DNA from: Raineyella sp. LH-20
Lineage (GTDB): Bacteria > Actinomycetota > Actinomycetes > Propionibacteriales > Propionibacteriaceae
Assembly (NCBI RefSeq): GCF_033110965.1
Contig: NZ_CP137003.1
Location: forward strand, 992,001-1,056,000
Length of the DNA: 64,000 nt
Direction: 5' to 3'
Shown in pieces: positions 1 through 64,000 of the stretch. The stretch's first letter is position 1. Every line of letters begins with the position of its first letter. Both the position numbers and the translations under genes were made by a program. The notes under the pieces are model-generated. The model was not told the origin of the DNA. It ran no database searches and saw only the letters and a program-made list of their open reading frames with translations.

Positions 1-538
1 CCGGGTTGAAGTAGCGCAGCAGGGCGACGCTCCAGCGCGGGTCGGACGCAGCCAGATCGGACAGGATGTCCTCGACCTGCTCCTTCGTACGCCCGTAGGG
101 GTTGACCGCGTCGAGATCGAGCTTCTCGGTCAGCGGCATCTCGTCGACGTCGCCGTAGACGGTGGCCGAGGAGGAGAACACGATGGTGCGGCAGTCGACC
201 GCCTCCATCGCCCGCAGCAGGGTGATCGTGCCGGCGACGTTGTTCTCGTAGTAGGTCAGCGGGATCTCGGCCGACTCGCCGACCGCCTTCATCCCGGCGA
301 AGTGCACCACCCCGTCCGGCCGGACCTCCGCCATCACCCGATCCAGGGCCGTACGGTCCCGGATGTCGGCCTGCACCAGCGGCACCTGACAGCCACTCAG
401 CTCCGCCACGCGCTGCAGGGCGACCGGGGAGGAGTTGGAGAGGTTGTCGAGGACGGTCACCTCGTGACCGGCCTCCTGGAGCAGCAGCACGGTGTGCGAG
501 CCGATGTAGCCGGCGCCACCGGTGACGAGGATCTTCAT
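1..538 (-). CDS. galE: UDP-glucose 4-epimerase, 5' part (gene continues beyond the window start)
   Basis: Interconverts UDP-glucose and UDP-galactose in the cytoplasm (Leloir pathway and cell-surface sugar supply). The protein starts at 538 with [16 protein letters not shown], the NAD-binding GxxGxxG Rossmann motif at residues 7-13 that is typical of extended SDR epimerases, followed by [11 protein letters not shown]. About 179 residues are inside the window; the catalytic Tyr-x3-Lys region is expected near or beyond the edge. It is transcribed away from cysK. The N-terminus is unambiguous for a GalE-type epimerase; substrate specificity cannot be decided from this part alone. Confidence 0.88.
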
Positions 539-611
539 GGTCCCCACCGTAGTGGGCGCGCGGCGCAGTGCTGTCGGCTGCACCGCCCACACCACCATCC
601 ATCACACCAAC

Positions 612-640
612 TTGCATGTCCCTAAAGCTCACGTTAGAGT
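612..640 (+). promoter_or_regulatory. Candidate sigma-70-type promoter of cysK
   Basis: TTGCAT (612-617) and TAGAGT (635-640) are separated by 17 bases and lie about 45 bases before the cysK ribosome binding site, in the gap between the divergent galE and cysK genes. Only the hexamers and spacing support it. Confidence 0.35.
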
Positions 641-689
641 TCCGGTCATCGCCACTCCTGCACCCGTACGACATGAAGGACGTCAGACC

Positions 690-1622
690 ATGGCCTATTT
701 CGACGATGCGACCAAGCTCATCGGCCGCACTCCGCTGGTGAAGATCAATCGGCTCTACGGTGATTCCGAAGCCACCGTGCTGGGCAAGCTGGAGTACTAC
801 AACCCAGCCAACTCGGTGAAGGACCGGATCGGCGTGTCCATCGTCAACGCCGCCGAGGCGTCCGGCCAGCTGCAGCCCGGCGGCACCATCGTCGAGGGCA
901 CCTCCGGCAACACCGGCATCGCGCTGGCATGGGTCGGCGCCGCGCGTGGTTACCGGGTGATCATCACCCTGCCGGAGACCTTCTCCAAGGAGCGTCGCGC
1001 CGTGCTGCGCGCCTTCGGCGCCGAGCTGGTCCTCACCCCGGCCGCCGACGGTGTGCCCGGCGCCAACCAGCGCGCCGCGGAGATCGTCGCCGCCACCCCG
1101 GGGGCGATCCTCGCCAGCCAGTTCGAGAACCCGGCCAACGTCGAGATCCACCGCAAGACGACCGCCGAGGAGATCTGGGCGGACACCGAGGGCAAGGTCG
1201 ACATCGTGGTGGCCGGCGTGGGCACCGGCGGCACCATTTCCGGTGTCGGCGAGGTGCTCAAGGCCTACAAGCCCGAGGTGAAGGTGTACGCCGTGGAGGC
1301 CGCGGAGTCGCCGGTGCTGTCCGGTGGCCAGAAGGGCCCGCACAAGATCCAGGGCATCAGCGCCGGCTTCGTCCCGCCGATCTACAACAAGGACGTCGTC
1401 GACGGCATCATCCAGGTGAAGGGCGACGACGCGCTGGAGTGGGCACGCCGCTCCGCCAAGGAGGAGGGTCTGCTGGTGGGCATCTCGTCGGGCGCCTCGC
1501 TGCGCGCCGCCGCCGAGCTGGCCGCCGACCCGGCGAACGCCGGCAAGACGATCGTGGCGATCATCCCCGACTGGGGCGAGCGCTACCTCTCCACCCCGCT
1601 CTACTCCGACCTACTCGACTGA
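690..1622 (+). CDS. cysK: Cysteine synthase A (O-acetylserine sulfhydrylase)
   Basis: PLP enzyme that makes L-cysteine from O-acetylserine and sulfide in the cytoplasm. The 310-residue product begins [17 protein letters not shown]; the PLP lysine is in [11 protein letters not shown] and the substrate loop is [12 protein letters not shown], both standard for CysK. The length matches the family. The reading frame is open further upstream, but ATG 690 was chosen because AAGGA at 676-680 precedes it at suitable spacing and the protein then starts exactly like CysK homologues. No cysE is adjacent. The family assignment is secure; cystathionine beta-synthase-like variants are longer. Confidence 0.95.
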
Positions 1623-1664
1623 CAGTCGGCCCGCCGACCACAGGACTTCTTCTCTCGCTACGCG

Positions 1665-1720
1665 CCGCGGCCGTCCCGCCTCGTCGCCCGGTCATCCGGG
1701 CGGTGGTGGGGCGGCCGCGG
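1665..1720 (+). terminator. Stem-loop downstream of cysK, possible terminator
   Basis: Bases 1665-1677 pair with 1708-1720 with one mismatch, and inside them CGCCCGG/CCGGGCG (1685-1702) forms a second perfect hairpin around a TCAT loop. There is no T-tract, so it is a structural candidate for transcription end rather than a classical intrinsic terminator. Confidence 0.4.
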
Positions 1721-1807
1721 TGGGGTCTGCGTACGCGCGAATCGCCAACACCTCCGTCAATCCGGCGACATTCTTTTGGATTAGGCCACCCCTCATCCAC
1801 AAGGAGA

Positions 1808-1815
1808 CCGTTCCT
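1808..1815. repeat. Left copy of 8-bp target-site duplication
   Basis: CCGTTCCT directly abuts the left inverted repeat of the ISL3-type element and is repeated exactly at 3250-3257. Eight bases is the duplication length known for the ISL3 family. Confidence 0.93.
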
Positions 1816-3249
1816 GGCTCTTCGCAGTTGAGGGTGTAGGGGCTGCTTGAGGCTGGGCGGCGCGTCGGGGCCGGAGAGGGGTCGAGGCCTTCCGAAGATG
1901 GGAGTTCTCACACAGCCCATCCAGAAGACCTCGACGTGCCTGACGCTACCTTCACATGCCCCGACCTGACCACCTTCACTCGCCTGAACGACCTCGGCCT
2001 GGAAGTCACCGCCCAGCTCCTGAAGTCCGACCACACGGTTCTGGCCTGCCGGGTCGTCGAGCCCGACGACTGGTGTGGGCGGTGCGGCTGTCAGGGCGTG
2101 GCGCGCGATACGGTCCTGCGGCGGTTGGCGCACGAGCCGTTCGGGTGGCGCCCCACCACGCTGCTGGTCACCGTTCGGCGCTACCGCTGCACCGAGTGTG
2201 GCCACGTGTGGCGCCAGGACACCACCAAGGCGGCCCAGCCGCGGGCCAAGATCTCCCGTGCAGGACTGCGGTGGGCCCTGGTCGGGATCGTCTGCCAACA
2301 CCTGTCCATGGCACGGGTCGCCGAAGGACTGAGGGTCTCGTGGAACACCGCGAATACCGCGGTCCTGGCCGAAGGACGCCGTGTCCTGATCGCCGATCCG
2401 GCCCGCCTCGACGGGGTGCGGGCGATCGGGGTCGATGAGCACGTGTGGCGCCACACCCGTCGCGGCGACAAGTACGTCACCGTGATCATCGACCTCACCC
2501 CGGTCCGCGACGGAACTGGTCCCGCTCGCCTGCTCGACATGGTCGAGGGCCGCTCCAAGCAGGCGTTCAAGGCCTGGCTCGCCGAACAGGACCAGGACTG
2601 GCGCGACCGGGTGGAGGTTGTCGCTATGGACGGCTTCAGCGGGTTCAAGACCGCCACCAGCGAGGAACTGCCCGACGCGATCGCCGTGATGGATCCCTTC
2701 CACGTGGTCCGCCTGGCCGCCGAGGCTCTCGATACCTGCCGGCGCCGGGTCCAGCAGGCCCTCCACGGTCACCGCGGCCGGGCCGGCGACCCGCTCTACT
2801 CGGCCCGACGGACCCTGCACACCGGCATCGACCTGCTCACCGACAAACAGAAGACACGCATCCAGGCCCTGTTCGCCGGCGATGAGCACGTCGAGGTCGA
2901 GGCCACCTGGGCCATCTACCAGCGGATGATCGCGGCCTACCGCGACCCCGACCCCGGCCAGGGCCGCACCCGTATGCAGGCCGTGATCGAGGCCATCAGC
3001 AGCGGCGTCCCCGGTTCGCTGATCGAGATCATCACCCTCGGCCGCACGATGAAGAAGCGCGCCGCCGACGTCCTGGCCTACTTCGAGCGCCCGGGCACCA
3101 GCAACGGCCCCACCGAGGCCATCAATGGTCGGCTGGAACACCTGCGAGGATCAGCCCTCGGCTTCCGCAACCTCACCAACTACATCGCCCGCTGCCTGCT
3201 CGAAGCCGGCGGATTCAGACCCCACCTACACCCCGGATTATGAAGAGCC
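1816..3249 (+). mobile_element. Complete ISL3-family insertion sequence, 1434 bp
   Basis: The terminal inverted repeats are 1816-1840 and 3225-3249. They share the outer eight bases GGCTCTTC and the inner nine bases GGGTGTAGG, 19 of 25 positions in all. One transposase gene fills the element, and its stop codon lies inside the right repeat. The exact 8-bp flanking duplication and the uninterrupted transposase indicate a recent and probably still active insertion. It sits between cysK and hipB and appears to split a small leftward open frame. Confidence 0.93.
1936..3243 (+). CDS. ISL3-family transposase
   Basis: 435-residue DDE transposase. The N-terminus has a Cys-rich zinc-binding region (CGRCGCQG about residue 48, then CTECGHVW about residue 90). 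A helix-turn-helix follows. The catalytic core includes GVDEHVWRH, a VIID strand, AMDGFSGFK, DPFHVVRLA and, for the last acidic residue, GPTEAINGRLE. These motifs and the length fit ISL3 (IS1096/IS1165-like) transposases. The start is GTG 1936, just inside the left end; the stop at 3241-3243 lies in the right inverted repeat. No frameshift or internal stop is present, so the gene looks functional. Confidence 0.94.
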   Translation: MPDATFTCPDLTTFTRLNDLGLEVTAQLLKSDHTVLACRVVEPDDWCGRCGCQGVARDTVLRRLAHEPFGWRPTTLLVTVRRYRCTECGHVWRQDTTKAAQPRAKISRAGLRWALVGIVCQHLSMARVAEGLRVSWNTANTAVLAEGRRVLIADPARLDGVRAIGVDEHVWRHTRRGDKYVTVIIDLTPVRDGTGPARLLDMVEGRSKQAFKAWLAEQDQDWRDRVEVVAMDGFSGFKTATSEELPDAIAVMDPFHVVRLAAEALDTCRRRVQQALHGHRGRAGDPLYSARRTLHTGIDLLTDKQKTRIQALFAGDEHVEVEATWAIYQRMIAAYRDPDPGQGRTRMQAVIEAISSGVPGSLIEIITLGRTMKKRAADVLAYFERPGTSNGPTEAINGRLEHLRGSALGFRNLTNYIARCLLEAGGFRPHLHPGL

Positions 3250-3257
3250 CCGTTCCT
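3250..3257. repeat. Right copy of 8-bp target-site duplication
   Basis: CCGTTCCT follows the right inverted repeat immediately and matches 1808-1815 exactly. Confidence 0.93.
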
Positions 3258-3523
3258 GTGTCGAGGCGTTGGCGATTGGGCGGCGACGGAGCGACGATCC
3301 AACCCATTTCCACGCTAAGAATCGCCACACATTCCCCGATGACACGGCCACTGGAAGTTTCGATCGAAATGCACAGCGCAATCACAGATTGTCCACTTTC
3401 GGTGACGCCGATGCTGGTGACGAATCGTGCAGCCGTACGGCGTCGTTCTGCGGAGGAGCCCGCCACGAACGTGACCAAGAAGACACAGAGGAACCGCGCC
3501 GCTCCCCTCATCGGCACAAACAT
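3258..3523 (-). pseudogene. Possible small secreted-protein frame interrupted by the IS
   Basis: On the minus strand an ATG at 3523, preceded by an AGAGGA-like site, opens a frame beginning MFVPMRGAARFLCVFL, which resembles a signal peptide ending near AGSSAE. The frame runs into the IS right end. If the IS and one target duplication are removed in thought, the frame continues without a stop to TGA at 1692-1694, giving 129 codons. No family is recognised, and long chance frames are common in GC-rich DNA, so this is weak. The rest of the gap up to hipB (3524-3602) shows only the hipB ribosome binding site. Confidence 0.25.
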
Positions 3524-3602
3524 GCCGTTTCCTCTTCCACTGGACTCGGAGGCGCGGCAGAATGGGCTCAAGCGGCAGGATCGTGCCGGAGGAGGCGGAG
3601 GC

Positions 3603-3800
3603 ATGACGTTCGCGGATGACGTCCGGCAGCGACGCAAGGACCTCAGCCTGACCCAAGTCGAGGCCGCCGATCTCGCCGGTGTCTCGGAGCGCTTCGTACG
3701 CCTCGTCGAGGCCGGCAAGGTCTCCGTACGGCTGGACAAGCTCGAGGCGCTGCTCGAGGTCCTCGGGCTCGAGCTGCGGGCCTCGTTGAGGCGGACATGA
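3603..3800 (+). CDS. hipB: HipB-like antitoxin, XRE-type DNA-binding protein
   Basis: 65-residue helix-turn-helix protein: RRKDLSLTQVEAADLAG, then VSERFVRLVEAGKVSVRLD is a typical XRE/Cro fold. It should bind and neutralise the HipA kinase and repress its own operon. The frame is open upstream, but ATG 3603 was chosen because GGAGGAGGCGGAGG lies just before it and the HTH begins immediately. The last codons overlap the start of hipA by 4 bases (ATGA at 3797-3800), implying translational coupling. Confidence 0.85.
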   Translation: MTFADDVRQRRKDLSLTQVEAADLAGVSERFVRLVEAGKVSVRLDKLEALLEVLGLELRASLRRT

Positions 3801-4984
3801 GCACCGATCTGCGCACCATCCGTCGAGCCGAGGTCTACAAGGGCACGCGACTCGCTGCCACCCTGACCCGGGGAGAGGGCACGGTCACCTTCGCCTACCT
3901 TCCCGAGTACGACGGCCCGCCGGTGGCGCACACGCTGCCCCTGGGACAGCCCCCGGTCACGACGTACGGGGGAGCCGTGCCGCCATTCTTCGCGGGGCTG
4001 CTACCCGAGGGTCGCCGCCTCACCGCGGTCCAGCGGGCCGCGAAGACCTCCGCCGACGACGACCTCACACTGCTTCTCATGGTCGGCTCCGACACGATCG
4101 GGGACGTGACCGTCTTTCCTGAAGGCGCCGATCCCGCCGCAGCCGCCCCCGCCGTGACCGCTGCCGACCTCGGAACCGTACGATTCGCGGACCTTCTCGC
4201 CGACGCCGGCTTCGTCGACCGCCGCGGTCTGCCCGGCGTCCAGGACAAGCTGTCCACCGGCATGATCACTCTGCCGGTGCGCTTCGCGGGTGCGGAGGCG
4301 ATCATCAAGCTCGACCCGCCCGACTATCCGGACGTGGTGGTCAACGAGTCCTACTTCCTCGGCGTGGCGCGACGGCTCAGGCAACCGGTCGTCGACTCCG
4401 AGCTCATCCACGACCGGGACGGGCGCCCGGGACTGCTCGTGCGCCGGTTCGACCGCCCCACGGGTGATGTCGCGAAGCTGGCGGTGGAGGACGCGGCCCA
4501 GTTGCTCGGGCGCTATCCGGCGGACAAATACACGATGACGAGCGAGGACGCCGCCGGCGCGATCGCTGATATCTGTGCCGCCCGGCCGGTCGCCGCCCGG
4601 GCAGTCCTCCAACAATTCGCGCTCGCCTGGCTGACCGGCAACGGAGACCTGCACGGCAAGAACCTCGCCATCCTGCAGCGGCCGTCCGGGGAGTGGCGGG
4701 TGGCCCCCATCTACGACGTGCCGTCGACGCTGCCGTACGGCGACCGATCCATGGCACTGAGCCTGCACGGCGCGACCCAGGGCCTGACCCGCCGACGATT
4801 CCTGGCCTTCGGGGACACCCTCGGGTTGCCGCCACGAGCGGTCGAGTCGGCGCTGGACGAGGTCCTGGCCGCGACCGACGACCTGAACGAGGAACTGGAG
4901 GGCGGTGTCCTCCCATGGAACCCGAATCTCCGTCGAAACGTGGTCCGCCAGCTGGCTCGACGACGTCGAGACCTCCTGCCGTAG
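3797..4984 (+). CDS. hipA: HipA-family serine/threonine kinase toxin
   Basis: 395 residues with the full HipA pattern: an N-terminal subdomain ending near GGLLPEG-type sequence (AGLLPEGRR), GVQDKLS (about residue 150), the ATP lysine in AIIKLDPP, a conserved NES, LLVRRFDR, EDAAQLLGRYPADKY, the catalytic loop GNGDLHGKN (about residue 280) and the metal-binding YDVPST. HipA kinases phosphorylate translation factors such as glutamyl-tRNA synthetase and cause growth arrest. All catalytic motifs are intact. Together with the coupled hipB this is a complete type II module. It is next to an IS, which fits mobile or accessory origin. The real target in this organism is unknown. Confidence 0.9.
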   Translation: MSTDLRTIRRAEVYKGTRLAATLTRGEGTVTFAYLPEYDGPPVAHTLPLGQPPVTTYGGAVPPFFAGLLPEGRRLTAVQRAAKTSADDDLTLLLMVGSDTIGDVTVFPEGADPAAAAPAVTAADLGTVRFADLLADAGFVDRRGLPGVQDKLSTGMITLPVRFAGAEAIIKLDPPDYPDVVVNESYFLGVARRLRQPVVDSELIHDRDGRPGLLVRRFDRPTGDVAKLAVEDAAQLLGRYPADKYTMTSEDAAGAIADICAARPVAARAVLQQFALAWLTGNGDLHGKNLAILQRPSGEWRVAPIYDVPSTLPYGDRSMALSLHGATQGLTRRRFLAFGDTLGLPPRAVESALDEVLAATDDLNEELEGGVLPWNPNLRRNVVRQLARRRRDLLP

Positions 4985-5027
4985 ACGACGGCCACCGGTT
5001 CGCGCCCGCAGACGTCCGTCCGGAAAC

Positions 5028-5879
5028 CTAGAGCTGGGTGATCCCCAGGTCGCCCATCGCGGCCTTGAACGCCGGAATCGCCTCGGCGTCGACTTCGTCG
5101 AGGTCGTTCCGGGAGCGGAAGGCGGCCCGCACCACGCCGTCCTCCGGCAGGTCGTAGACGACGATGCCCTGCTGCACCAGGCCGGGCATGAAGAAGGTCG
5201 CCGCCTCGTTGACGAAACCGGTGGCGGGGGCCGAGACCGTCAGGATCTTCTTGCCGCTGCTCAGTTCGCCCTGGGCGAGACCGTAGTAGTGCAGGTGTCC
5301 CGAGCACCAGGCCCGCAGGTCGACCCCGGCGAGGATCGTCAGCAGTCGCTCACGGTCGGCGTCGAACAGGCCGACCTGGTGCTCACCGAGATCGATCGGC
5401 GCCCACAGCGGCTTGTGGCTGAAGCCGATGACGTGACGGTCGCCGACGAGTGCGGGCACGGTCTCCAGCCACGCCCACTGCGCGGCCTCCTCGGGCAGGC
5501 CGGTGCCCATCACCTCGCTGTTGAGCCCGATGATCGCCCAGTCGCCGAGGATCTCGACCCAGTGGTCGGTCCCGAACACACCGGTGAACGCACTGACTCG
5601 CTCGCTCGTGGTGGCCAGGCCCTTCCAGGGGTGGCGGCCCGGCTCGCCGACGTCGTGGTTGCCCGGGAGGACGCGATGCGGCGCCGTGATGGCGTCGTGG
5701 AGTCGCTTCGCGGTGAGACGATCCTCCGCGTTGTCCGGGTCCAGGATCGAGACGTCGCCGGAGGTCACGACGAAGTCGAGGTCGAAGGAGTTGACGAGCT
5801 CGACCAGCCGCTCGAAGTTGTCGACGGTGGCGCCGCCGCGGTGGGAGATGTGGGTGTCGGAGAGTTGCGCGATGCGCAT
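5028..5879 (-). CDS. Calcineurin-like metallophosphoesterase (distal gene of ABC operon)
   Basis: 283-residue phosphoesterase with the dimetal motifs in order: LSDTH (D7, H9), TSGDVS, GNHD, FSHKP and GHLH. This set fits the cyclic-nucleotide/glycerophosphodiester phosphodiesterase class (CpdA/GpdQ type), cytoplasmic because no signal peptide is seen. A ribosome binding site AAAGGA precedes ATG 5879. It is the last of eight co-directional genes with an importer, so hydrolysis of an imported phosphodiester is the likeliest role. It is not a copy of the second phosphoesterase at 7868-8770; the two differ strongly outside the motifs. Substrate is inferred from context only. Confidence 0.85.
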   Translation of the reverse strand: MRIAQLSDTHISHRGGATVDNFERLVELVNSFDLDFVVTSGDVSILDPDNAEDRLTAKRLHDAITAPHRVLPGNHDVGEPGRHPWKGLATTSERVSAFTGVFGTDHWVEILGDWAIIGLNSEVMGTGLPEEAAQWAWLETVPALVGDRHVIGFSHKPLWAPIDLGEHQVGLFDADRERLLTILAGVDLRAWCSGHLHYYGLAQGELSSGKKILTVSAPATGFVNEAATFFMPGLVQQGIVVYDLPEDGVVRAAFRSRNDLDEVDAEAIPAFKAAMGDLGITQL

Positions 5880-5930
5880 GCGGGGTCCTTTCGGGGGTGC
5901 GACAGCCGGGTCAGCGGACGACAGTCCAGG

Positions 5931-6860
5931 TCAGCGCAGGCCGGATCGTACGAAGGCGTCGACGATGTAGCGCTGCAGGAAGATGTAGATCAGGAAGATC
6001 GGGATGCACGCGAGGCCGGCGGCGGCCATCATCCCGCCCCAGTCGTCCCCGGCCTCGCCGAGGAACGACCGGATGCCCATCTGGATGAGCGAGTTCGGCT
6101 GCTTCGCCAGGATCAGGGCGGGCCACAGGTAGTTGTTCCAGGCCTCGATGAAGAGCATGATGCCGAGAGCCGCGAGCGCGTGCCGCATGTTCGGCATGAC
6201 GACCGTCCAGAGCGTGGACCAGTGGTGCCGGCCGTCCATCCGCGCCGCGTCGAGCAGTTCACGCGGGAAGGACTGCATGTGCTGGCGCATCAGCATGACG
6301 GCGAAGGCCGAACACATGTTAGGCACGACGACCCCGGCGATGGTGCCGAGCAAGCCCCACTGGGCGATCAGCACGTAGTTGGGGATCATCGTGACCTGGA
6401 AGGGCACCAGCCACGAGCCGAGGAAGAGCAGGAACAGCACGTTCTTGCCCGGGAATTCCCACATGGCGAAGCCGTACGCCGCGAAGATCGCGACCAGCAG
6501 CTGACACACCGACACCGCGAGCGCCATGCCGAAGGTGTGCACCAGCATGTTGCCGATCGGGATCTGCTGCCACACGTGGACGAAGTTCGCGACACTGATC
6601 GGCCACGGGAATGGCGTCGCCAGGATCGCGTCCTCCGGCCGGCGCAGGGAGGTCGCGTAGAGCCAGTACACCGGGAAGATGCTGATGAAGGCCATCACGA
6701 CGAGGACGGCGTGCCCGACGATGCGCGAACCGACGGAGTGCTGGGCTCGGACCGTGGCTGCCACATCGCCCTGGCGGGCCTTCTTCCGCCCGACCGCCGG
6801 AACGGCGGCATCGGGCCGGGCGGTGCCGACATGGTGCGGCGCGGTGATGGTGAACGCCAT
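5931..6860 (-). CDS. ABC transporter permease, MalG/UgpE type
   Basis: 309-residue inner-membrane subunit with six predicted transmembrane segments (for example VVMAFISIFPVYWLY and FLIYIFLQRY) and the cytoplasmic EAA loop ELLDAARMDGRHHWSTLW, which contacts the ATPase. It belongs to the carbohydrate uptake transporter-1 family. The N-terminus is unusually extended (about 50 residues before the first membrane segment). It lies 16 bases after the partner permease, so the two are made together. Confidence 0.92.
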   Translation of the reverse strand: MAFTITAPHHVGTARPDAAVPAVGRKKARQGDVAATVRAQHSVGSRIVGHAVLVVMAFISIFPVYWLYATSLRRPEDAILATPFPWPISVANFVHVWQQIPIGNMLVHTFGMALAVSVCQLLVAIFAAYGFAMWEFPGKNVLFLLFLGSWLVPFQVTMIPNYVLIAQWGLLGTIAGVVVPNMCSAFAVMLMRQHMQSFPRELLDAARMDGRHHWSTLWTVVMPNMRHALAALGIMLFIEAWNNYLWPALILAKQPNSLIQMGIRSFLGEAGDDWGGMMAAAGLACIPIFLIYIFLQRYIVDAFVRSGLR

Positions 6861-6876
6861 GATGCGGTCTCCTGGA

Positions 6877-7836
6877 TCAGTTGTCGTAGAAGGAGAACTT
6901 GTCCGACAGTCGGACCAGGACGAGGGCGATCACACCGAAGACGATGAAGAACACCGTCCCTGCGGCCCCCGCCATGCCGGCGTCGAAGTTGTTGAACGCG
7001 ATCTCGTAGAGCAGGTAGTACACGTTCGTGGTCGCGTTGTCGGGCCCGCCCTGGGTGAGGATGTCGATCATCGGGTAGGTCCACTGCGCGGAGAGCAGGA
7101 TCGTCATCAGCGCCAGGAAGAGCAACGTCGGAGACAGCAGCGGCAGGGTGATCCGCCAGAGGATGCTGCGTCCACCGGCGCCGTCGACGGATGCGGCTTC
7201 GGAGTAGTCGGTGCTGATCCCGGCCATCCCGGCGGACATCACGAGCACGCCGAAGCCGAGCATCTGCCAGCCCACGATGATGATGATCGCGATCATCGCC
7301 CCGGCTTGATCGCGGAACACGCTGCCGATGTCCCAGCCGAACAGCCCGCGCAGGGTGACGACGATGATGCCGTCGTACGGGTCGAACAGCCATCGCCAGA
7401 CCGCGACGGTGGCGACCGGAGTGACCAGGAAGGGCACGAAGATGAGCGCCTGGTAGATGGTCTTGGCACGGCCGTGGACGCGCTGCGACAGGAGCGCGAT
7501 GACCAGCGGCAGCACGACCGAGAACAGCAGGAACGCGAGGATGTAGATGATCGTGTTCAGCACCGCACGGCCGAGGTCCTGGTCCTGCATCAGTGTCGCG
7601 TAGTTCTTGAACCCGACCGCTGTCCTGGGCGCGGTGGGCAGCAGGTTCCAGCGGTAGAAGGAGAGCTGGAACGTCTGCACGAGCGGCCGGTAGATCCACA
7701 TGACGAGGAGCGTGATGGCCGGCAACACGTACAGGTACGGGGCGATGACGACCTTCCGCCGCCGCTTCGTCACCGGCGCGGCGGTACCGTCGACGGTCTC
7801 GAGGGGTCGCCCTGGCGTTTCCGAGATGATGAACAT
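6877..7836 (-). CDS. ABC transporter permease, MalF/UgpA type
   Basis: 319-residue inner-membrane subunit with about six transmembrane segments (YLYVLPAITLLVMWIY first, VFFIVFGVIALVLVRL last) and the EAA motif YSEAASVDGAGGRSILW followed by ITLPLLSP. It pairs with the permease at 5931-6860. The start ATG 7836 is preceded by GGAGGATCCTC-like sequence. Sequence and order fit the Ugp/Mal importer family; the substrate is not fixed by the permease sequence. Confidence 0.92.
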   Translation of the reverse strand: MFIISETPGRPLETVDGTAAPVTKRRRKVVIAPYLYVLPAITLLVMWIYRPLVQTFQLSFYRWNLLPTAPRTAVGFKNYATLMQDQDLGRAVLNTIIYILAFLLFSVVLPLVIALLSQRVHGRAKTIYQALIFVPFLVTPVATVAVWRWLFDPYDGIIVVTLRGLFGWDIGSVFRDQAGAMIAIIIIVGWQMLGFGVLVMSAGMAGISTDYSEAASVDGAGGRSILWRITLPLLSPTLLFLALMTILLSAQWTYPMIDILTQGGPDNATTNVYYLLYEIAFNNFDAGMAGAAGTVFFIVFGVIALVLVRLSDKFSFYDN

Positions 7837-7867
7837 GAGGATCCTCCGGCCCGCTCGTGACTGACGG

Positions 7868-8770
7868 TCAGTGCTCGTTCGCGACCGAGGCGTTCACGGC
7901 GACGAGTTGCTCCTCGGGCGTCTTCGCGAGGAACGCGGCGAGTTGCTCACCGTCCATCGCGTACGCCGTCGGGTAATCGCCGATGGGCACGATCGAGTGC
8001 AGCACCCGGTCCTCGTAGACGTGCACCAGGTTGTAGGACTGGCCGCCTGCCTGCCCACGCGCCGCCGGGTAGGGGACCTGGAGGTCCTGGGTGTAGCAGG
8101 TCGCGGAGGCCACCGACACCGGGACCCCGGCGAAGGTCGAGGTGGTCGAGTAGTGCAGGTGTCCACCGAGGATGCCGATGACGTCGGTGCCGCGGATCAC
8201 CTCGGCGAACCGGTCCTGGTCGTGCAGCTCGAACAGCCGGATCAGGCCGAGCGGGCTGGGCACCGGTGGATGGTGCAGCGCCAGCAGGGTGCCGTCGGGG
8301 GCCGGAGTGGCCAGCACGTCGCCGAGCCAGGCGAGCTGTGCCTCGGTGAGCTCTCCCCAGTGCTGGCCGGGCACGGTCGAGTCGAGGACGACGACGCGCA
8401 GGCCGTTGAGGTCGAAGACCCGGTCGTACGGTTCGTCGGAGGCCTCCTCGCCGAGCAGGTCGGCGTAGAAATTCTCCCGGGTGTCGTGGTTGCCCATGCA
8501 CCAGATGACCTGGGAGCCGTAGCGGGCGGCGGCCGACTCGACCACGTCACGTACGCGCAGGTAGGCGTCGGAGTCCCCCCGGTCGGCGATGTCACCGGTG
8601 ATGATCAGGGCTTCCGGGTGGGCGTTCGCCCGGTCGAAGCCCTCGAACATCTCCCGGAGGTTCGCCTCGGAGTCCACGATGTCGTGGAGCATGCCCCGGC
8701 CGTCCACGAAGTGGGTGTCCGAGAGGTGCAGCAGAAAGTGCTTCGGTTCGGGGTAGTCGTGGGTGCTCAT
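7868..8770 (-). CDS. Calcineurin-like metallophosphoesterase
   Basis: 300 residues with all dimetal motifs: LSDTH (residue 17), ITGDIAD, GNHD, HHPP and GGHLH. It resembles the 3',5'-cyclic-nucleotide phosphodiesterase (CpdA-like) group, which also includes glycerophosphodiesterases. No signal peptide is seen, so it acts in the cytoplasm. It sits between the phosphatase gene and the permeases with gaps of about 30-50 bases, consistent with one transcript. It is the second metallophosphoesterase in this operon, suggesting that the imported substrate carries more than one kind of phosphoester or that the enzymes act successively. Confidence 0.86.
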   Translation of the reverse strand: MSTHDYPEPKHFLLHLSDTHFVDGRGMLHDIVDSEANLREMFEGFDRANAHPEALIITGDIADRGDSDAYLRVRDVVESAAARYGSQVIWCMGNHDTRENFYADLLGEEASDEPYDRVFDLNGLRVVVLDSTVPGQHWGELTEAQLAWLGDVLATPAPDGTLLALHHPPVPSPLGLIRLFELHDQDRFAEVIRGTDVIGILGGHLHYSTTSTFAGVPVSVASATCYTQDLQVPYPAARGQAGGQSYNLVHVYEDRVLHSIVPIGDYPTAYAMDGEQLAAFLAKTPEEQLVAVNASVANEH

Positions 8771-8819
8771 CTCGAGTCCTTACGTCGTGGAAGACTTCGT
8801 GGAAGCCGGGTGGGTGGGG

Positions 8820-9557
8820 TCAGCCGAGCAGGGAGGACCGGAGCAGTGCGTGCTCGGACTCGGTGAAACCGTGGGCGGCGAGGAAGTCGGCGGCGGAGCC
8901 CCATTCGGCCTCCCACCGGTCGATGATCCGGTTCATCAGCGCCGCCGGACTCGCCGTGACGAGGGCGGAGACCTCGGAGCTGACCGGGAAACCGGAGCCG
9001 TGCATCTTCGCGAGCATGGCGTCGGCCCATTGGCCGGCGAGATAGTTCGCGGTGAGCGCGTAGTCCTCGACGACGGCGTCCCGGTGCACGCCGAGCGCCA
9101 GCAGCGTGAGCGCGACCACCAGCCCGGTGCGATCCTTTCCGGCCGTGCAGTGCACGAGCACGGCCTCGCCGTCCGCATGGGCGATCTGCCGGACGGCCTC
9201 CGTCAGCCGGTCACCGTGGGCGTCGACCATCAGGTCGTACACGCTGTCGAGGTCCGCCGGCCGATCGGGCTCCACCGCCGGGCGCCCGGAGATGAAGATC
9301 GGCGTGTGCACGATCGTCACCTCCGGGAGCTCGGTCGGCTCCGCGACCGTCTCGTCGTCGGAGCGCAGGTCGACGATCCAGCGGATGCCGAGGTCGGCCA
9401 TGGACTGCTTGCCGGCCGGGGTGAGCCCGGCGAGCGCGTCGGAGCGGAAGAACCTCCCCCAGGGGATCGTGCCGCCCTCCGCCTGGTGCCCGCCCAGTTC
9501 ACGCAGGTTGTACGTGCCGTCGATGGCGAGGCGGTCGCCTCCGATGGTGCGGTCCAT
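8820..9557 (-). CDS. Tyrosine-type protein phosphatase (IphP/PtpB-like)
   Basis: 245-residue phosphatase with the Cys-x5-Arg signature HCTAGKDRTG (Cys about residue 136) and the N-terminal NLRELGG and WGRFFRSDAL motifs typical of IphP/MptpB-like enzymes, which act on phosphotyrosine, phosphoserine or phosphoinositides. The frame is open upstream, but ATG 9557 was chosen because GGAGGCAGA lies directly before it and the NLR motif is then near the N-terminus. In this operon a small-molecule phosphomonoester is a plausible substrate. It lies 47 bases after the solute-binding protein gene. Confidence 0.87.
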   Translation of the reverse strand: MDRTIGGDRLAIDGTYNLRELGGHQAEGGTIPWGRFFRSDALAGLTPAGKQSMADLGIRWIVDLRSDDETVAEPTELPEVTIVHTPIFISGRPAVEPDRPADLDSVYDLMVDAHGDRLTEAVRQIAHADGEAVLVHCTAGKDRTGLVVALTLLALGVHRDAVVEDYALTANYLAGQWADAMLAKMHGSGFPVSSEVSALVTASPAALMNRIIDRWEAEWGSAADFLAAHGFTESEHALLRSSLLG

Positions 9558-9604
9558 GTGTCTGCCTCCAGATCGTCGCGGTAGGTGTGCCGGGGTCGGG
9601 GGTG

Positions 9605-11005
9605 TTACTGGACGAGCGCCTGGGCGTCCTTCTGCGCCTGCTGCATCGTCGCCTGCGGGTCCTTGCCGAAGTAGACCGAGTTCTGCACCGCGTCGGCGAA
9701 GATCTTGCTGATCTTGGAGTAGTTGTTGCCGGGGTAGGCGTCCCACGACTGCAGCTGCTGCAGCTGGGAGACGTTCACCTGAGCGCCCGGGGTGGCGGCG
9801 TACCAGGCGGCGAGCGGACCCTTCGGGTCGCTGGCCATGGTGTCCCGCAGCGGGACGTACCCGATCTTGGTGGTGATGTCATACACGGCCTCGGGACCGG
9901 TCATGAACTGGATGAACTCCCACGCGGCCGCCTGCTTCTTCGGGTCGGCCTTGTCGTGGTGCACCATGAACAGCGCTGAGCCGGAGTTCGTCGGGGCCGG
10001 GGTGTGACCGGGGAACGACGGCATCTTGGTCGCCGCGAGCGTCCAGCCACCGGCCTTGGCCGCTGCCAGGTAGGTGGCCGAGGAGTTCGAGGTGTTCAGC
10101 TGGACGAGCGCCTGGCCCTTGGAGAAGTTCGTGATCTGGGTCGTCACGTCGGCGTTCATCAGCACACCGTCGTCATAGAGCTTGCGCATCGCGCTGACGG
10201 CCGCGACGGATCCCTCGTCGCCGAACTGGATGGACTTCTTGTCGGCGGAGACGATCGAGCCGCCGTCGGACTTGATGATGCCTTGCATGCACCAGTCGCC
10301 GCCGGTGGCGGCGCAGGTCACGCTGATCGGGGTCTTGTGCCCGGCCGCGACCAGCTTCTTGCCGATGGCGTCGATGTCGTCCCAGGTCGGCGCGTCGGGC
10401 ATCGTGATCCCGGCGGCGTCCAGGGCGGACTTGTTGTACCAGAGCACCGGCGTCGAGAAGACGTACGGCACGCCCCACGTCTTGCCGTTCTCGTTCGCCA
10501 GCGTCTGGGCGTTCTTGTTGTATGCCCAGGTGCCGGGGTAGGTGGTGCTGGTGTTGACGCCGGCGAAAGCGGTGTCGAGGGCCTTCTGGCCGACGAGATC
10601 CGAGATCGGATCGACGACGCCCTGCGTGCTCATCCAGTCGAGTGCGTCGAAGGTCTCCTGGGCGACGTCGGGGGCCTGACCGGCGAGCAGCTCGGCCTGG
10701 AGGTTGGCGGCGTACGCCGTGTTCGAGCCGGTGAGGTTGGCCGGGGCCTGGGGAGTGACCGTGATGTTCGGGTGCTGCGCCTCGAACTTCGAGATCAGCG
10801 TGGTGATCGTCTCGGCCCAGGTGCCGCCCTGGGCGATGTTGTAGCTCTCGAAGCTGATGCTCACCTTGTCGTCGGGGCTGAGGGTCGGCAACGTGCCGTT
10901 CTCGGGGCTGCCGGCGGAGGAGGTGGTGCCGCCCATACAGGCGGTCAGCATCAGGGCCGAGGCGAGGCCGGCCGCCGCAGCGGCGATGCCCTTGGAAACG
11001 CGCAT
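9605..11005 (-). CDS. ABC transporter solute-binding lipoprotein, family 1
   Basis: 466 residues. A lipoprotein signal peptide ends in the lipobox LTAC (Cys about residue 23), so the protein is anchored outside the cytoplasmic membrane. It then shows the family 1 sugar-binding fold, for example FEAQHPNITV, LLAGQAPDV, GVPYVFSTPVLWYNK and the C-terminal AAWEFIQFM. AAGGAG precedes the start. The binding-protein gene directly follows the ATPase gene, and the permeases follow further on, so the transporter is complete. Relatives bind oligosaccharides, glycerol-3-phosphate or glycerophosphodiesters; the phosphatases in the operon favour the phosphorylated options. Confidence 0.92.
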   Translation of the reverse strand: MRVSKGIAAAAAGLASALMLTACMGGTTSSAGSPENGTLPTLSPDDKVSISFESYNIAQGGTWAETITTLISKFEAQHPNITVTPQAPANLTGSNTAYAANLQAELLAGQAPDVAQETFDALDWMSTQGVVDPISDLVGQKALDTAFAGVNTSTTYPGTWAYNKNAQTLANENGKTWGVPYVFSTPVLWYNKSALDAAGITMPDAPTWDDIDAIGKKLVAAGHKTPISVTCAATGGDWCMQGIIKSDGGSIVSADKKSIQFGDEGSVAAVSAMRKLYDDGVLMNADVTTQITNFSKGQALVQLNTSNSSATYLAAAKAGGWTLAATKMPSFPGHTPAPTNSGSALFMVHHDKADPKKQAAAWEFIQFMTGPEAVYDITTKIGYVPLRDTMASDPKGPLAAWYAATPGAQVNVSQLQQLQSWDAYPGNNYSKISKIFADAVQNSVYFGKDPQATMQQAQKDAQALVQ

Positions 11006-11078
11006 GAGTCAGTTACTCCTTGGTGAGGGGGTGCAGAGGCGAGGGGGTGGGGGCGTCGGAAGGCAGGACGAGCGGGGG

Positions 11079-12191
11079 TCAGTGGGCCCCGACGAGGACG
11101 TCCTGCGGCTCCGGGATCCACTCCATGCGACGGCCGGTGGCCTTGTCGAAGAGGTGGATCGCGTCGAGGTGGGCGCCCAGCGAGAGCTGCTGGCCGCGGG
11201 TGAGGGCGACCTCGCGGGCGCCCTTGCCGATGATCAACTGGTCGCCCACCCGCAGATAGACGACCTGCTCGCTGCCGAGATTCTCGAGACGCTCGATCGT
11301 TCCGGTGATCCGCATGGCGCCGTCGTCGGCTCGGGCGACGCGGAGGTGCTCGGGGCGTACGCCGATGACGATGTCGTGCGCTGCGACCTCACCCGGCCAC
11401 AGCTTCGAGGTGATCCCGGCCGTCTCCGCGTGGATGTACCCGCCGGAGCAGGTCAGGTGGCCCTCGATGAGGTTCATCGGCGGTGTGCCGATGAACCCGG
11501 CGACGAAGACGGAGGCCGGCGTGTCGTAGACCTCGGCGGGCGTGCCGATCTGCTCGATCCGGCCCGCGTTGAGGACGACGATCTTCGTCGCCATCGTCAT
11601 CGCCTCGACCTGGTCGTGGGTCACGTAGAGGAACGTCGCCTGCAGCCGCTCGTGCAGCTCCGAGAGCTCCTGGCGGGTGCTGGTCCGCAGTTTCGCATCG
11701 AGGTTGGACAGCGGCTCATCCATCAGGTACGCACTGGGCTGCCGGACGAGGGCCCGACCGACGGCGACCCGCTGGCGCTGGCCTCCCGACAGCTCGCGCG
11801 GCTTGCGAGCGAGCAGGTTCTCCAGGCCCAGGGTGGTGGCGACCTCGAGGACGCGACGCTGACGCTCCTCTTTGGAGAGCCGAAGCACGGTGAGCGGGAA
11901 GGCGAGGTTCTTCTCCACCGAAAGGTGCGGGTAGAGCGCATAGCTCTGGAACACCATGGCCAGGTTGCGCTTCTTCGGCGGGAGTGACGTGACGGCCTGG
12001 CCGTCGATGAGGATCTGCCCGCTGGTCGGCTCCAGCAGTCCGGCGATCATCCGCAGCAGGGTCGTCTTGCCGCACCCACTGGGGCCGAGCAGGACACCGA
12101 AGTCCCCGTCATCGAAGGTCAGACTGATGTCATCGACGGCGCGATGACCCTTGAATTGCTGGGTGAGGCCGATGATGTCGATGCGGCTCAC
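11079..12191 (-). CDS. ABC transporter ATP-binding protein, MalK/UgpC type
   Basis: 370 residues: Walker A GPSGCGKTT, Q-loop region AMVFQSYALYPH, signature LSGGQRQRV, Walker B AYLMDEPLSNLD, switch histidine in YVTHDQ, then a C-terminal OB-type regulatory domain (GVRPEHLRVA). This is the CUT1 ATPase that powers the two permeases. Translation starts at GTG 12191 with GGAGGAG upstream. It is the first structural gene of the operon, 271 bases after the RpiR regulator. The regulatory domain allows control by PTS IIA-like partners in relatives; none is visible here. Confidence 0.93.
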   Translation of the reverse strand: MSRIDIIGLTQQFKGHRAVDDISLTFDDGDFGVLLGPSGCGKTTLLRMIAGLLEPTSGQILIDGQAVTSLPPKKRNLAMVFQSYALYPHLSVEKNLAFPLTVLRLSKEERQRRVLEVATTLGLENLLARKPRELSGGQRQRVAVGRALVRQPSAYLMDEPLSNLDAKLRTSTRQELSELHERLQATFLYVTHDQVEAMTMATKIVVLNAGRIEQIGTPAEVYDTPASVFVAGFIGTPPMNLIEGHLTCSGGYIHAETAGITSKLWPGEVAAHDIVIGVRPEHLRVARADDGAMRITGTIERLENLGSEQVVYLRVGDQLIIGKGAREVALTRGQQLSLGAHLDAIHLFDKATGRRMEWIPEPQDVLVGAH

Positions 12192-12210
12192 AGAAGCTCC
12201 TCCGGCTCAT

Positions 12211-12254
12211 GGAATCTCGTTTCCCGATCTGGTTTCGATTGGGATTCTCGTTAC
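12211..12254 (-). promoter_or_regulatory. Direct repeat, candidate operator of the ABC operon
   Basis: GGAATCTCGTTTCC (12211-12224) and GGGATTCTCGTTAC (12241-12254) are similar repeats exactly 30 bases apart, three helical turns, directly upstream of the ATPase start. They lie where the RpiR-family protein would need to act. The remainder of the 12255-12462 gap shows nothing else recognisable. Confidence 0.4.
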
Positions 12255-12462
12255 ATGGGTATCCTGAGGAGCGCGGGTGAACAGCGCGAGACGTGCTGGG
12301 GACGATGGACCGAAGTGGTCATGAACACTGCCGGACCCAGCAGGGTGTCCGATGAGTCCGGCGGATGCCGCAAGGATCCGGCCTGATAGGTCCGGTGGAC
12401 GCCACGCGGGGCGGACGGGTGCCACCCGAAGCGCACGGGTGCCGCGTGAAGCGGCAGGAGGC

Positions 12463-13347
12463 CTACTCGGTGTCCTGCTCCGTTGACCCCTCGAGCACGT
12501 CGATGGCCTCGTCCATCACGGCGTGATCGGTGGCCGGCTTGCCCAGAGCGGCAGAGACACCGGTCTGCAGGGCGGTGAACAACACGACCTGCGCCAGGTT
12601 GCCGGAGATGGCGCCGCTCGCCCAGTTGACGGCGAACGTGCTGCACACCAGCGTGATCGCACTGGCATCCTCGAGTCGGGTGCGCAGGTAGCCGGTCGCG
12701 GCGACGACGGTGGCCCCCGCATTGCCGGCGGCCTCCGCGACCCGGAGGGTTGCGCTGTTCGTGCCGCTCGAGGAGATGCAGAAGCACACGTCGCCCGGTG
12801 CGAGCGACCGGGCGGTCAACTGCTGCACCACCGAGTCCGCCGGTGCCTCGTTCGGTCGTCCGGAGGACATCAACCCGAGCGAGAGGAGCTGGGCCATCGG
12901 CCCCGACGCGCCGTTGCCGGCGATGAGCACCCGTCGTGCCCCGGCGATCGCGGCCACCGCGCGGTCGAACGCCTCGAAATCGAGCGGCCCGATCGCACGG
13001 CCGAGCTCGTCGCCGGCCGAGCGGAACAGGCCCGGCAGCCAATCGCGGCCGGCACCTTCACCCGACGGCACCATCGGCGCGGGTCCCGTGGGCAGGTCGC
13101 GCAGCAGGAGCAACCGCAGATGCTGGAATCCCTTGAACCCCATGCTCTGACAGGCGCGGATCACCGTCGCCGCCGAGGTCCTGGTGCGGCCGGCGAGATC
13201 GGCGGCCGACATCATCGCGACGTCCTGCGGATGCCGGACGATCTCACGCGCGACGCGCTGTTCGCTCGGCACCAGCGCCGGGACCAGCGAGCCGATGTAG
13301 GCGACGGTGCCGCCCAGAGGTGGGTCCGCGGGGCCGCAGTCAGTCAC
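12463..13347 (-). CDS. RpiR/MurR-family transcriptional regulator with SIS domain
   Basis: 294 residues. The N-terminal HTH_6 domain (about 15-90) contains RTRTSAATVIRACQSMGFKG, the family's recognition helix region. The C-terminal SIS domain (about 120-270) has GNGASGPMAQ and CISSSGTN, the phosphosugar-binding loops. RpiR proteins sense phosphorylated sugars and repress or activate adjacent catabolic genes. It is co-directional with and immediately upstream of the ABC operon, so control of that operon is the natural inference, and a phosphosugar effector agrees with the phosphatases there. Confidence 0.9.
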   Translation of the reverse strand: MTDCGPADPPLGGTVAYIGSLVPALVPSEQRVAREIVRHPQDVAMMSAADLAGRTRTSAATVIRACQSMGFKGFQHLRLLLLRDLPTGPAPMVPSGEGAGRDWLPGLFRSAGDELGRAIGPLDFEAFDRAVAAIAGARRVLIAGNGASGPMAQLLSLGLMSSGRPNEAPADSVVQQLTARSLAPGDVCFCISSSGTNSATLRVAEAAGNAGATVVAATGYLRTRLEDASAITLVCSTFAVNWASGAISGNLAQVVLFTALQTGVSAALGKPATDHAVMDEAIDVLEGSTEQDTE

Positions 13348-13401
13348 GCCCTTTGTCTACCACGAAGCGGGTCGTCACCGTGCGCGGCGCTGCGAGGCCG
13401 G

Positions 13402-14772
13402 TCAGAGCAGGTGCAGGGCAGGATCATCCAGCGCGTACGTCCGCACCGGTCCCGGCCCGGTCTCCGCGGTCTCGAAACGTACGGTGACCCGGCCCAGCCC
13501 GGTCCCCCAGATCCAGCCCGGCCCCATCTCGTCGTGCATCACGTCGGCCCCCGGCAGCCACCGGGGCGCCCGCCGCTCGAGGGTCTCCGCGGCGGTCCCT
13601 TCCGGCACCGACGACCCCGACCCGTCCGACCCCGCCGGCCCGCCCGACCCCGACGCCCCGCCCGGCACGACCTCCTCGTGGTCCTCGCGCGCCTCGAACA
13701 GCCGGTCCTGGGCCACCGTCGTCAGGCCCGACACCCCGACGCCGAGGAGGCGTACGCCCTGGTCGAGTTGCTCCAGCCGGAGCCCGCTGAGCAGGTCGGT
13801 CGCCTCGGCGGCGACCACCTCGGCGCTGTCGGTGGCGCCCTCCAGGGTGCGGGAGCGGGTCCAGGTGGTGAAGTCGTGCAGCCGCACCTTGAGCGTCACC
13901 GTCCGGGCGAAGACGCCCATCGCCCGCATCCGCTGGGCCACCAGCCGGGCGTCGCGGACGATCCGGGGGATCATCTCGTCGCGGCCGGCCAGGTCGGTCT
14001 CGAAGGTGTCCTCGACCGAGATCGACTTGCGGTCCCGGTCCGGCGACACACCGCGGTCGTCGCGGGCGAAGGCCAGGGCGTGCAACGCCGTGCCGTACGC
14101 CCGGCCCAGTTCGCGGACCAGCTCGTGCTCCGAGCGCGACTGCAGGTCAGCGACGGTCGCCACCCCGAGCCGGGCCAACCGGTCGAAGGTCGCCGGGCCG
14201 ACCCCGGGGATCACCCGCACCGACAGCGGTGCGATGGTCTCCACCTCAGTGCCCGGGACCACCAGGTGGATGCCGTCGGGCTTGTCCAGCTCGGAGGCGA
14301 GCTTCGCGATGAACTTCGACGACCCCAGCCCGATCGAGCAGGTCAGCCCACCGGTCCGCTCGGCGACCTCGGCCTTGACCCGGCCGGCCAGGGCGAGCAC
14401 CGACGCGTCGGTGAGGTCGAGCGGCTCACGGGCGGCGGCGAGGTCCACGAACGCCTCGTCCAACGACAGCGGCTCGACCAGCGGGGAGAGGTCCTCCAGG
14501 ATGCCCATCACGATCCGGCTGGCCGCCCGGTAGGCGCCGAACCGGCCGGCCAGGAACGCGGCGTTGGGGCACAGCCGGCGCGCCTCGTGCATCGGCATCG
14601 CCGAGTGCACGCCGTACGTCCTGGCCTCGTACGACGCGGTGGAGACCACCCCGCGCTGTCCGAGCCCGCCGACCACGACCGGCTTGCCGCGCAACGACGG
14701 CTTGTCGCGCTGCTCGACCGAGGCGAAGAACGCGTCGAGGTCGAGATGCATGATCGAGGCCTGCCGGCGCAT
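13402..14772 (-). CDS. dinB: DNA polymerase IV (Y-family translesion polymerase)
   Basis: 456 residues. The palm starts with MHLDLDAFFASVEQRD (metal-binding Asp residues), followed by KPVVVGG, YEARTYGV, SLDEAFVDL (catalytic acidic pair), the helix-hairpin-helix VIPGVGPATFDRLARLG and a little-finger domain. An actinobacterial C-terminal extension follows a Gly/Ser-rich linker and contains GWIWGTGLGRVTVRFET. It synthesises past DNA lesions and is error-prone. The stop is 54 bases from the RpiR start and probably unrelated to it. No LexA-type GAAC-N4-GTTC box was noticed just upstream. Confidence 0.93.
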   Translation of the reverse strand: MRRQASIMHLDLDAFFASVEQRDKPSLRGKPVVVGGLGQRGVVSTASYEARTYGVHSAMPMHEARRLCPNAAFLAGRFGAYRAASRIVMGILEDLSPLVEPLSLDEAFVDLAAAREPLDLTDASVLALAGRVKAEVAERTGGLTCSIGLGSSKFIAKLASELDKPDGIHLVVPGTEVETIAPLSVRVIPGVGPATFDRLARLGVATVADLQSRSEHELVRELGRAYGTALHALAFARDDRGVSPDRDRKSISVEDTFETDLAGRDEMIPRIVRDARLVAQRMRAMGVFARTVTLKVRLHDFTTWTRSRTLEGATDSAEVVAAEATDLLSGLRLEQLDQGVRLLGVGVSGLTTVAQDRLFEAREDHEEVVPGGASGSGGPAGSDGSGSSVPEGTAAETLERRAPRWLPGADVMHDEMGPGWIWGTGLGRVTVRFETAETGPGPVRTYALDDPALHLL

Positions 14773-14854
14773 CCCGCACCCCCTCGTCGTCGGACACCGG
14801 TGTCCCCCACCGGCTCGTGTCGAGGGTACCGAGCGGCGCCGGCTCAGCGCCTGC

Positions 14855-16276
14855 TCAGCACTCAGGGACGTTGACCGCCAGACCGCCCATCGCGGTCTCC
14901 TTGTACTTGCTGCTCATGTCTCGGCCGGTCTCCCGCATGGTGACGATCACCTCGTCGAGGGTGACCACGTGGGAGCCGTCACCCCACACGGCCATCCTGG
15001 CCGCGTTGATGGCCTCGGCGGCCGCGATCGCGTTGCGCTCGATGCACGGCACCTGGACCAGACCGCCGACCGGGTCGCAGGTGAGGCCGAGGTGGTGCTC
15101 CATGGCGATCTCGGCGGCGTTCTCGACCTGGGCGGGGGTGCCGCCGAGGATCTCCGCCAGACCGGCGGCCGCCATCGACGACGCCGACCCCACCTCGCCC
15201 TGGCAGCCCACCTCGGCCCCGGAGATCGACGCCTGTTCCTTGAAGAGCACGCCGACGGCACCCGAGGTGAGCAGGAAACGCACCACGACGTCCTCCTGCG
15301 CCGGCACCAGCGGGGGGTTCAGCCGGCCGAGGGCATGCCGACGCACCCGCGGGCAGTAGTGCAGGGCGTGGTGCAGCACGGCGGGGATGATCCCGGCGGC
15401 ACCGTTCGTCGGCGCGGTGACGATCCGCCCGCCGGAGGCGTTCTCCTCGGTGACGGCCAGCGCGACGAGATTCGCCCATTCCTGCCAGTACGCGGGATCC
15501 CGCGACGGGTCCTCGGCGAGCAGCCGGGCGTACCAGCCCGGAGCGCGGCGGCGGACCTTGAGCGGCCCGGGCAGCTGCCCCTCGCGGCGCAGCCCGGAGA
15601 TGATGCTCGCCTCCATCACCTCCCAGATCCGCAGCAGTCCGGCGCGGATCTCCGGCTCGGTGCGCGATGCCCGCTCATTGGCGAGCATCACCGCACCGAT
15701 CGACACCCGTCCCCGGGCGCAGTGACCGAGCAGCTCGGCGGAGGTCCGGAACGGGAACGGCAGCTGCTGTCGGGTCTCGCGGAGCTCCTGGCGAACCGCG
15801 GCCTCCTCCCCCTCGCGGACGACGAAGCCTCCACCGACCGAGAAGAACGTCTCGTCGTACCGGACCGCTCCGTCGGCATCGGCGAGGCGGAACCGCATGC
15901 CGTTCGTGTGCCGCGGCAGGACCGTGAGCGGGTGCAGTCCGATGTCCTCGGTCCCGAAGGGGAGCGAACAGACGCCGCCGAGCAGCAGCGGCCCGCCGGC
16001 GGCGAGGGCCGCCAGGCGTTCCTCGACCTGCGCCGGGAGGGCCTCCTCCGGTTCGAGGCCCTCCAGCCCGAGCAGGACAGCCGTCAGCGTGCCGTGGCCC
16101 CGTCCGGTCGCCGCCAGCGATCCGTACAGGTCCACCTGGAGCGAGCAGGGTCGGGTGAGCAGCCCTCGCTCGCGCAGCTCGTGCGCGACGGTGGCGCCGG
16201 CGCGCATCGGCCCCACGGTGTGGGAACTCGACGGACCGATGCCGACGGTGAAGAGATCGAAGACGCCGACGACCAT
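14855..16276 (-). CDS. sdaA: L-serine dehydratase (iron-sulfur type)
   Basis: 473 residues. Deaminates L-serine to pyruvate and ammonia using a [4Fe-4S] cluster. The N-terminal beta domain starts [20 protein letters not shown]; the C-terminal domain carries the cluster cysteines in [21 protein letters not shown] and VPCIERN. A single-chain enzyme with fused alpha and beta parts is usual for this class. ATG 16276 was chosen because AAGGAGGTGCC precedes it. It follows gcvH on the same strand, so glycine cleavage products that become serine (through SHMT elsewhere) can be drained to pyruvate. Confidence 0.95.
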
Positions 16277-16404
16277 GTCGGGCACCTCCTTGGGTCGGAT
16301 GTGTCGGGCGGGCTGCGGATCAGCCGCGGCGCCCGGGCGCCATTGCCGGGGCGGCTGCGTGACCGCCGACGCCGTCTGGCCCGGTGGCGTCGGCGGTCGT
16401 CGGC

Positions 16405-16788
16405 TCAGGCGAGTTCGCCGCCGTTGCGCTCGAGATACTCCTCGGCCGAGAGCAGGGTGCCCTCGGCGGACATCTCGACGGTGAAGAGCCAACCGGCGCC
16501 GTACGGGTCCTCGTTGACCAGGGCGGGATCGTCGAGCACCGCCTGGTTCACCTCGACCACGGTGCCGGTGGCCGGCGCGTACAGGTCGGAGACGCTCTTG
16601 GTCGACTCGATCTCACCGCAGGGATCGCCGGCGGCGAGCTCGGTGCCCGCCTCGGGCAGCTCGAGGTGGACGACGTCACCGAGCGCCTCGACGGCGATCG
16701 CGGTGACGCCCACCCTGGCGGGCGTCACCGCGGTGTCGAGCCACTCGTGGTCCTCGGAGTAGCGGAGGCCGGCCTTGACTGTGCTCAT
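16405..16788 (-). CDS. gcvH: Glycine cleavage system H protein
   Basis: 127-residue lipoyl carrier that shuttles the aminomethyl group between GcvP, GcvT and the L protein. The lipoylated lysine is in [12 protein letters not shown] (about residue 62), and the start YSEDHEWL and end region GAGWLF are typical. The 160 bases between gcvT and gcvH (16789-16948) are rich in GGTGCTGG words and contain no gene. Confidence 0.95.
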
Positions 16789-16948
16789 CTGGATGCTCCT
16801 GTGCTGGTGGATCGCTGGCGATGCGGTGTGCTGGTGCGGTCGTGGATCGGATCGGTGCTGGCTGGTCGGTGCTGGCGGATCAGGTGGCGGGCGTGCCGGT
16901 GGGTCGGCGCGACCGTGCCGGGGCGGTGTCTGCGAGGGGCCGTGGTGG

Positions 16949-18118
16949 TTATCGCTGCCGCCGGTAGAACGGCAGGGCGACGACCTCGAACGGCTCGGGC
17001 CGGCCGCGCAGGTCGACGTCGAGCCGGGTGCCGGGCTCGCTGAGGTCGACCGGGACGTACGCCAGCGCGATCGGGTGGCCGAGGGTCGGGCTGGGCAGGC
17101 CGGAGGTCACCTCGCCCACCGGGCTGCCGTCCCGGAGCACGGTGTAGTGCGAGCGGGCCGCTCGGCGCCCGAGTCCCTGCAGGCCGACCAGCCGCCGCCC
17201 GCTGGTGGTGCCCACGCCGTCGTCCCTCTGCTGTTGCAGGGCCGTACGCCCGACGAAGTCGCCCTCCTTCCCGAGGGCGACGACGCCACCGAGGCCCGCT
17301 TCGTACGGCGAGACCTCCCGGGAGAGTTCGTTGCCGTAGAGCGGCATCCCCGCCTCGAGCCGCAGCGAGTCGCGGCAGGCCAGGCCGCAGGGGATCAGGC
17401 CGCTCCCCTGCCCGGCCTCCGCGAGCGCCGCCCAGAGGGCGGGCGCGACGTCGTTGTCGACGAAGAGCTCGAAGCCGTCCTCCCCCGTGTAACCGGTCCT
17501 CGCCACCAAGGCCCGGTGGCCGGCCACGGTGGCCCGGGCGCAGGAGTAGTACTTCAGGGCACCGACCCGCGCGGCGTCCTCGGTGGACAGCAGGGAGAGC
17601 AGGATCGCAGCGGCGTGTGGACCCTGCACCGCGAGCAGGGAGGTCTCGGCCGACGCGTCGTGCACCGTGACGTCGAAGCCGGCGGCCCGCTCCTCGAGGG
17701 CGGCGACGACGATCGGCGCGTTGCCCGCGTTGGGCACCACGAGGTAGTCGTCCTCGGCCAGCCGGTAGACGATCAGGTCGTCGATGATCCCGCCGTCCGC
17801 AGCGCAGATCAGCGAGTACTTCGCCTTGCCGACGGCGATCGCCGACAGCCGGCCGACCAGGGCGTGGTCGAGGAAGGCACCCGCCGCCGGCCCGGTGGCC
17901 CGGACCTCGCCCATGTGGGACAGGTCGAAGAGCCCGGCGGCCTCGCGGACGGTGCGGTGTTCGGCGAGCTCGGAGCCGTACTTCAGCGGCATCTGCCAGC
18001 CGCCGAAGTCGGTGAAGTGGGCCCCCAGGCTCTCGTGCACGGCGTGCAGCGCGGTGAGCCGGGGGGACGCGGTCTCGGGGATGTCCTGCGACGTGTTTTC
18101 GGGGGTGTCCTGCGACAT
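16949..18118 (-). CDS. gcvT: Glycine cleavage system T protein, aminomethyltransferase
   Basis: 389 residues. Transfers the methylene group to tetrahydrofolate and releases ammonia. Family motifs are visible: HESLGAHFTDFGGWQMPL, FDLSHMGEV, RTGYTGEDGFEL and the folate-site region GLACRDSLRLEAGMPLYG. ATG 18118 has AAGGACC upstream and was preferred over the longer open frame. The N-terminus has an extra Thr/Ser/Glu-rich stretch. It starts 28 bases after the gcvP stop. Confidence 0.95.
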   Translation of the reverse strand: MSQDTPENTSQDIPETASPRLTALHAVHESLGAHFTDFGGWQMPLKYGSELAEHRTVREAAGLFDLSHMGEVRATGPAAGAFLDHALVGRLSAIAVGKAKYSLICAADGGIIDDLIVYRLAEDDYLVVPNAGNAPIVVAALEERAAGFDVTVHDASAETSLLAVQGPHAAAILLSLLSTEDAARVGALKYYSCARATVAGHRALVARTGYTGEDGFELFVDNDVAPALWAALAEAGQGSGLIPCGLACRDSLRLEAGMPLYGNELSREVSPYEAGLGGVVALGKEGDFVGRTALQQQRDDGVGTTSGRRLVGLQGLGRRAARSHYTVLRDGSPVGEVTSGLPSPTLGHPIALAYVPVDLSEPGTRLDVDLRGRPEPFEVVALPFYRRQR

Positions 18119-18146
18119 GGTGGGGTCCTTCGTCGGGGCGGGGCCG

Positions 18147-21080
<2,934 letters not shown>

Positions 21081-21135
21081 GAGGAACTCCGCGGGACGGG
21101 CCGGCTGACGCCGGCATCGGCTGGGTTCCTCTCCG

Positions 21136-21317
21136 CTCTGTAGGGGACCTGAGAGTTTCCGCCGGCCTGAGCCGGCTTGCACCGTCGGTGAGCCCGGCGG
21201 ACCGGACTGCTTTCCAGAGTTGCCTTGCTGTGGCGGTACAGGGGCCTGAGAGATTCCCGGAGAGGTGTTGCTCCTACGGCGCCTGCGGACTCACGTCCGC
21301 AGGACTCTCCCGCCACA
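21136..21317 (-). promoter_or_regulatory. Tandem glycine riboswitch of the gcv-sdaA operon
   Basis: Read on the minus strand, two similar domains follow each other. Aptamer 1 (21317-21230) is closed by GTGGCGG/CCGCCAC arms and contains GGGAGAGTCC, GCGCCGTAGGAGCAA and CTCTCAGGC. Aptamer 2 (21219-21136) is closed by CTCTG/CAGAG arms and contains CACCGACGGTGCAAGCC and CTCTCAGG. These are the conserved cores of class glycine riboswitches, which in this tandem form usually switch gcv genes on when glycine is high. The start codon of gcvP is 55 bases downstream. Confidence 0.9.
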
Positions 21318-21447
21318 ACTCGGAAGGCATCGCCCTTCGGCGACTTGCACCGCAAACTACTCGCTGGCCGGGCGGTCGGCAAGCTGCCCGCGGCAGTGGT
21401 CCGGTTACGGTCAGGTGGCGACCGCGGCCGCTCCTTATCATGGCCGC

Positions 21448-22170
21448 ATGATCCGGCTCGAACACGTCTGCGTCGTCCATCAGGTCCTGCCCGACGCCGG
21501 CCGGGTCGGCCGCACCGGGATCGACAAGCGTCCGGTCGAGGGGCCGGTGAAGGTCGGCCCGCTGCAGCTGGCCGGGGACGAGATCTGCGACACCAAGCAC
21601 CACGGCGGACGGTTCCGCGCGGTCTACGTGGTCTCCGACGAGGATGCGGCGGTGATCGAGGCCGAGTTGTCGCGGGCGCCAGAGGAGATCCTGACACGTA
21701 CGGAGGAGGCAGACCTGCGTACGGACGGGACGGTGCCCCGCAGCCCAGGGGCGGGGGCCGACCGTACGCCGCCGGTCGGCTGGCTGGGCGAGAACTTCCG
21801 CGTCTCCGGGCTGTCGATGAGCGACGTGCTGCTCGGCGAGCGGTGGCGGATCGGCGACGTCGAGATCGCCTTCACCGAGCCGCGGGTGCCCTGCTCGACG
21901 TTCCAACGGTGGGTGCAGGAGGAGTCCTGGGTGCGGCGGTTCGCCGACCTCGGCCGACCCGGGGCGCTGGCCGAGGTGATCCGACCGGGAGCTGTCCGCG
22001 CCGGCCTGCCCGTCGAGGTGGTGCACCGGCCCGACCACGGGCTGACCATCGGCGAGGCCTCCCGGCCGTCGATGCCGCCCGCCAAGGCCGCGGCGCTGCT
22101 GGCGTCGTACGCTCCTGAGGACATCCAGCCCGACATGCTGCGCAAGGCACGGGCGGCCGCGGCCCGCTGA
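21448..22170 (+). CDS. MOSC domain protein (YiiM-like)
   Basis: 240 residues. MOSC domains bind a sulfur-carrying molybdenum cofactor; stand-alone YiiM-like members reduce N-hydroxylated compounds or bind Moco. Visible motifs are GIDKRPVEGP, CDTKHHGG, GWLGENFRVSGL and the conserved Cys in EPRVPCSTFQRW. ATG 21448 was chosen because the protein then starts exactly at the domain; the frame is open further upstream. It is divergent from the gcv operon. The physiological substrate is unknown. Confidence 0.85.
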   Translation: MIRLEHVCVVHQVLPDAGRVGRTGIDKRPVEGPVKVGPLQLAGDEICDTKHHGGRFRAVYVVSDEDAAVIEAELSRAPEEILTRTEEADLRTDGTVPRSPGAGADRTPPVGWLGENFRVSGLSMSDVLLGERWRIGDVEIAFTEPRVPCSTFQRWVQEESWVRRFADLGRPGALAEVIRPGAVRAGLPVEVVHRPDHGLTIGEASRPSMPPAKAAALLASYAPEDIQPDMLRKARAAAAR

Positions 22171-22196
22171 CCGGGCGGCAACTCCGAAGAAATTTC

Positions 22197-22213
22197 CATA
22201 GGGCAGACCTATA
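22197..22213. promoter_or_regulatory. LysR-type binding dyad 1
   Basis: CATAGG-GCAGA-CCTATA is a dyad containing ATAGG-N5-CCTAT, which has the T-N11-A arrangement of LysR-type boxes. The same dyad recurs at 22406-22422. Confidence 0.55.
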
Positions 22214-22228
22214 GAAAAATTCAGGAAC

Positions 22229-22348
22229 ACCATCTTCTTCCGGCCGGCCAGCACCTATGCCATCTTCTTCCGGCTGGCCGGTGACTATGCCGTCTTCTTC
22301 CGGCTGGCCAGCGCCTATGCCGTCTTCTTCCGGCTGGCCGGTGACTAT
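22229..22348. repeat. Four tandem 30-bp repeats between MOSC and LysR genes
   Basis: Units 22229-22258, 22259-22288, 22289-22318 and 22319-22348 share the core TCTTCTTCCGGC, then GGCC, and end in CTATG-like sequence when the next unit's first base is included. Units 1 and 3 resemble each other (GGCCAGC), as do 2 and 4 (GGCCGGTGA), so a 60-bp pair was duplicated. They fill the space between the two LysR dyads. No spacers are present, so it is not CRISPR. Confidence 0.9.
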
Positions 22349-22405
22349 GCCGTCCGCCCGGCCAAAACACACGTCGCATCTGAACGGTGTTGTCGGCCCC
22401 CGCAT

Positions 22406-22422
22406 CATAGGTTCGTCCTATG
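22406..22422. promoter_or_regulatory. LysR-type binding dyad 2, overlapping the lysR start
   Basis: CATAGG-TTCGT-CCTATG is a perfect dyad of the same form as 22197-22213. Its last three bases are the ATG at 22420, so binding here would block transcription or initiation of the regulator: negative autoregulation. Confidence 0.6.
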
Positions 22423-23247
22423 GAAACTCGGCCGTTGACCATTCCGGGCCGCGAGGCCGCGGTCGAACTGCGCCACCTCCGTTCCTTCCTGGTGCTCACC
22501 GAGAGCGCGACGCTGACCGAAGCGGCCGCCACTCTCGGCATCAGCCAGCCCAGCCTGAGCGCCCAACTGACCTTCCTGGAGAAACATCTGGGCGTACGGC
22601 TGTTCGATCGTGACCGCAACGGCCCACGGATCACCGTCGACGGTCGCCGACTCCGTGCCCTGGTCCTTGACCCTGTGGTGGCGCTGAACTCGGGCCTGCT
22701 GGAGTTCGGAGCCGAAGGCCTTCCCGTCCAGGTGGTGGCGCCTCCTGATCTCGGGCCGGGCCTGCATGAGGCCGCTCGGAACGTGCTGAACGGACGCTTC
22801 CCCGGTCGTCCCGTACAGTGGCGGGAACTGGCGAGCCGGGAGCGAGTCGCGGCGTTCCGCGCACGTACGGCGCAGGTCGTGGTGGATTGGGAGCCCATCG
22901 ACGGCGCCACCGGGATCACGCTGCTGGGGCGGCCGCTGGGGGTGCTGATGTCGGCATCGTCCTCGTTGACGAGCCTGGACGCCGTTGTCGGGGATGACCT
23001 GGCCGGTCACCCGGTGGCGACCCTTGCAGGGGCCGATCTGCTGCGCTCCGGGACCTCCCTGTCTGCGCTCATCGCGAACGGGTGGACCTCGCGGTCAGGT
23101 GCGGCCACGATTGACGGTCTCGACGACCTCGCTGCGGATCCGCGGTTGGTGATGGTGACTCCCGAGCCCGAGCAGGCGGATCCACGGTTCACCTGGCGGC
23201 CCCTCGTCGTCCCGGTCGCCGAGAGCGCCTGGCTCGTGGTCTGCTAG
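22420..23247 (+). CDS. LysR-family transcriptional regulator
   Basis: 275 residues. N-terminal winged HTH (about 14-75): LRHLRSFLVLTESATLTEAA, then LGISQPSLSAQLTFLEKHLG and LFDRDRNG. A shorter than usual effector domain follows (about 190 residues). The start at 22420 lies inside a dyad and lacks a Shine-Dalgarno sequence, so the message may be leaderless. Its target genes are not obvious: the MOSC gene upstream ends before both dyads, and the downstream gene is convergent. The regulator may act on itself or elsewhere. Confidence 0.88.
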   Translation: METRPLTIPGREAAVELRHLRSFLVLTESATLTEAAATLGISQPSLSAQLTFLEKHLGVRLFDRDRNGPRITVDGRRLRALVLDPVVALNSGLLEFGAEGLPVQVVAPPDLGPGLHEAARNVLNGRFPGRPVQWRELASRERVAAFRARTAQVVVDWEPIDGATGITLLGRPLGVLMSASSSLTSLDAVVGDDLAGHPVATLAGADLLRSGTSLSALIANGWTSRSGAATIDGLDDLAADPRLVMVTPEPEQADPRFTWRPLVVPVAESAWLVVC

Positions 23248-23248
23248 G

Positions 23249-24712
23249 TCAGCTGGCCCACTGTCCGGTGGCGAACATCCACGCCCACCACACCATCAGC
23301 CCGATCGACACCGCCGCGGCCAGCCCGACGAGGAGCCGGCCGGCGTACGGCCGGGTCCGGTCGTCCGCGACCCCACCGTCGCGCTCGGTCTCACCGTCGC
23401 GCTCGATCCCACCGTCGCGCTCGATCCCACCGTCGCGCTCGATTCCCAGGCTCCGCCGCGTAGTCTCCACGCCCCGACGCGCAGTCTCCACGCCCCGACG
23501 CGCGATCGCCCCGGTCTCGCGGTCACCCGCCGACCGCCTGCCGGTCAGCCGGTCCGCGAGCTCGCCGAGGATCGCCCAGGTGGGGAACCACAGCAGGACT
23601 GCCCGGTTCACCGACATCAGCCACGGCGAGAACGAGAAGGCCAGCACCTGCACCCCGACCCAGGAGGCCTCGGCCCACCGGCGACGCCGCAGCATCCAGC
23701 CGGTGGTGAGCAGACCGATGGTGAAGGACACCAGTTCGTAGCGGAAGATCCAGCCCCAGCCGTTGGCGTCGGCGTAGCCGCCGGGGCGTACGGCGATCAA
23801 GGTGGCCCGGACCGATTCCCAGGGCCAGGTGAACGTCCGCTGCCAGCCCTCCTGCTGGGCGGCGAACCAGGCCGTCCACGACCCGGTGAGCGTCCACAGG
23901 TAGACCACGTACGCCAACAGCACGGCCAGCGGGACGAGCATCCAGACCGCACGGGAGGCCGCGACGCCGAGCCGTCGCCCCAGCTCCTTCCCTCGCGCGC
24001 CCGGCCAGGTCAGCGCCAACACCACCAGCGCACCGATCAGGAACAGTCCGGAAACCCGCAACGTGGTGGCAAGAGCGGCGAGCACGGCGGCGGCCGCCCA
24101 GCGGTCGGCGCGGGCGCGCTCCCAGGCCCAGAAGGCGGCGGCACAGAACAGCGCCTCGGTGTAGCCGACGACCGTGAACACGGCGGTCGGCGCGATCAGC
24201 CAGGCCACCGTCGCCCACGTCCCCGCGGCCTCGGGCTCTCCGGCACGCCCGCCGGCCTCTCCGGCACGCCCGCCGGCCTCCCGGGCACCCCCACCGGCCT
24301 CTCCGGCACGCCCACCGGCCTCTCCGGCACGCCCGCCGGCCAGCCGGACCAGCGCGGCCGCGGCCAGGGCGGAGGCCACCAGGGAGAGCAGTGCCCCGGT
24401 CACCTCGGGAGGCAGCCCGATCGTGGAGCCGAGCCGCATCAACAGCGGCAGCCCCGGGAAGAACGCCATCTCCTGGTGGTCCGGTGCGTAGCCCTGGTGG
24501 GCGATCCGGGCGAAATGCGCCACGTCCCAGTTGCCGAGCACCCCGATCACTCCCCGGCCGGTGACCGCAGCCGTCACCAGCAGCGTGCCGAGCAGCACCG
24601 TACGACTGGCGATCCAGGCGACCACGACCGGCCGGGCCCGTACGCGCACATCCTCCTCGAGCGGGGAGGTCCCGGCGGGCGGCCGGGGCTCGGCCGGCCG
24701 GGGCTCAGCCAC
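23249..24712 (-). CDS. PIG-V-like integral membrane mannosyltransferase
   Basis: 487 residues with roughly ten transmembrane segments. The catalytic loop WDVAHFARIAHQGY followed by EMAFFPGLPLLMR fits the PIG-V-like family of polyprenol-phosphate-dependent mannosyltransferases that act on the outer face of the membrane in cell-envelope glycan synthesis. GTG 24712 was chosen: it overlaps the stop of the preceding penicillin-binding-protein gene by 8 bases and has AAGGGG upstream, giving translational coupling. An ATG at 24850 would overlap that gene by 146 bases. Two loops consist of short tandem repeats (EAGGRAG units and GIERDG/RRGVET units), very likely unstructured and variable. Confidence 0.78.
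   Translation of the reverse strand: MAEPRPAEPRPPAGTSPLEEDVRVRARPVVVAWIASRTVLLGTLLVTAAVTGRGVIGVLGNWDVAHFARIAHQGYAPDHQEMAFFPGLPLLMRLGSTIGLPPEVTGALLSLVASALAAAALVRLAGGRAGEAGGRAGEAGGGAREAGGRAGEAGGRAGEPEAAGTWATVAWLIAPTAVFTVVGYTEALFCAAAFWAWERARADRWAAAAVLAALATTLRVSGLFLIGALVVLALTWPGARGKELGRRLGVAASRAVWMLVPLAVLLAYVVYLWTLTGSWTAWFAAQQEGWQRTFTWPWESVRATLIAVRPGGYADANGWGWIFRYELVSFTIGLLTTGWMLRRRRWAEASWVGVQVLAFSFSPWLMSVNRAVLLWFPTWAILGELADRLTGRRSAGDRETGAIARRGVETARRGVETTRRSLGIERDGGIERDGGIERDGETERDGGVADDRTRPYAGRLLVGLAAAVSIGLMVWWAWMFATGQWAS
23374..23445. repeat. Four 18-bp in-frame repeats in the mannosyltransferase gene
   Basis: CACCGTCGCGCTCGATCC and close variants repeat at 23374, 23392, 23410 and 23428, coding GIERDG-type hexapeptides on the minus strand. 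A neighbouring 21-bp repeat (about 23466-23502) codes RRGVET. Confidence 0.88.
24236..24340. repeat. Five 21-bp in-frame repeats in the mannosyltransferase gene
   Basis: Units start at 24236, 24257, 24278, 24299 and 24320 and encode EAGGRAG-type heptapeptides in an extracytoplasmic or cytoplasmic loop. Unit three is the most diverged. Confidence 0.9.
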
Positions 24713-26945
24713 CGGTGGTCTGCCCCTTGCCGCCCCCACCACCGCCCGGCAACACCCCGCCCGAGCCGAGGTCGATCCCCGTGCCGCCGTCAGTGCCGGT
24801 GGACGTCTGCGTACTGGGCTTCGGTTTGCTCGTCGGCTGGCTCGAGGCATCGGCCGACGGCCCGTGATCCTTGGGCCCGTTGCCCGGCGTCTTGGTCGCC
24901 GTGGGGGTCGCCGTCGGCTGCGACGGCGTGGTCACCGCCAGCGGCGAGGCCGTCCGACGGGCCGGAAGGTTCGCCGCGGTGTCGAAGTTCTCCACCGGCA
25001 TGCCCTTGGTCGCCGCCTGCATGTAGGACAGCCAGGTCAGCGCGGGGTAGCCGGCGCCGAAGAACGTCGGGGTGCCCGGCTGGCGATAGGGGTCGAGGTC
25101 GCTGGAGCCGTCGTCACCGGCGACGTACATCACGGCGGTCGAGATCTGCTTGGTGTAGGCGACGAACCAGGCCGAGGCGATGTCGTTGCCGACACCGGCG
25201 GTACCCGTCTTGCCCGCCACCGGTCGGTTGAGCGCCGATGCCTTGGCACCGGTGCCCTCGTTGACCACCGACTGCAGGGCCGCGGTCGTCGTAGCGGCGA
25301 CGTCCTTCTCGACGGTCTGCTTGTTGCCGGACGGCGCCTTGTAGAGGACGTTCCCGTCGCGGTCCTTGACCTCACGGATGACGTGCACCTGGTTCTGCCT
25401 GCCGCTGTTGGCGAGAGTGGCGTACGCGTTCGCCATGTTCACCGGGCTGACCTCGGCGAAGCCGAGCACGATGCGGTTGTACGGGTCCCAGGCGCCGGCC
25501 TTCGGGGCGCCGGCATCGTTGGCCGCCTGGATCACCTTCTGCGGGCCGTTGTCCATCTGGGAGACCATGTCGACGAAGGCGGTGTTGATCGACTGGGCGG
25601 TGGCCACCTGCAGGGAGACCGGACCGTACTGGGTGCTGAACTCGTTGCGGACCGTCTCGCTCTCGCCCCGCGGGGTGAACGTGTTGCCCTGGAAGACCGA
25701 GTTGAGGGTGAAGCCGTCGCGCAGACCGGCGATCAGGCCGAACGTCTTGAACGTCGATCCGGTCATCCGGGCCGTGGAGGCCCAGTTGCGGGAGTTCTTG
25801 ACGAAGTCGTCACCGCCGTACATGGCGATCAGCTCGCCGTTGGAGCTGTCGACCGACGCGATCGCGGCATGGACGGCGTTGGCGTTCGTGCCACGGGACC
25901 GGGCCGCCTGGTCGGCAGCGGCCTGGTTCGTCTGCGCCGCCTTCTCGGCGGCCGCCTGGGCCTGCTGGTCGAAGGTGGTCGTCACCCGCAGGCCGCCGCC
26001 GTTGATCTGGGCGTCGGTGAAGCCGAGCGAGGCCAGCTCCTGCTCGGCCATGTTGACCAGGAAGCCCTTCGGGCCCTGGTAGCGCGGGTTGGCCTTCACC
26101 GTCGGCAGCTCCGGCATCTTGCCGGTGAACTGGTTGTACTGGTCCTTGGTGATGGACTTCTCGTCGAGCATGCCGGACAGCACGTACTCGTAGCGGGCCT
26201 TGAGCCGGCCGATGTTGTCCGGGTCGACCTTCGGGTCGAGGATGCTCGGGTTCTGCACCACCGAGGCGAGGACCGCGGCCTGGCCGACACTGAGGTCCTT
26301 GGCGTCGATGCCGAACCACGCCTGCGAAGCGGCCTGCACGCCGTACGCCCCACGACCGAAGTAGACGGTGTTGAGGTAGTTGGCGAGGATCTCCTCCTTG
26401 CTGAGCCGGTTGCTCAGCTTCAGGGCGAGGATGACCTCTTTCACCTTGCGGGAGATCGTCTGCTGCGGCGTCAGGTACATCAGCTTGATGTACTGCTGGG
26501 TGATCGTCGAGCCGCCCTGGATGTCCTTGCCGGAGGCGATCGCGACCAGGGCGCGGACCATACCCATCGGCGAGATGCCCGGGTTGGTCCAGAAGGTGCG
26601 GTCCTCGGCCGCCACCTGGGCGTCCTTCATCGCCTTCGGGATCTGGTCGTACGGCAGGCTGGTGCGGTTCTGCACCGCCAGGTCGGACAGCTGGGTGGTG
26701 CCGTCGCCGTAGTACAGGTACGTGGTGTTGGTCTGGAAGTCCGCGTTCGGGTCGGGCACCTTGGTCGTCGAGTAGAGCCCCGCGAACGCGACACCGCCCA
26801 TCAGCCCGACGGCCACGACCGCCGACACCACGATGGCGAGGATCTTCTTCCAGAGGGCCATCCTCCGCCACCTCGACGTCTTCACCGGGGCGGCGCCTCT
26901 ACGGGCGCCAGCCGGGGGCCGTGAACGCGGGGTCATGCGAGCCAT
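24705..26945 (-). CDS. Class A penicillin-binding protein (transglycosylase/transpeptidase)
   Basis: 746 residues. A short basic cytoplasmic tail is followed by one membrane anchor (ILAIVVSAVVAVGLMGGVAF). The glycosyltransferase 51 domain has AAEDRTFW, GGSTITQQYIK and KVKEVILALK. The transpeptidase domain has the SxxK motif in RMTGSTFKTF, SQMDN as the SxN motif and KTGTAG as KTG. A Pro/Thr/Ser-rich tail ends in a glycine run. It polymerises and cross-links peptidoglycan outside the membrane. ATG 26945 follows AGGA at suitable distance; the frame stays open through the tRNA gene, which cannot be coding. The downstream mannosyltransferase overlaps by 8 bases, linking two envelope functions. Confidence 0.92.
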   Translation of the reverse strand: MARMTPRSRPPAGARRGAAPVKTSRWRRMALWKKILAIVVSAVVAVGLMGGVAFAGLYSTTKVPDPNADFQTNTTYLYYGDGTTQLSDLAVQNRTSLPYDQIPKAMKDAQVAAEDRTFWTNPGISPMGMVRALVAIASGKDIQGGSTITQQYIKLMYLTPQQTISRKVKEVILALKLSNRLSKEEILANYLNTVYFGRGAYGVQAASQAWFGIDAKDLSVGQAAVLASVVQNPSILDPKVDPDNIGRLKARYEYVLSGMLDEKSITKDQYNQFTGKMPELPTVKANPRYQGPKGFLVNMAEQELASLGFTDAQINGGGLRVTTTFDQQAQAAAEKAAQTNQAAADQAARSRGTNANAVHAAIASVDSSNGELIAMYGGDDFVKNSRNWASTARMTGSTFKTFGLIAGLRDGFTLNSVFQGNTFTPRGESETVRNEFSTQYGPVSLQVATAQSINTAFVDMVSQMDNGPQKVIQAANDAGAPKAGAWDPYNRIVLGFAEVSPVNMANAYATLANSGRQNQVHVIREVKDRDGNVLYKAPSGNKQTVEKDVAATTTAALQSVVNEGTGAKASALNRPVAGKTGTAGVGNDIASAWFVAYTKQISTAVMYVAGDDGSSDLDPYRQPGTPTFFGAGYPALTWLSYMQAATKGMPVENFDTAANLPARRTASPLAVTTPSQPTATPTATKTPGNGPKDHGPSADASSQPTSKPKPSTQTSTGTDGGTGIDLGSGGVLPGGGGGGKGQTTGG

Positions 26946-27297
26946 GGATGTCCTGACGGTCTGCTGCCGGCCCGGTGATGACGATGCACCTCCACGCCAG
27001 GCAGGACGGGTACTTCTCGTGGGCACAGTGAGCCACGTGGCCACTAGGATATGTCGGCGCTCCTGAGCGGGCCGAACGGAGCCCTCCGATGTGGCAGGAA
27101 CGGCACAGCGCGGCGAGCGTACGCGCGGCGTCGGCCGTCCGGAGAGTGGAACGGGGCAGGGCCCGTCGACGGCCGCGCGGCAGCCCACCCTGCACAGTGC
27201 AGACCCTCTGTCAGCGGCGACGCCCGAAGCGCTTTGGTTTGGGCAACGGGCGGCGGTCCCGTATCGTGGCAGAGTCGTACGTACGTCGTACGCACCT
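26946..27297. other. Intergenic region between PBP and tRNA-Ala
   Basis: No gene is supported in these 352 bases. A weak tRNA promoter candidate is TTGGGC (27239-27244) and TATCGT (27262-27267), 17 bases apart and about 30 bases before the tRNA. A run of GTACGTACGTCGTACG lies at about 27279-27294. Nothing else is recognisable. Confidence 0.4.
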
Positions 27298-27373
27298 GGG
27301 GCATTGGCGCAGCTGGTAGCGCACCTGCTTTGCAAGCAGGGGGTCAGGGGTTCGAATCCCCTATGCTCCACCA
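27298..27373 (+). tRNA. tRNA-Ala (anticodon TGC)
   Basis: 76 bases with an encoded CCA end. The acceptor stem GGGGCAT pairs with ATGCTCC (one G-U), the anticodon stem is CCTGC/GCAGG around TTTGCAA with TGC at 27331-27333, and the T arm is GGGG-TTCGAAT-CCCC. The 3' half is a common integration site, and an integrase remnant follows 130 bases downstream. Confidence 0.97.
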
Positions 27374-27377
27374 CCTG

Positions 27378-27421
27378 GAACCGCCCCGATCCCCCACAAT
27401 CATGCGGGATCGGGGCGGTTC
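27378..27421 (+). terminator. Intrinsic terminator of tRNA-Ala
   Basis: A perfect 16-bp stem (27378-27393 with 27406-27421, GAACCGCCCCGATCCC and its complement) with a 12-base loop is followed by CTTTCGTC-type sequence. It lies immediately after the tRNA CCA end. Confidence 0.85.
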
Positions 27422-27500
27422 TTTCGTCTCTCCTGACGGGTCGGAACGCGTCTGACGGTGAGTGTGGTCACGGTGGTACCCGCGGGTACCCGGATCGGCT

Positions 27501-27860
27501 TCATTCCGCCGATCGGCCCGGGGTACCGTGCGGGCCGGTGGTACCCGATCGGTACCGGCGCACCAGCTTCCCCATGGCATCTCCGACGTCGTCGAGGGGC
27601 CGGTCCCACAGGTGTCCTTCCCGATCAAGCGTCATCTTCGCCGGCTGGTGTCCCAGCATCGCCTGGACCGCCTTCACGTCAGCTCCACTTGCGATGGCCA
27701 ACGACGCGGTCGTATGGCGCAGATCGTGAGGGACGACCTGCGCTGGGCGCCCGGCGGTTGGCCGAGCCTTTGAGAACACCCTTCGGCGCCAGTCCAGGTA
27801 CCAGCCGGGACGCCGGTCGGGTCTCTCACCACGTGGATGTAGCCCGACAAAGGGGTCGCA
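27501..27860 (-). pseudogene. C-terminal remnant of a tyrosine integrase, active-site Tyr missing
   Basis: The minus-strand frame directly after the nucleotidyltransferase stop codes GERPDRRPGWYLDWRRR and then VPHDLRHTTASLAIASGAD, VKAVQAMLGHQP and MTLDREGHLWD. This is the HxLRH/LGH/Tyr end of phage-type integrases, but the usual RYGH tyrosine is replaced by Glu (codon GAA). About two thirds of the protein is absent. The remnant is in the same frame as the upstream gene, separated only by TAG 27863-27861, so a rearrangement fused the junction. Its place behind tRNA-Ala marks the edge of an integrated element that can no longer excise by itself. Confidence 0.82.
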
Positions 27861-29156
27861 CTACGCGGCGTTGGCGCTGATCGGTACATCAATCGAGTCG
27901 CGCGCGACCACAATCCCGTCCTTGATGACGTAGCACTCGACGATGTGCTCGCCTCGGAAGGACGTCCGCTCGTGCCGAACTCCGGGGCGACTTGACGAGA
28001 TGATCTGGCCCCGGATGTTGTTGCGGCGTTCGGCTTCCTCGCCTCGGTTGAGCACCTTCCACCTCACCTCGTACGGCTCCTGCACATCGCACCCGGTGAT
28101 GGCGAAGTCGAGTTCCTTATTTGGGAGGAGCAGGCTTCGCCCCCGGAGCATCTCCCGCAGCAAAGCTGGTCGCCATCCGTTCTGCGTGACCATGCAGTCG
28201 ATCGTGACCGAACGGCCGATGTCGACTGGGAACTGGTTCTCGATGAACTCCTCGGTGTTGGTGAAGGCATGGGCGGATTCGCTGGTCGCCAGCGGCACCG
28301 CGGTGCCGAACACCTCGCGCCACTTCTTGTTCGCCGAAGCCGTGCCCTCATCAGCGATCGCTTCGCGGCAGCGGTTGTACGCCTTCTTCGCCTTGGGCTG
28401 GAACCTCCGCTTCACCTTCACATGCTGCTTGCTGCCCGGCGCGAGGTAGTAGTCCTGGTCTGGCTCGTTCATCAGGAACTCGAAGAAGTCGCGAACCATG
28501 GAGTCAAACCAGAGCGTTCCCTTGTCGTCGTATTCCGTCGTGTTCGAGAAGAACCCGTGGACGAGCGTGTCAATGAGCAGGCCTCCCATGACTACACCGT
28601 TCGTGTCCTTCCACGCCCGCGCCAACCGGGCGAGGTGGCGCATGTTCCTCGAGGTGCGATCGTTGCACTCCTTCGTTGCAGCGATCTCGTCGCGCGGTTT
28701 GGTGGTCTTCCAAGACTTCGACTTCGTGTCTGGGTAGTCGAAGCTTCCGTCCGCGTTCTCGAACGCCGGCTGGACCTCGAACTTGAACTTGTTGCTGGTG
28801 AACTGCACTCGCACGACGCACTGGTCGACGCGAATATCGGTGTTCGGGTAGCGGGCCTTGAGAGCGTCCTTGACTCTCGTGAGGGCTCGACGCGGCCCCG
28901 TCTCTGTGTCATAGGTCGAGCGCAGCGAGGCCGGGAGGATGAAGATCATGTCCAGGTCAGACACGCCTCGGATCGCCGTGTTACGACCGTAGGATCCGAC
29001 CATCAGCCGGTTCGCTGTGGAGCCCTCTACGGCCCTGAAGTCCTTGTTGAGCGCCTTCGTGATTTCGTCGCGGCGCATGGCGATCGTGGCACTCGCGGCG
29101 CCGACCTTGAGGTTCTCAAGCAGCGCGTCGAAGATCTCCGAGACCTTCACGTTCAC
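27861..29156 (-). CDS. SMODS/CD-NTase-type nucleotidyltransferase with AGS-C sensor domain
   Basis: 431 residues. The polymerase-beta-like core has GSYGRNT (residues 54-60), the metal pair in SDLDMIF (D67, D69) and the third acidic position in KFEVQPAF (E127), followed by DGSFDYPDT. The C-terminal third (about 310-431) looks like the AGS-C ligand-sensing domain: PYEVRWKVLNRGEEA, RRNNIRGQI, FRGEHIVECYVIKDG. Such enzymes make cyclic nucleotides in CBASS, or DNA oligomers in the Hailong system. GTG 29156 overlaps the SLATT gene stop by four bases. All catalytic acids are present. The GC content is lower than in neighbouring core genes, consistent with transfer. Confidence 0.87.
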   Translation of the reverse strand: MNVKVSEIFDALLENLKVGAASATIAMRRDEITKALNKDFRAVEGSTANRLMVGSYGRNTAIRGVSDLDMIFILPASLRSTYDTETGPRRALTRVKDALKARYPNTDIRVDQCVVRVQFTSNKFKFEVQPAFENADGSFDYPDTKSKSWKTTKPRDEIAATKECNDRTSRNMRHLARLARAWKDTNGVVMGGLLIDTLVHGFFSNTTEYDDKGTLWFDSMVRDFFEFLMNEPDQDYYLAPGSKQHVKVKRRFQPKAKKAYNRCREAIADEGTASANKKWREVFGTAVPLATSESAHAFTNTEEFIENQFPVDIGRSVTIDCMVTQNGWRPALLREMLRGRSLLLPNKELDFAITGCDVQEPYEVRWKVLNRGEEAERRNNIRGQIISSSRPGVRHERTSFRGEHIVECYVIKDGIVVARDSIDVPISANAA

Positions 29157-29752
29157 GCCTCGTTCTCGTTGAGACGCAATGCCTCGGGCAAGAGGAAGTC
29201 GATCTCGCGAGAGGAGAAGGTCAGTTCCTCGTTGTTCTTCAGGCCGTCCTGCGCTCGTCCGTAAGCCTTGGCTGTGGTCCGCGGCGCTTCGGCGTAAGCC
29301 TTGCGTGTCGCTTCCTGGAGCGCGTCGCGCCGGGCGCGAGCGTCGGTCGCCGACGTCGCGCCCGACATCAGGTCGGCAATCAATGACGCGTACGACTCAC
29401 GCACATCCCACAGGCGTGAAGCGATGTCGCGGTGGGCCCCCGACTCCTCGTCGAACCTGAAGCTCTTGGTCGCAAGGCTCAGGGCGCTGACCACTATCGC
29501 AATGGCCGAGGTCGCGAGGCTGGTGAGGACCGGGCTGCCGACGAGCCCGAGCACGCCCGCCAGGAAGGTTCCGGTGCTGAGCGCCGTGAAGGCGACCAGC
29601 AGGCCCTGCTGCCACCGATGCCTCTTGAAGCACAGGTCCGCCTGCTTCTCGTGGGTCTTGTGGCTGTAGGCCACTCTGCCGAAGGCCTCACGAACCTGGG
29701 CGAGGAGGTACTCGTTGTGCGCATCGTCGGTGGCGGGTTCAGGCGACATCAT
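29153..29752 (-). CDS. SLATT-domain two-transmembrane effector
   Basis: 199 residues. VAYSHKTHEKQADL leads into two membrane helices (about 49-69 and 76-95), then SLATKSF, a soluble helical part with LWDVRESYASLIADL and APRTTAKAYGRAQDGLKNNEELTF, and a terminal IDFLLPEALR. This is the SLATT (SMODS and SLOG-associating two-TM) family, predicted to form a membrane pore on activation and kill or arrest infected cells. It is translationally coupled to the nucleotidyltransferase that follows. The pair matches known CBASS-like and Hailong (HalA-HalB) layouts; which of the two mechanisms applies cannot be settled from sequence alone. An alternative start is the second ATG, one codon on. Confidence 0.87.
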   Translation of the reverse strand: MMSPEPATDDAHNEYLLAQVREAFGRVAYSHKTHEKQADLCFKRHRWQQGLLVAFTALSTGTFLAGVLGLVGSPVLTSLATSAIAIVVSALSLATKSFRFDEESGAHRDIASRLWDVRESYASLIADLMSGATSATDARARRDALQEATRKAYAEAPRTTAKAYGRAQDGLKNNEELTFSSREIDFLLPEALRLNENEA

Positions 29753-29764
29753 GCTCCGTTCTTC

Positions 29765-30052
29765 CTACGGCGTTACAGAGTCCTCCAAGCGGCAGAGCGC
29801 AGGAAGAGCGACAGCGTTCGGGGGATCGCTGCATCGCCTCCCATCATGGGGAAGACCACTGACATCGCCTTCGCTGTGCGCTGTCATGTCGCGGTCGAGC
29901 GCCGGGGGCGTAAACCCTCCCTCCGCGAGCACGGCGGTACGGGCCGCCGAACGGCCCACGCTGAATCGCGCTCCAACCTCGGTCAACGAGAGTCCCGTCG
30001 CGTACAGCCGAGCAGCAGCCTCTGCCCCGAGTTGGCTCGAATTGGTGCGCAC
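29765..30052 (-). pseudogene. Fragment with helix-turn-helix similar to recombinase/transposase DNA-binding ends
   Basis: The frame contains EAAARLYATGLSLTEVGARF followed by SVGRSAARTAVLAEGG, an HTH of the kind seen at the ends of resolvases and some transposases. The rest has no recognisable fold. It directly abuts the decayed transposase at its right and may be a second IS remnant. Function is unlikely. Confidence 0.35.
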
Positions 30053-30805
30053 CCTCGCCGGCGAGAAGGTCGAGGATCTCCTGGGCCGCGGGTGGGATGG
30101 CTGGTGGGACCGTGATTGTCCGGGTGCCGGTGTTGATCACTGCTGACTGCAATGGCCGCAGGGTCTGCAGGAACTTCTTGATCGACAGTCCGGTGCGGGC
30201 CTGGACCGTGCGCCCTACGGCGAGGGCGGCGAACACGACGGGGAGGTGAGCCTCGATCGAGTCGCGGGTGCGGCGGAAGACGGTCGAGCGGCGAGGTCGC
30301 TCTTGGCCATCCGAAAGGAGGCTTCAACCTGCCACAGGTCGCGGTAGGCCGCGACGGCGGCCGGCCCGTCGAGGAGGTTCGGGGACAGATTGGTCACATA
30401 CCCCTTGAAGCCGGCGGCGGCGCGGGCAGCTCGACCAAGCCCCAGTCCGCGCCCTTGGTCGCACCCTCCAGCTTGACGAAGCGGTGCTTGCCGACGGGGC
30501 TTGGCCCGCGGCGATCTTCTCGGCGCGCTGGATCTGCTTGTTCAGCGTCTGTTGGTCGCGGCGGGGCCTGGAGGCGAGGTAGTGCCAGACCACCCGGCGG
30601 TCGCGCCGGTCCGTGCCGATGCCCATCGGGCGAGTCACCTTGAACGTGGCACCGTCGGGCTGGTAGTTGCAACCCGGCGTCCTCCAGGCGTTCAGGTTCG
30701 CCGCCGATACATGCCCGCATCGGCCACCACGACCAAGTCCGTCACCTGGTGAAACCAACTCGGGTCCGTCGCCGTGGGATCGCGATATGGCGGTTGAGCG
30801 GCCTC
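30053..30805 (-). pseudogene. Decayed IS1634-type transposase
   Basis: On the minus strand, in at least three frames, one can read VTDLVVVADAGM, then SAANLNAW, VVWHYLASRPRRDQQTLNKQ, GYVTNLSPNLLDG, AYRDLWQVEASFRMAKSDL and VVFAALAVGRTVQARTG. These are consecutive motifs of IS1634/IS4-like DDE transposases (the ADAGM aspartate and the QVEASFRMAK glutamate). The N-terminal third and an internal segment are missing and frameshifts separate the pieces. It lies between the nucleotidyltransferase/SLATT pair and the next module and records earlier transposition in the island. Confidence 0.78.
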
Positions 30806-30869
30806 CACTTACGCAGATGTTTGGCAGTAGCCTTTGTCCGACGCGGCTGCGACACGAATGGGAGGGCCG

Positions 30870-31868
30870 ATGAACCTCGTCAGTCTCGCTATCAAGGGCG
30901 TGCCGAAGCTCGCGAAGGCCGGACCGAAGGTTCTGGTGCCGCTCGGGGCGGGTGCTGCTGTCGCAGTCGCTGCCGCGACAAAAGGCGCGGTCGACCTCCA
31001 CAAGGGGAAGGACACCCGTCGCGGGGCGATCACTCGACTGGCAGAAGCGCTATCGGATCTCAATGCCATCGAGGTCGAGACCGAGCGCATTGCGCAGGAG
31101 TACGGCGAGTTCCAGATCGGCGTCCATACAGCGAATCTGAGTCGCTTCGCCGACTGGCTCGAACGGAACCAGGCACAGGTGAAACGGCTCAACTTCAAGA
31201 AGGTTGACGGCGTACGCATCAGGGTGCCGAGTGTCCCGAAGTTCGTAGCAGGAGTCCAGGCGATCACTACTGGCGCTGCCGGACTTGTCGGTGCAGTAGG
31301 TGCAGGAGCCGCTGCCCCTGCGGCTGCGCTCTGGGGCGTATCCACTCTCGGAACGGCCGGTACAGATGCCGCAATCACGGGTCTGAGCGGCGCCGCGGCG
31401 ACGAATGCGACGCTTGCCGCACTTGGAGGGGGCACGCTCGCCGCGGGCGGCGGTGGGATGGCCGCCGGCGCCGCCATCCTCGGTCTGACAGCGGCAGTCC
31501 CGGCGCTGCTCATCGGCGGATTCACCGTCGGAGTCGTCGGCGCGAAGGCCAAGACGGAGTCGAGGAAGTTTGCCGCGGAGGTGAGCCTCGAGATTGAGCG
31601 TGTCGGCCTCGCCAAAGATCTACTGCGGGCAGTGCAGCGACGTATCGGAGAACTACGGGATCTGCTCGACCGTATGGCTCAGTGCTCGTCCGCAGCGCTC
31701 GATACGCTGGAGTCGGTCGAGTTCGACGCTGAGAGGCACGCGAGCGAGTTCCTCCGTGCGCTCCAACTCGTCACCGCCGTCAAGGAAATTCTGAATACTC
31801 CGGTTCTCGACCCCAAATCGGGTGAACTGAGTGAGGCATCAATCGAGATTACGAGGAAGTACGCATGA
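30870..31868 (+). CDS. Unrecognised glycine-rich membrane protein, first gene of a coupled pair
   Basis: 332 residues, no family named with certainty. The start at ATG 30870 follows GGAGGG; the frame is open slightly upstream. Residues 1-40 include a hydrophobic Ala/Val/Gly stretch (LVPLGAGAAVAVAAATKGA). Residues about 45-110 are helical and charged. Residues about 118-215 are a long Gly/Ala/Thr-rich hydrophobic block (GLVGAVGAGAAAPAAALWG, AAATNATLAALGGGTLAAGG) of the glycine-zipper kind, followed by a coiled-coil tail. This suggests a protein that inserts in membranes, possibly a pore-former. It overlaps the next gene by four bases. Its position among defence genes makes an anti-phage role plausible but unproven. 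Confidence 0.72.
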   Translation: MNLVSLAIKGVPKLAKAGPKVLVPLGAGAAVAVAAATKGAVDLHKGKDTRRGAITRLAEALSDLNAIEVETERIAQEYGEFQIGVHTANLSRFADWLERNQAQVKRLNFKKVDGVRIRVPSVPKFVAGVQAITTGAAGLVGAVGAGAAAPAAALWGVSTLGTAGTDAAITGLSGAAATNATLAALGGGTLAAGGGGMAAGAAILGLTAAVPALLIGGFTVGVVGAKAKTESRKFAAEVSLEIERVGLAKDLLRAVQRRIGELRDLLDRMAQCSSAALDTLESVEFDAERHASEFLRALQLVTAVKEILNTPVLDPKSGELSEASIEITRKYA

Positions 31869-32308
31869 GCCGGCCCAACGCCGTACAGCCCCTCAGCCAG
31901 ACCGCGAAGAACCTCCTGCCCAAGCCTGGTCCCGCGATGGTGGTAGACACCTTCAACCTGGTTCTCGCTTCCGCGAACCAGTGGGTCAATGTGATCAACG
32001 AGGAGAAGACGAAGCGCAATGAGATTCGGGCTTGGGAGCAGACCCAAATTGAGATCATCCATGTGCAGCGCGACTTCCTGCTGACCGCACTCGACAAGAC
32101 CTTTGACGAGCGCAGCGAGAACTTCCGGAGGCTCTTCGACAACCTCGAAGTTGCTCTCACCTCAGAGCGCGACGACGCAGGGACTCAAGTCTCCGAGATC
32201 CTTGGTGCGATCACGGACCTCGCACAGACAAGCCCGTTCAAGGACCTTAGGAGTCCTACTCTGGTTGTCCAAGGGTTCCTGCAGGGCGGAAAGGTCATCG
32301 AACTCTGA
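31865..32308 (+). CDS. Unrecognised coiled-coil protein, partner of the glycine-rich protein
   Basis: 147 residues. ATG 31865 overlaps the previous stop (ATGA). Residues about 40-120 are predicted helical and charged (VINEEKTKRNEIRAWEQTQ, FDERSENFRRLFDNL). No membrane segment or known domain is visible. Strict coupling to the glycine-rich membrane protein suggests the two work as a complex, for example as pore and regulator. Nothing in the sequence assigns a reaction. Confidence 0.68.
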   Translation: MSRPNAVQPLSQTAKNLLPKPGPAMVVDTFNLVLASANQWVNVINEEKTKRNEIRAWEQTQIEIIHVQRDFLLTALDKTFDERSENFRRLFDNLEVALTSERDDAGTQVSEILGAITDLAQTSPFKDLRSPTLVVQGFLQGGKVIEL

Positions 32309-32426
32309 ATCTTCTTCGCCCCCGATGCAGATCGCGTGGGCGTCGGCCACGAGGCCGAGGGTCTCCTTCACGACCTCCATTGCGGCCGACCGGTCGAGCT
32401 TGCGGCCAAGTCTTTGTCGAGCGAGG

Positions 32427-34292
32427 TCATGCGCCCTCGGCGAGTGATTCCTCGTGGCTGTCCGGGCGGTCGTCGGGCACCTCTACCTCGTACTCGGCTG
32501 CGACAGCCAACACGTCGACTGCGCCTTGTTCTCGAACGACGGGTTTGCCCATCGCGCCTTCGATCAGCCCGATAAGGAAGTTCTTGCGGTAGGCGAAATG
32601 CGCCTCGAAGTCGTCGTTGCGAAGGGCATTGGTGTCAATGCCATGGGTCGCGATGATCCTGTCGACGTGGGTGATGTCGAGCTGCGACCTCGACTGGACG
32701 CGGGGCAGGTACTCGGTCGGTGCGACCCCGCCGATCGCACGGTTGGTCGCTGCAGCAAGGGGTGTCTTGTTGATGATGCTGTCCCACTGGGAGCGGTCGA
32801 GGTTCCTGTCCTTGCTCCATTTCTCCGGAAAGATGTGGTGAATGTCGGTCTGCAAGGTCTTGTACTGCACGCGGCTGAAGGTGACGTCCTTGATCCAGTC
32901 CTTCGCGCCCGTGCCGATAATGAGCGCGTAAATGCCCTTGTAGGCGGCGGACTGGCGGGTCTTCAATGTGTAGAGGCGCCGTTCCTGGAAGAGCGCCTCG
33001 CTGACCGTTCGCGGTGCGACGGACGTCGTGTCCCGTGCCCACTCAGCCAGTTGCTCGACATCGCGGGCGAAACGCGTCTCCGTCGCGCTCCCATACAGCT
33101 CTCCGAGGATTCCGCACCAGTACCACCGCTTCAGGCGCTCCTTCACCCCGTGGTTGTCCGCGATATCGTCGAGGATCACCTTTGTGACGGCGAGCGGCAC
33201 AAGCTGAGTCGGGTAGGGCATGAAGCGCGGCTCGAAAATGTGAAGGTCGGCGACAAAGACAGCCGTCCACTCGAATGCCTTCACGAGGACGCCTCGCCAC
33301 TCCAAGTAGTCGGTGAGTTGCAGCTTCAGGATGTCATCGCGCTTCGCGGAGATCGCGGGCTTTCGCTCAGCGGTGCTGTCCCTGTTCCGCTTCCAGGTGG
33401 TGAGGAGCGTTGCGGCTTGGAGGAAGTCGGTGCTCCCCAGGCTGGTGAGCACCGGCTCGGCCCTGAACTCGTCCTGGATCGCAGTCCAGTCGTCGTTGAG
33501 GCGGAAGTCGTCCCCGTGCTGGTCGAAGTAGGCCTTGTCGCCAGCGAACGTCGCGGTGAGCAACTCGAACACGTTAAGCGGGACGCCCCCGGTGTTCACC
33601 TTCTCGAAGACCGTGGCCACCGCGGACTTGCTGGTGTCACTGCCAAGCTGGATGGCGGGGATCTGGTAAGTTGCGGTCGGCTTGAGGACCAGTTCCATGA
33701 ACTGCTTGGCGAGCTCTTGGTTCGCGATGCCGTATAGCCATCCGTTCTGGTCGTACCCAGCGAAGAGCAGTCGGAGTGGGAACCACGCCTGCTGCTGTTC
33801 AAGTGCCGGGGTGCTCAGGTCGAGGACGATGTCGCGGTCGAAGTTGGTCTTGATCTTGCCGTCACCGGGAACGGACTTCACCGATTCGTCGATGAACTCG
33901 TCGCCTTGCACGGCCAGGGCCATGTCTACGTAGTAGCGGCGATCGAACAACTTCTTCTTGTCGTCCTTGGTGTGGACGATGCCGTCTCCCGTCAGGGCTT
34001 GGGTCAGAGACGTCAAACGCTGCTGCCCATCCAGCAGCAGCAGCTTCGGTTCCGCGCCCTGCGCAACGCTCGTGCCACTGACCGGCTTGGGCTTGAATCG
34101 CACCTGGTCACTACCAGTTTCCAGGAGCATGACAGCTCCCATCGGGTGGCCGCGGAGGACCGTGACGAGCAGCGACCGAATGCGTTCGTCCTCCCACTTG
34201 TACTCACGCTGGAAGTCGGGCAGCTGGAGACGACCGCTGGACGTCCATGTCAGGTAGTCCGAGAGGGGCGACTTCGGTGTCTCAAAGCCCAT
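32427..34292 (-). CDS. DUF262 protein with C-terminal HNH nuclease motif (GmrSD-like)
   Basis: 621 residues. The N-terminal DUF262 (ParB-like NTPase/nickase) domain has LPDFQREYKW (about 25-33) and DGQQRLTSL (about 88-96). A long helical middle part follows. Near residue 484 the motif DIHHIFPEKW, then NKTPLAAATNRAIG, forms a His-Asn-His-type nuclease site. This layout is known from type IV restriction enzymes (GmrSD) and related anti-phage nucleases that cut modified or unmodified foreign DNA. ATG 34292 is used with AAGGA upstream. It is convergent with the two-gene module before it, so it is probably a separate defence unit. Confidence 0.85.
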   Translation of the reverse strand: MGFETPKSPLSDYLTWTSSGRLQLPDFQREYKWEDERIRSLLVTVLRGHPMGAVMLLETGSDQVRFKPKPVSGTSVAQGAEPKLLLLDGQQRLTSLTQALTGDGIVHTKDDKKKLFDRRYYVDMALAVQGDEFIDESVKSVPGDGKIKTNFDRDIVLDLSTPALEQQQAWFPLRLLFAGYDQNGWLYGIANQELAKQFMELVLKPTATYQIPAIQLGSDTSKSAVATVFEKVNTGGVPLNVFELLTATFAGDKAYFDQHGDDFRLNDDWTAIQDEFRAEPVLTSLGSTDFLQAATLLTTWKRNRDSTAERKPAISAKRDDILKLQLTDYLEWRGVLVKAFEWTAVFVADLHIFEPRFMPYPTQLVPLAVTKVILDDIADNHGVKERLKRWYWCGILGELYGSATETRFARDVEQLAEWARDTTSVAPRTVSEALFQERRLYTLKTRQSAAYKGIYALIIGTGAKDWIKDVTFSRVQYKTLQTDIHHIFPEKWSKDRNLDRSQWDSIINKTPLAAATNRAIGGVAPTEYLPRVQSRSQLDITHVDRIIATHGIDTNALRNDDFEAHFAYRKNFLIGLIEGAMGKPVVREQGAVDVLAVAAEYEVEVPDDRPDSHEESLAEGA

Positions 34293-34786
34293 GGCAGTCC
34301 TTCGGCCGGAAAGTGTGCGTCTCTCCACACGGTATCGGGTCGTGCGCACCGTCACCCCAAGCCGGACGTCGGTCATGCAAGCGCCGACCGGATCAGCCGC
34401 GGCGCCCACCGGATGGCCATATGCATCTGCGGTCCGCCAAGGCGCCGGCCCCTGCTCGGACAGGTCGGAGGCCGACCGGCGGTGGTTGCGTGGCTTCTGC
34501 TGGCAGCGGTCGGCGTCCTGTCCTGGCTCCTTGGGGCGTCGTCCTACTGATCGGCCTCCTCATCACCACCTAGTCCGGTCGACATCGGGGGTCCAACCTC
34601 TACGCATGACTCCCCTCCTGGTTGGCAGTTGCCATGAGGCACGGATACCCAGCAGCAGTCCCGACCGGCCGCCGATCGAACGGCCCGAGCGGGCCCCCGC
34701 CCCACTCGCGACCTCGTCCCCCAGGACTGCTATACAGGAAGCGGCCGTCGTCCGGCGACCGTACGCCCGACCGGCGGAAGGCTCGC
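34293..34786. other. Region without a supported gene
   Basis: 494 bases between the DUF262 gene and the small frameshifted membrane gene. Several frames are open, but none has a ribosome binding site and family resemblance together. This probably is the worn right border of the island; no copy of the tRNA-Ala 3' end was seen by eye. Confidence 0.35.
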
Positions 34787-34989
34787 ATGTCGACCACACG
34801 GACCAGCAGTTCCGCACCCCTCATCGTCCTGATGGCCTGCCTGCTGGCCCTGGTCGGCACGCTCGTGGCCGTCCTCACCAGGGACGACATGTCGCGATCT
34901 GGTACATCGTCATCATCGCGGCCGAGCTCGTGGTCGTCGTCCTGATCGGCGCCTACATCCGCGCCAGCCAGAAGCACTCGACCGACTGA
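34787..34989 (+). pseudogene. Small two-transmembrane protein gene split by a frameshift (possible)
   Basis: ATG 34787, after CGGAAGG, opens MSTTRTSSSAPLIVLMACLL and continues as a hydrophobic segment to about TLVAVLTRDD. In another frame the following bases code HVAIWYIVIIAAELVVVVLI with the charged end RASQKHSTD and stop TGA 34987-34989. One indel near 34885-34900 would join the two into a hairpin-like membrane protein of about 67 residues. As it stands, translation would end at 34945. A sequencing error is possible. Confidence 0.4.
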
Positions 34990-35055
34990 CGTCGGTCTTC
35001 GCAGCACGATCCCCACCGCCCACCCACAGGCCACGAGAGCCCGAAACGTGCGGGC

Positions 35056-35733
35056 CTACTCGCGTGCGAGCCTGCGTTCCTCAGCCAACTGCTGGATCAG
35101 CACCAGCGTACGTCGCAGGTGCTCGACGGTCTCCTCGACGATCGCCTCGATGTCCCCCTCGCGGTAGGCCGTGAGGAGTTGACGGTGCTCGACGTACGAC
35201 TCCTGGATCCGCTGCGCACCCAGCGACAGCCCCACCCACAGCGCCGAACTGTTCCGCAGCGACTGGAGGATGTCGGCGAGCCGGGACGTGTCGTCGCCCG
35301 AGCTCAGCACCTCATGGAACCGGCGATTGAGCTCGACCCAGACGTGCTGGTCCTCCTCGTCACGCATCTGCTCCAGCAGCTCCTCCGCCTCGTCGAGCAT
35401 CGCGGGATCGACGCGTGCGCCGGTGCGACGGATCATCACCGGCTCGAGCAGCATGCGCAGCTCGTAGATCTCCTCCACCTCACGGATGTCGAGATCACGG
35501 ACGATCGCACCGCGATGCGCGTCCATCTGCACGAGACCTTCGACCGAGAGGTCGCGCAGTGCCTCCCGCACCGGGGTCGTGCTGACGCCGAGAGAGTCCG
35601 CGAGATTGCTCTGCAGGAGCCGCGACCCCGGCGCGAGCGTGCCGTCGAGGATGCCGTCACGGATCCTCCCCTTGACGTACTCGTGGGCGGTGAGCATCCG
35701 CGCAGCGGTCGCCGGCCCGCCGAATCTACTCAT
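35056..35733 (-). CDS. GntR-family transcriptional regulator, FCD subgroup
   Basis: 225 residues. N-terminal winged HTH: LLQSNLADSLGVSTTPVREA, then LRDLSVEGLVQMDAHRGAIV. C-terminal FCD domain (about 90-215) is all-helical with the metal/ligand residues in LNRRFHEVL and EHRQLLTAYREGD. FCD regulators sense carboxylic acids or related catabolic intermediates. It follows the asparaginase gene on the same strand, which itself diverges from the catabolic operon. Repression through the dyad at 36849-36869 is the likely role. Confidence 0.9.
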   Translation of the reverse strand: MSRFGGPATAARMLTAHEYVKGRIRDGILDGTLAPGSRLLQSNLADSLGVSTTPVREALRDLSVEGLVQMDAHRGAIVRDLDIREVEEIYELRMLLEPVMIRRTGARVDPAMLDEAEELLEQMRDEEDQHVWVELNRRFHEVLSSGDDTSRLADILQSLRNSSALWVGLSLGAQRIQESYVEHRQLLTAYREGDIEAIVEETVEHLRRTLVLIQQLAEERRLARE

Positions 35734-35789
35734 GCATCTCTCCTCATCACGACGTGAGCCTCAGTATCTTCGATCGGCAGCACACCCCG

Positions 35790-36785
35790 CTACAGTTCGC
35801 CGTGCGCGAGGAACGCGGCGCGCACCTGGTCCGGCGGCAGCTCCGCCGCGAGGAGGGCGCGGAGCAGCGTACGGCTCTTGCGCCCGTCGAGCCAGCCGGA
35901 AAGGATCGCGCCCCGTTGGGCGAGGTCGCGTTCGGACCCCTTGAACCCGTACGTCGAGCGGAGCGTACGCCCCGCGCCGGTGCGCGAGCTCACGACGACC
36001 GGCACCGTCTGCGCGGCCTCGGTGATCGCCGCGGCCACCCGCTCGGGCAGGTGGGCGGCGCCGAATCCGTCCACGACCAGCCCGTCGACCCCGGCGGCGA
36101 TCACCGCGCGGACAGCGGTGCCGTCGTCGTCCAGGCCGGTCCCCAGGAAGGCGACGCGGACATCGTCCCGCAGCGGCGCCGGCACACTCGGCCGCGCCTG
36201 GGCCCGCACGACCTGCTCGAACCGGCCCTCCACGACATACCCCAGCGGTCCGGGGTGCGAACGGAAGGCGCCGAGCGCGGACGAGTGCTCCTTGCGCACC
36301 CAGGCGGCGGCGTGCACCTCCTCGTTGAGGACGACAGTGACGCCGATCCCGCGGGCGGCTTCGTCGCAGGCGACGATCACCGCCGCGGCCACGTTCGAGG
36401 GGCCGTCGGTCGACAGCGCGTGCAGGGGACGCATGGCCCCGGTGACGACGAGCGGCTCGTCCCGGTCCCAGCGCAGTCCCAGGTAGTACGCCGTCTCCTC
36501 GATCGTGTCGGTGCCCTGCGAGACGACCACACCGACGGCACCACAGTCCACCGCGTGACGCGCCACGGCGAGCAGCTCCTCGAGGTGCCGGAAGGTCAAG
36601 GAGGCGCCCGGGATCGTCACGACGGTCGACGCTTCGATCGTCGCGATCGTATCGATCCCGGGAGCCGCCGCGATCACGTCGGCGGCGGTGAGGGACGGCA
36701 CCACGCCGTCGGCGCCGGTCATCGAAATGGTGCCGCCCAACGAGGCGAACAGCACCGTAGGGAGGGGGACGGACGGAGACATCAT
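35790..36785 (-). CDS. L-asparaginase/glutaminase-family amidohydrolase
   Basis: 331 residues. The family's first catalytic threonine is in ASLGGTISMTG near the N-terminus and the second in SQGTDTIEETAYYL, followed by VVTGAMRP. It releases ammonia from asparagine or a related amide. No signal peptide is seen, so it acts in the cytoplasm. GAAAGGAAACG precedes the double ATG at 36785/36782. In the context of ring-opening and amide-hydrolysing enzymes on the other side of the promoter region, its true substrate may be a catabolic amide rather than asparagine. Confidence 0.88.
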   Translation of the reverse strand: MMSPSVPLPTVLFASLGGTISMTGADGVVPSLTAADVIAAAPGIDTIATIEASTVVTIPGASLTFRHLEELLAVARHAVDCGAVGVVVSQGTDTIEETAYYLGLRWDRDEPLVVTGAMRPLHALSTDGPSNVAAAVIVACDEAARGIGVTVVLNEEVHAAAWVRKEHSSALGAFRSHPGPLGYVVEGRFEQVVRAQARPSVPAPLRDDVRVAFLGTGLDDDGTAVRAVIAAGVDGLVVDGFGAAHLPERVAAAITEAAQTVPVVVSSRTGAGRTLRSTYGFKGSERDLAQRGAILSGWLDGRKSRTLLRALLAAELPPDQVRAAFLAHGEL

Positions 36786-36823
36786 CGTTTCCTTTCGCGG
36801 CGACGATGCCGGAGACGTCACCC

Positions 36824-36869
36824 TTGACTCTCCCCGGCGGGTGTTCACATAATACACAATGCAGATTAT
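36824..36869 (+). promoter_or_regulatory. Promoter and operator dyad of the catabolic operon
   Basis: TTGACT (36824-36829) and CATAAT (36848-36853) are 18 bases apart and about 60 bases before the transporter start. ATAAT (36849-36853) and ATTAT (36865-36869) form an inverted repeat that overlaps the -10 box, in an AT-rich island inside GC-rich DNA. A repressor, most simply the GntR protein, would block transcription from here. Confidence 0.6.
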
Positions 36870-36911
36870 ACGATCCGCTCAGCCGTTGTCCCTCACCGAT
36901 GAGGAGTCGTA

Positions 36912-38201
36912 GTGTCCACCAAAGATCGCAGCGCAGCCCCCGAACCGATCACCCGCGGTGCCGCCGCGCCTACTGCCCGCGGTGCGGCCATCCCGATCGG
37001 CCGCACGGTCGCCATCGCCAGCCTGGTGTTGCTGGCACTCTCCTACGTCGTCAACGCGATGGACCGACAGGTCTTCCCCGTGGTGCTTCCCAGCGTCAAC
37101 CACGAGTTCGGCTTCGACCTCGGGAGGGCAGGGTGGTTGTCGACCATCTTCACCCTGGGCATCGGGGTCGCCGGGATCCCGACCGGCTTCCTGCTGGACC
37201 GGCTGTCCCGCAAGGCCGTCATCATGATCGGGATCGGAATCTACTCCGCGTTCACCCTGCTGACCGCCGTGTCGCACGGGTTCGCCGACATGTTCGCCTA
37301 CCGCGCGCTCTCCGGTGTGGGGGAGGCCATGCAGAACGCCTCGCTGTTCGCCGCGGTCGGAGCATTCTTCTTCGCGAATCGCGCGATGGCGCTCGGCACA
37401 CTGAACTTCGCCTATGGCGTCGGCGGCTACCTCGGGCCCCAGCTCGGCGCGTTGCTCGCGATCCACGGATGGCGTACGCCGTTCTATCTCTACGGTGGCA
37501 TCGGCGTCTTCATGATCATCCTGATCGCGCTGTTCATCAGGGAATCCTTCACCGAACGCGAGGAAGCCACGGTCGTCACAGCGGCGCACGAGTACAACCA
37601 TGTGCCGGCCGGCCTGCTGACGCGCAACATCGTGCTCCTCGCCATCGCCGCGGCGGCCGTCGGCCTGGCGATGTACGGCTACATCGGCCTCTACCCGACC
37701 TTCCTCCAGACGAAGCTCGGCTTCACGCAGTTGCAGGCGGGCACCACAGCGAGCATGTTCGGCCTGGGTGCGCTCCTCGGCATCCCTGCCGGCTGGATCG
37801 GTGACCGGGTCAACCTGAAGTGGTTCCTCGTCGTCACTCTCCTCGCCGGCTGCGGCGTCGGGTTCCTGATCTTCAACGGCCCGACCGGATTCGCGGCCCA
37901 GCTCGTGCTGTCCTTCGCCGAGGGCGTCGTGGCGAGCGGCATCTGCTTCGTCAACATCTACGCCGCCATCCAACGGGCCGTACGCCCGGAGCTCGTCGGC
38001 CGTGCCTCGGGCATCTTCGTGAGCCTCTTCTACATCCCGGCCGCCTTCGCCGGGATCCTCTTCTCGGCACTCGTCAAGCAGCTCGGCTGGGGCGGGGCCG
38101 GCATCGTCCAGCTCGGTCTCATCCCGATCATCGCCATCATCGCGGTCCTCTTCATCCGACTCGATCAGCAGTCGAACGCACGTAAGGCGGCAGCAGCATG
38201 A
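36912..38201 (+). CDS. Major facilitator superfamily transporter
   Basis: 429 residues, about twelve transmembrane segments (first at VAIASLVLLALSYVVNAMDR, last at LIPIIAIIAVLFIR). The loop 2-3 motif appears as GFLLDRLSRKAVI and loop 8-9 as GWIGDRVNLKW. Likely uptake of the substrate of the following catabolic genes at the cytoplasmic membrane. Translation begins at GTG 36912 with GAGGAG upstream. It overlaps the hydrolase gene by four bases (ATGA). Confidence 0.9.
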   Translation: MSTKDRSAAPEPITRGAAAPTARGAAIPIGRTVAIASLVLLALSYVVNAMDRQVFPVVLPSVNHEFGFDLGRAGWLSTIFTLGIGVAGIPTGFLLDRLSRKAVIMIGIGIYSAFTLLTAVSHGFADMFAYRALSGVGEAMQNASLFAAVGAFFFANRAMALGTLNFAYGVGGYLGPQLGALLAIHGWRTPFYLYGGIGVFMIILIALFIRESFTEREEATVVTAAHEYNHVPAGLLTRNIVLLAIAAAAVGLAMYGYIGLYPTFLQTKLGFTQLQAGTTASMFGLGALLGIPAGWIGDRVNLKWFLVVTLLAGCGVGFLIFNGPTGFAAQLVLSFAEGVVASGICFVNIYAAIQRAVRPELVGRASGIFVSLFYIPAAFAGILFSALVKQLGWGGAGIVQLGLIPIIAIIAVLFIRLDQQSNARKAAAA

Positions 38202-39472
38202 CCTCCCCCTCGTCCCCCGCGCCCCGGCCCCCGGCCCCCGGCGGGCCGCGCCGCTGGCACGAGCAGCGCTGGATCATCGACTCCGTGCTGCGCACCGACG
38301 GCCTGGAGTGGGATCAGCCCCGCATCGCGTACACGCTGCGCCCGATGGGGCTCGACGGCAACACCGACTTCCAGCTCGCGCTCGGCCGGATCAACAAGTT
38401 CAGCGACCTGGTGCCGGTCTTCCGCGACCTGGCCGACCGCCGACGGGGACTCGGTGAGAAGGCCCTCGCCGCCGGCCGCACAGTGACCGCACGCGAGCAC
38501 TTCTTCCACGCCGCCGTGCTGTACTCGACGGCCGAGTGGTCGATCTGGAAGACGACGCCGGAGCTGATCGCGCTCGACGACGCCAAGAACGCGGCGTACG
38601 CGACGTACGCCACGCTGGCCGACCACCACGTCGAGCGGGTCGAGATCCCCTTCGGCGACGGATTCCTGCCGGCCTGGTACCACCGCCCGGTGGGCGCCGG
38701 CGACGAGCCGCTCCCGCTGCTGCTCTCCTGCGGCGGCATGGATCAGGCGAAGGAACTCAACGTCAGCATGTACGGCGACAAGTTCCTCGAGCGCGGGTTC
38801 TCCATCCTCGCGTTCGACGGCCCCGGGCAGGGCGAGGCCCCGATCCGTGGCGTCGACTTCACCCCGACCGCCTGGATCGATGCCGGCGAGGCGCTGTTCG
38901 GCTGGGCCCGCGACCGGGCCGACGTCGATGCCGAGCAGATCGTCGGCTACGGACTGTCGTTCGGCTCGTACTGGATGACCCAGATCGCCGCCTCGCAGCC
39001 CACGATGCGGGGTGCCGCCGTCGGCCTGGTCTGTCACGAGCCCGGCGGGCACGGGATCTTCGAGGCGGCCTCCCCCTCGTTCAAGGCCCGCTTCATGTGG
39101 ATGAGCGGCCTCGAGGAGGACGAGGCGGCGTTCGACGAGATGGTCACCCACCTCGATCTGCGCGACCAGGTGTCCGGGATGACCGTGCCGTGGCTGGTCG
39201 TCGCCGGGGACGCCGACGAGCTGTCGCCGGTGGAGCACAGCTATGAGCTCGCGCGCCTCGCCGGCGGGCCGTCGCCCCTGCTGGTCTACGCGCAGGGACG
39301 CCACGCCCTGTCCTTCCCGACCCCGTCCGTCGTCGCCGGGCCGAACTGGTTCGCGTACGCCGCCGACTGGCTGCTCGACCGGCTGGCCGGCATCCCCGCC
39401 ACGGACACCTTCGACTACGTCACCTCCACCGGCGCCGTGGAACACCGCACCCACCCCAAGGAGACCCACTGA
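38198..39472 (+). CDS. Alpha/beta hydrolase of the DHPON-hydrolase/FrsA-like group
   Basis: 424 residues. A helical N-terminal cap (about 1-150) precedes the hydrolase core with the oxyanion region LLSCGGMDQ, the nucleophile elbow GYGLSFGS, the acid in VAGDADELSP and the histidine in QGRHALSF. This cap-plus-core form is known from 2,6-dihydroxypseudooxynicotine hydrolase, which cuts a carbon-carbon bond, and from related esterases. In this operon C-C or ester cleavage of a ring compound or its side chain is plausible. Start ATG 38198 and stop both overlap neighbours. Confidence 0.82.
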   Translation: MTSPSSPAPRPPAPGGPRRWHEQRWIIDSVLRTDGLEWDQPRIAYTLRPMGLDGNTDFQLALGRINKFSDLVPVFRDLADRRRGLGEKALAAGRTVTAREHFFHAAVLYSTAEWSIWKTTPELIALDDAKNAAYATYATLADHHVERVEIPFGDGFLPAWYHRPVGAGDEPLPLLLSCGGMDQAKELNVSMYGDKFLERGFSILAFDGPGQGEAPIRGVDFTPTAWIDAGEALFGWARDRADVDAEQIVGYGLSFGSYWMTQIAASQPTMRGAAVGLVCHEPGGHGIFEAASPSFKARFMWMSGLEEDEAAFDEMVTHLDLRDQVSGMTVPWLVVAGDADELSPVEHSYELARLAGGPSPLLVYAQGRHALSFPTPSVVAGPNWFAYAADWLLDRLAGIPATDTFDYVTSTGAVEHRTHPKETH

Positions 39473-40092
39473 TGAGCACCCTTCCCGCCATCGACCCCGC
39501 CCGCACCGCCGTCGTCACCATCGACATGCACCGCGGCCACCTCGACCCGGCCGTCGCGACGATGCCGATCCCGGCCGACCGCGCAGCCGAGGTGACCGAG
39601 CACAGCGCCGCGATCATCCGCGAGCTGCGCGACCGCGGCCTGCCGGTGATCCACGTGGTGACCTCCTACTCGGCGGTCGAGGAGATCTCCGCGAACCCGT
39701 GGTGGGCCTCGGTCGCCGGCACCGGAGCCACCCGGGCGAACGTGCTGCGCCACCAGCTTCCGGGCAGCCCGGGGCTGCAGGTCATGCCGTCGGTCCTCGA
39801 CGAGAGCGACGTGATCATCTACGGCAAGAAGCGGTACGACTGCTTCTACCTGACCCCGCTGGAACTGGCGTTGCGCAGCCGCGGCATCGAGACGGTGATC
39901 CTCTTCGGCATCAATACGAACAGCTGCGTGCTCGCCACGACCATCGCGGCGAACGTACGTGACTTCACGGTGGTCGTCGCCTCCGACGGTGTGGACACCA
40001 TGGACCGCAGGCTGCACGAGCCCGCCCTCGCCGTGATCGCCCAGGCGTTCGGCTGGGTGGCCACCGGCGCGGAGATCGTCGCAGCACTGTGA
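39472..40092 (+). CDS. Isochorismatase-family cysteine hydrolase
   Basis: 206 residues. The catalytic triad is visible: Asp in TIDMHRGHL, Lys in YGKKRYDCFY and Cys in INTNSCVLAT. Members with this triad include maleamate amidohydrolase (NicF), N-carbamoylsarcosine amidase and ureidoacrylate amidohydrolase, all of which hydrolyse amides or carbamoyl groups made during N-heterocycle or pyrimidine breakdown. It shares bases with both neighbours, so it is expressed strictly with them. Confidence 0.87.
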   Translation: MSTLPAIDPARTAVVTIDMHRGHLDPAVATMPIPADRAAEVTEHSAAIIRELRDRGLPVIHVVTSYSAVEEISANPWWASVAGTGATRANVLRHQLPGSPGLQVMPSVLDESDVIIYGKKRYDCFYLTPLELALRSRGIETVILFGINTNSCVLATTIAANVRDFTVVVASDGVDTMDRRLHEPALAVIAQAFGWVATGAEIVAAL

Positions 40093-41105
40093 GCACCATC
40101 GACGTCCACGCCCATGTGATCCCGCAGGAGATCGTGGAGGCCTTCCGCTCCGGCGACGGTCCGGACGGCATCCGCACCGAGACGGTGGACGGGCAGGAGT
40201 GGGTGGTGCACCGTCAGGGATACCGCTATCCGCTGCTGCCCGGCTTCTACGATCTCGAGGCCCGGCTCACCACGATGCACGCCCAGGGGACCGATGCCGC
40301 GGTGCTGTCGGTCGCCCCGCCGCTGTTCCTCTACTGGGCCCACGCGGACGAGGCCGTCGATGCCGCGCGCCGGATCAACGACGCGATCGCGCGGCTCGGC
40401 GCGCAGGCGCCGGAGACCTTCACCGGCCTGGCCACGCTGCCGCTGCAGGATCCGGACGCCGCTGTCGCCGAGCTGCGGCGCGCGGTGACCGAGCTGGGCC
40501 TGCGGGGCGCCGAGATCGGCCCGCAGGCGGAGGGCGTCCCGTTGGACGGCGACGCCCTCCGCCCGGTGCTGGCGGCGGCCCAGGAGCTGGGCGTGCCGCT
40601 GGAGATCCATCCGTACTACGTCGGGTCCGCGCCCGGGCCACTGAACGACTTCTACCTCACCAACCTGCAGGGCAACCCCTGGCAGACGGCGGTGTCGGCC
40701 TCCCGGCTGATCCTGTCGGGGGCGCTCGACCAGTTGCCGACCCTCGACCTGCTGCTGGTGCACGGCGGTGGACACCTGCCCTACCAGCTCGGCAGGCTCG
40801 ACCACGGCTACCGGGTGCGGCCCGAGGCCCGTACGCCACTGCACGAGCCGAGCCACTACGCCCGCCGGTTCCACTACGACACCATCACCCACAGTGCCGA
40901 GGCGACCCGGTGGCTGGTGGAGCGGGTCGGCGCCGACCGCGTGCTGTACGGCACCGATGAGCCCTTCGACATGGCCGGCGGCAGCCTCGCGACGCAGCTC
41001 GCGGCGGTCACCGACGAGGAGACCCGACGCGCGATCGGCGAGCTCAACGCCCGCCGCCTGTTCGGCCTGGGCACGACCGGGCCGGCCGGCGCCAGCACGA
41101 AATGA
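40089..41105 (+). CDS. ACMSD-type amidohydrolase/decarboxylase
   Basis: 338 residues of the amidohydrolase_2 family. The metal site includes DVHAHVIP at the N-terminus, a histidine in LEIHPYY, the VHGGGHLPYQLGRL segment and the aspartate in YGTDEPFD. Relatives are aminocarboxymuconate-semialdehyde decarboxylase and gamma-resorcylate decarboxylase, which remove carboxyl groups in aromatic breakdown. Translation starts at GTG 40089, overlapping the previous gene. Because an aldehyde dehydrogenase follows, decarboxylation to a semialdehyde and its oxidation is a reasonable order. Confidence 0.85.
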   Translation: MSTIDVHAHVIPQEIVEAFRSGDGPDGIRTETVDGQEWVVHRQGYRYPLLPGFYDLEARLTTMHAQGTDAAVLSVAPPLFLYWAHADEAVDAARRINDAIARLGAQAPETFTGLATLPLQDPDAAVAELRRAVTELGLRGAEIGPQAEGVPLDGDALRPVLAAAQELGVPLEIHPYYVGSAPGPLNDFYLTNLQGNPWQTAVSASRLILSGALDQLPTLDLLLVHGGGHLPYQLGRLDHGYRVRPEARTPLHEPSHYARRFHYDTITHSAEATRWLVERVGADRVLYGTDEPFDMAGGSLATQLAAVTDEETRRAIGELNARRLFGLGTTGPAGASTK

Positions 41106-42619
41106 CCCACGAAAGCGAGAGAACGATGCGCGAAGCCCTTCTGCATATCGACGGTCGCCCGGTCCCGGCCGAGGACCACGCGACGATGGACGTGGTCAGC
41201 CCGGTGACGGGTCGTACGGTGGCCCGGATCGCCCACGCGAGTCCCGGCGACGTGGATCGCGCGGTCACCGCCGCCCGACGGTCCTTCGAGGACCGGCGCT
41301 GGCGAGGGATCGCCCCGCGCGAGCGGGCACGGGTGCTCAACCGCGCGGCCGCGCTGCTGTCGGAGCGTGTCCACGACCTGGCCGCGCTGGAGACCGAACA
41401 GATCGGCCGGCCGATCCGCGAGATGCGCGCCCAGCTGGCCCGTCTTCCCGAGTGGCTCGAATACTTCGGTGCCGTCGCTCAGACCGATCGCGGCTCGGTG
41501 CCCGATGTCGGCGCCGGGCAGGTGAACCTGATCCGCCGCGTCCCGATCGGCGTCGCCGGACTCATCACGCCGTGGAACCACCCGCTGCTGATCACCATGA
41601 AGAAGGTGTCGGTCGCCGTCGCCGCCGGCAACAGCGTCGTCATCAAGCCGAGCGAGCTCGGGCCGCTCGTCCCGCTCGAGCTCGCCCGGCTGCTGGAGGA
41701 GGCCGGCGTGCCCACCGGCGTGGTGAACGTCGTGACCGGGGCCGGTGCCACCACCGGACGCGCCCTGTCCGAGCACCGCGGGATCGACAAGCTCGACGTC
41801 ACCGGCGGCACCGAGACGGGCCGGGTCATCGCCGCCGAGGCCGGCCGCCGACTCATCCCGGTGACCGCCGAGCTGGGCGGGAAGGCGCCGGTGATCGTCT
41901 TCGACGACGCGCCGCTCGACGACGCGGTCGCCGGGGCGCTCTTCGCGTCGTTCATCGCGACCGGGCAGACCTGCGTGCAGGGCTCCCGGATCCTGGTGCA
42001 GGACACGGCGTACGACGCCTTCCTCGCGCGGCTGCTCGAGCGGGTCGGGGGTCTGCGGCTCGGGGACCCGGCGGACACCGCCACCCAGATCGGGCCGCTC
42101 GTGTCGGCGGTCCAGCGGGACCGCGTCGCCTCGGCCGTCGAGCAGGCGCGTGCCCAGGGCGTGACCGTGGCGGCCGGTGGCCGGGTCCCGGAGGATCCGG
42201 CGCTCGCGGCCGGGCAGTACTACCTGCCGACGATCCTCACCGAGGTGACCACGTCGCACGACATCTGGCGCCAGGAGGTCTTCGGACCGGTCGCGGTGGT
42301 CGTCCCCTTCCATGACGAGGAGGACGCGATCCGTCTCGCCAACGACGCCGACTTCGGCCTGGCCGGGTCGATCTGGACCCACGACACCGCACGCGGGCTG
42401 CGGATGGTCGACCGGCTCGACATCGGGATCGTCTGGATCAACGACCACCACCGGGTCGACCCCGCCTCGCCCTGGGGCGGCATGAAGGACAGCGGCATCG
42501 GGTCGGAGAACGCCATCGAGGCCTTCCACGCGTACACCCAGATGAAGAGCACCGTGATCAACACGGCACCCTCCGGCGCCGACTGGTTCGGCACCACCGA
42601 ACCGATGCGGTACTCATGA
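41102..42619 (+). CDS. NAD(P)-dependent aldehyde dehydrogenase
   Basis: 505 residues. Catalytic Glu is in VTAELGGKAPVI and catalytic Cys in FIATGQTCVQGSR; GVAGLITPWNHPLLI and the C-terminal NDHHRVDPASPWGG are typical of the hydroxymuconic/betaine aldehyde group. It should oxidise the semialdehyde produced by the preceding enzymes. ATG 41102 overlaps the previous stop; a second ATG at 41126 with GAGAGA upstream is an equally good start. Confidence 0.92.
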   Translation: MTHESERTMREALLHIDGRPVPAEDHATMDVVSPVTGRTVARIAHASPGDVDRAVTAARRSFEDRRWRGIAPRERARVLNRAAALLSERVHDLAALETEQIGRPIREMRAQLARLPEWLEYFGAVAQTDRGSVPDVGAGQVNLIRRVPIGVAGLITPWNHPLLITMKKVSVAVAAGNSVVIKPSELGPLVPLELARLLEEAGVPTGVVNVVTGAGATTGRALSEHRGIDKLDVTGGTETGRVIAAEAGRRLIPVTAELGGKAPVIVFDDAPLDDAVAGALFASFIATGQTCVQGSRILVQDTAYDAFLARLLERVGGLRLGDPADTATQIGPLVSAVQRDRVASAVEQARAQGVTVAAGGRVPEDPALAAGQYYLPTILTEVTTSHDIWRQEVFGPVAVVVPFHDEEDAIRLANDADFGLAGSIWTHDTARGLRMVDRLDIGIVWINDHHRVDPASPWGGMKDSGIGSENAIEAFHAYTQMKSTVINTAPSGADWFGTTEPMRYS

Positions 42620-42665
42620 TCGCGGCGATCCGCCCGGTCGATCCTCCCCCAGACAGGAGCACACG

Positions 42666-44024
42666 ATGACGCACTTCGAGCTCGCGATCCGCAACGGCAC
42701 CGTCGTCACCCCGCAGGGGCGTCGGCGGGCCGACATCGGCGTCAGCGGCGGCCGGATCGCGGCGATCGGGACGATCGCCGCGGCCGACCACGACGTCGAT
42801 CACGTTGTCGACGCCGACGGGCTGCTGGTGATGCCCGGCGGCGTGGACACCCACGTGCACTTGATGGATCCCGGCGATCCGACGCGTGAGGACTTCCCGA
42901 CCGGCACGGCCGCGGCCGCGGTGTCGGGTGTCACCACGATCATCGAGCACTCGCACGGGCGCCCGGTGCGCTCGGTGGCGGACCTCGAGGAGAAGGTCGC
43001 CTACCTCGCCGACCGGTCGTACGTCGACTTCGGTCTGGCCGCGCACGCCTGGCCCGGCGCCTCGGGCGAGGTCGCCCGGCTGTGGGCGGCCGGCGTCGCG
43101 TTCTTCAAGGTCTTCACCTGCACCACGCACGGGATCGCCGGGCATGACGCCGGGGCACTGCGGGCGCATCTCGCGGCGACGGCCGAGGTCGACGCCGTCA
43201 GCCTGCTCCACTGCGAAGACGAGTCGCTGACCGCGGCCGCCGAGGCGCTGCTGCGGGAGGAGGGCCGCGAGGACGGCGCGATCGTGTCCGCCTGGCGCAA
43301 CCGCGACGCCGAGCTCGTCGCCGCAGCCGTCGCCGCGCTGCTCGTCCGGAAGACCGGTGCACGGGCGACGGTGGCCCACGTGAGCAACCCCGAGGTGGCC
43401 TCCTACCTGCAGGCCGAGCGCGCCCGCGGAGCGCGGATCAACGCCGAGGGCTGCCCGCAGTACTTCCTGCTCCGGGAGGCCGAGGCGCTCGAGCACGGCG
43501 CGCTGCGCAAGTTCACGCCGCCCGCCCGCGCCCGCAGCACGGCGGACGAGGAGGAGATGTGGGCGCTGCTGCGGCACGGCGTGCTGACGCACATGTCGAC
43601 CGATCACGCGCCGTCCACGCGGGAGCAGAAGGCTGCCGGCTCGATCTGGGACGTCCACTTCGGTCTGCCGGGGCTGGACAGCACCTACGCGGTCCTGCTC
43701 GACGCGGCGGCCCGGGGGTCGTTGTCCTACGAGGACGTCGCCCGGGTCTACAGCGACGAGCCGGCACGGATCTACGGTCTCGACGGCCGCAAGGGCCGGA
43801 TCGCCGTCGGTCGCGACGCCGACCTGCTGGTGGTGGACCCCGCGGCGACCCACACGCTGAGCGACGAGACCGTGCTCTCGAAGGCGGGGTGGACGCCGTT
43901 CGCCGGTCGTACGGTGACCGGCCGCGTGCTGCAGACCTACCTGCGCGGTCGGCTGGTCGCAGCAGACGGCGCCGTCGTCGGGGGACGTGGCGGCGGCTTC
44001 CTGGCGGGGGCCGGCGCCCGCTGA
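42666..44024 (+). CDS. Dihydropyrimidinase/hydantoinase-like amidohydrolase
   Basis: 452 residues. Binuclear metal site: GGVDTHVHLMDPG, the carbamylated lysine in FFKVFTCTT, histidines in LLHCEDE and VAHVSNPE, and aspartate in STDHAPST. This is the cyclic amidohydrolase family (dihydropyrimidinase, hydantoinase, allantoinase, cyclic imide hydrolase), which opens ring amides. It is the last gene of the operon, followed by a hairpin terminator. Ring opening of a cyclic amide or imide is therefore the best functional hint for the whole cluster. Confidence 0.9.
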   Translation: MTHFELAIRNGTVVTPQGRRRADIGVSGGRIAAIGTIAAADHDVDHVVDADGLLVMPGGVDTHVHLMDPGDPTREDFPTGTAAAAVSGVTTIIEHSHGRPVRSVADLEEKVAYLADRSYVDFGLAAHAWPGASGEVARLWAAGVAFFKVFTCTTHGIAGHDAGALRAHLAATAEVDAVSLLHCEDESLTAAAEALLREEGREDGAIVSAWRNRDAELVAAAVAALLVRKTGARATVAHVSNPEVASYLQAERARGARINAEGCPQYFLLREAEALEHGALRKFTPPARARSTADEEEMWALLRHGVLTHMSTDHAPSTREQKAAGSIWDVHFGLPGLDSTYAVLLDAAARGSLSYEDVARVYSDEPARIYGLDGRKGRIAVGRDADLLVVDPAATHTLSDETVLSKAGWTPFAGRTVTGRVLQTYLRGRLVAADGAVVGGRGGGFLAGAGAR

Positions 44025-44142
44025 CCGCCGGGTCGGGCGCGGGCCTCCCCGGTCGCCTCAGCCTGCCCCGGCCCGGCCCTGCCGGTCCCAGCGACCTGGC
44101 CGCCCTCCGACCTGGCCGGCCTCCGACCCGACCGGCTGCCGA

Positions 44143-44165
44143 CCCTGACGGCCCGGCCGTCAGGG
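44143..44165. terminator. Bidirectional hairpin between convergent genes
   Basis: CCCTGACGGC (44143-44152), loop CCG and GCCGTCAGGG (44156-44165) form a perfect 10-bp stem between the hydantoinase-like gene and the convergent pab fusion gene. There is no T-run. A related half-site GCCGTCAGGGC occurs at about 44190. Confidence 0.5.
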
Positions 44166-44191
44166 CGACCGGCCGACTGGCTGACTGGCCG

Positions 44192-46909
44192 TCAGGGCGC
44201 GAGGAAGTTGGCCAGCATCTCGTGGCCGTACGTGGTGAGGATCGACTCGGGATGCATCTGCACGCCTTCGACGGGCAGTGTCGCGTGTCGTACGCCCATC
44301 ACCACGCCCGAGGCGGTGCGGCCCGTCACCAGGAGGTCGGGCGGCAACGTCGTCTCGTCGAGGACGAGTGAGTGGTAGCGGGCACAGGTCAGCGGCGTCG
44401 GCAGGCCCGCGTACAGCCCGTGCCCGTCGTGGTGGATCAGCGACGGCTTGCCGTGCACGACCTCGGGCGCGCGGACGACCGTTGCGCCGTACGCTTCGCC
44501 GATCGCCTGATGTCCCAGGCACACCCCGAGGATCGGGGTCGAGGGCGCCAGCCGGCGAACGGCCTCGACGCTGATGCCGGCCTCGGCCGGCGTGCCGGGC
44601 CCCGGGGACACGATGAGGTGGGTGAACGCTCCCGCCGCCCGCTGCGCCAGCAACTCGTCGACGCTGACCGCGTCGTTGCGAACCACCTCGGTCGCAGCTC
44701 CCCACTCGCCGAGGTACTGCGCCAGGTTGTAGACGAACGAGTCGTAGTTGTCGAGCAGGAGCACCCGGGCCGCCGGCCGGGGCCGGACACCGAACTTCGG
44801 GACCGCGCTCGGCCCTCCGGCGGCGAGGGCGGCGGCGACCGGACCGGGCGACCAGTGCCCCACCCCCTCGACCTCTGTCACCGGCACCACGCCGCGCAGC
44901 GCGTTGACCGCGAACACCTCGGACGCGGCGGCGAGGTCACCGGTGGTCAGGCGGCGCTGGACCACCGGGATGCCGGCCACACGCAACTGTTCGACGAGGC
45001 GGGCACGGGCGGTGCCGGGCAGGATCCGGCCATCCAGCGGCGGGGTGTGCACACCGTCGTCGAGCACGACGAAGATGGTGGCGCGGCCGGTCTCCAGCAC
45101 GCTGCCATCGGTGTCGAGGATCAGGTCGTCGGGCTCGAACCCGCGTCGGTCGGCCCACTTGTGCGCGCCGATCCCGCCGGCGACGATCCGCGGCGTCAGC
45201 CGCCAGGTCGCGCCGGCCGGCTCCAGGACGGCCGACGAGAGACGGATCCGTAGCTCGGCGGCAGCGGGCACGGCGGCATCGGGCACGGCGGCATCGGGCA
45301 CGGCGGCATCGGGCACGGCGGCATCGGGCACAGGCACCGCGTCGATCCGCAACCGATGCGGGCCGACCAGCCCCGACGCCGTCCGTCGTACGGCGTCCGC
45401 CAGCCCGGCGTGGATCGTACGACCGTAGAGCGCGCGGGTGCTGGCATCGAGCCGGGCGATGTGTGCCTCGAGGTCGACCGGTGCGCCGTCGCGCACCAGC
45501 AGGGTGGTGAACACTCCGCGCGCCCTGTCGACAGTGCGTGGGATGTCGACAGGGCGCGAGATGTCGACCGGGAGTGACGTGGCGGCAGGTGACGCGATCC
45601 GGGGCGCCCCCGGCCTCGCCGGCGCCGGGGGGTCGACCGCAAGCGCGCCGCCGATCGCGGCCAGCAGCGGACGCGCCTTGACCAAGCACTCCTCGTACTC
45701 GGCCTGCGGGTGGGAATCGGCCACGATCCCTCCCCCGACGCCCAACCAGACCCGGCCACCGGCGAACTCGAAGGTGCGGATCACGACGTTCAGTTCCAGC
45801 CCCGCGCACGGACTGACGTGCCCGATCGCGCCGGTGTAGGCCTCCCGAGCCGACGCCTCGCAGGCGTCGATCAGCTCCATGGCGCTGACCTTGGGGGCAC
45901 CGGTGACCGACCCGGGCGGGAAGGTCGCCCGCAACAGGTCCCCGTCGTCGACGCCTGCGGCCAGGTGACCGACGACATCGGACACCAGGTGCCACACGGC
46001 ATGCCGCTCGGCGCGCGCGACGGCCGGCACCCGCACCGTGCCGGGCACGCAGACGCGGCCCAGGTCGTTGCGCATCAGGTCGACGATCATCACGTTCTCC
46101 GCCCGGTCCTTGGCGGAGGCGACCAGGTCGCCGGGGTCGGTCTCCAAGGGCGCCGTGCCCTTGATCGGCGACGTCAGCACGTCGTCGCCGATCCGCCGCA
46201 GGAACAACTCGGGCGAGAAGCTCGCGATCGCGCCGCCGTCCCACGAGACGAACGCGGCGTACGCCGGGGTCAGCGTGCCGACGCCCGCGCAGAACACGTC
46301 GAGCGGGTCCCCGGCGAAGGACGCCTCCAGGCGCAGACACAGGTTGGCCTGGAAGATGTCGCCGGCCTCGATGTGCTCGACCACACGCGCCACAGCAGCA
46401 CGGTGGTCGTCCGCCGACGGCGTCATCTCGAACCCGCCGAGCGCGTACGTACGCTCCTGACCCGGCGCTGCCAGCATCGCCGTCACGTCGTCGACGTACG
46501 CCGCCAGCGCCGCGTCGCCCCGCAGCCCCTCGGCCCACCACACCCCGTCGGTGAACCGCAGCACGTGGTCGTAGTAGCCGAGCACGTGCTCCGGTTGGGG
46601 CTGCGGGCGCGGCCGCGTGTCGGGCAGCACCTCGAGGCGCCCTCCGAGCCGGTACCCCCACACGCCGATCCAGCCGCCGCCGACGGTGTCGTCAGCGCCG
46701 GTCACCCGGGGCAGTGAGATGTCGGCGAAGGGGTCCTCGTCGTCGCGCAGCACTCGCGACGGCTCGAACGCGATCAGCGCCTCGCCGTGGTGCCACGCGC
46801 CGAGGAGTGCGACGAGTCGGTCGCGGCCGAGGGCGGCCCGGAGGACCTCGAGCGGATCGTACGGCAGGTCGAGCCGCCGCCGAGCCGGCTCAGGCTTCGT
46901 CATCGTCAT
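44192..46909 (-). CDS. PabB-PabC-PabA triple fusion (p-aminobenzoate synthesis)
   Basis: 905 residues with three enzymes in one chain. Residues about 1-425: chorismate-binding aminodeoxychorismate synthase component I (IKGTAPLE, LMRNDLGRVC, PPGSVTGAPKV). About 460-700: PLP-dependent aminodeoxychorismate lyase (GVFTTLLVRDG, PLP lysine in IGAHKWADRR near 583). About 715-905: glutamine amidotransferase (LLLDNYDSFVYNLAQYLGEW, nucleophile in GVCLGHQ near 796, HPES triad end). Together they turn chorismate and glutamine into p-aminobenzoate for folate. Two-part fusions AB and BC are familiar; all three in the order B-C-A is unusual. The lyase part contains a VPDAA repeat (about 525-549). Confidence 0.92.
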   Translation of the reverse strand: MTMTKPEPARRRLDLPYDPLEVLRAALGRDRLVALLGAWHHGEALIAFEPSRVLRDDEDPFADISLPRVTGADDTVGGGWIGVWGYRLGGRLEVLPDTRPRPQPQPEHVLGYYDHVLRFTDGVWWAEGLRGDAALAAYVDDVTAMLAAPGQERTYALGGFEMTPSADDHRAAVARVVEHIEAGDIFQANLCLRLEASFAGDPLDVFCAGVGTLTPAYAAFVSWDGGAIASFSPELFLRRIGDDVLTSPIKGTAPLETDPGDLVASAKDRAENVMIVDLMRNDLGRVCVPGTVRVPAVARAERHAVWHLVSDVVGHLAAGVDDGDLLRATFPPGSVTGAPKVSAMELIDACEASAREAYTGAIGHVSPCAGLELNVVIRTFEFAGGRVWLGVGGGIVADSHPQAEYEECLVKARPLLAAIGGALAVDPPAPARPGAPRIASPAATSLPVDISRPVDIPRTVDRARGVFTTLLVRDGAPVDLEAHIARLDASTRALYGRTIHAGLADAVRRTASGLVGPHRLRIDAVPVPDAAVPDAAVPDAAVPDAAVPAAAELRIRLSSAVLEPAGATWRLTPRIVAGGIGAHKWADRRGFEPDDLILDTDGSVLETGRATIFVVLDDGVHTPPLDGRILPGTARARLVEQLRVAGIPVVQRRLTTGDLAAASEVFAVNALRGVVPVTEVEGVGHWSPGPVAAALAAGGPSAVPKFGVRPRPAARVLLLDNYDSFVYNLAQYLGEWGAATEVVRNDAVSVDELLAQRAAGAFTHLIVSPGPGTPAEAGISVEAVRRLAPSTPILGVCLGHQAIGEAYGATVVRAPEVVHGKPSLIHHDGHGLYAGLPTPLTCARYHSLVLDETTLPPDLLVTGRTASGVVMGVRHATLPVEGVQMHPESILTTYGHEMLANFLAP
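45261..45335. repeat. Five 15-bp in-frame repeats in the pab fusion gene
   Basis: GCATCGGGCACGGCG-like units at 45261, 45276, 45291, 45306 and 45321 encode VPDAA pentapeptides inside the lyase domain. The first and last units are variant. The multiple of three keeps the frame intact. Confidence 0.92.
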
Positions 46910-47118
46910 CGCCGATTCACCGTGGCGCCGGGTTCCTTGGACACCGACTGTTCACCGTCGACACCGGGAAGGTCAGCACCACCTAAGTATCACCCCTCAC
47001 CCACAGGCGAGCCGACTTCGCGTCGGCCGCCCTCGACCTGCTCCCAGCCGACAACGACATGAAGGGACGTAGGCCATCCTCGGGTTCACGTACGCATTTC
47101 GGGCCAGCAGGTGGCCGG

Positions 47119-47150
47119 TCCTGCGACCCTTCCCGCGGAACATCGCAGGA
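47119..47150. repeat. Degenerate palindrome, first of three
   Basis: Outer arms TCCTGCGA and TCGCAGGA enclose TTCCCGCGGAA. It resembles the two perfect palindromes at 49156 and 51137, but one G of the centre has been lost and the inner arms mismatch. Confidence 0.6.
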
Positions 47151-47348
47151 ACCAGCCGCTGATCTCCCACCTCCGGACCTCGTCACCTCTGCAGTCGGCG
47201 GATGGTCCGCAGGCATCCTCGAAGGGTCCTCGCGCTGGGATGCCGACCGCCCCGGCGGCAGTGACGCCTGTGCAACCACTGCCTGCCGAGCGGAAGAGGC
47301 GGGGAGCAGGGGCCCCGCGGGAGGCACGTGGTCTCCAGAGAGAGTGGC

Positions 47349-47434
47349 TAGACATGAAGGACCAACGCGGTGGCTTGCGAAAACGCCCTTCGGGCGCGCC
47401 CAGCATGTCTACGACATGTCTAGCAGGATGTCTA
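47349..47434. repeat. Cluster of ATGTCTA heptamers
   Basis: ATGTCTA occurs at 47405-47411, 47416-47422 and 47428-47434, spaced 11 and 12 bases, with an inverted copy TAGACAT at 47349-47355. The roughly one-helical-turn spacing suggests a cooperative protein-binding site downstream of the AlbA_2 gene. Confidence 0.5.
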
Positions 47435-47446
47435 CGGCGCTGCCCG

Positions 47447-55796: not shown

Positions 55797-57353
55797 TCAC
55801 AGCCCGGAGAGGCCCTGCCTGTCCGGTGGAGTCGCCAGGCTGACCGCGATCCACAGTCGATGGCGGGTCGGCGGATCACCCAGGTCGACGCCGAGGATCC
55901 TCGCGCATCGGTCGATCCGTGATCGGAGGGTGTGGCGATGCAGGTTGAGGGCGTTGGCCGCAGCCTCCCACTGGCATCCCGCATCCAACCAGGCGGCCAG
56001 TGAGCGAGTGAGGTCCTGACCGTGCGCATCGTCGTACCGGGTGAGCGGCTCGAGCGTACGACGCGCCTGCTCATCCATCCCTGGCACCGCGGCGACCGCC
56101 TCCATCATGTGCTCCATGCTCCCGGGGCGATATCTGATCCAGGGAAGATCAGCGGACAACGCCTCGCCGAGCGCCGCCACCGCCTGTCGGTGCCCGAGAG
56201 CCACAGAGTCGTAGAGCACCGGCTGCGACACGCCGATCCAGGCGCCCTCGAGTGGCACCTCGGCGATCGACCCGGTGGTCCGCCGAGCCGACGACAGCAC
56301 CACGGTGAGCCCCTCGTATTCGGCAGCGAACGGACGCCCGTCGCCGACGCGGCGCCCCAGGACACGGATCAGATCGCTGCTGGGCAACTGGTCGGACGCC
56401 ACGGCCATCACCACGATCGGCGGATCCGGGAGGGTGCCCCAGGCTGCCGTGGTCGTGCGCGCCTCCTCGACCGCTCCGCTGAGCAGCAAGCGGAGTACCG
56501 CCGTATCGAGCCGCGCACGCTCCCTGCGGACCTCGGCGGAGCGCACCATGGCGACCGACAGGAGCGCCACTGCCGAGGTGATGAGCTGCTGCACCGGCTC
56601 GGACATCCGCCCGTCACTTCCGTACGCCAGGACACCGAGCAACTCGTGGGCCGGACCGAGGGTCTGCAGATGGGCACCCAGCTCCGTCCCCTGCAGACTT
56701 GTCCCGCTGCGTACGCCACGATCGAGGATCCCGACCGAGCGCTCGCGGAGTGCCGCCACCACGGATGCACCGAATCGGGCGGCTTGACCGGACCGATACA
56801 GGGGTCGCGCCAGCTCGTCGAAGCAGATCACCCACGTGTCGAGTTCCTGGCCGAGCTGTTCGACCACGGCGGCGGCGCCGTGCTCACTCAGCGCGGCATG
56901 GGTGAGGCGCCGTTGGGCCTCACCGAACCACACCGCTGTCTCGCGCTGGTCCTCCCGCAGCAGCGCCCCCACGTCGCGGATCATCTCGATGAAGGAGGTC
57001 TGCCCGCCCCATATCAGTGACATCCCCTGCCGCCGGCATTCGCCGGTCAACTCCGTCAGCAGGTGGGTGCTGTCCTCGAGGTCAGGATCCCCGATCCGTT
57101 TCGGCCCGCACACGATGCCCGCGACTCCGGCCTCGGACAGTCGCTCGACGTACGCCGCGGCGGTCGGGCCGTCGAAGCCGTCGTCGACCAGCGGCCCGGT
57201 GGTGAGAACGAGTTCGCCGCCGTGCAGATAGGGCGTCGGATCCAGCAGGTTCGTGAAGTAGGGCCACGACACGACCGGATCGTGGTCGGCGGGAACGACG
57301 ACCTCGACGCGGGGTCCGAACGTCCCGAGGACGTCACTCAACGAGAGGCTCAT
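55797..57353 (-). CDS. PucR-family transcriptional regulator
   Basis: 518 residues. The N-terminal PucR domain has DPTPYLHGGELVLTTG, the middle is a GGDEF-like/ligand part, and the C-terminus is the PucR HTH_30: RSLAAWLDAGCQWEAAANAL, then NLHRHTLRSRIDR. Family members control purine and amino-acid or amide catabolism. It is divergent from the operon starting at 57564, which it probably activates. The gap contains a perfect palindrome. Confidence 0.9.
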   Translation of the reverse strand: MSLSLSDVLGTFGPRVEVVVPADHDPVVSWPYFTNLLDPTPYLHGGELVLTTGPLVDDGFDGPTAAAYVERLSEAGVAGIVCGPKRIGDPDLEDSTHLLTELTGECRRQGMSLIWGGQTSFIEMIRDVGALLREDQRETAVWFGEAQRRLTHAALSEHGAAAVVEQLGQELDTWVICFDELARPLYRSGQAARFGASVVAALRERSVGILDRGVRSGTSLQGTELGAHLQTLGPAHELLGVLAYGSDGRMSEPVQQLITSAVALLSVAMVRSAEVRRERARLDTAVLRLLLSGAVEEARTTTAAWGTLPDPPIVVMAVASDQLPSSDLIRVLGRRVGDGRPFAAEYEGLTVVLSSARRTTGSIAEVPLEGAWIGVSQPVLYDSVALGHRQAVAALGEALSADLPWIRYRPGSMEHMMEAVAAVPGMDEQARRTLEPLTRYDDAHGQDLTRSLAAWLDAGCQWEAAANALNLHRHTLRSRIDRCARILGVDLGDPPTRHRLWIAVSLATPPDRQGLSGL

Positions 57354-57377
57354 GCCGTCCCATCGAAGCCCCAGGAT

Positions 57378-57393
57378 GTTTCGTCGACGAAAC
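57378..57393. promoter_or_regulatory. Perfect 16-bp palindrome, candidate PucR operator
   Basis: GTTTCGTCGACGAAAC is fully self-complementary and lies 25 bases upstream of the PucR start. It could mediate autoregulation and activation of the divergent operon. Confidence 0.5.
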
Positions 57394-57563
57394 GGTCGAG
57401 TAACGGCACGACAGGGGCAGGAGTGCCCGGTCCGGCGCCGTCCGGTACCGGGTCACGGCGAGGGTGGACGAGATGGCGTTACGGGGCGATTGCCGGCGCC
57501 GTCGCGTCCACAGCCCGGAGATGTCGCCCTCCTATGTTCTGACTCACCCGAGAAGGAGCACAG

Positions 57564-58874
57564 ATGACGACACACATCCTGGTCAGGACCCAAGGGTCAG
57601 ACGAGTTCGCGACCGATTTCGCCACGATGTCCCGCTTCGGCGCCACTCCGGCCGGTGGTGTCGATCGACAGGCAGCGACCGCCGCCGACGGGCTCACCCG
57701 GGACTGGCTGTCCGGCTGGTTCGCCGACCACGGGTTCACTCGACTGGTCGATCCGATCGGCAACCTCTTCGGCCTGGCGGAATATGTCCCCGGGGCGCCG
57801 TACGTGCTCGTGGGCTCGCACCTCGACAGCCAACCGCGCGGCGGCCGCTACGACGGCGCGTACGGAGTCCTGGCTGCCGCCCATGCGGTGGCGCGAGTCA
57901 CCGCCGCCGTCGAGGCGGGCGACGTCGTCCCGACCTACAACCTGGCGGTCGTGGACTGGTTCAACGAAGAGGGCTCCCGCTTCGAGCCGAGCATGATGGG
58001 AAGCGGTGTGTTCTGCGGTCGCCTCCCCGTGGAGGTGGCGCTGGCGACCGCGGACCGCGATGGAGTCACGGTTGCCGAAGCACTGACCCGTATCGGCTAC
58101 CGCGGGACCGACGCCGTCCCCGAGATCGTCGGTTACGCCGAGATCCACATCGAGCAGGGCCACCGGCTCGAGGACGCGGACGTGACCATCGGGCTGGTCG
58201 AGTCCAACTGGGCCGCTCACAAGTACCGCCTGGTCGTCCGCGGCGAACAGTCCCACACCGGATCGACGCCGATGGCGGAGCGCCGCGACGCTCTGCTGGG
58301 AGCCGCGCACATCGTGGTCGCCGCCCGGGAGGTCTGCGACCAGTTCCCGACCGGCCAGCTGCACTCCGGGATCGGTCTGCTGGAGGCGATTCCGAACTCC
58401 CCCGTGGTCGTCAACCGGGAGGCGCGGCTCCACCTGGACATGCGGTCACCGTTCCCCGAGGTGCTGGACCGCTCGGACGCCTGGCTGCGGGCCCGGTTCG
58501 AGGAGATCGAGAAGGCCACCGGCACCTCGATCGACCTCGGCGAAGCCCACTTCTGGGGTGTCGAGCCGTACCACGACGACGGCGTGGTGATGGCCGAGCA
58601 GGCGGCGGCCGACCTCGGTCTCACGGCCCGGCGCACTCTCACCCTGGCCGGGCACGACTCCACCAACCTGAAGGATCTCGTGCCGACGGTCATGCTCTTC
58701 ATCCCCAGCGTCCGCGGCATCTCCCACAACGAGCACGAATACACCGCCCCCGAGGACTGCGAAGCCGGCGTACGCCTGCTCGCCGAGGTCCTCGCCCGTC
58801 AGATCACCGGCGCGTGCACCGGCGCACCCTGCACATCCGCGCTGGCCGCCACCCTGCACACCGTCCCCGCCTGA
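57564..58874 (+). CDS. M20-family amidohydrolase (N-carbamoyl-amino-acid hydrolase or allantoate amidohydrolase type)
   Basis: 436 residues. Binuclear zinc site: GSHLDSQPRGGRYDGAYG, then NEEGSRFEPSMMGS; HIEQGHRLE and the dimerisation part GEQSHTGSTPM follow; SHNEHEY carries a late histidine. These motifs define the carbamoylase/ureidoglycolate branch that splits carbamoyl or amidino groups. GAGAAGGAG precedes ATG 57564. First gene of a PucR-linked operon. Confidence 0.9.
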   Translation: MTTHILVRTQGSDEFATDFATMSRFGATPAGGVDRQAATAADGLTRDWLSGWFADHGFTRLVDPIGNLFGLAEYVPGAPYVLVGSHLDSQPRGGRYDGAYGVLAAAHAVARVTAAVEAGDVVPTYNLAVVDWFNEEGSRFEPSMMGSGVFCGRLPVEVALATADRDGVTVAEALTRIGYRGTDAVPEIVGYAEIHIEQGHRLEDADVTIGLVESNWAAHKYRLVVRGEQSHTGSTPMAERRDALLGAAHIVVAAREVCDQFPTGQLHSGIGLLEAIPNSPVVVNREARLHLDMRSPFPEVLDRSDAWLRARFEEIEKATGTSIDLGEAHFWGVEPYHDDGVVMAEQAAADLGLTARRTLTLAGHDSTNLKDLVPTVMLFIPSVRGISHNEHEYTAPEDCEAGVRLLAEVLARQITGACTGAPCTSALAATLHTVPA

Positions 58875-58900
58875 CCCCCGCAGATTACGGAGCACCTCCC

Positions 58901-59125
58901 ATGCACCTCACCACCGCCCACTGGTCCCTGCTGCTCCCCGTGATGGCCCTGGTCCTCACCCCGCTCTTCCCCTTCGTCAACACCCCCACCACCGCTCTCG
59001 GCCTCCCGCCGATCCTGTTCTGGGTAGGCGGCTGGGCGATCGTCACGACGCTCATCCTCGCCGCACTCTTCCGTCGGGAGCCCGAACTCAACGACACCAC
59101 CGGTACGGAAGGAGACCTCCGATGA
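58901..59125 (+). CDS. DUF3311-like small membrane subunit
   Basis: 74 residues, two membrane segments (SLLLPVMALVLTPLFPFVN and FWVGGWAIVTTLILAALF). Such small proteins accompany sodium:solute symporters, whose gene follows with a four-base overlap (ATGA at 59122-59125). It probably stabilises or assembles the transporter. Confidence 0.75.
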   Translation: MHLTTAHWSLLLPVMALVLTPLFPFVNTPTTALGLPPILFWVGGWAIVTTLILAALFRREPELNDTTGTEGDLR

Positions 59126-60597
59126 TCATCGCCACGATCCTCGGCCTCGCACTGATCGCCCTCCTCGGCCTTCTCGGCCGCCGAACGGTCCTCGACACGA
59201 ACTCCGGATGGTCCATCGGCAACAGGACCATGAGCAGCCTGACCACCTTCTTCCTCCAGGCCGGGGCCATCTTCACCAGCTTCACCTTCCTGGGCATGTC
59301 CGGTCTGACGGTGCTCGGCGGGATCTCCGCCGCGTACCTGCCGGCGTACCTCGTCATCGGGTACATCGGGATGTTCCTCCTCGGGCCCGCCATCTGGAAG
59401 CTCGGCAAGGTCTTCGGCTACCACACGAACGCCGACATGGTCGGCCACCAGTTCGGCAGCCCGGCACTCGGCCGCCTCGTCGCCCTGCTGGCGGTGGTCT
59501 TCTTCACGCCGATCGTCCAGGTCCAGATCGTCGGACTCGGCACGATCGTCTCCTTCAGCACCGGCATGAAGCAGGCCGGCACGCTGAGCATGATCGTCGC
59601 GACCGTCCTCGTCCTCGCCTTCGTCACGACGGCCGGGCTGCGCGGAGTCGCGGTGACGGCCTACTTCAAGGACGTTGCGATGGTCGTCGCACTGGTGATC
59701 ATCCTGGCCGGCACGCTCGCCACGTTCCACGCGGGCGATCTGATGGGTGAGGTGATGACTCGGGCCGAGCACCTGACAGTGATCGCTCCCGGAACCAAGA
59801 CGTACGGGATCGCGTGGTTCATCTCGAGCGTGGTGATCAGCGGGATCGGTCTGGGCGCCATGACGCTGCCGGAAAGCTGGCCCGCGGTGCTGTCGGCCGA
59901 CCGGTCCAGGGCCGTCTCCAAGAACCACGTCCTGCTGCCGCTCTACACGCTGGCGACCTTCATCCCGATCGTGCTCGGCTTCTTCGCGGTCACCCAGCTC
60001 CAGATCCACAAGGGTCAGGAGAACTCCGCCATCCTCACCCTCGCGGAACAGTCGCTTCCCGGGTGGCTGATGGGCATCGTGGTGATCTCAGGGCTGGCCT
60101 GTGCGATCGTGCCGGCCGCCCACTGCGTGCTGGCCATCGCCACGCTGGTGTCGTCGAACCTCACCCCCGCCGGGATCACCGAACCCCGCAAGCTCCTCGT
60201 CGGCCGCGTCGCCTCGGGCCTCATCCTGCTGCTCTCCCTCGGTCTTGCCCTGGGACGCCCCGATCTGATGGCGAATCTCTACCTGCTGACGTACGCCGGC
60301 CTGGTCCAGCTCGCTCCCGCCAACCTCCTTGCTGTCACGCGCCAGAGGTTCGTCAACGCTGCCGGCCTGATCGCCGGGCTCGTTGCCTCCGAACTTGTGG
60401 TGATCGGCTTCACCGTCGGAAAAGTGAGCGTCTTCGGTCTGAACACCGGCGTGGTCGCCTTGGTGGTCAATCTCGTCGTGATGGGTGTCGTGTCGTCGGT
60501 GACCGGCGAGGCGAGGCGCCCCGAGGCGCCGGATCGGCAGTCCCCCCTGCCGGTGGCGGCGGCCCAGCGGGAGCTGGTTCTCGACCTCGACGCCTGA
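59122..60597 (+). CDS. Sodium:solute symporter family transporter
   Basis: 491 residues, about thirteen transmembrane segments. Family signs include TTFFLQAGAIFTSFTFLGMS, the A/G-rich core GPAIWKLGKVFGYHTNADM and GIGLGAMTLPESWPAVLSA. It imports an organic solute with sodium, presumably the amide or carbamoyl substrate of this operon. Together with the DUF3311 protein it forms the uptake unit. Confidence 0.9.
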   Translation: MIIATILGLALIALLGLLGRRTVLDTNSGWSIGNRTMSSLTTFFLQAGAIFTSFTFLGMSGLTVLGGISAAYLPAYLVIGYIGMFLLGPAIWKLGKVFGYHTNADMVGHQFGSPALGRLVALLAVVFFTPIVQVQIVGLGTIVSFSTGMKQAGTLSMIVATVLVLAFVTTAGLRGVAVTAYFKDVAMVVALVIILAGTLATFHAGDLMGEVMTRAEHLTVIAPGTKTYGIAWFISSVVISGIGLGAMTLPESWPAVLSADRSRAVSKNHVLLPLYTLATFIPIVLGFFAVTQLQIHKGQENSAILTLAEQSLPGWLMGIVVISGLACAIVPAAHCVLAIATLVSSNLTPAGITEPRKLLVGRVASGLILLLSLGLALGRPDLMANLYLLTYAGLVQLAPANLLAVTRQRFVNAAGLIAGLVASELVVIGFTVGKVSVFGLNTGVVALVVNLVVMGVVSSVTGEARRPEAPDRQSPLPVAAAQRELVLDLDA

Positions 60598-60663
60598 TCT
60601 CACACCTCGGCGCCTGTTTCGACCCGAACCCGCCGACATCGCCCTTCTCAGAAAGGAACGCCC

Positions 60664-62091
60664 GTGAGCACCCCGGACCCGTACGCCTACCTCAGCGCGA
60701 CGGACTTGACGGCACAGTTCCGGAGTCGCCGCGTCCGACCATCGGAGGTGATCGAGCACCTGTTGGCGCGCATCGCGGAGGTGGATCCCTCCGTGAATGC
60801 GATCACCGAGGTGCTCACCGACCTCGCTAGGACCCGCGCCGCGGACGCCGACCGCCGCTGGGCGGCAGGTGAGCTCGCCCCGCTGCTCGGGGTGCCGGTC
60901 GTGCTGAAGGAGAAGCACGACCTCGCCGGCCGCCCGGTGAGTCAGGGTGTGGTGGAGCTCACCGACACTCCGGACCGCGACCATCCGATCGTGGAGCGAC
61001 TGCTCGCCGCAGGAGCGATACCCATCGCCCGCAGTGCGGTCCCCGAGTTCTGCGCAGCGACCGTCACCGATTCGCGCCAGTGGGGTGTCACCCGTAATCC
61101 GTGGAACCCTGCCTGCACTCCCGGCGGTTCCTCGGGAGGATCCGGCGCGGCGCTGGCCGCCGGATTCGCTCCGCTGGCCACCGGATCGGACATCGGTGGG
61201 TCGACCCGGATCCCCGCGTGCTACTGCGGGGTGGTCGGCTACAAGGCGCCGTACGGTGTGGTCCCCGGTCTGCACCCCTCGACCATGGACTGGTACCGCG
61301 GCGACAGTGCGATGGCGCGAACAGTCGAGGATGTGCGCCTCATGCACAACGTCATCGCCGGCCAGCACCCCCGTGACCAGCTGTCGATCCCTTCGCGGCC
61401 GGTGGCCCGCCCGCCGCGACCCGGGCACCTGGACGGCGCGACCGTGGTGCTGAGTCGCCGCCTCGGCGACTACCCCGTGGAGGCCGACACACTCGCCAAC
61501 CTCGAGGAGACCGCGTACGCCCTGGCCGCCGCCGGCGCGACGATCGTGGAACGCGAACTCCCGTGGCACGCCAACGAGATCATGGACCTGGCCTTCGCCC
61601 ACTACGGTCACATCCTCGCTCCGGGCATGGCGGAGCAGATCTCACGGTCAGGCGCCATCGTCTCTCCGTACATCACCCAGTTCATCGAGCACGCGCTCGA
61701 GGCGGCCTCGCGGATCGGGCTGCCGGAGACGTTCCGCCGAGAGACCATCATGCGCGACCAGCTCTCGGCAGTGCTCAGCGATGCTGACGCACTGATCGCC
61801 CCGGTCTCCGCCCGCTCGTCCCTCCCTGCCGAGGCCCCCACAACGTCCGTCGGCCCCGACGGCCGGCACTACTGGCAGGACCAGATGGCGGTGCCGATCA
61901 ACATCAACAACCGGTGCCCCGCGCTGGCGCTACCCACAGGATTCGGCCACCACGGCGTTCCGACAGGGCTGCAGATCGTCGGCAGCCCGTACGACCAGGA
62001 AGCGGTCTTCCGGATCGGCTACGCCGTGGAGGCCCACCGGCCGTGGGCACAGATCACCCCGGCCGACACCACTGACGAAGGGAAACACTGA
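60664..62091 (+). CDS. Amidase signature family hydrolase
   Basis: 475 residues. Ser-cisSer-Lys triad: Lys in GVPVVLKEKHDLAG, the cis-Ser in the GGSSGGSGAALA loop and nucleophile Ser in GSDIGGSTRIPACYCGVVG. It hydrolyses an amide in the cytoplasm. Translation begins at GTG 60664 with GAAAGGAA upstream. Not a GatA: no gatB/gatC are near, and it sits in a catabolic operon. Confidence 0.9.
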   Translation: MSTPDPYAYLSATDLTAQFRSRRVRPSEVIEHLLARIAEVDPSVNAITEVLTDLARTRAADADRRWAAGELAPLLGVPVVLKEKHDLAGRPVSQGVVELTDTPDRDHPIVERLLAAGAIPIARSAVPEFCAATVTDSRQWGVTRNPWNPACTPGGSSGGSGAALAAGFAPLATGSDIGGSTRIPACYCGVVGYKAPYGVVPGLHPSTMDWYRGDSAMARTVEDVRLMHNVIAGQHPRDQLSIPSRPVARPPRPGHLDGATVVLSRRLGDYPVEADTLANLEETAYALAAAGATIVERELPWHANEIMDLAFAHYGHILAPGMAEQISRSGAIVSPYITQFIEHALEAASRIGLPETFRRETIMRDQLSAVLSDADALIAPVSARSSLPAEAPTTSVGPDGRHYWQDQMAVPININNRCPALALPTGFGHHGVPTGLQIVGSPYDQEAVFRIGYAVEAHRPWAQITPADTTDEGKH

Positions 62092-63464
62092 TGTCTTCGA
62101 TTCTGGAGGCCAGCACGCTGGTCGCTCCGACGGCTCCCGTGGGAGACGGAGCACACGGACAGGAGCTCGACGCGGCGATCATCGCGGCGGACCACGACCG
62201 GGTCTTCCATTCCTGGTCCGCGCAGGCCCATCTCCCGGCCTTCTCGGTGGCCTCCGGCAGCGGTGCGACGCTGTGGAACCATGCGGGTGAGCGGTGGTTG
62301 GACTTCTCCAGCCAGCTCGTCAACGTGAACATCGGCTACCAGCATCCCCGGGTCGTCGCGGCGATCAAACAGCAGGCCGACCTCCTCACCACCATCGCGC
62401 CGGCGACCGCCAACCTCGCTCGGGCGGAGGCTGCCCGCCGCATCCTTGCCCACGCCCCGGCGACCTTCGAGAAGGTCTTCTTCACCAATGCCGGGGCCGA
62501 CGCGAATGAGAACGCGATGCGTCTTGCTCGCCTCTACACCGGTCGGGACAAGATCATCTCCCGTTACCGCTCCTATCACGGCAACACCGGCGCTGCCGTC
62601 GTGGCCACCGGCGACTGGCGGCGCATCCCGAACGAGTATGCGCGCGGTCACGTCCACGTCTTCGGCCCTTACCTCTACCGTTCCGAGTTCTGGGCGACCA
62701 CCCCGGAGGAGGAATGCGCCCGCGCGTTGCACCATCTGGATCGGGTGATCCAGATGGAAGGACCCGACACGATCGCGGGGATCCTGCTTGAGACGGTGCC
62801 CGGGACCGCTGGGATCCTCGTGCCACCGCCGGGATATCTGGCCGGGGTCCGCGAGATCGCCGACCGCTACGGCATCGTTCTGATCTGCGACGAGGTGATG
62901 GCCGGATTCGGCCGCACCGGCACCTGGTTCGCGTTCGAGCAGCAGAACGCCATCCCCGACCTGGTCACCTTCGCCAAAGGCGTGAACTCCGGCTATGTCC
63001 CGGCCGGCGGGGTGTTGCTGAGTTCGCCTGTCGCCCATACCTTCGACGAGAGGGTCTTCCCTGGCGGCCTGACCTACTCGGGTCACCCGCTCGCGATGGC
63101 GGCGATCGTGGCGACGATCGAAGCGATGGAGGACGAGCAGGTGGTGGAGAACGCCGCCTCGGTCGGTGCCACGGTGATCGGACCGGCGCTGGCCCAGCTG
63201 CTCGCGGACAACCCACTGGTGGGCGACGTACGTGGCACCGGTCTCTTCTGGGCCGCCGAACTGGTGACCGACAAGGCGACCCGCGAGCCGTTGCCGGCAG
63301 GACGGATGGCCTCGATCAAGGCCGCCTGCCTGACCAGGGGTCTCATCGCCACCGTCGTCGACAATCGTGTCCACGTGGTGCCGCCCTGCGTCATCACGAC
63401 GGACGAGGCCCGACGCGGCATGGCCATCCTGGCCGAGGTCCTCACCGAGGAGGCGTCCCGATGA
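62091..63464 (+). CDS. Class III PLP-dependent aminotransferase
   Basis: 457 residues. Cofactor motifs: FFTNAGADANENAMRLAR, SYHGNT, LICDEVMAGFGRTG and the PLP lysine in TFAKGVNSGYVP. Class III enzymes act on omega-amino acids such as beta-alanine or taurine, or similar amines. Overlaps the amidase stop by one base and the next SDR gene by four, so the enzymes act as a set: amide hydrolysis, transamination, then carbonyl reduction. Confidence 0.9.
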   Translation: MSSILEASTLVAPTAPVGDGAHGQELDAAIIAADHDRVFHSWSAQAHLPAFSVASGSGATLWNHAGERWLDFSSQLVNVNIGYQHPRVVAAIKQQADLLTTIAPATANLARAEAARRILAHAPATFEKVFFTNAGADANENAMRLARLYTGRDKIISRYRSYHGNTGAAVVATGDWRRIPNEYARGHVHVFGPYLYRSEFWATTPEEECARALHHLDRVIQMEGPDTIAGILLETVPGTAGILVPPPGYLAGVREIADRYGIVLICDEVMAGFGRTGTWFAFEQQNAIPDLVTFAKGVNSGYVPAGGVLLSSPVAHTFDERVFPGGLTYSGHPLAMAAIVATIEAMEDEQVVENAASVGATVIGPALAQLLADNPLVGDVRGTGLFWAAELVTDKATREPLPAGRMASIKAACLTRGLIATVVDNRVHVVPPCVITTDEARRGMAILAEVLTEEASR

Positions 63465-64000
63465 CCGCCTCCCCACGTCGCGTGCTGGTCACCGGTGCGT
63501 CCTCCGGCATCGGGGCGGCGACCGTACGGCGCCTGCAGGCCGACGGGATGGCGGTCGTCGCCGCGGCCCGCAGGGCCGACCGACTGACCGAGCTCGCCGA
63601 CGAAACCGGCTGCGAGGCCTATCCCCTCGATGTCACCTCCGCCGAGGAGGTCGACGCCCTGGTCACCCATCTGACCCGGACCGGCGGGCTGGACGCGGTG
63701 GTCAACAACGCGGGTGGGGCGCTCGGCCTGGACAGCATCGCCGACGCCGACATCGACGGCTGGCGGCGGATGTACGAACTCAATGTCCTCGGCACCCTGC
63801 GGATCACCAAGAGCGTCCTGCCACTGCTGCGCGCCTCGGGTGCAGGCGACGTGCTGGTCGTCACGTCGACCGCCGCGCACGGTGCCTATGAAGGAGGCGG
63901 CGGCTACACCGGCGTCAAGCACGCCGAACGGATGCTCGCCACGACGCTGCGCTGGGAGATCGTCGGCGAGCCGATCCGGGTGCTGGAGATCTCTCCGGGC
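63461..64000 (+). CDS. Short-chain dehydrogenase/reductase, 5' part (continues beyond the window)
   Basis: About 180 residues are visible. GASSGIGAATVRRL is the NAD(P)-binding loop, NNAGGALG follows, the catalytic Ser is in VVTSTAAHG and the Tyr-x3-Lys in GYTGVKHAERM. Coupled to the aminotransferase gene by an ATGA overlap. It probably reduces or oxidises the semialdehyde or 3-oxo acid made by the transaminase. Confidence 0.9.
   Translation, partial: MTASPRRVLVTGASSGIGAATVRRLQADGMAVVAAARRADRLTELADETGCEAYPLDVTSAEEVDALVTHLTRTGGLDAVVNNAGGALGLDSIADADIDGWRRMYELNVLGTLRITKSVLPLLRASGAGDVLVVTSTAAHGAYEGGGGYTGVKHAERMLATTLRWEIVGEPIRVLEISPG

Follow-up and report, generated by a model that had tools for sequence, protein, structure and literature searches.

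The window analysed here, a 64,000-nucleotide stretch of the Raineyella sp. LH-20 genome, contains an island of defence genes in which two overlapping open reading frames, here called A and B, lie side by side. They raise the question of whether so small a pair is an anti-phage system in its own right, and by what means it could act. The initial annotation had described them as a glycine-zipper membrane protein with a coiled-coil partner and proposed a new type of abortive infection. Both frames are present where it placed them, with an overlap of 4 nt between the TGA of A (31866–31868) and the ATG of B (31865–31867), and the ATG of A at 30870 lies 3' of a GGGAGG sequence (Table 1). The nearest relative found, in Microbacterium aurantiacum (locus L014), shares 79–80% protein identity with both A and B. 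Changes relative to this locus at codon positions 1, 2 and 3 number 41, 41 and 171 in A and 19, 9 and 59 in B, and dN/dS is about 0.11–0.13 for each gene. The third-position bias and these dN/dS values indicate that A and B genuinely code for proteins and are subject to purifying selection.

Table 1. Features of the A–B pair and its island in the window
Feature	Position	Strand	Basis or remark
tRNA-Ala	27298–27373		Beside the island
Tyrosine-integrase C-terminal remnant	27501–27779		Pfam Phage_integrase, E 1.4e-8
CBASS operon, two genes	27861–29752	-	Pfam/PADLOC matches
CBASS cyclase, SMODS + AGS_C	27861–29156	-	
SLATT_4 effector, two-TM	29153–29752	-	
Degenerate segment with frameshifts	about 29760–30760	-	Transposase remnant by eye
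GGGAGG ribosome-binding sequence of gene A	30860–30865	+	Direct sequence reading
Gene A, 332 aa, Gly/Ala-rich membrane-type protein, PDC-M09A homologue	30870–31868	+	ORF and profile search
A residues 40–99, predicted first long helix	30987–31166	+	AlphaFold2, pLDDT 80–95 in most blocks
A residues 126–225, hydrophobic Gly/Ala/Thr-rich core	31245–31544	+	Composition and hydropathy
A residues 153–202, signature (SGAAATNATLA..GGGTLAAGGGGMAAG), best-conserved part of the family	31326–31475	+	Bits per site
A residues 225–281, predicted second long helix	31542–31712	+	AlphaFold2, pLDDT > 89
Gene B, 147 aa, helical partner without membrane segment	31865–32308	+	4-nt overlap with A
B-core, B residues 45–117, common to the C-terminus of larger effector-bearing partners	31997–32215	+	hhalign 97.3% and 97.4%
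GmrSD_N (DUF262) gene	32427–34409		Pfam match

The GC content of the island is mostly 0.60–0.65, compared with 0.66–0.76 around it. Three congeners keep the left flank (a PBP gene and the tRNA-Ala gene); their DNA to the right of the tRNA differs, and they match the right flank in short stretches only. No attachment-site direct repeats were found around the island. The neighbours first annotated as a nucleotidyltransferase/SLATT system and a DUF262 nuclease are, more precisely, a complete-looking CBASS operon, with an SMODS/AGS_C cyclase and a SLATT_4 effector, and a GmrSD_N protein. The CBASS operon is likewise a defence system with a membrane effector, but it lies on the opposite strand, encodes unrelated proteins and is set off from A–B by the degenerate segment, in which no Pfam family was matched. 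Neither A nor B matches the CBASS models, and the A–B relatives inspected have no CBASS gene in the same operon. Elsewhere in the window, an ORF on the reverse strand (23249–24850) encodes low-complexity AGEAGGR and GIERDGG repeats, the remainder being membrane-protein-like.

Protein A contains the Gly/Ala/Thr-rich hydrophobic core of roughly 100 residues noticed at the outset. The segment comprises 24% Gly, 31% Ala and 11% Thr (66% together), with a single charged residue and a mean hydropathy of 1.25. The label of glycine zipper given to it does not hold in the strict sense, as GxxxG occurs twice compared with 5.4 times in shuffled sequences, and GxxxGxxxG is absent. In the homologue alignment, the signature within the core reaches 3.39 bits per site versus 1.7–1.8 in the long helices. 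This position as the most conserved part of A suggests that the Gly/Ala signature is more than an anchor, and the conserved part should be the one that meets the membrane. The AlphaFold2 model, built on an alignment of 72 rows with one plasmid-collection row left out, predicts two confident long helices of about 60 residues each, and a Gly/Ala head with pLDDT below 50 at residues 141–201.

Foldseek searches of the PDB returned nothing significant for either protein (for A, nothing at E ≤ 0.001), and sequence searches of the PDB gave chance matches of coiled-coil type only. Pores of the ClyA superfamily (SmhB, AhlB and ClyA) recur in the Foldseek list of A at E values of 1–5 and query-normalised TM scores of at most 0.29; the best is SmhB (E 1.1), and ClyA itself has an E value of 2.9 and a TM score of 0.29. 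This recurrence, which concerns a predicted model, is a hint and not evidence of membership. Alpha-pore-forming proteins of the ClyA/Smh/Ahl type may resemble A in general layout, with long helices (predicted confidently in A) and a hydrophobic head, and often have more than one component, but they show no significant sequence or fold match to A, and they are secreted toxins whereas A–B sits in defence islands. The same resemblance would fit an exported two-component pore-forming toxin directed against other cells. Such a role is very improbable given the lack of a significant fold match, the context of intracellular defence, and the TerB and YkgJ genes that accompany the operon in other lineages (see below). 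A predicted viral structure of 336 aa (BFVD A0A5C2IFQ2) matches the model of A with an E value of 5e-3, a probability of 1.00 and a TM score of 0.45.

Among family databases, Pfam, NCBIfam and PHROG contain no significant match to A. The protein is, however, recognised in PADLOC by two models of PDC-M09A, PDLC04407 (E 2.7e-25) and PDLC04406 (E 3.5e-20). PDC-M09 is a phage defence candidate of PADLOC-DB 2.0.0, consisting of genes M09A and M09B; PDCs are computational candidates, mostly described as unvalidated (2026 survey, PMC12988326). Protein B has no PADLOC match at E ≤ 1 and no convincing match to curated family models, and the short B proteins of loci L004, L006 and L013 also lack a PADLOC match. 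The gene pairing at the window is that of PDC-M09, but B has 147 aa versus about 480 aa in M09B. Neither the N-terminal domain nor the hydrophobic segment of M09B is present in it, which explains why no M09B model matches it.

Weak matches of some A homologues to the C-terminal part of PADLOC LeoBC (E 9e-7 to 1e-3) bear on a different role, that of remodelling or repairing membranes in the manner of a bacterial dynamin-like protein reduced to its trunk and paddle, minus the GTPase, which would be protective and not suicidal. LeoBC and other bacterial dynamin-like proteins have, like A, a glycine-rich hydrophobic tip between long helices, and LeoA is described as having a Gly-rich paddle (PMC4159319). 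However, A of the window does not match LeoBC at E ≤ 1, neither A nor B contains a GTPase domain according to Pfam and PADLOC, and the LeoBC matches of the homologues fall within the Gly-rich region, where composition may account for them. This role is therefore rated as improbable.

Relatives of A were not detected by a single-sequence scan of genome contigs and were collected by scanning 84,980 species genomes with an alignment, from which the best 80 of 256 relatives were examined. Among these, a short B gene adjoins A in at least 46 loci including the window, starting between -40 and +23 nt from the A stop codon, in many cases at -4 or -8. The 46 loci span about eight phyla: Actinomycetota, Cyanobacteriota, Myxococcota, Pseudomonadota, Campylobacterota, Bdellovibrionota, Bacillota and Latescibacterota. 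The distance matrices of A and B correlate with r = 0.91 over the 46 pairs, the maximum of 2000 permutations being 0.22. DNA similarity between the window and L014 covers about 30823–32308, that is the two genes and some 47 nt upstream, and ends at the B stop codon. The adjacency, the correlation and the restriction of this similarity to the pair identify A–B as the unit, in agreement with the two-gene module described initially.

Protein B was described at first as a soluble coiled-coil protein. It has no hydrophobic stretch of membrane length (maximum KD19 1.03), nor does KD19 exceed 1.6 in any of 48 B homologues. AlphaFold2 predicts, with moderate confidence, a long helix at residues 23–79 followed by shorter helices at 81–98 and 105–121.

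In many other loci among the best 80 of 256 relatives, A is adjoined by larger partners. A mixed group of them resembles PDC-M09B, and partners in three loci (L055, L060 and L086) contain an LRAT domain or an evident homologue of it, that of L060 matching Pfam LRAT with E 1.3e-16. B-core aligns with the C-terminal domain of the PDC-M09B-type partners at an hhalign probability of 97.3% (E 2e-11, 87 columns) and with that of the LRAT-type partners at 97.4%; as a coiled-coil control, A against B gave 6.6%. By these profile comparisons, B of the window corresponds to the C-terminal domain of PDC-M09B-type and LRAT-fused partners, standing alone as a separate protein. A–B is probably a compact short-B variant of the PDC-M09 candidate family, to judge from sequence comparison, whose existing second-gene models miss B. 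The profile searches therefore qualify the view that the pair is absent from described defence systems: A is listed as PDC-M09A, and B, reached only through hhalign with the larger partners, corresponds to the C-terminal domain of PDC-M09B-type proteins. On the other hand, neither a phage assay nor a demonstrated function for any family member was found in the literature searched. Of the initial interpretation, a conserved unit of two genes in a defence setting, with a probably membrane-active A and a coiled-coil B, is supported. The pair falls between a wholly new system and one already characterised.

A further homologous partner occurs in ten proteobacterial loci among the best 80 of 256 relatives, and the single one tested matches PDC-M40B, from the PADLOC candidate PDC-M40. 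These partners are HNH-like by eye, without a Pfam match, and on first impression appeared to be B-core fusions, which is ruled out by an hhalign probability of 0.1%. The PDC-M40B-type pairs differ from A–B in lacking B-core and in having A proteins that group in a clade of their own. Partner type tracks the A tree, with 9 changes compared with 30.4 in shuffles.

Several additional genes were observed at the family's loci. A small CxxCxxCC gene (YkgJ, PF03692) is present in the operons of L050, L067, L078, L131 and about 20 others, and a TerB-like gene, possibly a further component, is located directly upstream of A in L049, L059, L074, L082, L090 and L091. One or both of these are often added to operons of Pseudomonadota, Campylobacterota, Spirochaetota and others; YkgJ was not seen in the actinobacterial or cyanobacterial loci examined. 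In cyanobacterial loci L022, L023, L025, L029, L031 and L061, a conserved gene of about 165 aa, with a weak match to sigma70 region 4, lies divergently upstream of A. Two cyanobacterial loci contain a second, shorter A-like gene next to the pair (L022:10885–11640 and L035:7213–8079). In a Streptomyces-type relative (L006:1–1284), a PycTM-domain gene and a DUF4407 gene are directly upstream of A.

The occurrence of B-core at the end of partners with different N-terminal parts, and the constancy of A whatever the partner type, could also mean that A is a membrane platform or scaffold and not a killer. B-core would then dock effectors such as LRAT or M09B-type domains, and the short form would use an effector encoded elsewhere or recruit host factors. 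This is the main alternative, albeit an unlikely one, as B is free-standing in at least 46 loci and no recurrent third gene accompanies it in actinobacteria or cyanobacteria, except for the divergent sigma-like gene in some of the latter.

The family is patchily distributed. A is absent from all three congeners and present in few of 58 relatives, among 395 genomes of the class, B was found in 4, and 17 of 120 genomes (14%) of one cyanobacterial order carry the family. Some copies of A–B reside on plasmids. No DNA similar to the Acinetobacter copy was detected in E. coli genomes, no relative was found when viral contigs were scanned with the A alignment, and a tblastn search of phages with three A proteins gave none. 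Plasmid copies, two small overlapping genes in tight co-inheritance and the toxin-like composition of A are what would be expected if A were a membrane toxin and B its antitoxin, mainly stabilising mobile DNA and not stopping phages. The fusion of B-core to effector-bearing partners would be unusual for an antitoxin, and anti-phage genes lie nearby, making this explanation rather improbable, below the platform described above.

The neighbourhood survey points to defence. With PADLOC matches at E ≤ 1e-10, 148 neighbour ORFs from 17 loci yielded 151 PADLOC families and 144 control ORFs from the same genomes yielded 12; these counts are of models, not of proteins, and the enrichment overstates protein number, a single DUF262 protein alone accounting for 31 models. 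Distinct systems near A comprise AbiLi, Septu PtuA, Druantia DrmB, an Argonaute-associated Cas4-like nuclease and DUF262. Of 24 genomes, 5 have DUF262 genes no farther than 20 kb from A, versus 0.32 expected (Poisson P about 2e-5). Among the plasmid copies, the pair directly follows hsdR-hsdM-hsdS in Vitreoscilla, adjoins a phosphorothioation-associated gene in Massilia, and is near a SIR2 protein and toxin-antitoxin genes in Acinetobacter. Some cyanobacterial loci are, by eye, near ordinary genes such as folD and alaS. A housekeeping or metabolic gene pair that entered the island by accident would fit those loci; the patchy distribution, the plasmid copies and the proximity of defence genes argue against it, and it is as poorly favoured as the exported toxin. 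A defence role of A–B is well supported by genomic context.

In the reading preferred here, to which we assign a probability of about one half, A and B together make up a minimal anti-phage module whose target is the bacterial membrane and whose outcome is abortive infection. A would be a rod of two helices of about 60 residues bearing a Gly/Ala-rich, almost charge-free head, and B a small helical protein bound to its stalk that would hold A inactive or control its assembly. Phage infection may trigger the release or remodelling of the complex; the heads of A would then be inserted into the inner membrane and A would oligomerise, possibly as a pore. The loss of inner membrane integrity would stop phage production at the cost of the cell, with A as the presumed toxic component. 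Because relatives have this same domain at the C-terminal end of larger partners, including a class with a lipid acyltransferase domain of LRAT type, B-core is best read as a docking domain joining A to an effector; in the short form of the window, A itself would be the effector.

A more specific version of this proposal is tentative and considerably less probable. According to it, A–B would be an intracellular two-component alpha-helical pore for phage defence, in which B-core serves as a swappable docking domain, either free-standing or fused to a lipid acyltransferase-type or other effector. If so, the family would build different killers on one conserved membrane-inserting protein.

PDC-M09A already figures among the listed defence candidates, and what existing models miss is the short second gene B. 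As a free-standing docking domain, B would define a minimal version with two genes in about 1.5 kb, and B-core unites several partner classes from many phyla in one modular family. If confirmed, this would be a membrane-acting defence with interchangeable effector parts.
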